Positions 1 to 33,108 of a stretch of DNA of 33,108 bases are shown piece by piece (within the stretch, counting starts at the first letter, position 1; each line of letters opens with the position of its first letter). The stretch comes from Aureispira sp. (GTDB lineage: Bacteria > Bacteroidota > Bacteroidia > Chitinophagales > Saprospiraceae). The DNA is taken from assembly GCA_024222455.1 (NCBI GenBank), contig JAAEPD010000660.1, positions 1 to 33,108 on the forward strand, written 5' to 3'. Position numbers and translations under genes: made by a program. The notes beneath the pieces are model-generated. The model was not told where the DNA came from and searched no databases. It was given only the letters and a program-made list of their open reading frames with translations.

Positions 1-206
1 AAAAAAATAGATATAAACATAAAAAACAATCCATAAAAATTACCTTCTGTAAGAAAGCTCAAGGATAGAATTGAAGTAATCACCAATCCAAACACTAAAC
101 ATCCCATTCCCTTTTTAGGCAACTCAATCTCTGCTGCCCAAAAGAGGTCCTCATTGCCTATTAATAGTGGCACTAAACGCTCAGCAGCTTTGGGATTTTT
201 CTCCAT
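1..206 (-). CDS. Partial membrane protein, C-terminus outside the window
   Basis: An open frame runs leftward from an ATG at 206 to the window edge without a stop, giving about 68 residues. It begins MEKNPKAAERLVPLLIGNED, followed by a short polar stretch (FWAAEIELPKKG) and then two hydrophobic stretches separated by a short EGN turn, which suggests a small integral membrane protein. It is divergent from the LRR gene at 256, with only 49 bases between the two starts, so the promoters must share this gap. I do not recognise the family. The partial length and lack of a known motif keep the product unknown; the coding call rests on an uninterrupted frame with a plausible start and residue composition. 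Confidence 0.55.
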   Translation of the reverse strand, partial: MEKNPKAAERLVPLLIGNEDLFWAAEIELPKKGMGCLVFGLVITSILSLSFLTEGNFYGLFFMFISIF

Positions 207-255
207 AAAATTATTTTTAGTATTTTAAGCCCTCCAAAAAGAAACTACCATCCTT

Positions 256-1971
256 ATGCAGCAACTTTCGTGCAATAATATAGAAGATTTAAAACAAGTT
301 AAAGATTTTAGTGCGCTAAAATCTTTGTCACTAACTCAATTTCAACATGCATCTCAATACGAGCCTTACCTCCTAAAATGTATCAATCTAGAACGCCTAG
401 AAATGCATTGGGGTACTATGTTAAGCAACAAGGTGTTTAAGCTTCCTAAGTTACAACATCTAATTATTAAAAACACAACTTTCATTACTTCTATCCCTAA
501 TGAAATAGGATTGCTGACCAACCTGCGCATGTTAGAAGTATCTAGAGAATATCTAACCGATATATCCGAGAACATTAGTTATCTCAGCAAACTAGAAGAA
601 TTAAACTTAAACCACAACACACTCACAGAACTTCCCGAAACATTAGATGAACTCACAAAACTTCGACATTTGGATATTATGGGGAATCGACTTAGCCAAT
701 TCCCAGCAATTGTGTTAGAACTGCCCAAGCTTAATGAACTATTTTTCAAGAAAAAATGGTTCACTATTCTTTGCAAAAAACACCCTACAGCTCTAAAACG
801 TATTCCCTATGTTTTTAGTCATACTCCTCTCGAAAAAAAATATGGACGCACCTTACTCTACATCTGCCGAAAAAATAACTACGACTGGGAATTTAGAGCT
901 GTTTTATTCAACTTGCTAGCCAATAATATAGAGAAGCTCAAAGAATTAGCAACATTAGATCAACTCTTAGCAGCTACAGATGTCCTTACAGTAGAGACTG
1001 TTCGGCTCAAAGCCTTAGATTATATAGGACAATTGGTAAATCCTGATTACAAAAAAACACTAATAAAGGGTGCTAAACTCGCAGTGGTAGGCAAACTAGG
1101 AATCAAAAAACCAGAATTGCGTGCTAAACTCAAAGAACATGGTATAAAATACGGCCCAAAGGTAGATTGTCAAACCACACATTTATTGGTTGGACAAATG
1201 CCAAAACAGGAATACCAAGCAGCTAAAAAAAAGGGAATACCTATTATTACAGAAAAAAATATTTTAAGCTATCTAGAAGAGCTTAATAACCCTTATTTAC
1301 TTACTGGAGATAAAGAAGAATTAGTTCAGAACGAAGAAAATATTGCGAGTTTATTAGTTAGTGGCCTAGACGATAGCATCAAAATAGCCTTAGCTTTGTT
1401 CAAAGAAGGAGGTTTCCCAAAAGGATTGATAACGGAACTGTTTGTAGCTAAAGCACTTAACAGCAGCAAGGAAGTACTGAGAGAAATTGATCGATTATAC
1501 TTACAATATGGATCACCCGAATTAATTAGTTTAACAAAAAGAAGCCTATCTGTTTTTAATAAACACGCCTCTGAAACCAATATAAAAACTAAGGTTAGTA
1601 AGCTGGCCAAACATACAGAAATAGATGGCGTCAAACTAGCTAAATATATCTATGCTCGAACAGGCAAAGGTCGAAATTATTTGATTTACAACTTGCCTTC
1701 TGAAGAAAAAATAGCCTTTCTAAAAGAAAAGTTTTTGCATGGAAAAAAATTGAGTCTTTTCTCCTTAGGGCTCAACTCTATTCCTAAAGAGATCTACCAG
1801 CTAACAGAGGTAGAGGAACTCATGTTGCAATACAATCGGATAAAAAGCATCTCTAAAAAATTGAGCAATTTTTCAACACTTAAGCTGCTTGACATTCGCA
1901 ATAATGTTGACTTGTATCCTAAGTTGGCAGAAATACAAGCCCTAGTGCCTAATTGCAAAATATTGACTTAG
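256..1971 (+). CDS. Leucine-rich repeat protein with a BRCT domain
   Basis: The 571-residue product has leucine-rich repeats at about residues 40-165 (for example LSKLEELNLNHNTLTELPE, then LTKLRHLDIMGNRLSQFP). A central helical region follows, with a BRCT-like domain at about 272-343 (GAKLAVVGKLG, then THLLVG). More LRRs lie at about 496-571 (LTEVEELMLQYNRIKSI). No signal peptide is visible, so it is probably cytoplasmic. BRCT domains usually bind phosphopeptides or DNA ends, and LRRs bind proteins. The combination suggests a scaffold or DNA-damage-linked adaptor, but this is inference. LRR-rich proteins are common in Saprospiria. The stop overlaps the stop of the convergent ankyrin-like gene by four bases. 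The ATG at 256 gives a natural start; no strong ribosome site is visible, as is usual in this phylum. Confidence 0.85.
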   Translation: MQQLSCNNIEDLKQVKDFSALKSLSLTQFQHASQYEPYLLKCINLERLEMHWGTMLSNKVFKLPKLQHLIIKNTTFITSIPNEIGLLTNLRMLEVSREYLTDISENISYLSKLEELNLNHNTLTELPETLDELTKLRHLDIMGNRLSQFPAIVLELPKLNELFFKKKWFTILCKKHPTALKRIPYVFSHTPLEKKYGRTLLYICRKNNYDWEFRAVLFNLLANNIEKLKELATLDQLLAATDVLTVETVRLKALDYIGQLVNPDYKKTLIKGAKLAVVGKLGIKKPELRAKLKEHGIKYGPKVDCQTTHLLVGQMPKQEYQAAKKKGIPIITEKNILSYLEELNNPYLLTGDKEELVQNEENIASLLVSGLDDSIKIALALFKEGGFPKGLITELFVAKALNSSKEVLREIDRLYLQYGSPELISLTKRSLSVFNKHASETNIKTKVSKLAKHTEIDGVKLAKYIYARTGKGRNYLIYNLPSEEKIAFLKEKFLHGKKLSLFSLGLNSIPKEIYQLTEVEELMLQYNRIKSISKKLSNFSTLKLLDIRNNVDLYPKLAEIQALVPNCKILT

Positions 1972-2582
1972 AGTTTTGTTGCTTTTAGTAGCTTGAGCAA
2001 GCTTTTGCTTCTACGACAATAGTCTTTGGCTGTTTTGCCTCTTTTGTCTTCCAACAATAGATCAGGATCGTGCTCCATGATTTTGACAACAGCATCTCTA
2101 TAGCCATACTCACAAGCATACATCAAGGGAGTTTTGCCATAGGTATCTTGATAGTCTATTTCCTTATTTTCGGTTTGGCAATAGCCATCTTTATGTATAA
2201 AATAGATATCCACCAATTCTATAAACCGCTTCTCCGAAACAGTATGTCCATATCGCCACAGGAGCCAAAAGTATTGCAAGACATCTTTTTGGCGTTCACA
2301 ACAAGCATCATTAAAAAACCAAAAAGGGCGCTTTATCTTTTGCCCTGAATGTTTGATAGCATATTCTATTGTTCCTATTTGATCGTCAGAACAGCGATAG
2401 CCCCAATCCCAAGCAAACATATGGAAGACGGTATGTCCATCCTCTCCCTTAGCCAGTTTATTAATATTTTTACCAGCTTTCATGTATTTATACATCTTCT
2501 TGGCATTCATTTCCTGCCCAAAAGATAAAGTACTTGTCCCCACTAAGATAAAAAGACTAATTAAGTATAATTTAATATTCAT
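1968..2582 (-). CDS. Exported ankyrin-repeat-like protein
   Basis: The 204-residue product begins with a signal peptide (MNIKLYLISLFILVGTSTLS, then FGQ). The mature part carries ankyrin-like segments: EDGHTVFHMFAWDWG near residue 50 and DTYGKTPLMYACEYGYRDAV near 145-165, followed by LLLEDKRGKTAKDYC. The TPLMYA helix and DKRGKTAKDY turn are typical of ankyrin repeats. It has an unusual cysteine pair (DACCERQ) in the middle. It is likely periplasmic or outer-membrane associated and involved in protein binding; no enzymatic motif is seen. It is convergent with the LRR-BRCT gene, and the two stops overlap, so both transcripts end in the other's coding strand. Confidence 0.8.
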   Translation of the reverse strand: MNIKLYLISLFILVGTSTLSFGQEMNAKKMYKYMKAGKNINKLAKGEDGHTVFHMFAWDWGYRCSDDQIGTIEYAIKHSGQKIKRPFWFFNDACCERQKDVLQYFWLLWRYGHTVSEKRFIELVDIYFIHKDGYCQTENKEIDYQDTYGKTPLMYACEYGYRDAVVKIMEHDPDLLLEDKRGKTAKDYCRRSKSLLKLLKATKL

Positions 2583-2647
2583 ATGTTATGCAGTGGTTGT
2601 TTATCAATTTTTTATAAAATAATTAAAAACTACTAGAATATCCATTC

Positions 2648-2811
2648 TAAGTACCAGAGCATAATAATATATAGGAAAAATTCATTAGATTTTAGGAGTT
2701 AGACAAGGCAAAAACCGCAATCATAGCCTTAGCTATGGTGAGTATTTTTAACGTAGTATAGCTGCAAAAAGCTTCTTGAATTAACTATAAATAACTGTAC
2801 TCTGATACTTA
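2648..2811. repeat. Inverted-repeat-bounded intergenic element (MITE- or REP-like)
   Basis: The ends form an imperfect inverted repeat: TAAGTACCAGAGCATA at 2648-2663 and, on the other strand, TAAGTATCAGAGTACA at 2796-2811, matching at 13 of 16 positions, with weaker pairing continuing inward. The centre holds a perfect small hairpin, CATAGC-CTTA-GCTATG at 2722-2737. No open frame fills it. The layout resembles a dispersed non-coding repeat or a small non-autonomous element. Its copy number cannot be seen from one window. Confidence 0.5.
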
Positions 2812-2814
2812 TAT

Positions 2815-2849
2815 ATACAAAAAGCGAGCCTTTAGATAAAGACTCGCTT
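2815..2849 (-). terminator. Rho-independent terminator of the enoyl-CoA hydratase gene
   Basis: AAGCGAG at 2822-2828 pairs with CTCGCTT at 2843-2849, with an inner TTTA/TAAA pairing. On the minus strand the stem is followed by a run of T. It lies about 30 bases after the stop at 2882. Confidence 0.8.
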
Positions 2850-2881
2850 CTATTATATTCATTACTATTTGGCTTACAATA

Positions 2882-3664
2882 CTACTTCCCTTGAAAATTA
2901 GCTTTACGCTTTTCCAAAAATGCAGAAGCACCTTCTCTAAAATCTTCTGTCCCTACAGTACGAGCAAATTCAACCACCTCTTTCTTAAATCCATCTTCTC
3001 CATCCTCAAAGTAAGTGTTTACACACTCTATTACTTTAGCAATAGCTACAGGTGCTTTTTTGCCTATTTTGGTTAAAATTTCCAGTGCTTTATTTACTTC
3101 CTCTCCTTGAGCCACTACATGATTAGCCAAGCCCAAACGGTGAGCCTCTTCTGCACCAATCATATCCGCAGTCATCAACAACTCCAAAGCTTTTCCTTTG
3201 CCTACATATTGCACCAAACGTTGAGTACCACCATAACCAGGAATAATTCCCAAGTTAACTTCAGGCTGCCCAAATTTAGCACGCTCACCAGCTATACGCA
3301 TATGACAAGCCATAGCCAACTCACATCCGCCACCTAATGCAAAGCCATTAACAGCAGCAATTACAGGTTTGCTAAATCTTTCAATCAAGAAAAATATATC
3401 ATGCCCATTTTGAGCCATTTCTAGCCCACCTTGTACATCTATAGTTGTGAATTCCGTGATATCAGCACCAGCCACAAAAGCCTTTTCGCCAGCACCAGTC
3501 AGCACTACACCTTTCAGACCATCTATAGCCAAAGCATCTGTCCCAAAAAGTTGTCTTAAATCAGCTAAAGTACCTTTGTTAAGTGCATTTAATGCCTTAG
3601 GGCGATTGATTGTTACGATCAATACTCCATCTCGTAACTCTGTCAATAAATTTTGATATTCCAT
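2882..3664 (-). CDS. Enoyl-CoA hydratase/isomerase (crotonase family)
   Basis: The 260-residue length is the normal size for a short-chain enoyl-CoA hydratase, which adds water to trans-2-enoyl-CoA in fatty-acid and amino-acid breakdown in the cytoplasm. The oxyanion-hole region AGADITEF (about 65-72) and the VNGFALGGGCELAMAC stretch (105-120) are intact. Both catalytic acids of true crotonases are present: Glu115 in GGGCE and Glu135 in FGQPEVNLG, 20 residues apart as in the rat enzyme. This favours hydratase activity over the many crotonase-fold relatives that lack one acid. It could serve beta-oxidation or a branched-chain/butyrate route; the window does not decide. It is monocistronic, with a good promoter upstream and a terminator downstream. 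Confidence 0.93.
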   Translation of the reverse strand: MEYQNLLTELRDGVLIVTINRPKALNALNKGTLADLRQLFGTDALAIDGLKGVVLTGAGEKAFVAGADITEFTTIDVQGGLEMAQNGHDIFFLIERFSKPVIAAVNGFALGGGCELAMACHMRIAGERAKFGQPEVNLGIIPGYGGTQRLVQYVGKGKALELLMTADMIGAEEAHRLGLANHVVAQGEEVNKALEILTKIGKKAPVAIAKVIECVNTYFEDGEDGFKKEVVEFARTVGTEDFREGASAFLEKRKANFQGK

Positions 3665-3708
3665 TATGTTGTTCTTATTTATAATATGCTATGCGTTTGT
3701 TTTGCTCG

Positions 3709-3739
3709 CAAATATACTATTTCATATAGAAATATAAAA
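3709..3739 (-). promoter_or_regulatory. Bacteroidota-type promoter for the enoyl-CoA hydratase gene
   Basis: On the minus strand TATATTTG (3709-3716) matches the Bacteroidota -7 box TAnnTTTG. A TTTT (3736-3739) sits 19 bases upstream where the -33 TTTG box is expected. The -7 box is 45 bases before the ATG at 3664. Confidence 0.5.
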
Positions 3740-3767
3740 CAGCTCTGAGTTTGATTAACCAAAAAGC

Positions 3768-4370
3768 TTAACCTACTTTTTGCAAAACCAATGTTGTCAT
3801 ACTTCTCAGATTCGCCACATTAGTAGTTTTGAGTTGCTCTATAGGTTTTAAATTATACTTTTTGATCAGTTGTGCCAAAAGTTGTATATCCAACAGATAT
3901 CGAGTAGAACCATCAGGAAGTTGATAAACTCCATCTTCTACTAGTTGAATAAGATGTTCTACGGTGTGTTTGCTTGTCATTCTAATAAATAGAATTCCTT
4001 TAGGTCTGAGTACCCGCATCAATTCATCAAACAACTGCATGAAATGCATAGAGTTTTTAGCAAAATGTAGCACAGCATTACATATAATATAATCAAAATG
4101 CTGGTCAGGATGAGGCATATCAATTATATCTGAGACCAAAAACCGAGCTCGATCAAAGTTAGGGTTCCACTGAGGGATCAAATCCCATAGCGTTGCCATT
4201 CCCTTTTCATTATCATCAATACCATAAACATCCATTCCTTGACGAATAAAGAAATAGCTATTTCGTCCACTACCACAACCAGCATCTAATATTCGCATGT
4301 TCTTATTAATTCGCCCTTTCATCAACTGATCTAATAAGTATATGTCTATATTCCCAAATTCTTCTAACAT
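3768..4370 (-). CDS. Class I SAM-dependent methyltransferase
   Basis: The 200-residue product has the class I methyltransferase core. Motif I is ILDAGCGSGRN (about 27-37), an acidic residue that would bind the SAM ribose falls in VYGIDDNEKG, motif IV is FDYIICNAVLHF, and RVLRPKGILFIRM is the usual strand-helix after it. It fits the Methyltransf_11-type family; the substrate cannot be told from sequence. No signal peptide is present, so it is cytoplasmic. Its ATG lies one base after the stop of the peroxiredoxin-like gene, which means the two are almost certainly co-transcribed and translationally coupled. A link between redox defence and this methyltransferase is possible but unproven. Confidence 0.88.
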   Translation of the reverse strand: MLEEFGNIDIYLLDQLMKGRINKNMRILDAGCGSGRNSYFFIRQGMDVYGIDDNEKGMATLWDLIPQWNPNFDRARFLVSDIIDMPHPDQHFDYIICNAVLHFAKNSMHFMQLFDELMRVLRPKGILFIRMTSKHTVEHLIQLVEDGVYQLPDGSTRYLLDIQLLAQLIKKYNLKPIEQLKTTNVANLRSMTTLVLQKVG

Positions 4371-4371
4371 A

Positions 4372-5004
4372 TTATTTTATGTCTTTTATAGCTAAATGGT
4401 CACCTAAAAACTTTCCATAATAAGAGGTTGTAATTTTTTGTCCTTCTATCACAAAATCAGCAGGAATCAACATACTTGTTTCTCCTTCTCCCTCTGCTTT
4501 ATAGGCCTCCAAACCCTTTTCACCATAGAGTTTAGTGCCTTCTGCATAGAGTTCTTTAAAACCTTTTTTGCCAATCCCTAACTTCATTTTCTTTTGAGAG
4601 CGTTCTACTCTATACAGCTTATACAAATCCCCTTCTGGATCTGCTATAACTCGATAAGGTAATTTTTTATCCTCCACATAATCAATTAATTTCTCTTGTT
4701 TTGATTCATAAACTACAACTATTTCATAGCCTTTAGCTTTAAGAGCTTCATAGTTTTTGATCAATTCATGCGTACGAAAATTACATACTGGACACCAAGC
4801 ATGTCTCAAAAACACCAACAATACTTTTTGGTCTTTGGCCAAGCTCTTTAGATTAAGTTTATCCCCTTTTACATCCTTAATATTAATGTTAGGAGCTTTA
4901 TCTCCAACTTCAAACCTTGCATTTTTTTGTGCTTGTATATCCACAGTTGCTCCCACAAAGAACAACAGAGCAAAGACAAGTTTAATCCAAGCATTTTTTT
5001 TCAT
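4372..5004 (-). CDS. Exported peroxiredoxin-like (AhpC/TSA family) protein
   Basis: From the ATG at 5004 the product has 210 residues and starts with a signal peptide (MKKNAWIKLVFALLFFVGAT, then IQAQ). A GTG three codons earlier (5013) also keeps frame, but the ATG sits directly before the Lys-rich signal start and is preferred. The thioredoxin fold is seen in VGDKAPNINIKDVKG, VLLVFLRHAWCPVC (Cys71 and Cys74) and VIADPEGDLYKLY. The HAWCPVC motif is typical of PRX-like2 / AhpC-TSA proteins. It probably reduces peroxides or acts as a thiol oxidoreductase in the periplasm. It is the first gene of a two-gene operon with the methyltransferase. Confidence 0.85.
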   Translation of the reverse strand: MKKNAWIKLVFALLFFVGATVDIQAQKNARFEVGDKAPNINIKDVKGDKLNLKSLAKDQKVLLVFLRHAWCPVCNFRTHELIKNYEALKAKGYEIVVVYESKQEKLIDYVEDKKLPYRVIADPEGDLYKLYRVERSQKKMKLGIGKKGFKELYAEGTKLYGEKGLEAYKAEGEGETSMLIPADFVIEGQKITTSYYGKFLGDHLAIKDIK

Positions 5005-5133
5005 AATGGGCACATTCTAAGTTAATAAATAGCATAATTATTGGTATCTTAAACAACTAGACCCAAGGAAAGGTTGAAAACGATAAAAACAAGACGTTAA
5101 AGACAACAATTTAGTCACTAAATTAATAATATC

Positions 5134-5721
5134 ATGAAAAGTATTGCCATACTTCTGCTAGGATTGGCTCTTTGTATCCAAAATACAAATGCCCAAAAAA
5201 CGATAAAGATTGACAAGATGCCTAGCACTATAGAAGATTTTCTAACCCTACGTAATGAGATTTCTAAAACTCCTGAAGGTGGTGCAGCCTTATTTGTAGC
5301 AGCTATGCACATGTACACCAAAGACAAAACAATAGGCAATAATGCGTTTACTATTGCTAGTGACAGGAGCTTACTAAAAGAAACAGGAGAAGGCCATAAA
5401 GGCTTTGCACCTGCTGGCAATATGGCCAGTATGATCAAAAACTATTTTGCACCAAAACCTTATTTGGCTGCATCTTATTTCGCAGGAACAAGCCCTAAAA
5501 ATGGGTATCAACTACCGTCTGCACCATACAAAGTTGTATTGACACGCAATACATACAGCACTCAACCCAATGGAGATATCAAAGTGTTTGTAAAATGTTC
5601 TGGTGCTGATAGCCCTCGTCCTGTCACTTTGCGCAAAAACAATAGAGGTATATGGAAAGTAATCAACTACAGTAGTTTGTTTGTAGGTATTCGTAAACCT
5701 GCTGTTGACGATGGCTTATAA
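5134..5721 (+). CDS. Exported conserved protein, possibly DUF6935-like
   Basis: The 195-residue product has a clear signal peptide (MKSIAILLLGLALCIQ, then NTNAQ). The mature part contains MPSTIEDFLTLRNEISKTPE followed by GGAALFVAAMHMY, a pattern I associate with DUF6935-type proteins, and a conserved-looking C-terminal block ending in RGIWKVINYSSLFVGIR. No catalytic motif is evident. It is likely periplasmic. It is followed 36 bases later by the lipoprotein gene and may form an operon with it that ends at the terminator at 6537. The family assignment is from memory and tentative; the coding and secretion calls are firm. Confidence 0.75.
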   Translation: MKSIAILLLGLALCIQNTNAQKTIKIDKMPSTIEDFLTLRNEISKTPEGGAALFVAAMHMYTKDKTIGNNAFTIASDRSLLKETGEGHKGFAPAGNMASMIKNYFAPKPYLAASYFAGTSPKNGYQLPSAPYKVVLTRNTYSTQPNGDIKVFVKCSGADSPRPVTLRKNNRGIWKVINYSSLFVGIRKPAVDDGL

Positions 5722-5757
5722 TAGCTCCTCACACTTTACACTATAAAACTATAAGAA

Positions 5758-6495
5758 ATGAACAAAATTAACCTATTGTTATTGTACCTAATAGCTAGCC
5801 TATTCATAGCTTGTGGAGAAACATCTACTACTACTGACACTTCTTCAGACACCCCAAAAACAGAAGAGTCCGCAGACAATTCTAATAACTCAAAAGTAGA
5901 AGAGCCAGTAAACAGTTCTACTGATCAAGAAACTGCCATTAATACAGATATTGATTTTTTTGTAGAAAAAGATTTAGGAAATGGGCAAAAATCTATGATT
6001 GGAGTCCTTGCAAGCGTTGGCGAAACAGGTCAAGCACCAATGGAATATAATGTAAATATTACCAATGGTAAAAATGAGTATAGATCTTTTGAAGCCAATC
6101 TAGAAACTGGGAAATTCTCTGAAATTTTGGACTGGGAAATGGATTATCTCTCAGGAGAAGAAGGAACTTTTACTAAAAATAAAAACCTTACTCTTGAAAT
6201 CACATTCACAGAAGATTTCAGGAACCAAGCAGTCGATATTTATTTAGCCAGCAATTCTCCCCAAAAAACAGAGGAACTTCTCTTAATCAAAGGTAAACTG
6301 TTGGAGGTGCATGAGCCAGGAGATTTACCTGGAGGATTTATGCTCAAAACCAAAGCAGGTGAAGAAATTTTTTATTCAGGAGACTATGAATTGGAAGCAA
6401 CTCCTACTATCCAAGGCTATGCAGGAAAAGAAGTATTTATTGCTTACAGAATAGATCGCTACTTGATGTATGTAAGTAGCAAAAAAATTGAATAA
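5758..6495 (+). CDS. Lipoprotein of unknown function
   Basis: The 245-residue product has a lipoprotein signal with a lipobox-like SLFIAC ending at Cys19, followed by a Ser/Thr/Asp/Glu-rich low-complexity linker (about 20-60). The folded part (about 65-245) has alternating polar and hydrophobic segments that suggest beta structure, for example GNGQKSMIGVLASVGETG and FMLKTKAGEEIFYSGDYELE. I recognise no family. The linker and lipidation suggest it is anchored in the outer or inner membrane facing the periplasm. It likely shares a transcript with the upstream exported protein, and a strong terminator follows 42 bases downstream. Confidence 0.75.
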   Translation: MNKINLLLLYLIASLFIACGETSTTTDTSSDTPKTEESADNSNNSKVEEPVNSSTDQETAINTDIDFFVEKDLGNGQKSMIGVLASVGETGQAPMEYNVNITNGKNEYRSFEANLETGKFSEILDWEMDYLSGEEGTFTKNKNLTLEITFTEDFRNQAVDIYLASNSPQKTEELLLIKGKLLEVHEPGDLPGGFMLKTKAGEEIFYSGDYELEATPTIQGYAGKEVFIAYRIDRYLMYVSSKKIE

Positions 6496-6536
6496 AACGC
6501 TAGAGTGTAGATAATATACATCCCCAATTATACCAC

Positions 6537-6580
6537 AAGCAGTTGCTTCTAAAATAGAAGCAACTGCTTTTTTATTTTTT
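6537..6580 (+). terminator. Strong rho-independent terminator
   Basis: AAGCAGTTGCTTCTA (6537-6551) pairs perfectly with TAGAAGCAACTGCTT (6555-6569) around a three-base loop, followed by a T run. It separates the lipoprotein gene from the GldM-related cluster. Confidence 0.92.
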
Positions 6581-6671
6581 ATTCTTTTCTTTCTTTTTCT
6601 GTAACCTTTTTTCTGATTTGTATTACTCCTTATACAAACAATGTACAACAACCCTTCTAAAAAAACATACC

Positions 6672-7481
6672 ATGTCAACAGAAAAAAGTAAACTCAACCT
6701 ATTCAATATCATATTTTTAGCACCTGCACTCATCTTAGCATTAGATTTGTCTACCCAAGTTTTTTCTGCCTTTGGGGCAATGGATAGCAATATCGTTCTA
6801 GGAGACCAACCTACTCTTGCAATAGGACAGCCTAAATTATTCCAACAGAACTCAGATGGAACAATGCGTTTTATGACAAAAAATGACATTGTAGATGGTA
6901 ATCAAACCTTTGCTATATCTGTAGACAAGATGAATGTATTTTACATTGGGGTAGATAATCCTATCTCTATTGCATCAAGTGTTCCTACACAAAACCTAAG
7001 TATTAATGTAGCGGACAACAGTGGAATCAGCATAGAAAATCAAGGACCAAGCAGCTATATTGTAAATGCTACACAACCAGGATCTGCAACAATCAATATA
7101 ACCAATAGAGCAACCAATAAGACCTATCCTTTCCAGTTTAGAGTAAAGCGAATTCCTGATCCAATTGCTCGTTTAGGCAGAAAGACAGATGGCGTTATGA
7201 AATCAGGTGAATTCAAAGCACAACGAGGATTAACTGCTTGGTTAGATAATTTTGATTTTGATGCTAAATGTAGTATACAATCTTATACTATGTATTACAC
7301 TCGCAAGCGTCAAGATCCTGTTGAGATACACAGTACAGGAGGACGTTTTACAGGCAGAATTGCTACAGCAATTACATCTGCTAAACCTGGCGATCAATAT
7401 GCTTTTGTCAATGTCAAAGCACGTTGCCCAGGAGATAGAGCTGGACGTAGAATCAATGGACTTTCTTTTCAGATCAAATAA
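6672..7481 (+). CDS. Shortened GldM paralogue A (TM-D3-D4)
   Basis: From the ATG at 6672 the product has 269 residues; an upstream in-frame extension to 6618 puts polar residues ahead of the TM start and was rejected. A single TM helix lies at about 10-30 (NIIFLAPALILALDL). A short linker follows, then a GldM third domain from about residue 79 (FAISVDKMNVFYIGVDNP, compare AVSANKMNVMYIGVENP in the full GldM at 8515). The fourth GldM domain runs from about 158 to the end, with both conserved cysteines (FDAKCSIQS, ARCPGD) and the family ending LSFQIK. The helical D1 and the D2 domain are absent, as is the PRQ...MY motif of the motor helix. It is probably an inner-membrane-anchored periplasmic protein that cannot span the periplasm as GldM does. 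A terminator follows. Confidence 0.85.
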   Translation: MSTEKSKLNLFNIIFLAPALILALDLSTQVFSAFGAMDSNIVLGDQPTLAIGQPKLFQQNSDGTMRFMTKNDIVDGNQTFAISVDKMNVFYIGVDNPISIASSVPTQNLSINVADNSGISIENQGPSSYIVNATQPGSATINITNRATNKTYPFQFRVKRIPDPIARLGRKTDGVMKSGEFKAQRGLTAWLDNFDFDAKCSIQSYTMYYTRKRQDPVEIHSTGGRFTGRIATAITSAKPGDQYAFVNVKARCPGDRAGRRINGLSFQIK

Positions 7482-7522
7482 GTACATACTTATAGAATGT
7501 CAGGTATTATTTTTTTTTAAGT

Positions 7523-7550
7523 AATAAAAGTAATACTTTTATTTTTTTTT
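7523..7550 (+). terminator. Terminator after GldM paralogue A
   Basis: AATAAAAGT (7523-7531) pairs perfectly with ACTTTTATT (7535-7543) around a three-base loop, followed by a T run to 7550. This suggests paralogue A is a separate transcript from B. Confidence 0.75.
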
Positions 7551-7585
7551 AAACTTAACTTAAAAGTGATAAAACAGTAATTATT

Positions 7586-8410
7586 ATGCTAACAGACAAA
7601 AACAAACTTAGCCTCATTTTTTTAGCTCCAGCACTTATTTTAGCTTTAGACCTATCAATGCAAATATTTAGTACTTTCACCACAATGGACATTAATAAAA
7701 CTATCCATTCTTCTCTACCATCAGATCAAGTAACACTATTGCAAAATAGTCCTGATGGACTCATGAGTTTCACTAGTAATGATGTGATAGATAATTATAA
7801 CACCGTAACAGTTTCTCCAGATAAAATGAATGTTTTTTATCTTGGAGTAGACAATCCTATTTCGATAAACACTAATATTCCTAAAGAAAATATACAAGTT
7901 ACATCAGCAGACACCAACCTTACAATAAGCAAGACATTGAAAGATCGTTATTTTGTTAGAGTTCGTAAGCCTGGTTTCGTTTCTTTTCATGTAACCAATA
8001 GTGTTACAGGAATAAAATATCGTTTCCAATTTAGGGCAAAACGAATTCCTAGTCCTATTGTTCATTTAGGTAACTATTCGTCGAGTTTCGGTGGTTTCGA
8101 TAGATATACAGGTGGTGTTATGAGCGCTAACCAATTCAAAGCACAAGTAGGCTTAACAGCTTCGTTAGATAATTTTGACTTTGATGCTAAATGCAGTATT
8201 AAATCATTCACTATGTACCATACACCCAAAGGACAAGAACCAATAAAAATTAAACAAACACAAACAGGTGACGTTTTTTCTCCTGCTGTGCTAAAAGCTA
8301 TTCAAGCGGCTAAACCTGGTGACCAGTATACTTTTTTTGATGTAAAGACCATTGTCCCTGGCAATAGAGCTTCTAACCTAGCCAATAGTCTTTCTTTTAT
8401 TATTAAATAA
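7586..8410 (+). CDS. Shortened GldM paralogue B (TM-D3-D4), second D4 cysteine lost
   Basis: The 274-residue product has the same plan as paralogue A. A TM helix at about 9-28 shares FLAPALILALDLS, D3 begins near 73 (VTVSPDKMNVFYLGVDNP) and D4 near 153. D4 has a small insertion rich in Gly/Ser/Tyr (about 160-173) compared with A. The first conserved D4 cysteine is kept (FDAKCSIKS), but the second position reads KTIVPGN instead of ARCPGD, so the likely disulfide cannot form. D1, D2 and the motor-helix motif are missing. It is a tandem duplicate of A that has diverged. It lies 104 bases upstream of the full-length gldM at 8515 with no clear terminator between, so the two may be co-transcribed. 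Confidence 0.85.
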   Translation: MLTDKNKLSLIFLAPALILALDLSMQIFSTFTTMDINKTIHSSLPSDQVTLLQNSPDGLMSFTSNDVIDNYNTVTVSPDKMNVFYLGVDNPISINTNIPKENIQVTSADTNLTISKTLKDRYFVRVRKPGFVSFHVTNSVTGIKYRFQFRAKRIPSPIVHLGNYSSSFGGFDRYTGGVMSANQFKAQVGLTASLDNFDFDAKCSIKSFTMYHTPKGQEPIKIKQTQTGDVFSPAVLKAIQAAKPGDQYTFFDVKTIVPGNRASNLANSLSFIIK

Positions 8411-8514
8411 TTCAAAATAACTAAGACAAAACAGAATACAACTGAGGCAAACCAACAAGATTGATTTATCAACACTGAACTGTTTTTTATAACCTTTTCA
8501 AAAAACCTGTGAAT

Positions 8515-10149
8515 ATGTCTATTCCAAAGGAACCAAGGCAGTTGATGATCAACCTAATGTATTTAGTTTTGACTGCTATGTTGGCACTTAATGTGTCCGC
8601 AGAAATTATCAACGCATTTTTCTCTTTAGATAAGGGAATCGAAAGAACAAACAAAACTGTTGTCAAAAGTAGTGGCAAAATAGCGGAGGACATGGCTTAT
8701 GTGGCCAAAACCAAAACTCAATATTTGCCCTTAGTAGAGACAGCTAAACAATTACAAGAGATCACCAAAGAATTTAATGCCTATATAGATGGGCTGAGAG
8801 ATCGGATGGTCGAAGAATCTGGAGGAGCTTATACGCTGGAAGAGGCAACAGCTAATGGGCATCCTGAGTTAGAAGGCAAACCAAAAGGAAAAAAAGACAA
8901 AGATACTCCACAACGTATTTTTGTAAGTGGTGACTATGGTGGACAAGGGAGCAAAACACCTGAAGGACCTGTGCTCATGCAAAAAATCATGGATACTAAA
9001 GCTCAATATTTAGCTTTACTCAAAGAGCTTTGGGTAAGCAGCCCAATAGAAGGAACTTCTTTTGAGGATCCAAACAAACAAGCAACCACTTTAGATACAC
9101 TAGGAGCTGATTTGACTCTAGGAGTAGACAATGAGCATGAAGCTACTGGTAAAAGTTGGGAAGAGTTTAATTTTGGACATATGCCTGTAGCAGCTGTTTA
9201 TCCTATGTTGCGCAAGTTTCAAAACGATGCTCAAATGACCGAAATTGCGTTAATCAATTTCTTAGCTAAACAAATGGGAACAACTAGTGCTCCTATCAAT
9301 AGCTTTGAGGTAGTGGCCTTCTCTCCTAAATCTTATATCATGTTGGGAGAAGAATACAATGCAGAAATCGCATTAGGGGCTTTTTCTGACAAAGGTAATA
9401 TTGTGGGAAGTGTTAATGGAAAGAAAGTCCCAGTCAAAAATGGGAAAGCGATCTATTCTGCTAAGCCTACCAGTCTTGGAGAGAAAAAATACACTGCTAG
9501 TTTTAATGTTAAAAATCCTATAAATGGAAACAATGAAGTTGTTAAAAGAGACTTCTTCTATGAAGTAGGCCAACGTCAAATTGCTGTATCTGCCAACAAA
9601 ATGAATGTAATGTACATAGGAGTAGAAAATCCTATAACAGTAGCAGCCGCTGGTATCAAAACCAGTAATCTGAGTGTAACTGCTAGTAATGGAACTAGCC
9701 TAAAATCAACTGGTGGGGGAAAATTTATTGCTACTGCAAAAAAGATAGGTCCAACAACTGTCAATGTAAAGGATAAGTCTAATGGAAAAAGCTTCCCTTT
9801 TACGTTTAGAGTAAAACGAATACCTGATCCTGTAGTCCGTTTGGGCAAAAAACAGGATGGAATCATGAAATCGGGTGCATTTAGAGCACAAGGAGGATTG
9901 ATACCTTGGTTGGATAATTTTGATTTTGGAGCTAGATGCACTATACAGTCCTATACACTCTACTGGACCCGCAAACGCGAAGATCCTGTAGAATTGACCG
10001 GAACTAGAGGCAAATTTACAGGTAAGATCAAAAACGCAATATTAGCAGCTAAACCAGGTGACCAATATGCCTTTGTCAATGTACGTGCACGCTGCCCTGG
10101 TGATATTGCTGCTCGACAAGTTAATGGTCTTTCTTTTCAAATTAAATAA
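8515..10149 (+). CDS. gldM: Full-length GldM, gliding/T9SS motor subunit (copy 1)
   Basis: From the ATG at 8515 the product has 544 residues, close to typical GldM/PorM size; a GTG two codons upstream is less likely. GldM pairs with GldL in the proton-driven inner-membrane motor that powers gliding and type IX secretion and reaches across the periplasm to the GldK/GldN ring. The N-terminus MSIPKEPRQLMINLMYLV keeps Arg8 and Tyr16, equivalent to Arg9 and Tyr17 of Flavobacterium GldM, in the helix that inserts into the GldL ring. D1 (helical) runs to about 250, D2 about 261-350, D3 about 355-432 and D4 about 433-544, with cysteines in GARCTIQ and ARCPGD. No gldK or gldL lies beside it. A strong terminator follows. 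Confidence 0.93.
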   Translation: MSIPKEPRQLMINLMYLVLTAMLALNVSAEIINAFFSLDKGIERTNKTVVKSSGKIAEDMAYVAKTKTQYLPLVETAKQLQEITKEFNAYIDGLRDRMVEESGGAYTLEEATANGHPELEGKPKGKKDKDTPQRIFVSGDYGGQGSKTPEGPVLMQKIMDTKAQYLALLKELWVSSPIEGTSFEDPNKQATTLDTLGADLTLGVDNEHEATGKSWEEFNFGHMPVAAVYPMLRKFQNDAQMTEIALINFLAKQMGTTSAPINSFEVVAFSPKSYIMLGEEYNAEIALGAFSDKGNIVGSVNGKKVPVKNGKAIYSAKPTSLGEKKYTASFNVKNPINGNNEVVKRDFFYEVGQRQIAVSANKMNVMYIGVENPITVAAAGIKTSNLSVTASNGTSLKSTGGGKFIATAKKIGPTTVNVKDKSNGKSFPFTFRVKRIPDPVVRLGKKQDGIMKSGAFRAQGGLIPWLDNFDFGARCTIQSYTLYWTRKREDPVELTGTRGKFTGKIKNAILAAKPGDQYAFVNVRARCPGDIAARQVNGLSFQIK

Positions 10150-10182
10150 TTTAAATAATAGATTTTTTTTAGTAGCTTTAGT

Positions 10183-10222
10183 AGCAAGGAACTATTATTA
10201 ATAGAGTTCCTTGCTCTTTTCT
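10183..10222 (+). terminator. Terminator after GldM copy 1
   Basis: AGCAAGGAACT (10183-10193) pairs perfectly with AGTTCCTTGCT (10205-10215), followed by CTCTTTTCT. It closes the unit containing paralogue B and gldM copy 1. Confidence 0.88.
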
Positions 10223-10263
10223 AATTGTTTATTCTTAAGATTTTATACTAAAAAAAACTCCTT

Positions 10264-10578
10264 ATGGATACTCCAACTAATGATGAAGAATTAAAACGAA
10301 TCGCCGAATTAGAAGAAAAATTAAAAACGTTAGAGGAAGAAAAACGCATAAAGGAGTTAGAAGAAAAGCTTGCAAAACTAGAGGCTCAGAAAGAAGAAAA
10401 GGAAAACACTAAAAAGAAATTAAGGTTTGGACTACTCACTGGCATTTTTGGAACTTCTTTAATTGGTACCATCATTGCCATAGTAGTAGCAATAACAGTT
10501 GTAGCATCAGTTGTTGTCGCTGGTTTAGGAGGTATTTTAGCACTAGGACTCAGCATTTTTGGTGGTGCATTTAAATAA
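10264..10578 (+). CDS. Small coiled-coil membrane protein
   Basis: The 104-residue product starts with a highly charged coiled coil (about 5-55; ELEEKLKTLEEEKRIKELEE) and ends with a glycine/alanine/valine-rich hydrophobic region (about 58-104) that could form one or two membrane helices. No signal peptide is present, and the coiled coil would be cytoplasmic if the usual positive-inside rule holds (KKKLRFG precedes the membrane part). I recognise no family. It is nine bases upstream of the next coiled-coil membrane gene, so they form an operon. Both sit between GldM-related genes, which hints at a role near the motor but does not prove one. A decayed copy of its 3' end appears near 10999-11050. 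Confidence 0.7.
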   Translation: MDTPTNDEELKRIAELEEKLKTLEEEKRIKELEEKLAKLEAQKEEKENTKKKLRFGLLTGIFGTSLIGTIIAIVVAITVVASVVVAGLGGILALGLSIFGGAFK

Positions 10579-10587
10579 TAGGCAATT

Positions 10588-10998
10588 ATGACAAATAAAG
10601 AAAAAATAGATACTTTAGAACAAAAGATAGCAGCATTTGAAGAGCAAGAAAAAAATAATAACCAAAAAAAAATAGATGCTTTAGAACGGAAAATTTCGGA
10701 TTTAGGACAAAACCCTTCTAAAAAGCCTACAACAGCAATTAAGAAGTTATTTACTATAAACTCTGAGACCCTTAAAATTAGTGTGATTACAGGTGCCAGT
10801 TATGGTTTTATTACAGCATTTTCAATAAATAATATATTTGTTTGGGCTGTACCTATTATAATTATAATACTTACAGCTCTAAAGTTCTACTACAAAAAAC
10901 AAAATAAACAAGTTTGGGCATTAGCAGCATATAGAGTATCAATATACTGGTGCTTCTATGGTTTTTTACTATTTCTTCTATGGAGGTTTCCTTTTTAA
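10588..10998 (+). CDS. Coiled-coil protein with two membrane helices
   Basis: The 136-residue product begins with a coiled coil (about 4-47; KIDTLEQKIAAFEEQEKNNN) followed by a basic linker and two hydrophobic stretches (about 66-95 and 115-134). A charged loop KFYYKKQNKQVWALAAY lies between them. No known domain is recognised. The plan matches the upstream 104-residue protein (soluble coiled coil, then membrane part), so the two may act together. A broken paralogue follows at 11052-11366. The gene lies within the GldM-related cluster but has no sequence relation to GldM or GldL. Confidence 0.7.
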   Translation: MTNKEKIDTLEQKIAAFEEQEKNNNQKKIDALERKISDLGQNPSKKPTTAIKKLFTINSETLKISVITGASYGFITAFSINNIFVWAVPIIIIILTALKFYYKKQNKQVWALAAYRVSIYWCFYGFLLFLLWRFPF

Positions 10999-11050
10999 GG
11001 ATTTTTAGTACTTCTTTGGTTGGTACTGGCTCATTCAAATAATAATAAGT
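10999..11050 (+). pseudogene. Remnant of a duplicated 3' end of the 104-residue coiled-coil gene
   Basis: GGATTTTTAGTACTTCTTTG followed by GTTGGTACTGGC resembles the membrane-encoding part of the 104-residue gene (around 10441-10470, GGCATTTTTGGAACTTCTTT). It then joins directly to TTCAAATAATAATAAGTTATGAC, which resembles that gene's stop and the junction to the next gene. The middle appears deleted. The similarity is short, so the call is tentative. Confidence 0.4.
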
Positions 11051-11051
11051 T

Positions 11052-11366
11052 ATGACTAATAAAGAAAATTTCTAGTTAAAAAAAGAACAGCCACAAAATA
11101 ATGGCTCAAAGACGATCAAAGTTGCCATTAGCTCCTTATACGTCTATTTTCTATGCATACTTTTAGGTTCTCTAATTGAACCTAATTTTAGTGGTTATTT
11201 CATCATATTGGTACCTTTGGTGTTAGTTGTTCTTATTAGTTTAGGCATTGTCCTAAAAATTAAAAAGAACGATGATTGGGCCAAAGCTTCTTTTACAGTC
11301 CTTAAATATTGGGGCATTTACGCCACTTTTCTTTTTCTACTCATTTACTTTGAAATAATTGTTTAA
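11052..11366 (+). pseudogene. Broken paralogue of the coiled-coil/two-helix membrane protein
   Basis: ATG ACT AAT AAA GAA copies the start of the 136-residue gene (MTNKE), but codon 8 is TAG. The same frame then continues open for 96 codons to a TAA at 11364-11366. The read-through product has two hydrophobic segments and a charged loop, and its C-terminal half aligns by eye with the intact neighbour: LVPLVLVVLISLG against AVPIIIIILTALK, and LKYWGIYATFLFLLIY against YRVSIYWCFYGFLLFL. The coiled coil is nearly all lost. It is either a pseudogene or a sequence error at the TAG; no good alternative start is seen within the frame. Confidence 0.65.
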
Positions 11367-11387
11367 ACACTCCTAAAAAGACTCTAC

Positions 11388-12443
11388 TTGCTTTTTCAAA
11401 GCCCTCATAATGCATCCTCCCCCCCCAAGAATCAACGTATTTTACTAATAGTATTACCCCTAATTATAATACTATTAGGCTATAATACCTACCTAGCTTT
11501 TTCTAAAATGAGTGCAGATAAGGCACCTGTAGAAGAAAAAATCTCCTTTCCACCACATTCTCATGAACAAGAACTGATGGAGTTCAATTCTAGGCCTATA
11601 ATTTCAAAAGACACCAGCTATAACGTACAATTTGCCTATGGAAAGAGAATGTATGACTTAATGGGCCTTCGCATTTTTGCAAATGGGAAGCAATTGCTCC
11701 CATCTTATGATTCTATACATGGCACAATGTATTCTTTCTCCACTAGACCTACTAAAATAGGAGAACAAAGCATTTCTGTTGAAGTTATATTCCTGAATCC
11801 TCACACCCATCAAATGGATACCATTCAACGAGACTTTTACTTTGAAGTTGACATCCCCAAATACATGGTTGGGCTAAATAAAAATAATGTACTCTACAAG
11901 GGGATCGAAAATCATATCACAGTTACCCCCTTTGGTATAGTTGGAGGAAATACATCTCTTAAAGTACAAGGATGTAGAGCTAAGCTCCGAAAAAATGGGA
12001 AAATGCGTTCCTCTATTCATGCTTTAGATACAGGCAATCTACATTTAATATATCAGACAAGAGGTATGAAGCCCAAATGGGAAATAGACTCTTTTCATTA
12101 CAAAGTAGTAGAGCTACCCAATCCTGTTGCTCGAATAGCAGGGCAACAGAGTGGTATTATCCCTAGTTCTGAATTTAGCAAAAATAAACAGCTAAGCTTA
12201 GCCTTAGAATCAGTAGAAACAGACAGTACTTGCAAACTCCAATCTTACAAACTTATTTATACCTCTAGCCAAAAAGATGCTCAAATCCTAAAAGGTAAAA
12301 ACCTGAAATTTAAAGGGAAAATACTGCAAGCAATTCAAGCTGCTCAGCCCAAAGATCAGTACCATTTTATAGATATTATGGCCTTATGCCCTGCTGATAC
12401 CAAAGCTAGAAGAATTAGCAGTCTGGTGTTTGTGATTAAATAA
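11388..12443 (+). CDS. Shortened GldM paralogue D (TM-D2-D3-D4), possible phase-variable start
   Basis: The open frame from a TTG at 11388 encodes 351 residues. A TM helix at about 18-38 (ILLIVLPLIIILLGYNTYLA) is followed by a linker, a GldM D2-like region (about 70-160; TRPTKIGEQS then RDFYFEVD), D3 (about 162-245, with an extra cysteine, VQGCRAK) and D4 (about 246-351, cysteines in STCKLQS and ALCPAD). The helical D1 is absent and the PRQ motif is not conserved. The start is odd. By comparison with paralogue E the natural start is the ATG at 11410, but an eight-C tract (11419-11426) leaves that ATG one base out of frame and it ends after 12 codons; nine Cs would restore it. So the gene is either translated from TTG or switched off in this sequence. 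Confidence 0.75.
   Translation: MLFQSPHNASSPPKNQRILLIVLPLIIILLGYNTYLAFSKMSADKAPVEEKISFPPHSHEQELMEFNSRPIISKDTSYNVQFAYGKRMYDLMGLRIFANGKQLLPSYDSIHGTMYSFSTRPTKIGEQSISVEVIFLNPHTHQMDTIQRDFYFEVDIPKYMVGLNKNNVLYKGIENHITVTPFGIVGGNTSLKVQGCRAKLRKNGKMRSSIHALDTGNLHLIYQTRGMKPKWEIDSFHYKVVELPNPVARIAGQQSGIIPSSEFSKNKQLSLALESVETDSTCKLQSYKLIYTSSQKDAQILKGKNLKFKGKILQAIQAAQPKDQYHFIDIMALCPADTKARRISSLVFVIK
11419..11426 (+). repeat. Eight-C homopolymer just after a start codon
   Basis: The tract begins seven bases after the ATG triplet at 11410-11412. With eight Cs the ATG frame reads MHPPPPRINVFY and stops; with nine it reads MHPPPPKNQRILL and joins the long frame, matching MHPENSKKQRVLL of paralogue E. Such tracts often slip during replication. 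Confidence 0.7.
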
Positions 12444-12469
12444 TTTTTATCTGATTCAAAACCTAAGTC

Positions 12470-13504
12470 GTGCACCCTGAAAATTCCAAAAAACAACGTG
12501 TTTTACTGATGTTATTATCCCTAGTCACGATACTGCTAGGATATAATACCTATTTAGCTTTTTCTAAAATAAACACAGATAAGGCTCCTATAAAAGAAAC
12601 GAGTCCCTTTCCACCACATTCTTATGAACCAGAACTGATGGAATTCAATTCTAGGCCTATTATCTCAAGAGACACTAGTTACAACGTCCAATTTGCCTAT
12701 GGCAAAAGAATGCACGATATCATGGGCCTTCACATTTTTGCAAATGGCAAACAATTGGTCCCCTCTTATGATTCTATTCGTGGTATTATATATCCTTTCT
12801 CCACTAAACCTACCAAAGTGGGAGAACAGAGTGTTTTTGTTGAAACCATTTTTCTAAATCCTCATACCCACCAAATGGATACTATACAACGAACTTTCTA
12901 CTATACCTCTGGATTTTCAAAACGCATGGTTTACCTTCATAAAAATAAAATACTCTATAAAGGCATAGAAAACCCTGTCATTCTTACTCATTTTGGTATA
13001 GGCCCAAGTAGCCTATCTTTTTCGGTAAGTGGATGTAAATCTAATATCAAAAAGGCTGGAAAAAACCTTTTCTATGTTCATGCTTTAGATACTGGCCACC
13101 TAACCTTATTACATCGTAAAGTTCATAGAAACCCGCAACGCAAAGTAGACTCTTTCCGTTATAAAGTAGTAGAACTCCCCAACCCTATTGCCCGAATAAA
13201 TGGTAAACAAAGTGGTGTTATTTCCAGTGTCAAATTTAAAAGATATAAACAGCTAACCCTAGACCTAGAATCGGTAGAAACGGATAGTGTTTGCAAACTC
13301 CAATCTTACAAACTTATTCATACTCCAAACCTAGAAAAACCTCAGATTATAAAAGGTTCTAGCCTAGAGTTTAAAGGGAAAGTACTCAAAGCTATTCAAG
13401 CAGCTTACCCTAAAGACCAATACCATTTCATAGACATTATGGTCTTATGTCCTGGTGACACTAAAGCTAGAAGAATTAGCAGTTTGGTGTTTATGGTTAA
13501 ATAA
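12470..13504 (+). CDS. Shortened GldM paralogue E (TM-D2-D3-D4)
   Basis: The 344-residue product starts at GTG 12470, exactly where paralogue D has its ATG, so the GTG is well supported. It has a TM helix (about 11-30, LLMLLSLVTILLGYNTYLAF), D2 (about 62-152), D3 (about 153-238, with the extra cysteine SGCKSN shared with D) and D4 (about 239-344, cysteines in SVCKLQS and VLCPGD). It is a recent tandem duplicate of D: long stretches match at DNA level, such as ATTCTAGGCCTAT and CAAATGGATAC. It lies 26 bases after D and probably shares its transcript. D1 and the complete motor motif of full GldM are absent. A membrane-anchored periplasmic role is inferred. Confidence 0.83.
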   Translation: MHPENSKKQRVLLMLLSLVTILLGYNTYLAFSKINTDKAPIKETSPFPPHSYEPELMEFNSRPIISRDTSYNVQFAYGKRMHDIMGLHIFANGKQLVPSYDSIRGIIYPFSTKPTKVGEQSVFVETIFLNPHTHQMDTIQRTFYYTSGFSKRMVYLHKNKILYKGIENPVILTHFGIGPSSLSFSVSGCKSNIKKAGKNLFYVHALDTGHLTLLHRKVHRNPQRKVDSFRYKVVELPNPIARINGKQSGVISSVKFKRYKQLTLDLESVETDSVCKLQSYKLIHTPNLEKPQIIKGSSLEFKGKVLKAIQAAYPKDQYHFIDIMVLCPGDTKARRISSLVFMVK

Positions 13505-13633
13505 ATTCTAATTTACTGTGTAACCTTTTTCCATTTTTGCGTTATACTAAGAAAAAAACGACCTTCTGCATAATAGAATAGGCCTTTATAGTAGTTATTA
13601 TAATACACTCTTTCTTTTCTAAACCCCTGTGCT

Positions 13634-15274
13634 ATGTCCTTTGCCAGAGAACCTCGCCAACTCATGATCAGCCTCATGTACTTGGTTTTGATAGCGATGC
13701 TAGCCTTAAATGTCTCTTCTGAGATCATTTATGCCTTTTATCGTATAGACGAAACTATGGAGCGCAGCAATGTTATCTTAGAAAAGACCCGAGATGATTT
13801 GGTAGCCGAATTAGAAGAAATCAGCCAAACAAAGACTCAATATATTCCTCTCATAGACGCTATGAAAGAGATTAGGACGATTACTAAGGAGTTTTCCAAT
13901 TATGTAGATACCTTGCGCCAAGCATTAGTTACAGAATCTGGAGGTTACTATACCTCTCAGGAAACTGTTAATGATCCAGTATTGGTAGGCAGACCTAAAT
14001 ATTCAAAGAATAAAGATGTTCCTCAACGAATGTTTGTAACAGGTGATTATGGTACCCAACAACGACTCCCAAAAGCCATAGAATTAGATAGAAGGATTCA
14101 AGAAACTAATCAAAAATACATAACACTCCTAAATAGTCGTTGGGACAATGGAGGAATAAAAGCAACTATATTTGCAGATGAACGTAAGCAAGAGGCTACT
14201 ATAGCAAATGTATTAGAAGATATAGCTCTTGAAGGTTCTGAAAGCTATACACCAAGCGAAGGTGAGCATCGTTCTTGGGCTGAATATAACTTTGGACATA
14301 TGCCTGTAGCAGCTATCTACCCCATGCTTCGAAAGTTTCAGAATGATGCAAAAGTTACAGAGTTTAATCTCATCAATTTTTTAGCCTCTCAAATAGGCAC
14401 AAGCTGTTGTTTTTGCTATGAACAGTTTGATGTCTTTGCTGCAAGCAGCCAAAATTATATTCTACTAGGAGATACATACGAATCTGATATAGCCTTAGGT
14501 GCTTATAGCAAACATAAAAAAGGCTCTAGAGTACTGGTAAAGGGTAAAGAATTGCTAATACAAGATGGAAAAGCAATGTATTCGACTCGACCAACTCGAT
14601 TGGGTAAACACAGCTATCATGTAGACTATGAAATCATCAATCCACTTACTCAGGAAATAGATACAGTTGTCTCTAGAGATTTCTATTTTGAGGTTGGGAT
14701 GGGTAATGCAACTGCTTCTGCTGACAAAATGAATGTAGTCTATATTGGTGTCAATAATCCGATCACAATCGTAAAACCTAAAAGCTATACTCAAGTCTAC
14801 CTAGAGGGGGAAGGCAGCATAAATATAAATGAAAGTGGCAAATATATAGTCAAAGTTAACCAGGCTGGCAAAACAAATTTGGTCGTAGCCAACCCAAGTA
14901 CTGGACACAAAATTCCTTTTCTTTTTTATAAAAAATCAATCCCTCAGCCCAGTCTACAATTAGGAGGATACACTGGAAATGATGGTGAGATAAATTCTAA
15001 TTTATTCAAACAGCAAAAAAGGTTATTGGCTGTACTCAAAGATTTTGATTTTGATGCAAAATGCCATATCCAGTCCTTCAACTTATATCATATTCCTAAA
15101 AGGGAAGATGCTGTAGAATACACCAACAATGGAAGTAACTTTTCCACAGAAGTACTTCATGCTATACAACAAGGAAACACTGGTGACCAATACATTTTCA
15201 CCAATGCTAAAGCCTTATGTCCTGGAGATAAAGCAGGACGTTATATTAGCAGTCTATCCTTCCAAATCAAATAA
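13634..15274 (+). CDS. gldM: Full-length GldM, gliding/T9SS motor subunit (copy 2)
   Basis: The 546-residue product starts MSFAREPRQLMISLMYLVLI and keeps Arg8 and Tyr16 of the GldL-binding helix, as in copy 1. D1 runs to about 255 (with WAEYNFGHMPVAAIYPMLRK, nearly identical to copy 1), D2 about 266-355 (unusual TSCCFCYEQ just before it), D3 about 358-434 and D4 about 435-546, with cysteines in DAKCHIQS and ALCPGD. The protein is intact and diverged from copy 1 mainly in D2-D3, so it is an old paralogue rather than a recent copy. It probably forms an alternative motor stalk with a GldL encoded elsewhere. It is the nearest full GldM upstream of the gldN genes. Confidence 0.92.
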   Translation: MSFAREPRQLMISLMYLVLIAMLALNVSSEIIYAFYRIDETMERSNVILEKTRDDLVAELEEISQTKTQYIPLIDAMKEIRTITKEFSNYVDTLRQALVTESGGYYTSQETVNDPVLVGRPKYSKNKDVPQRMFVTGDYGTQQRLPKAIELDRRIQETNQKYITLLNSRWDNGGIKATIFADERKQEATIANVLEDIALEGSESYTPSEGEHRSWAEYNFGHMPVAAIYPMLRKFQNDAKVTEFNLINFLASQIGTSCCFCYEQFDVFAASSQNYILLGDTYESDIALGAYSKHKKGSRVLVKGKELLIQDGKAMYSTRPTRLGKHSYHVDYEIINPLTQEIDTVVSRDFYFEVGMGNATASADKMNVVYIGVNNPITIVKPKSYTQVYLEGEGSININESGKYIVKVNQAGKTNLVVANPSTGHKIPFLFYKKSIPQPSLQLGGYTGNDGEINSNLFKQQKRLLAVLKDFDFDAKCHIQSFNLYHIPKREDAVEYTNNGSNFSTEVLHAIQQGNTGDQYIFTNAKALCPGDKAGRYISSLSFQIK

Positions 15275-15415
15275 TTTTTAAATTATTTCACTTTTTTTTC
15301 AATAAAACTGTATCTATTTTCTTTCCTCGCATTATATAAGCAGAAACACATAGAAAGCAACATAATCTACAGTTGCAAATAATAATATTCCAGTAATCAT
15401 AAAAAAAAGAATCTT

Positions 15416-15802
15416 ATGAATGCCACCAAGAAAATCTTGGCTAGCCTAACATTGCTATGCCTAATCGTTAGTACAAGTTTTGCACAAAAAAAAGAAGCTA
15501 AACCAGCAGTAGACGCTATGAAAGCTGCCGAGTTTAAAATTTACAACAGTCTAGCTGCTGTACTCAAAGACTTTGATTTTGAAGCTAAGTGCTCAATTCA
15601 ATCTTTTACGCTACACTACATTCCCAAAAGAGAAGATGCTATTGAGCTAAAAGGAATGGGAGCTTATTTTACTCGTACAATTTCACGTGCAGTACAAGCC
15701 GCCAAAAGAGGTGATCAATATGCGTTTACTGACGTAAAAGCACGTTGTCCTGGAGATATTGCAGCTCGTCGTGTCAATGGATTAACCTTTCAAATAAAAT
15801 AG
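15416..15802 (+). CDS. Secreted D4-only GldM-like protein
   Basis: The 128-residue product has a cleavable signal peptide (MNATKKILASLTLLCLIVST, then SFAQ) in place of the GldM membrane anchor. After a short linker, residues about 42-128 are a complete GldM fourth domain: LAAVLKDFDFEAKCSIQS, HYIPKREDAIEL, QAAKRGDQYAFTDVKARCPG and the ending LTFQIK. Both conserved cysteines are present. In the motor, D4 is the part that meets the outer-membrane GldK/GldN ring. A free periplasmic D4 could occupy or adjust that contact; this is inference. It is followed by its own terminator and lies just upstream of gldN, its likely partner. Confidence 0.85.
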   Translation: MNATKKILASLTLLCLIVSTSFAQKKEAKPAVDAMKAAEFKIYNSLAAVLKDFDFEAKCSIQSFTLHYIPKREDAIELKGMGAYFTRTISRAVQAAKRGDQYAFTDVKARCPGDIAARRVNGLTFQIK

Positions 15803-15816
15803 TTTTTCAATCCAAT

Positions 15817-15851
15817 ATCTGTAGGAGTTAACAGCTCTTACAGATTGTTTT
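15817..15851 (+). terminator. Terminator after the D4-only gene
   Basis: ATCTGTAGGAG (15817-15827) pairs over 11 positions (one G-T) with CTCTTACAGAT (15835-15845), followed by TGTTTTT. It separates the D4-only gene from gldN copy 1. Confidence 0.8.
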
Positions 15852-15920
15852 TCTGACAATACAGACACGATTCCAACCTAAAACCTATACATTTTATTAA
15901 ACCTCAAAATTTTAGAAATT

Positions 15921-16796
15921 ATGAAAGCATGTATTCAATTTTTAAGACCATTTGCTCTTGTGTTTGGTCTAATCGCTTTTACTTCCACCATAGGATTTAG
16001 CCAAGACAATCCTAATATTACAGAATCTGGCAATACAGATATTCCTGCACCCCGAGACAACTTCTATGATCGTTATATCTATAAAGAAAAGCGAGTTTTA
16101 GACTATGACCATATCCATGAAAAAGATGTGTTTTGGGAAAAACGAATTTGGCGCTTAGTAGATGTTCGTGAAAAAATGAACCATATTTTCACCAACGAAA
16201 AGGCCTACTTTATCAATATAATTTTAGATGCTGCAAAAAAAGATGACATCAGCCTCTACCATGTTTTTGATGATCAATTTACGCAACCTATGACTCAAGA
16301 AGAGCGTCAGACAATTGGAACCTCTGTTGATACTATTATCACATTCAATCCTGATACTTTTGATGAAGAAATTCAAGTAGTAGTCAATGAACTGGACCCT
16401 ACTGATGTAAAAAAATATAGACTCAAAGAAGTTTGGTATTTTGATGAAGAGACTTCTTCTATGGGGGTTCGTATTTTGGGTGTAGCTCCAATTATTGATC
16501 GTTATGATGATAATGGTAACTTCCTAAACTCTGGACCAATGTTTTGGGCGTATTATCCTGAGTTGAGAGAAACATTAGCTAGAAGCGAAGCATTTAACCC
16601 ACATAATGATGCTGCTCGTATGAGTTGGGAAGATATTTTTGAAGCACGCCTATTCTCTAGCTATATTGTAAAGGAGTCTAATGTTTATGATCGTAGAATC
16701 AAAGACTACAAAACTTCTCCTATTGATGTATTGCTAGAAGCTGATAAAATCAAAAATGAGGTATTCCATTTCGAACATGATCTTTGGTCTTACTAA
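15921..16796 (+). CDS. gldN: GldN, gliding/T9SS ring protein (copy 1)
   Basis: The 291-residue product has a signal peptide (MKACIQFLRPFALVFGLIAF, then TIGFSQ) and the whole GldN/PorN family region: YIYKEKRVLDYDHIHEKDVF, WEKRIWRLVDVREKMNHIF, LKEVWYFDEETSSMGVRILG and MFWAYYPELRETLAR. GldN is periplasmic and forms, with the lipoprotein GldK, a large ring at the outer membrane that contacts GldM D4 and is needed for type IX secretion. gldN normally follows gldM in a gldKLMN operon; here it follows gldM copy 2 and the D4-only gene, but no gldK or gldL is present. It shares an 80-base identical block with copy 2. Confidence 0.93.
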   Translation: MKACIQFLRPFALVFGLIAFTSTIGFSQDNPNITESGNTDIPAPRDNFYDRYIYKEKRVLDYDHIHEKDVFWEKRIWRLVDVREKMNHIFTNEKAYFINIILDAAKKDDISLYHVFDDQFTQPMTQEERQTIGTSVDTIITFNPDTFDEEIQVVVNELDPTDVKKYRLKEVWYFDEETSSMGVRILGVAPIIDRYDDNGNFLNSGPMFWAYYPELRETLARSEAFNPHNDAARMSWEDIFEARLFSSYIVKESNVYDRRIKDYKTSPIDVLLEADKIKNEVFHFEHDLWSY

Positions 16797-16822
16797 AAAC
16801 CCATTAGCTTAAAAATTCATAC

Positions 16823-16852
16823 AAACTGCTGCTCCTTGAGTGGCAGTTTTCA
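16823..16852 (+). terminator. Hairpin between the two gldN genes
   Basis: AAACTGCTGCTC (16823-16834) pairs with GAGTGGCAGTTT (16838-16849), including two G-T pairs, around a three-base loop; only a short T run follows. It could be a terminator or an attenuator that lowers expression of copy 2. Confidence 0.6.
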
Positions 16853-16873
16853 TATCCCCTCAACTCTAAGCAA

Positions 16874-17719
16874 ATGAAAGCCTTTAACTATTATACCATA
16901 CTCCTCATCAATCTACTTATTTTAGGAACTAGTTCTATAATCTATGGCCAAAGCACCAACACTAAAGCAGCCCCTTTAGACAACTTCTACCAACGAGAAT
17001 TACTACAAGACAAGCCTGTATTAGCATACGACAATACTCATGAAAAAGATGTCCTATGGGAAAAACGAATTTGGAGAGAGATAGAAGTACGAGAGAAAAT
17101 GAATCATCATTTTATTCACGAAAAAGCTTACTTTATCAACATCTTGTTAGATGCTATTAAAGACAAAAAAATAACAGCTTACTACCCTATTCGTGATGAC
17201 TTCAGCTCTCCTATTCCTTACGAAGAAGCTAAACTACTAGGAATTACAATAGATACAGTTATATGTAGTTTTGGTTGTTTTGACGATTATGTATTGGAAA
17301 CAGTCCACAATGAACTAGATCCTAGCGATGTCAAAAGATATAGACTAAAGGAAGTTTGGTATTTTGATGAAGAAACATCTTCTATGGGGGTTCGTATTTT
17401 GGGTGTAGCTCCAATTATTGATCGTTATGATGATAATGGTAACTTCCTAAACTCTGGGCCAATGTTTTGGGCTTATTATCCTGAATTGAGAAAAACACTA
17501 GCTAGAACTGAGGCATTCACCTCCAATAATGGTAGTGGGCGTATGAGTTGGGATGATATTTTTGAAGCGCGCCTGTTTTCTAGTCATATCGTCAAGGAAT
17601 CTAACACTGCTAATCGCAGAATCAAAGATTACAAAACTTCTCCAATTGATATGCTTTTAGAAGCTGATAAAATCAAAAATGAAGTATTCCACTTCGAACA
17701 TGATCTTTGGTCTTACTAA
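16874..17719 (+). CDS. gldN: GldN, gliding/T9SS ring protein (copy 2)
   Basis: The 281-residue product has a signal peptide (MKAFNYYTILLINLLILGTS, then IIYGQ) and the same conserved blocks as copy 1 (HEKDVLWEKRIWREIEVREK, LKEVWYFDEETSSMGVRILG, the ending FHFEHDLWSY). It differs mostly in the middle (about 95-135), where copy 2 has SFGCFDDYVLE in place of TFNPDTFDEEIQ, adding a cysteine. Because part of the gene matches copy 1 exactly at DNA level while flanking parts differ at many silent sites, gene conversion is likely. It probably forms alternative or mixed rings with copy 1. A strong terminator ends the whole cluster. Confidence 0.92.
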   Translation: MKAFNYYTILLINLLILGTSSIIYGQSTNTKAAPLDNFYQRELLQDKPVLAYDNTHEKDVLWEKRIWREIEVREKMNHHFIHEKAYFINILLDAIKDKKITAYYPIRDDFSSPIPYEEAKLLGITIDTVICSFGCFDDYVLETVHNELDPSDVKRYRLKEVWYFDEETSSMGVRILGVAPIIDRYDDNGNFLNSGPMFWAYYPELRKTLARTEAFTSNNGSGRMSWDDIFEARLFSSHIVKESNTANRRIKDYKTSPIDMLLEADKIKNEVFHFEHDLWSY

Positions 17720-17748
17720 AAAACAATATCCTCATATATATATGCAAG

Positions 17749-17774
17749 GCTGCTCAAAAGAGCAGCTTTTTTTT
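17749..17774 (+). terminator. Terminator closing the gldM/gldN cluster
   Basis: GCTGCTC (17749-17755) pairs perfectly with GAGCAGC (17760-17766) around a four-A loop, followed by eight Ts. Confidence 0.92.
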
Positions 17775-17933
17775 GTGAGCACAATTTTGCTGTTTTCAAA
17801 AAAACAGGAAGTTTGTTTGTTACTCCCTCAAGTATTCTTAAATTAAAGTACCAAAAACTTACTTCAAGTCTAAGGGCTATCTTATGCCCAACATAACATT
17901 TTTTGTTAATCTCATAAAACCAACCACAAAAAC

Positions 17934-19481
17934 ATGCTTATTCCCAGTTTAATTTTAAAACAACTCTACACATTCAATAGTCTAGAAAATATTGAGGGTG
18001 GTATTAAATTTCTTCTAAAAAACCGCTTAAGTGATGCAACCTTTACAGGGCTCAAAAGCGTAGTAATTGAGAACAAATCAATTCCGTTAGGTGCTATCAA
18101 ACTAAAGTTAGAGGATGGAACAATGCTAGCCCCTGAAACAATTAATTCAGACAACCCTGTCGAATTTCCTTTAGGAACTGTAGTAGAAATACACTGTGCA
18201 GTACCTCATTTAGATCATGATAAACATGAACTAGAAATTACCTTTTCAGCAGATCCTTTTGGTGAGTTAGTTCTAAAAGTAGAAGATGGTGTTTCGGAAG
18301 AAGATCAAAACAGAGTAGTTATTCCCAGAAACAAAGTGGATGATTTTTCAGAAGATGCGATCAAAGAACGCCAAAAATTCACAGAAGATTATACAGGTAC
18401 AAAATTAGACCATGTTACTAAATATTCTTTTGATCCTCATATTACAGCAGGTAACTGCGAACATTTTGTGGGTGTAGCTCAAGTACCTATTGGTATAGCA
18501 GGTCCATTGCGCATAAATGGTGAATATGCAAAAGGAGATTTTTTGATTCCTTTAGCTACTGCCGAAGGTACATTAGTAGCTTCTTACAATCGTGGTATAA
18601 AGGTGATCAATCTTTGTGGTGGTGCTATCTGTACAATACAACGTGATGCAATGCAACGCGCTCCTGTTTTTGTATTCGAAAATGCTCGTCATGCTCGTAA
18701 TTTCATTGATTGGACAAAGGCCAATTTCAAAAAAATAGCAGAAGAAGCAGAAGCAACTTCTAGTGTAGCTCGTTTGCAATACTTAGATCCTTATTTATCC
18801 AATAAGTTTGCATTTATTCGTTTCAATTTCTCTACTGGCGATGCTGCTGGACAAAATATGGTAGGACGTGCAACTTTTGCTGCATGTAGTTGGATATTGG
18901 AAGCATACAAAGAACATCAGATCAAACATTTCTATCTAGAGTCTAACTTTGCTACGGACAAAAAAGCCTCTATGGTAAATATTATGCGTACTCGTGGTAA
19001 ACGTGTAACAGCTGAAATTACCTTCAAAAGAGATGTCTTGGTTCAGCACATGCGTGTAGAGCCAGAACAACTGTTCCGTCACTATGGGGTAGCTCAAATA
19101 GGTTCTTTACTTTCTGGTGCTAATAATAATGGATTGCACTCTGCCAATGGTATTACAGCTATGTTTATAGCTACAGGACAGGATGTTGCCAATGTTTCTG
19201 AATCTTCGGCAGGTATTGTTTATTCTGAACTAACACCTGAAGGTGATCTATACTTCTCCATTACTATTCCATCACTGATTGTAGCTACTTATGGTGGTGG
19301 TGTTGGTTTAGCCACTCAAAAAGAGTGCTTAGAAATGATGGATTGCTATGGTCGTGATCGAGTTAAGAAATTTGCGGAAATTGTAGCAGGACTAGTTTTA
19401 GCTGGTGAGATTTCATTAGCTGCTGCTATTTCTTCTTCTGACTGGGTATCTAGTCACGAACAGTATGGTCGTAACAGATAA
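17934..19481 (+). CDS. HMG-CoA reductase with an extra N-terminal domain
   Basis: The 515-residue product reduces HMG-CoA to mevalonate, the committed step of the mevalonate route to isoprenoids. The catalytic domain is at about 155-515. The catalytic residues known from the family are visible: Glu211 (ATAEGTLVAS), a lysine at 343/344 (TDKKAS), Asp417 (ATGQDVANV) and His508 (SSHEQYGRNR), with the cofactor motif FSTGDAAGQNM at 299-309. The overall pattern is closer to class I enzymes. The first 130 or so residues are not part of the usual catalytic domain; they look beta-rich and I cannot name them. No membrane anchor is present. It stands alone between a terminator upstream and one downstream. 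In these bacteria it would supply precursors for quinones and carotenoids. Confidence 0.93.
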   Translation: MLIPSLILKQLYTFNSLENIEGGIKFLLKNRLSDATFTGLKSVVIENKSIPLGAIKLKLEDGTMLAPETINSDNPVEFPLGTVVEIHCAVPHLDHDKHELEITFSADPFGELVLKVEDGVSEEDQNRVVIPRNKVDDFSEDAIKERQKFTEDYTGTKLDHVTKYSFDPHITAGNCEHFVGVAQVPIGIAGPLRINGEYAKGDFLIPLATAEGTLVASYNRGIKVINLCGGAICTIQRDAMQRAPVFVFENARHARNFIDWTKANFKKIAEEAEATSSVARLQYLDPYLSNKFAFIRFNFSTGDAAGQNMVGRATFAACSWILEAYKEHQIKHFYLESNFATDKKASMVNIMRTRGKRVTAEITFKRDVLVQHMRVEPEQLFRHYGVAQIGSLLSGANNNGLHSANGITAMFIATGQDVANVSESSAGIVYSELTPEGDLYFSITIPSLIVATYGGGVGLATQKECLEMMDCYGRDRVKKFAEIVAGLVLAGEISLAAAISSSDWVSSHEQYGRNR

Positions 19482-19514
19482 CAATTGATAAATACTAAGA
19501 TATTCTAAATAAAA

Positions 19515-19543
19515 AAAGGCTGCCTTCTAAGAGGGCAGCCTTT
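19515..19543. terminator. Bidirectional terminator
   Basis: AAAGGCTGCC (19515-19524) pairs with GGCAGCCTTT (19534-19543), with A- and T-rich flanks on both sides. It serves HMG-CoA reductase on the plus strand and the convergent T9SS cargo gene on the minus strand. Confidence 0.85.
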
Positions 19544-19555
19544 CGTGGTTTTCGT

Positions 19556-20449
19556 TTAGGACTTAACGAATTTCACGGCTTTTGTGGTGGAATTTGTTCT
19601 GATCTCTAGAATATAATATCCATGATCTATATTTTCTATATCTATACTCTTTCTAACTGTTCCGACTCCTAACTCACTAAATTGTTGCTGACTCACTACC
19701 TTTCCTGTTACATCATAAACCGTTGCAATCACCTCACTAGCAGTTTCCAAATCAAAAGATAGATTCAATCGATCTACAGCAGGATTAGGAAATACAGTCA
19801 CATCTCCTGAAGCTTTCTTGTATTCAATCCTAACAGCTTGTATTTCTGAATAAGAAGTGGTGCCATCTGTATCTACTTGTTTTAGTCTATAATACATCAT
19901 ATCACTTTCAAGCACCTCCAAGACATCAACTAAGTCATAAAACTGTACTTCATTGGTTGTTCCAGCACCTTTTATTTGCTCTACAACTTCAAAGTTGATT
20001 CCGTCCAAACTGCGCTCTACCTCAAAGTGATCATTGTTTTCTTCTGATAAGGTCTGCCATTGAACCCAAACCTCGTTATCATCAGCAGTTGCGTTAAAAT
20101 ACACAAGTTCTACAGGCATTGGCTCACTAAACGATCCATCCTCATAGTCACAATCATAACTATCTCCATCTACTATAAATTCAAGTTGGTGATTACCATT
20201 AACACCTATAGTAGCAGCTTGGTCCGTTCTCCAACAATCTCCTTGTCCTCCATTCACAAAACTTCCTGTATAAGTTACACCATCATAAATAATTTGAGTA
20301 AGTGTAGCAGGAGCTTCATTTCTAGGCCAGCAAATCTGAAGACCATTTCCTTGCCCTAACGAGGCAATAGTTGCAGGACACTGTGCGTTTAAAGTAGTAG
20401 ATCCTATTACTAAAAAGAAAGCTGTGATATAACTTATTATCTGTTTCAT
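19556..20449 (-). CDS. Secreted protein with T9SS C-terminal sorting domain
   Basis: From the ATG at 20449 the product has 297 residues with a clear signal peptide (MKQIISYITAFFLVIGSTTL, then NAQ); a longer frame to 20509 has no sensible signal and was rejected. The N-terminal part (about 25-105) is cysteine-containing and unrecognised. A common fibronectin-like pre-sorting segment follows (about 110-200: VELVYFNATADDNEVWVQWQ, then NNDHFEVERSLDG). The last 75 residues are a type A sorting domain: VFPNPAVDRLNLSF, VYDVTGKVV, GYYILEIRT, KAVKFVKS. It should be exported across the outer membrane by the T9SS and attached to or released from the surface. The cargo function is unknown. Confidence 0.85.
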   Translation of the reverse strand: MKQIISYITAFFLVIGSTTLNAQCPATIASLGQGNGLQICWPRNEAPATLTQIIYDGVTYTGSFVNGGQGDCWRTDQAATIGVNGNHQLEFIVDGDSYDCDYEDGSFSEPMPVELVYFNATADDNEVWVQWQTLSEENNDHFEVERSLDGINFEVVEQIKGAGTTNEVQFYDLVDVLEVLESDMMYYRLKQVDTDGTTSYSEIQAVRIEYKKASGDVTVFPNPAVDRLNLSFDLETASEVIATVYDVTGKVVSQQQFSELGVGTVRKSIDIENIDHGYYILEIRTNSTTKAVKFVKS

Positions 20450-20575
20450 TACTGTTTTAATTTGATTGGGGTAATATTGGGATATATACATTAATGCCAA
20501 CCAATTCAAAACATTACCGACAACGGCACGATTTTTGACAAAAAATATCTATAACTTATAATCAAGCATATATAC

Positions 20576-20605
20576 AAAAGAGGCATCTAGATAGATGCCT
20601 CTTTT
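20576..20605 (-). terminator. Terminator of the THUMP methyltransferase gene
   Basis: AAAAGAGGCATCTA (20576-20589) pairs perfectly with TAGATGCCTCTTTT (20592-20605). It lies 25 bases after the stop at 20631 and may act in both directions. Confidence 0.88.
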
Positions 20606-20630
20606 TATTTTTTCTATATTTAATATCAAA

Positions 20631-21776
20631 TTATTTTTCTTCTCTACTCCCTCTATACATTTCGTATTTTGCATACTGACATTCTAGTGGCCCATTAAAA
20701 ATAATATGCTTCTCTGAAGGTCGAAGCCCTAACTGTTTCAAGGCTCTTATGTTAGAACTCAAAAACCAAGCATTGAATCCTGAATAATGATACTTGAGCT
20801 GAGACCCCATCGACTTGTATAAACTATAAACAGTTTGAGGGTTCAGACGTTCTCCATAAGGCGGATTACAAACAATAATTCCTTTCTCTTTAGGAGGATT
20901 ACGATCTTCAAAAGCTTTTTTAGATACTCTAACAAACTCATCTACCCCTGCAGCTTCTATATTGATACGAGCAGCAGCAATAGCTGATGGCGATTTATCT
21001 GATCCCATTATAACAGTATCAATATCCTTTTTTTGCAAAACTTTTAATTCCAACCAAGCTCTATCCCATATTTTCTGATTGAATGTTTTGAGATTGAACA
21101 TCCCGAAGTTTTCACGCTTTAGATTTGGAGACATACCAGCAGCCATCATAGCAGCTTCTATCACTATCGTACCAGAACCACACATAGGATCTAAAAACGG
21201 TTCCTTTTTATCCCAGCCCGAAAGCAAAATCAATCCAGCGGCCAAAACTTCACTCAATGGAGCCAAGTGCCCAGCTTTTCTATACCCACGTTTATGCAAG
21301 GATTCGCCAGAAGAGTCTATATAAATAGAGCAGTCTTCACCTGCCAAATGGATATAAATACGTACATCAGGATTATCCTTATCAATAGTAGGTCGCACAC
21401 CTTTTAGCTCTCTAAACTGATCAACAATAGCATCCTTAGTTTTAAGTGACACAAAAAAATCATTATTAAATTCAGGTGCATTAGAGACTGTACTAAACAT
21501 TGCAAGGGTCTTAGTTGGCTCAAACCAACGAACCCAATTTATACTTTTAACTACACTATACAACTCATTTTGATTGCGTACACGTTCTTTGGCAATAGGA
21601 ATCAATATACGAATAGCAGTTCGTAAGCCCATATTGGCCTTATACAGTAGTTTTTCATCACCTTCAAACTCAACAGCCCTATGCAAAATTTTTACATTTT
21701 GAGCACCTAAGTCAATCAATTCTTGTTCGAGTACTTCTTCTAGTCCTCCAGGAGCTATCGCTACATAAGTTTCCAT
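20631..21776 (-). CDS. THUMP-domain rRNA guanine-N2 methyltransferase (RlmL/YpsC type)
   Basis: The 381-residue product joins an N-terminal THUMP-like RNA-binding region (about 1-165: APGGLEEVLEQEL, then AVEFEGDEKLLYKANMGLRT) to a class I methyltransferase domain. Motif I is DPMCGSGT (196-203) and the catalytic motif is NPPYGERL (304-311), characteristic of N2-guanine methyltransferases. The length matches the single-domain YpsC/RlmL-like enzymes rather than the fused RlmKL of enterobacteria. It should modify a guanine in 23S rRNA, G2445 by analogy to RlmL; the exact site is inferred. It is divergent from the E1 dehydrogenase gene across a 370-base gap and has its own terminator. Confidence 0.9.
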   Translation of the reverse strand: METYVAIAPGGLEEVLEQELIDLGAQNVKILHRAVEFEGDEKLLYKANMGLRTAIRILIPIAKERVRNQNELYSVVKSINWVRWFEPTKTLAMFSTVSNAPEFNNDFFVSLKTKDAIVDQFRELKGVRPTIDKDNPDVRIYIHLAGEDCSIYIDSSGESLHKRGYRKAGHLAPLSEVLAAGLILLSGWDKKEPFLDPMCGSGTIVIEAAMMAAGMSPNLKRENFGMFNLKTFNQKIWDRAWLELKVLQKKDIDTVIMGSDKSPSAIAAARINIEAAGVDEFVRVSKKAFEDRNPPKEKGIIVCNPPYGERLNPQTVYSLYKSMGSQLKYHYSGFNAWFLSSNIRALKQLGLRPSEKHIIFNGPLECQYAKYEMYRGSREEK

Positions 21777-21820
21777 CCGTATTTTTTTTATTATAATATT
21801 GCAACATTGGCAAAGACACC

Positions 21821-22030
21821 TTTACCTTAGAATCACTTTGTGTAAACACAATGTTGAATTCTAAATGTTTGAATGTTAAATAAAAGAATAGATTGTTCTT
21901 TCATCTTTTTCTAGCTCAGAAAGGTTTTGAGTCTCTCTCAATTCTATAAAAAATGCTTCCTACCTAAAACTCATTAAACATTCAACTTTAAAACATTCAA
22001 CATTGACAATTTAGAATCACACAAAGGTAG
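21821..22030. repeat. Imperfect inverted repeat in a 370-base gene-free gap
   Basis: The gap 21777-22146 between two divergent genes holds related arms. CAATGTTGAAT near 21849 is mirrored by ATTCAACATTG near 21995, and TTTGAATGTTAAAT by ATTAAACATTCAA near 21973. TCACTTTGTGT at the outer left faces CACACAAAGG at the outer right. No open frame is seen. A promoter-like box lies further right at 22086. Confidence 0.45.
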
Positions 22031-22085
22031 TTATTAAATCCTTAGAATTACACCAATTATATATACATATTCTCCAATGAATATT

Positions 22086-22093
22086 TACCTTTG
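22086..22093 (+). promoter_or_regulatory. Bacteroidota -7 box for the E1 dehydrogenase gene
   Basis: TACCTTTG matches TAnnTTTG, 54 bases before the ATG at 22147. No clean -33 TTTG box is seen. Confidence 0.4.
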
Positions 22094-22146
22094 CTCCATA
22101 AATTTAAATCATTAGTATATTAACTCATTAGTACATTACTATAACT

Positions 22147-24126
22147 ATGATGACCTTCAACAAAAAGCGACTAAGCAAAAAGAAACTATTAGAGCTTTAT
22201 CGTGCGATCTTGAAACCACGTATGGTGGAAGAAAAAATGTTGGTTTTATTGCGTCAAGGGCGTATCAGCAAGTGGTTTGCAGGCATTGGCCAAGAGGCTA
22301 TTGCGGTAGGAGCTACAAGTGCCTTAGAAAATGATGAATACATTTTCACGATGCATCGTAATTTAGGGGTATTTACCACTCGCCAGGTGCCACTAGAACG
22401 CTTATTTTGCCAATGGCAAGGAAAAGCACCAGGTTTTACAAAAGGACGTGATCGTTCTTTTCACTTTGGAGCTCCTGAGTTCAATATTGTGGGTATGATC
22501 TCTCACCTTGGCCCTCAACTCTCGTTTGCAGGAGGTGTTGGACTAGCCAATAAAATTGGTGGGGAAGCTAAAGTAGCCTTAGTTTTCACAGGAGAAGGTG
22601 GCACTAGCCAAGGTGACTTCCACGAAGCACTAAATGTAGCTGCAGTTTGGAAATTACCTGTTATTTTTGTGATAGAGAATAATGGTTATGGACTATCTAC
22701 TCCTACCGATGAGCAGTATGCTTGTAAGGATTTGGTAGACCGTGCTGTTGGTTATGGAATGGAGGGTGTGCAAATAGATGGTAATAATATATTGGAAGTA
22801 TATGATACTATTGGCAAGCTAGCCAAATCTATGCGCAAAGATCCAAGACCAGTCTTAGTAGAGTGCAAAACCTTCCGTATGCGTGGACACGAAGAAGCTT
22901 CAGGCACCAAATACGTTCCTAAAGAATTGATGGAGCATTGGGGCAAAAAAGATCCGCTCAATAACTACGAAGCCTACTTGATAGAAGAAGGTATCCTGAC
23001 AGAAGAGGATGTTAAAACTATTCGCAAAGAATTTAAGAAAGAAATAGAAGATGGTTTGGCTGTAGCTTATGCAGAACCAGATGTTCCAGCAGTATTAGAA
23101 ACAGAATTGGGTGATATTTTTACGCCACACGAATCTACTACAACTGCACCAAAAACTAACAATACAAGTGACCGCCGATTGGTTGATGCCATCTCTGATG
23201 GATTGCGTCAAGCTATGCAAAAGCATGATAATCTAGTCTTGATGGGACAAGATATTGCTGAATATGGTGGTGTTTTCAAAATCACAGATGGTTTTGTCAA
23301 AGAGTTTGGAAAAGAACGTGTGCGCAATACTCCTTTGTGCGAAAGCGCAATAGTTGGTATGGGGCTAGGCTTGAGCCTAAAAGGCTACAAAGCTATGATG
23401 GAAATGCAATTTGCTGATTTTGCAACTTGTGGCTTCAACCAAATCGTAAACAATGTAGCTAAACTTCATTATCGTTGGGGGCAAAATGTAGATATGGTTA
23501 TCCGCATGCCTACAGGTGGTGGTGTTGGAGCAGGACCTTTTCACTCTCAGAGCAATGAGGCATGGTTCTATCATACTCCAGGACTAAAAATCGTTTATCC
23601 TTCTACTCCTTATGATGCCAAAGGGCTTTTATTAGCCGCTTTTGAAGATCCTAATCCTGTTATGTTTTTTGAGCATAAAGCATTGTACCGTAGTCTTTCG
23701 GAAGAAATTCCAGAAGATTATTATACAGTAGAAATCGGTAAAGCTCGTATTGCTAAAGAAGGTAATGAAGCAACTATTATCACTTATGGCAATGCAGTTC
23801 ATTGGGCAACTAAATTGGTTGAAGAACTGGGAGTAGATGTAGAGGTTATCGACTTAAGGTCATTAGCTCCTATCGATTATGATACTATTGAGCAATCTAT
23901 TCAGAAAACGAATAGAGCTTTAGTACTGAACGAAGATACGATTACAGGTAGTATTGCTGGTGATTTGGCAGCTTATTTAGCAGAGCATTGTTTTGAACAT
24001 TTGGATGCGCCTATTATGCGTGTAGCGTCATTAGACACTCCATTTCCATTTGCTAAAAATCTAGAAGCTCAGTTTCTACCAGTAGAGCGCCTAAAAGAAC
24101 AACTAATCAAGTTGTTAGAATATTAG
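22147..24126 (+). CDS. Fused alpha/beta E1 component of a 2-oxoacid dehydrogenase complex
   Basis: The 659-residue product is a fusion of E1 alpha (about 1-325) and E1 beta (about 342-659), joined by a Thr/Asn-rich linker. E1 decarboxylates a 2-oxoacid with thiamine diphosphate and passes the acyl group to E2 lipoate. The alpha half has the cofactor motif GEGGTSQGDFHEALN (149-163) ending in ENNGYG, and RMRGHEEAS. The beta half has MGQDIAEYGGVFKIT, NTPLCESAIVGMGLGL and RMPTGGGVGAGPFHSQ. The pattern matches branched-chain/pyruvate-type E1 fusions known in Bacteroidota; which 2-oxoacid is used cannot be read from sequence. It is monocistronic here, with E2 and E3 elsewhere. Two adjacent ATGs start it. 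Confidence 0.92.
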   Translation: MMTFNKKRLSKKKLLELYRAILKPRMVEEKMLVLLRQGRISKWFAGIGQEAIAVGATSALENDEYIFTMHRNLGVFTTRQVPLERLFCQWQGKAPGFTKGRDRSFHFGAPEFNIVGMISHLGPQLSFAGGVGLANKIGGEAKVALVFTGEGGTSQGDFHEALNVAAVWKLPVIFVIENNGYGLSTPTDEQYACKDLVDRAVGYGMEGVQIDGNNILEVYDTIGKLAKSMRKDPRPVLVECKTFRMRGHEEASGTKYVPKELMEHWGKKDPLNNYEAYLIEEGILTEEDVKTIRKEFKKEIEDGLAVAYAEPDVPAVLETELGDIFTPHESTTTAPKTNNTSDRRLVDAISDGLRQAMQKHDNLVLMGQDIAEYGGVFKITDGFVKEFGKERVRNTPLCESAIVGMGLGLSLKGYKAMMEMQFADFATCGFNQIVNNVAKLHYRWGQNVDMVIRMPTGGGVGAGPFHSQSNEAWFYHTPGLKIVYPSTPYDAKGLLLAAFEDPNPVMFFEHKALYRSLSEEIPEDYYTVEIGKARIAKEGNEATIITYGNAVHWATKLVEELGVDVEVIDLRSLAPIDYDTIEQSIQKTNRALVLNEDTITGSIAGDLAAYLAEHCFEHLDAPIMRVASLDTPFPFAKNLEAQFLPVERLKEQLIKLLEY

Positions 24127-24151
24127 AATATAAAATAATCTATTATATTAG

Positions 24152-24187
24152 GGATTAGATCGCTTTTGGTCTAATCCTTTTTTTATT
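24152..24187 (+). terminator. Terminator of the E1 dehydrogenase gene
   Basis: GGATTAGATC (24152-24161) pairs with GGTCTAATCC (24168-24177) apart from one mismatch near the loop, followed by a T run. Confidence 0.85.
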
Positions 24188-24198
24188 TATAACTAGAT

Positions 24199-24732
24199 AT
24201 GAAAACGACTCTCCCATCCAGAATACCAGTATTTTTACTATTACTTTGGCTAATGACCTTTACAGGGTGTAGTGCTGAAGAAGAAGCTGAATTTGAAGGT
24301 TTCTTATTTACCATGTTTTCTTTGGCAGGTCTAATCCCTATAGCTATAGGGACAGGCTTAGCTCTAGCTTACAAAAATTCACCTACTAAAGGAGGAGCAC
24401 TCTTTGCTTTTTCTATTGTTTTTTTGGTTATGAATGCTGTTATCCTTTTAGCTTGGACAATTATACTTCTTCAGGAATGGCCTGAATCTAAAGCTTATCA
24501 ATTTGGAGAGGGAATTATAACGGTTATGCTATTCTATACACTTGCAGTTGTTGGTGTTATTGCAAGTATTACAGGCGTTTTTTCTGGAAAAAATGGCCCT
24601 CAAGGCCCTATCCATGAACGAGTAAGTAGAAATGGCCCTGTAAGAGAACGTACAACTAAAAAAATCAAACTCATAGACGAGGATGACGATGACGAAGAGT
24701 TTGACTTATTAGAAGACTTAGAAAAGCTTTAG
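24199..24732 (+). CDS. Membrane lipoprotein with an acidic tail
   Basis: The 177-residue product starts with a lipoprotein signal (lipobox FTGC, Cys24) followed by an acidic patch (AEEEAEFEG). It then has three likely membrane helices (about 35-55, 65-92, 105-127). The C-terminus carries a Gly/Pro-rich, basic stretch (KNGPQGPIHERVSRNGPVRE) and ends in a strongly acidic tail (IDEDDDDEEFDLLEDLEKL). The combination of a lipobox with multiple helices is unusual and the lipobox could be fortuitous. I recognise no family. It is convergent with the YyaL-like gene, and the two share one terminator hairpin. Confidence 0.72.
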   Translation: MKTTLPSRIPVFLLLLWLMTFTGCSAEEEAEFEGFLFTMFSLAGLIPIAIGTGLALAYKNSPTKGGALFAFSIVFLVMNAVILLAWTIILLQEWPESKAYQFGEGIITVMLFYTLAVVGVIASITGVFSGKNGPQGPIHERVSRNGPVRERTTKKIKLIDEDDDDEEFDLLEDLEKL

Positions 24733-24749
24733 CTAACTCAACCATAGAA

Positions 24750-24787
24750 TTATGAAATAACAAAACAATTGTTTTTGTTATTTCATA
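24750..24787. terminator. Shared terminator that overlaps the end of the YyaL-like gene
   Basis: TTATGAAATAACAAAA (24750-24765) pairs with TTTTGTTATTTCATAA (24772-24787) around a six-base loop. The right arm includes the last codons and stop of the minus-strand gene ending at 24778, so its coding end doubles as a terminator arm. Confidence 0.75.
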
Positions 24788-26892
24788 ACCTCTTTCAATG
24801 CAACATTCACCTCAGTAGTAGGTGCTTTACAAGCCTGATTTTGGCAAACATATATAGTTGTTTGATTCGAAATCAACTTATATTCTAATGCCGATAGTGA
24901 ACCTTCCGTTTTGCCACCATACAAAAGAACATTAGGCAAATAATGCTGGTCAAACTCCTTTCGTTTACTTTCAAAGTCTTTTCCGACTATAGCCACCTCA
25001 TAAGTTTGGTTGCTAAACCAAGCCATTAGGATATCCCAATTGGCATAATAAACAGCCCCTTCCAAAGTATTAGCTTTTACATTATTGAGCATTTTCTTAG
25101 ACTTCTGGATATAATCGTTATTATAAAAATACTGCCCAAGCACATATAAGTTTTTGGCCATTTCGGAGTTAGAAGCAGGAATTACATTATCCGACAGTTC
25201 CATTTTCCGAGCGATGAGTGCCTCATCTATATCCGAAGTATAATAGAACATTCCACTACTTTCATCATAAAAATGCTCTAAAGTATAGGTCATCAAATCC
25301 TTAGCAATATTCAACCATTGCTCATCAAAAGTAGCTTGATAAACAGAAATAAATGCTGCAATGGTGAAAGCATAATCATCCAAAAAAGCATTAATAGAAG
25401 CCTTCCCATTTTTATAATTTCGATTTAATCTATTATCCGCAAGCTTCATTTTAGTCTTTAGGAACATTGCATTTTGGAGCGCCTTATCCAAGTATTTTTT
25501 ATCATCAAATACTCTATAAGCATCCACATAAGCCTTGAGCATAAGTGCATTCCAAGAAGTAAGCACCTTATCATCCAAACCTGGTCGAATTCGTTTAACC
25601 CTTGCTTTTAGCAATTTAGGTTTAGCATCTAAAACTTGTTGTTCCAATTCTGCTATGCTTAGTTTATGTTTCTCTGCTATTTTTTTGCCATTGTCCGAAT
25701 GGAATAGAATATTATGCCCTTGCTCCCAATTTCCTTTTTCTTTTATGTTGTAATAATCAATGATTGGAGTCGCTTTTTCGCCCAAAACCTCTTCCAATTC
25801 TGTTTTGGTCCAAACATAGAATTTCCCTTCTTCTCCTTCACTATCTGCATCGAGGGAAGAATAAAAACCACCTTCTTTAGAAGTCAATTCTCGATCTATA
25901 AACTCCAAAGTTTCCTTTACCACCTGCTTATATTTGGGATTTTTTGTTTGTTGATAAGCTGTAGAATACAAACTCACTAATTGAGCATTATCATAAAGCA
26001 TTTTCTCAAAATGAGGCACCTTCCATGTATTATCAGTAGAATAACGTGCAAAACCACCTCCAATCTGGTCATAAATACCTCCATCAGCCATTTTATCTAA
26101 GGTGGTAGTTACTGCTTTTAGGGCATCCTTATTTTTGCTGAGATAATGATAGTGCAGTAAGAACTGATAACCTACTGGAAGAGGAAATTTAGGAGCTCTA
26201 TTGTGCCCTCCATTTACATAATCTATATTGCCTTTCCAATTCGAAAAAACAGCATTTAAATCATCTATAGAAAAAGCAGCTTCCTCTGTATTTTCAACAA
26301 TCTGATCACTAGCTACAATCCCCTCTTGCAGTGCTTTTGCTTGCTGCTCTGCTTCTTCAGGTTTATCTTTCACAAAAGCCAATAGTTTTTGGAGTAAATC
26401 CATCCATTTATCCTTCGGGTAGTAAGTACCTCCATAAATTGGGCGCCCATCAGGCAAAGCAATACAGTTGAGTGGCCAACCACCACTACCAGTAAGCAGT
26501 TGTACCGCATTCATATAGATCTGATCTACATCTGGACGCTCTTCTCTATCTACTTTTATACACACAAAATGTTCATTCATATACTTAGCCACTTCTTCAT
26601 CTTCAAAACTCTCATGCTCCATCACATGACACCAATGACAAGCAGCATAACCAATACTTACCAATATCAGTTTATTCTCCTTTTTAGCTTTGGCTAATGC
26701 CTCTTTGCCCCAAGGATACCAATTGACTGGATTGTGAGCATGCTGCAATAAATAAGGACTACTTTCTTGAACTAATTGGTTGGTATATTTATGTTCCTCT
26801 GTGGCATTATTATTCTCTTTTTGTTCTCGAATTTGACTACAAGAACTGATGATCAAACTGCAAATAATACCAAATAGATAGACTGCTTTCAT
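24778..26892 (-). CDS. YyaL/SSP411-family protein (DUF255 thioredoxin-fold), lipoprotein
   Basis: The 704-residue product starts with a lipoprotein signal (lipobox IISSC, Cys18). An N-terminal DUF255 thioredoxin-like domain follows (about 38-190) with the family signature [19 protein letters not shown] and the redox motif ACHWCHVME (CxxC at 85-88). The remainder is the alpha/alpha six-hairpin region related to N-acylglucosamine epimerases ([48 protein letters not shown]). This matches bacterial YyaL and mammalian SSP411 (SPATA20), whose function is not settled. Most relatives are cytoplasmic, so the lipoprotein signal suggests a periplasmic variant. It is monocistronic. Confidence 0.9.
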
Positions 26893-26930
26893 GCTATTTC
26901 AAGTTAATAGTTTGCTATTAATAGTATAAA

Positions 26931-26975
26931 ATAAATCCCCCTAACGCTTTCAGATAAGCAGCTAGAGGGATTTAT
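26931..26975 (-). terminator. Terminator of mqnC
   Basis: ATAAATCCC (26931-26939) pairs with GGGATTTAT (26967-26975), with a smaller inner pairing GCTT/AAGC. It lies 20 bases after the mqnC stop, and the minus-strand side is T-rich. Confidence 0.65.
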
Positions 26976-26994
26976 ATATTTCTTTACTTTTAGA

Positions 26995-28137
26995 TTAATC
27001 TACAATCATAGTAGCCTTATCTAATTTTTGTTGTACAATATTTTCAGGCAGCTCTATATGGTCATATTGCTGATTGCGAAACTGAGGGATAAATCCAGCT
27101 TGACGGATAGACTCTTGTATACCTTCTGCCGTAAATCGGAAAGCTGCTCCAGCAGCAGACACTACATTTTCTTCTATCATAATAGAACCAAAATCATTAG
27201 CCCCAGCATGCAAACAAGTTTGAGCAATCTGTTTACCAACAGTTAACCAAGAAGCTTGAATATTAACCACATTAGGCATCATAATTCGGCTCATAGCAAT
27301 CATGCGAACATACTCATCACCTGTATAGCCTCTACGTTTGAGCTTGAGTTTGCTCAAAATGGTATCTTGATCCATAAAAGGCCAAGGGATAAAAGCCAAA
27401 AAGCCTTTAGCTCCTTCAGGTTTCATATCTTGCACCTCTCTCATACGCACCAAATGACTCATACGCTCTTCATTGGTTTCTATATGTCCAAACATCATTG
27501 TTGCACTTGTTGTCAAGCCCAGTTTATGAGCAGCATGCATGACATCCAACCACTCTTGCCCTGTACACTTGCCTCTAGAAATACGACGACGCACTCTATC
27601 TGCCAAGATTTCAGCTCCTGCACCAGGCAAAGAATCTAATCCTGCCTCTTTTAATGCTGCTAAAACATCGATATGAGACATTTCTTCTAGTTTGCAAATA
27701 TGTGCAATCTCTGGTGGCCCCAAAGCATGCAATTTCAGATCAGGATACAACTCTTTCAGTTGCTTAAATAAGTCTACATAAAAACTCAACCCTAAATCAG
27801 GATGATGGCCACCTTGCAATAAGAGTTGGCGTCCACCATATTTATAGAGTTCATCTATTTTTTGTTTGTAGGTCTCTATAGAGGTCGTGTAAGACTCCTC
27901 ATGTCCAGGACGTCTGAAGAAGTTACAAAACTTACAATTGGCAATACAAACATTAGTAGTATTGCTGTTTCTATCTATAATCCAAGTCACCTTATTGTGA
28001 GGAACATGGTGTTGCTTGATCTTATTCCCTACATACATTAACTCAGCGGTAGTTGCATTTTCAAATAAAAAAACGCCTTCTTCTACTGATAAGTATTCTA
28101 GGTTTAGTGCTCGCTGCAATAAGCTGTCTACATTCAT
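26995..28137 (-). CDS. mqnC: Cyclic dehypoxanthinylfutalosine synthase (MqnC)
   Basis: The 380-residue product is a radical SAM enzyme with the cluster motif NTNVCIANCKFCNFF (Cys64, Cys68, Cys71). It cyclises dehypoxanthine futalosine in the futalosine pathway to menaquinone, the respiratory quinone of this phylum. Further MqnC-type blocks are QLLLQGGHHPDLGL, LHALGPPEIAHI, GLDSLPGAGAEIL, TSATMMFGHIET and FLAFIPWPFMDQDT. The related MqnE differs around the glycine-rich and FIPWPF regions, so MqnC is favoured. The other pathway genes are not in the window. A TAnnTTTG box (28186-28193) lies 49 bases before the ATG. Confidence 0.9.
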   Translation of the reverse strand: MNVDSLLQRALNLEYLSVEEGVFLFENATTAELMYVGNKIKQHHVPHNKVTWIIDRNSNTTNVCIANCKFCNFFRRPGHEESYTTSIETYKQKIDELYKYGGRQLLLQGGHHPDLGLSFYVDLFKQLKELYPDLKLHALGPPEIAHICKLEEMSHIDVLAALKEAGLDSLPGAGAEILADRVRRRISRGKCTGQEWLDVMHAAHKLGLTTSATMMFGHIETNEERMSHLVRMREVQDMKPEGAKGFLAFIPWPFMDQDTILSKLKLKRRGYTGDEYVRMIAMSRIMMPNVVNIQASWLTVGKQIAQTCLHAGANDFGSIMIEENVVSAAGAAFRFTAEGIQESIRQAGFIPQFRNQQYDHIELPENIVQQKLDKATMIVD

Positions 28138-28185
28138 AACTTCATTCTAGTTGATAACTATTCGAGAATAATTTGGATTATTAGA

Positions 28186-28193
28186 CAAAAGTA
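28186..28193 (-). promoter_or_regulatory. Bacteroidota -7 box for mqnC
   Basis: On the minus strand TACTTTTG matches TAnnTTTG, 49 bases upstream of the mqnC ATG. A weak TTTC about 21 bases further upstream could serve as the -33 element. Confidence 0.4.
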
Positions 28194-28257
28194 CAAAAAC
28201 TTTCATTTTTTACTGAAAGTTTAATATAAAACCTCTAACGCTCCATTTTGTTCAATC

Positions 28258-28890
28258 CTAAAACTGATAAAATGCTCTAAAATTGAGGGTATGGTTGATA
28301 AATGCATCCGTTTTGTGCATAGAAAACAGTGAGCGTCCCCAACGCAAGCTAAATCCTAGATAGCGAAAAGCATAAAAACTTACTGTAAACTGAAACATGA
28401 CATCATCTCTTTTCAGATCATCTACACCAGCGGGGTCTTCTAGGCCACCAACTTCTTTTTTAGATCTAAACAATCGGCTATAAGTAAATCCTGCACCTAT
28501 CATTGCACGCATAAATGGTCTATCTTTACCATCTACAGCCTTCCAATCCTTAAAATTGATTTCCACAGGAATATCAAAATAATCTAAATGGTATTTTAAT
28601 CCTCTAGGTTGTCCTTTCACCAAAGGACTTTGGCTTCCTCGTTGACTATACAAAAGTTCCATAGAGAGTTCCCATCTTTCTGCTAACTTAATACCAGCTC
28701 GCCCACCTACGCTCATACCGACCTTATGGTAACCAGCTATAGCATCGCCATCTATCTGCGAAAAATTTAGACCAGCTACTATAGCCGCATTAAATCGACG
28801 TTCTCTATTATTTTCGCTACTCTGAGCAGAGGTATTAATACTCAAACCCAAATATATAATCGCTAAAAAAATTAAATTTCTAAATTGCAT
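28258..28890 (-). CDS. Outer-membrane beta-barrel protein (PorT-like)
   Basis: The 210-residue product has a signal peptide (MQFRNLIFLAIIYLGLSINT, then SAQ). It then shows alternating strands typical of small Bacteroidota beta-barrels: AAIVAGLNFSQIDGDAIAGY near the start, VGGRAGIKLAERWELSMELL, LDYFDIPVEINF, PFMRAMIGAGFTYSRLF. It ends in an aromatic residue (FRAFYQF), as outer-membrane barrels often do. The early GLNFSQIDGD...GYHKVG block is typical of the PorT/OMP_b-brl_2 group. PorT itself belongs to the T9SS, but this short barrel family has many members, so no T9SS role is claimed. It is divergent from the small conserved gene at 28991. Confidence 0.8.
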   Translation of the reverse strand: MQFRNLIFLAIIYLGLSINTSAQSSENNRERRFNAAIVAGLNFSQIDGDAIAGYHKVGMSVGGRAGIKLAERWELSMELLYSQRGSQSPLVKGQPRGLKYHLDYFDIPVEINFKDWKAVDGKDRPFMRAMIGAGFTYSRLFRSKKEVGGLEDPAGVDDLKRDDVMFQFTVSFYAFRYLGFSLRWGRSLFSMHKTDAFINHTLNFRAFYQF

Positions 28891-28990
28891 TCAATTTGTT
28901 TTTTATTTACTTTCGTAATCCGTATCTATTAAAACGCTAAAACCGCTAAAGAGGTTAAGTCGTTATTCCTTTTTAAACATTCTATCTTAA

Positions 28991-29263
28991 ATGCTCAAAT
29001 ATACAACCACTAATTTAAAAAAGTTAGAAACCCTCTTTAAAGAACTTAATTATAAGATTCGTTACGAAAAAGGACATTTCCAATCGGGTTATTGTATAGT
29101 TAATCATCAAAACATGATTATCATCAATAAGTTTTATAAAACAGAGGCTCGCATGAACTGTCTGATCGAGATTTTGCAAAAAATGGAGGAGACAGAAGTA
29201 GAGTTGGTTGAAGAAAATTTAGCGCTATATACAAAGGTTCGAGAAGCCGTAGTAAAAGACTAA
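28991..29263 (+). CDS. Small conserved protein of unknown function
   Basis: The 90-residue product is a soluble alpha/beta-looking protein: TTNLKKLETLFKELNYKIRY, then GHFQSGYCIVNHQNMIIINK and FYKTEARMNCLIEILQKMEE. No signal peptide, membrane segment or catalytic motif is seen. I recall similar short proteins as widespread in Bacteroidota, but cannot name a function. The ATG at 28991 and normal codon use support it as a real gene. It is convergent with the T9SS cargo gene at 29327 across a terminator. Confidence 0.75.
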   Translation: MLKYTTTNLKKLETLFKELNYKIRYEKGHFQSGYCIVNHQNMIIINKFYKTEARMNCLIEILQKMEETEVELVEENLALYTKVREAVVKD

Positions 29264-29294
29264 AAAAAGGACTAGCTCCTTATGGAACTAGTCC
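29262..29294 (-). terminator. Terminator of the DNRLRE-type T9SS cargo gene
   Basis: GGACTAGCTCC (29269-29279) pairs with GGAACTAGTCC (29284-29294), with one mismatch near the middle. On the minus strand it is followed by seven Ts, matching the gene that stops at 29327. Confidence 0.85.
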
Positions 29295-29326
29295 CTAATA
29301 TATCATTACATATAATGCTAGTATTC

Positions 29327-30277
29327 CTACTCTATAATCAATTTACCTGTTCCCAATAGCTCATTATTGGCCTGCACTCTATAAATATAAATCCCAGTAG
29401 ATAGTTGTCCTTTCTCTACTTGAAAAGTACTTTGACGGCTTTGCATAGTTCTGACTTTTTCGCCTAATAAATTATACAGTTCAAATAAAACAGGGTCATT
29501 TTCTGCATATCCATCTACTTCTATTGTAGTATTTATAGTAAATGGATTAGGATAAATCTTGGTATTCTGACAAGCACTATTACAACCTGCAAATGCCAGG
29601 ACTAACTTAGGTCTAAGATTAGCATCTGAATAATCGCTCGAGGCGAACTTAGCACTTCTATATATTTGCGTTTCATCATTCATTTTTATTAATACACCAT
29701 GGTTTTGACTAGGATTATTTGCCCAATAATTAACCATTTGTTTTATGTCAATAGAATAAGCTACATAAGGATCATCTTGATTTGGTGCAGACACAAAGTC
29801 TCGACCAGCTATGTTATTGGCATAACTAGGTTGATTAGCCCAAGTAACAGTCATCTCATCCCAAGGTTGTGTTACCCGATAAAGTGTAAAATCATTGGAT
29901 CGACAGCCATGAATAGTACTGTTGGTACCACAATGGTATTGCCCTGGATCGCCTTCTGAATACAAATGAAGTATAGCATTAGAAACTGTGCACCCTCTAG
30001 GGATAACAGAAGTTAAATCAAATTCTAATAAATTGCTTTGAGTCCCAAACTCTCCCCCCCAAGTCCAAACTACATTGTGGATTCTTGTACTGTTTCCTGA
30101 GTTGAAAGTATCACAATATCCTGAAGAGAATGAGCTAGAAGCACAATCCATATGAAATAAGGCTGCATCTTTCCCTTCTGATCCAGGCTGTAAAGTAATT
30201 GTACATTGCGCCCAAAGTCCATATTGACTAATTGTCATTAGCGTTAACCCCAGTAGTCTAAAAATTAATTTCCTCAT
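29327..30277 (-). CDS. DNRLRE-domain secreted protein with T9SS sorting domain
   Basis: The 316-residue product has a signal peptide (MRKLIFRLLGLTLMTISQYG, then LWAQ). A DNRLRE-type beta-sandwich follows (about 25-230): QPGSEGKDAALFHMD, SNLLEFDLTSVIPRG, SNAILHLYSEGD, RVTQPWDEMTVTWANQPS and LRPKLVLAF. These domains occur in surface and polysaccharide-binding proteins. The last 75 residues are a type A sorting domain: IYPNPFTINTTIEVDGY, FELYNLLGEKVRT, STGIYIYRVQ. It is probably placed on the cell surface by the T9SS whose GldM/GldN parts are encoded in this window. Eight or more cysteines suggest disulfides. A G7 run (30054-30060) lies inside it but the frame is intact. Confidence 0.87.
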   Translation of the reverse strand: MRKLIFRLLGLTLMTISQYGLWAQCTITLQPGSEGKDAALFHMDCASSSFSSGYCDTFNSGNSTRIHNVVWTWGGEFGTQSNLLEFDLTSVIPRGCTVSNAILHLYSEGDPGQYHCGTNSTIHGCRSNDFTLYRVTQPWDEMTVTWANQPSYANNIAGRDFVSAPNQDDPYVAYSIDIKQMVNYWANNPSQNHGVLIKMNDETQIYRSAKFASSDYSDANLRPKLVLAFAGCNSACQNTKIYPNPFTINTTIEVDGYAENDPVLFELYNLLGEKVRTMQSRQSTFQVEKGQLSTGIYIYRVQANNELLGTGKLIIE

Positions 30278-30378
30278 GCTTCTTGATGTTTGTCAGATTA
30301 ATGTTTTCTATTTTTCTTATTTTTTGGAGTTATGCTTTATAAGATAAGCTTTTGGGGGAAGAAAATCTTAAATAATTT

Positions 30379-30426
30379 ATGAATGGCGAGTTTGGGTTGA
30401 TGAATGGCGAGTTTAGGTTGATGAAT
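30379..30426. repeat. Short tandem direct repeat, 21-base unit
   Basis: Two copies of a 21-base unit (ATGAATGGCGAGTTT followed by GGGTTG or AGGTTG) lie at 30379-30399 and 30400-30420, differing at one base, with a third partial copy ATGAAT. They sit in the 312-base gap between the two T9SS cargo genes. Confidence 0.7.
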
Positions 30427-30427
30427 A

Positions 30428-30459
30428 AAAAAAAGGGCCAGTCCCTTTTGGACTAGCCC
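30428..30459 (-). terminator. Distal terminator of the SprB-repeat adhesin gene
   Basis: GGGCCAGTCC (30435-30444) pairs with GGACTAGCCC (30450-30459) with one mismatch. On the minus strand an eight-T run follows. It lies 130 bases after the stop at 30590. Confidence 0.8.
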
Positions 30460-30543
30460 ATCATTGAGTTACCTCAAAACACCTATGTTTCATCTGTATA
30501 GATTCTTATCTAAAGAACCTTTCTATAAGCTAATTCTAAAATC

Positions 30544-30567
30544 GGTGGGCTACCGAAGCAACCCACC
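30544..30567 (-). other. UUCG-tetraloop hairpin just after the adhesin stop codon
   Basis: On the minus strand the RNA would read GGUGGGUUGC, UUCG, GUAGCCCACC: ten pairs, two or so of them G-U, closed by a C(UUCG)G tetraloop. No strong T run follows, so it may protect the 3' end of the mRNA or act as a weak terminator. Confidence 0.6.
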
Positions 30568-30589
30568 AACGCTAAAAATCAGCCCTGAT

Positions 30590-33016
30590 TTATTGTTTAA
30601 TAATACGAACCGTTTTGTGCTGTGCTTCGGTAGCAATTTGCAAGAAATACATTCCACTAGGCAATGCCTCTGTAGACAGTTGGTGTAAATGTACACCCAC
30701 TGCTTTTGCTGTATTTACATCATATACTTTCACCTGTTCTCCCAAAGCATTGTACAAGGTGATATTCACTTCTGTATCCTTATCTAAAGTATACTGCAAT
30801 TTAAATTGCTCATGAAATGGATTAGGCATGACAGCTACATTCAATTTCGTAGCATCAACCTCTTCTACAGCTGTATTGGCATCTATTATACTAACTACAG
30901 TATTGGTAATTATAGGCGCATTAAAATCAAAGTAGATTGCAGCCTTGTTTTCTATCTGTGTACCTACAGAAAGTCCTGCTTGACGGTTAATTTTGAATTT
31001 GATATGACCATTACTCTCCATAAACTGTGTTCCAGAATCTGGCAAGTTGATGTTGTCAAAAGTAAAGACCAATACATTGGTTCCTTCCATTGTTACCTCA
31101 CAGTCATGAGAAGTAATAATTTCTTGAATAGTAGAAGGAAGCAAGTTAGCATCTAGCGTATCTCTTACTACAACAGTATAAGCTGGGGCAGTACCTGTAT
31201 TTTGGAAATGAATAGTATAATCCAATACTTCATCAGTTTGGTAAATAGTACCTCCCGAAAGTTCATCACCTGTACGGAATGTAGAAGTACGTTTTTCATT
31301 AGGGTCCCATGAACCTACTACGTAGGTGTTATCCGTGTCATTATTATTGGCAGGAGTCGCATCTCCAGTCAATGGTAAAACAGTTGCATCTCCAATCAGT
31401 GGTGTTCCTAAAGCCATTGTTGTTGGCACTGCAAAATCTACAGCTACTCTACGACAAGAGCCAGCAGCTAGATTAGAAAAACTCCAATAGAATTTATGAT
31501 TTGGAATATCATGTAAAGTCAATGTAGAGTTCCAACCTGAAATACTATTAAAGCCTAAAGCTCCATTATAATCATACTCTAGAGTTCCGTTCATATCTAT
31601 ATTACCATCATTGCAATAACGAATGTATGTACGATAAGGGAAACCAGGAGTAGCATTGGTAGTATGATACAAGTTCACACTCAAATCTTGTGTAGGAGGA
31701 TTGCTAATAAAGAAATCATTGCTGCAATAAGAGTTGCCTAAAATAACGCTATTAACTGCAATAGTATTTGGATTAGGACAGACTACAGTTGTGTTAGGAT
31801 CATTGTTGACTAACTCTACAGAGTAATTACCAGCTGCTGCAACTGTAAATCGATAATATCCAGAAGCGTTTGTAAATGTGATTTGACCACTAGGCTGCAA
31901 ACGAATCATTTGATAAGCTACACGTATAGCACCTGCTGGGCTACAATTAGCTGTTTGTGAAATATCATATACACGACCACAGATTGTAGAACTACAGTTA
32001 TTGTCTTTTCCAACATATACATATAATGTACGTGAACAGCCTGTACCTCCTGCATCTGTAACCACGACAGAATAAGTACCTTGTGTCAAGCCACTAATAT
32101 CTTCAGTAGTAGAACCATTACTCCACTGGAAAGTAGGATTAGTTGCTCCTGCAACCGTTAAGTCGATAGCTCCTCCTGCCCCAGCACAGTTTACTTTTGT
32201 TACACTTCTTGATAAGATAATATTATTCTGTCCACCTACTATTATTCCACTTAGGTTCAATTCACATCCAGCATTGTCTTCTATACGAACAGAATAAGAA
32301 CCTGGATATACTGGATATAAATCCTCTGTATTTCCATTACCTACAGACCATGCGTAATTGAAAGGGGCAGTACCTCCTGTAACAGTAAGATCTATTTGAC
32401 CGTTTTTATTGCCACAAGTTGCATCTTGTACAACATAACTAGCGTTGATAGCTGGTGGATTAGGCACTAAATAGGTATCATTAGCAGAACACCCTCCTGA
32501 TAAAGTAGCTGTAACTGAATAAGATACTCCAAAAGTAGGATTTAATAATACTTGAGTAGTAGAACCATCACTCCATAAAAATGAATAGAGAGAAAGATCT
32601 CCTGTAATAGCTGCTGTCAAATACGAAGGATTACAAGTAGATGGTGCATCTATACTAACCGTTGGACTAGCTAGTCCATTAAGTTGAATTGTTTCTACTA
32701 AAGAACAAGAACCATCAGAAATTGTTGCTACATAAGTTCCTGCTGCTAAATTATTGATAGTAGCGGTATTCGCTCCCGTACTCCAAGCATAGGTTGGGCT
32801 CACAAAACCATTAGGAGTCAAACTAATACTACCGTTATTCAACCCACAAGTTGCATCTACAGTATTGACAGTAACAGACTGAGCACCTACTAATACAGTT
32901 AATTGACTAATACAATTGGTTCCAGTTTCTTGTACATCTACAGTGTATGATCCTGCAGGTACATTACTAATATCTTCTGTTGTATAGCCACCTGGAGACC
33001 ATAAGTAAGTATAACG
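30590..33016 (-). CDS. SprB-repeat surface adhesin with T9SS sorting domain, 5' part missing
   Basis: About 809 residues are visible. The N-terminal third (about 1-340) is several SprB-like repeats with the pattern Y-x-W-S-x-G...T-x-x-I-x-x-L-x-x-G-T-Y-x-V (YLWSPGGYTTEDISNVPAGS, FQWSNGSTTEDISGLTQGTY). A SdrD/carboxypeptidase-regulatory-like segment follows (about 342-430: CGRVYDISQ, ASGYYRFTVAAAGNYSVEL). A DUF11/DUF7619-type domain lies at about 570-720 (GSWDPNEKR, LDYTIHFQNTGTAPAYTVVV, AAIYFDFNAPIITN). The last 80 residues are a type A sorting domain (VMPNPFHEQFKLQY, YNALGEQVKVYD, SGMYFLQIAT). SprB-type proteins are mobile surface adhesins in gliding. Upstream of 33016 the repeat homology stops; the frame stays open to a TAG at 33089-33091 but has no ATG, so the 5' end is truncated or misassembled. 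Confidence 0.85.
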   Translation of the reverse strand, partial: RYTYLWSPGGYTTEDISNVPAGSYTVDVQETGTNCISQLTVLVGAQSVTVNTVDATCGLNNGSISLTPNGFVSPTYAWSTGANTATINNLAAGTYVATISDGSCSLVETIQLNGLASPTVSIDAPSTCNPSYLTAAITGDLSLYSFLWSDGSTTQVLLNPTFGVSYSVTATLSGGCSANDTYLVPNPPAINASYVVQDATCGNKNGQIDLTVTGGTAPFNYAWSVGNGNTEDLYPVYPGSYSVRIEDNAGCELNLSGIIVGGQNNIILSRSVTKVNCAGAGGAIDLTVAGATNPTFQWSNGSTTEDISGLTQGTYSVVVTDAGGTGCSRTLYVYVGKDNNCSSTICGRVYDISQTANCSPAGAIRVAYQMIRLQPSGQITFTNASGYYRFTVAAAGNYSVELVNNDPNTTVVCPNPNTIAVNSVILGNSYCSNDFFISNPPTQDLSVNLYHTTNATPGFPYRTYIRYCNDGNIDMNGTLEYDYNGALGFNSISGWNSTLTLHDIPNHKFYWSFSNLAAGSCRRVAVDFAVPTTMALGTPLIGDATVLPLTGDATPANNNDTDNTYVVGSWDPNEKRTSTFRTGDELSGGTIYQTDEVLDYTIHFQNTGTAPAYTVVVRDTLDANLLPSTIQEIITSHDCEVTMEGTNVLVFTFDNINLPDSGTQFMESNGHIKFKINRQAGLSVGTQIENKAAIYFDFNAPIITNTVVSIIDANTAVEEVDATKLNVAVMPNPFHEQFKLQYTLDKDTEVNITLYNALGEQVKVYDVNTAKAVGVHLHQLSTEALPSGMYFLQIATEAQHKTVRIIKQ

Positions 33017-33108
33017 TGAACTAAGGATTAGAACAAGGAATAAAAGATTGATTTGTAAAGTTTTGTAAATTTGATTTGTAGAAAAAATCTAAAAACAGTC
33101 AAACCAAT

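Follow-up and report, generated by a model that had tools for sequence, protein, structure and literature searches.

The window, the whole stretch of DNA analysed here (33,108 nucleotides), carries seven D4-bearing genes on the + strand: two full-length gldM genes, two coding for a TM anchor with D3-D4, two for a TM anchor with a D2-like part and D3-D4, and one D4-only gene. The last of these, which is the subject of this report, starts 141 nt past the stop of a full-length gldM and ends 118 nt ahead of gldN1, with gldN2 next. The features of the locus are as follows.

6672..7481, + strand: GldM paralogue with a TM anchor and D3-D4 (PF12080 match at 7155-7475; D3 by similarity; start chosen by eye)
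7586..8410, + strand: GldM paralogue with a TM anchor and D3-D4 (Pfam)
8509..10149, + strand: another full-length gldM (Pfam)
11388..12443, + strand: GldM paralogue with a TM anchor, a D2-like part (by eye) and D3-D4 (D4 above the cut-off, D3 weak)
12470..13504, + strand: GldM paralogue with a TM anchor, a D2-like part (by eye) and D3-D4 (D4 at 22.9 bits, just below the cut-off, and at 26.1 bits, above it, in a second search)
13634..15274, + strand: full-length gldM with D1-D4 and a motor-type TM, directly upstream of the D4-only gene (Pfam)
15416-15802, + strand: D4-only ORF, 128 aa, ATG start, intact
15416..15484, + strand: residues 1-23 of the D4-only protein, a signal peptide (judged by eye on the translation)
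15485..15799, + strand: mature part of the D4-only protein, a single GldM D4 domain that lacks the first strand (PF12080, AlphaFold2 model, PorM/GldM structure match)
15542..15544, + strand: codon of Y43, at the glutamine site of the GldM motif FKAQxG (D4 alignment counts)
15620..15637, + strand: codons for residues 69-74, the hairpin loop IPKRED, which corresponds in alignment to the S460-bearing loop of PorM
15817..15855, + strand: terminator-like hairpin (15817-15845, 13 pairs) and T-rich tail, in the gap between the D4-only gene and gldN1
15921..16796, + strand: gldN copy 1 (PF19841, E 5.6e-73)
16874..17719, + strand: gldN copy 2 (PF19841, E 2.2e-68)

The sole Pfam family above cut-off in the D4-only protein is GldM_4th (PF12080; E 7.5e-15; 56 bits against a gathering cut-off of 24.6 bits), with residues 32-127 covering profile positions 16-113 of 114. 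The N-terminus has the features of a type I signal peptide, with K5 and K6, a hydrophobic core and S-F-A before Q24, and no lipobox is seen at C15, which is preceded by T-L-L (both by eye); the mature protein is thus 105 residues long. A GldM motor protein has an N-terminal TM helix and D1-D4, whereas here PF12080 alone scores above cut-off and a signal peptide is at the N-terminus; the product is a D4-domain protein, not a GldM. The earlier note had read the signal peptide as replacing the TM anchor, which agrees with these N-terminal features, and had described the protein as nothing but D4. D4 is indeed the only domain, but it is not complete: the D4 of GldM is given as residues 406-513 (PMC5790014) and the structural match begins at 416, so the first strand of D4 is absent, as is the linker from D3.

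The note's placement of the gene ahead of two gldN genes also holds, although a terminator-like hairpin intervenes. This hairpin has a z-score of -3.75, and none of 200 shuffles folds as well; the terminator scan gave four sites in total, which is within chance (2.5 +- 1.7). No + strand hairpin was listed by the scan between the upstream gldM and the D4-only gene. Because the hairpin precedes gldN1 and none follows gldM, the D4-only gene is more likely to be cotranscribed with the upstream gldM than with gldN, as judged from sequence.

Across 6672-15274 the GldM paralogues form a ladder of shortening arms, from full length through TM with D2-like and D3-D4 and TM with D3-D4 to D4 alone. Two small proteins (10264-10578 and 10588-10998) lie inside the gldM cluster; each begins with a charged, coiled-coil-like segment and contains hydrophobic TM stretches, and neither has a Pfam family above cut-off. 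No gldK or gldL is present in the window, and a canonical gldK-gldL-gldM-gldN run is found on another contig of the source genome (C87, locus L040), where gldK and gldL were assigned from their size and position and from their lipoprotein-like or TM appearance. PF12080 has eight matches above cut-off in the source genome (seven in the window, one on C87) and two below. There are also eight GldN matches in this genome (G000), on C87, C99, C304, C466 and in the window; the two on C99 are ~12 kb apart, and C466 has two GldN stretches within one 404-aa ORF.

Distribution of D4-only genes

The D4 domain itself is common, with PF12080 present in 38 of 40 relatives and the window protein matched in 285 of the 298 genomes of its family. 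Homologues consisting of D4 only, for which the earlier note had proposed a search, were found in G141/G215, G262, G077 and G579/G580; the lack of any homologue, one of the two outcomes that the note had named as refuting its idea, thus did not occur. Among the matches listed for the 298 family genomes, D4-only frames occur in at least five: the source genome, G077, G262, G141 and G215, of which G141 and G215 are 99.7% identical across 17.4 kb. G141 has the order gldK, gldL, gldM1, gldN1, gldM2, D4-only (131 aa), D3-D4, three other genes and gldN2, and G262 is organized in the same way but with two D3-D4 genes and no intruding genes. No D4-only gene is present in the gld clusters of G296 and G021, two of the five genomes of the genus (g22) to which G141 and G262 belong. 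In G077 the D4-only gene (130 aa), the nearest sequence relative, is located away from gldN.

A contig scan of relatives, with 80 of 98 retained, gave 84 ORF-borne matches and five frames of 180 aa or fewer, of which three run off contig ends and two are true D4-only genes (L144, Bacteroidetes bacterium 43-16; L147, Taibaiella sp. MAG-390). The Taibaiella-like pair, G579 and G580, has a gldK-gldL-gldM-[D4-only]-gldN operon in which the D4-only gene (136 and 141 aa) lies 18 nt past gldM and 49 and 51 nt ahead of gldN; each genome has two D4 matches, the D4-only protein and GldM. Among the matches listed for the 394 genomes of their family, a D4-only gene of this kind occurs in these two only. 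The window and G579/G580 thus have their D4-only gene between gldM and gldN, whereas G141 and G262 have theirs between gldM2 and gldN2; that of G077 lies outside a gldK-N cluster.

The arrangement at gldM/gldN is rare. A class-wide sample of 99 genomes, into which 115 D4 rows were entered and from which the window's own contig was left out, includes 90 rows in which a GldN follows D4 on the same contig and strand; in 89 of these, from 87 genomes, it is no more than 5 kb away. Between the end of D4 and the beginning of the GldN core the median distance is 187 nt and the longest 362 nt, and none of the 89 pairs has room for a D4-only gene. In a second set of 148 distinct gldM 3' ends followed by gldN, the median gap is 28 nt, and D4-only genes occupy the gap in the window, L094, L099, L095, L205 and L206; this set is biased, with many loci fetched by D4 queries and the window counted twice. 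Ten further regions with short D4 frames have no D4-only gene between gldM and gldN; three of them (L241, L242 and L243) contain a gldM/gldN end, in which gldM is either split or truncated at the edge of the contig. As it is absent from most of the gldM-gldN pairs examined, the D4-only protein is hardly a core part of the T9SS.

G296 has a 97-aa GldM D1 fragment between gldM1 and gldN1 (L097, 8614-8907), apparently a decaying duplicate. G141 codes for three GldM-like, lipoprotein-looking proteins without a motor TM helix (L104, 6929-10856), of which one has D1-D4 (566 aa) and the other two, of ~340 aa, correspond to D1-D2, for the 343-aa protein on BLAST evidence only.

Origins and selection

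A tree of 69 D4 domains (92 columns, with many weak forks), in which the named relatives are mostly Saprospiraceae, places the window copy sister to the gldM at 13634-15274, with support (90/80) that is not decisive. Plain identity fails to single out this upstream gldM as the clear nearest parent, since it shares 56% with the window copy and three other D4s of the source genome share 55-59%. The G141/G262 pair (100/100) falls among g22-type GldMs, the G579/G580 pair (100/100) is in a clade with its own GldMs (99/98), and the G077 copy is on a long branch apart from the other D4-only proteins. A single ancient D4-only family, with all six copies as one clade, is rejected (AU p 7.1e-5), as is a clade of the window copy with G579 and G580 (AU p 7.0e-6); the test does not reject the window copy with G141 and G262 (p 0.34) or with G077 (p 0.17). 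Because the AU tests reject one clade, D4-only genes have had at least two independent origins, perhaps more. The signal peptides of the window and G077 copies are alike, with none of 465 null N-termini scoring as high in what is one of several after-the-fact comparisons, and these two genes may form one family, though the best tree separates them.

The signal peptides also point to a route of origin for the Taibaiella-like pair. The D4-only proteins of G579 and G580 have a signal peptide that matches that of the neighbouring gldN product at 12 of 24 and 10 of 24 residues, ungapped; among 466 signal-peptide-like N-termini, only the sister genome's D4-only protein and gldN product score as high or higher, and the corresponding DNA aligns with E values of 3e-4 and 8e-4. 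If the gldM-3'/gldN-5' junction were duplicated in tandem, the result would be gldM-[gldN signal peptide + D4]-gldN in one step, and this would explain both the make-up and the place of the D4-only gene in this operon. A gldN-derived signal peptide was rejected for the window copy, since 427 of 462 signal-peptide-like N-termini score at least as well as gldN1 and 296 of 462 at least as well as gldN2; the figures are 26 of 462 for the gldN on C87 and 15 of 462 for the better of the two on C99. The signal peptides of the G141 and G262 copies show no match to those of their own gldN products. The signal peptides of the window, G141 and G262 copies probably have another origin, or one since erased, and because they are unlike those of gldN, support for the junction-duplication origin is limited to G579/G580.

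The D4-only genes are under purifying selection in two other species pairs, G579-G580 and G141-G262; no same-genus genome of the window organism was found, and the selection figures come from these pairs. By simple Nei-Gojobori counts, with dS of 1.2-1.7 so that the ratios are rough, dN/dS for G579-G580 is 0.150, compared with 0.086 for gldM, 0.081 for gldN and ~0.08 for the last 110 codons of gldM; for G141-G262 it is 0.133, compared with 0.146 for gldM1, 0.076 for gldM2 and 0.051 for gldN2. The Taibaiella-like D4-only gene is the fastest of its operon (dN 0.179 versus 0.080 for gldM and 0.076 for gldN), and is constrained, but less so than its neighbours. The window copy shares 55-59% aa identity with the D4s of its own paralogues, with pN of 0.27-0.28 and pS of 0.68-0.77, near saturation.

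That the gene is a by-product of repeated gldM/gldN junction duplication, kept by chance or drifting to loss, is the least probable of the readings considered: many gldM duplicates lie in the cluster, G296 has its D1 fragment at the same kind of junction and the Taibaiella-like copies have the gldN-like signal peptide that such a duplication would give, but an exported D4 remains intact after synonymous saturation, dN/dS is 0.13-0.15 in two pairs, and the same product has come from independent origins. That it appeared independently at one and the same junction raises the likelihood of a function.

Predicted fold and possible role

The window protein is predicted to have the D4 fold of PorM and GldM. 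An AlphaFold2 model of residues 24-128 (pLDDT 85.4, pTM 0.75), made with an alignment of 99 D4 domains that are mostly GldM D4s, matches PorM 419-516 (6ey6; Z 11.7, 98 residues, rmsd 2.5) and GldM 416-513 (6ey4; Z 10.2, 96 residues, rmsd 3.3), whereas the best unrelated chain has Z 5.4; Foldseek concurs, and the match is beyond chance. In the model the protein's own N-terminus makes a short strand.

PorM S460 cross-links to PorN A241 (PMC12421860), and the corresponding residue of the D4-only protein is K71 in the IPKRED loop. The alignment to the PorM chain that sets K71 opposite S460 is ungapped but weak (E 1.6; query 71 on chain residue 244, which is PorM 460), and a profile alignment (E 6.7e-11) gives the same pairing. 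The loop is identical in the gldM just upstream. The residue at position 71 is K or R in all six D4-only proteins, while K is present in just 106 of 184 other D4s; D74 is kept in five of the six, and R72 is N in G579/G580. Since this residue differs from the serine of PorM and varies among D4s, the alignment shows no conserved chemistry at this position. Position 43 is Q in 158 of the 184 other D4s and Y in seven, and is Y in four of the six D4-only proteins (window, G077, G579 and G580), spanning at least two origins; Q-to-Y is thus a recurrent change, in rows that are non-independent. C59 and C111 covary as expected of a disulphide, with both positions Cys in 99 of the 184 other D4s, neither in 83 and mixed in two; the pair is kept in the window copy and is present in four of the six D4-only proteins.

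The earlier note took D4 to be the end of GldM that meets the GldK/GldN ring, and published two-hybrid data bear out the GldN side of this claim and not the GldK side: isolated PorM D4 is reported to suffice for PorN without self-interaction, and to be insufficient for PorK, which needs D2-D4 (PMC5790014). The same paper gives a PorM-PorN KD of ~1 uM, and the periplasmic part of GldM is reported also to contact GldK, GldN and GldO in F. johnsoniae (PMC8986121). Published models place one D4 of the PorM dimer in the cavity between adjacent PorN (PMC12421860; PMC12635249), although the AF3 prediction for ring-bound PorM is of weak confidence (PMC12635249). The ring usually has 33 PorKN units (PMC12635249) and is modelled with 18 PorLM motors (PMC12421860), and thus docking clefts are left free in these models. 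Because isolated PorM D4 suffices for PorN and K71 aligns with S460, contact of the D4-only protein with GldN is plausible by analogy.

Our preferred reading, held tentatively and at a little short of an even chance, is that the product is a soluble, periplasmic, monovalent D4 that occupies the GldN docking cleft as a competitor, spacer or brake on motor-ring coupling. The protein would be exported, lose its signal peptide and stay monomeric; it would then bind to the docking cleft of GldN that otherwise receives a GldM arm, and its occupancy would set the number of docking sites open to motor arms. Lacking D1-D3 and the TM helix, it would be unable to reach GldL, to dimerise by D2/D3 strand swap or to carry force. 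Counted for this reading are the D4 identity and fold, the recurrence at gldM/gldN, the independent origins, the dN/dS values, the 55-59% identity kept at near-saturated synonymous differences, the two-hybrid results for isolated PorM D4, the alignment of K71 with S460, the free clefts of the published ring models and the kept C59-C111 pair. Counted against it are the hairpin before gldN1, the G077 copy that is not beside gldN, the absence of D4-only genes from G021 and G296, the faster evolution and the loss of R72 in G579/G580, the variable K71 and the weak confidence of the AF3 ring model. A bolder version, in which Bacteroidota evolved a soluble motor-tip decoy at least twice via gldM/gldN junction duplication, tuning coupling, with Q-to-Y43 a recurrent adaptation to life without D3, seems rather doubtful.

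The same contact could serve an assembly chaperone, a free D4 that caps newly exported GldN until ring entry and then yields to the dimeric GldM arm. The binding of isolated D4 to PorN (PMC5790014) fits such a role, as does the gene's location, immediately ahead of gldN in G579/G580 and of two gldN genes in the window, where the hairpin nevertheless parts the gene from gldN1. The great majority of gldN genes manage without such a partner, with no room for one in the 89 class-wide pairs, and G141 and G262 keep an ordinary gldM1-gldN1 alongside; for these reasons the competitor is preferred, and a chaperone is considered unlikely.

It is quite improbable that the D4-only protein is instead a ligand for a partner other than GldN, with a role in binding or signalling. 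Proteins outside the T9SS core do contain D3-D4 and D4-like modules, among them an M56 + GldM_3rd + GldM_4th protein beside a Penicillinase_R repressor (L045) and divergent D4-like proteins that are exported and coded for at a distance from T9SS genes, some beside LytTR two-component genes. The window copy, however, resembles GldM D4 far more closely than these proteins do, and it is located in a gldM/gldN cluster.

Occupancy of GldN by a free D4, the preferred reading, bears on how many GldM/PorM arms hold on to the GldKN/PorKN ring or track, and on the way in which these arms attach and release. A natural monomeric D4 would be a ready-made probe and possible inhibitor of the GldM-ring contact, with binding easy to test because the mature protein has only 105 residues. 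No report of a D4-only GldM was found in the literature, which is weak evidence of absence, and we know of no description of one.

Related D4 proteins

The closest known relatives are the D4 domains of GldM and PorM (PF12080; 6ey4, 6ey5, 6ey6 and 7cmg), which share with the window protein the sequence family, the fold over PorM 419-516/GldM 416-513 and the S460-loop position; the window protein differs in being free and exported, in lacking the TM, D1, D2, D3 and the first strand of D4, and in having Y for the Q of FKAQxG. The anchored paralogues of the window (TM with D3-D4, with or without the D2-like part) are likewise GldM-derived, keep D4 and lack D1, but unlike the D4-only protein they retain the membrane anchor and D3, a domain through which GldM dimerises by strand swapping. 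Small exported D4-like proteins (L048, L051, L052, L235, L237 and L239) likewise consist of a signal peptide and a D4-like domain in 120-160 aa, but their matches are mostly to the latter half of the D4 profile (positions ~42-111), and they are not near gldM/gldN in the stretches examined.

Two of these half-D4 genes (L048, 5214-7566; L051, 4940-7334) are divergent from adjoining histidine kinase and LytTR regulator genes, assigned by Pfam in L048 and by look in L051. In L045 (5630-8489) and L046 (3776-6578), an M56 BlaR1-type peptidase ends in GldM D3-D4 and adjoins a Penicillinase_R repressor and a TM + D3-D4 protein (by Pfam in L045, by similarity in L046); this peptidase could be a sensor reading the state of the T9SS.
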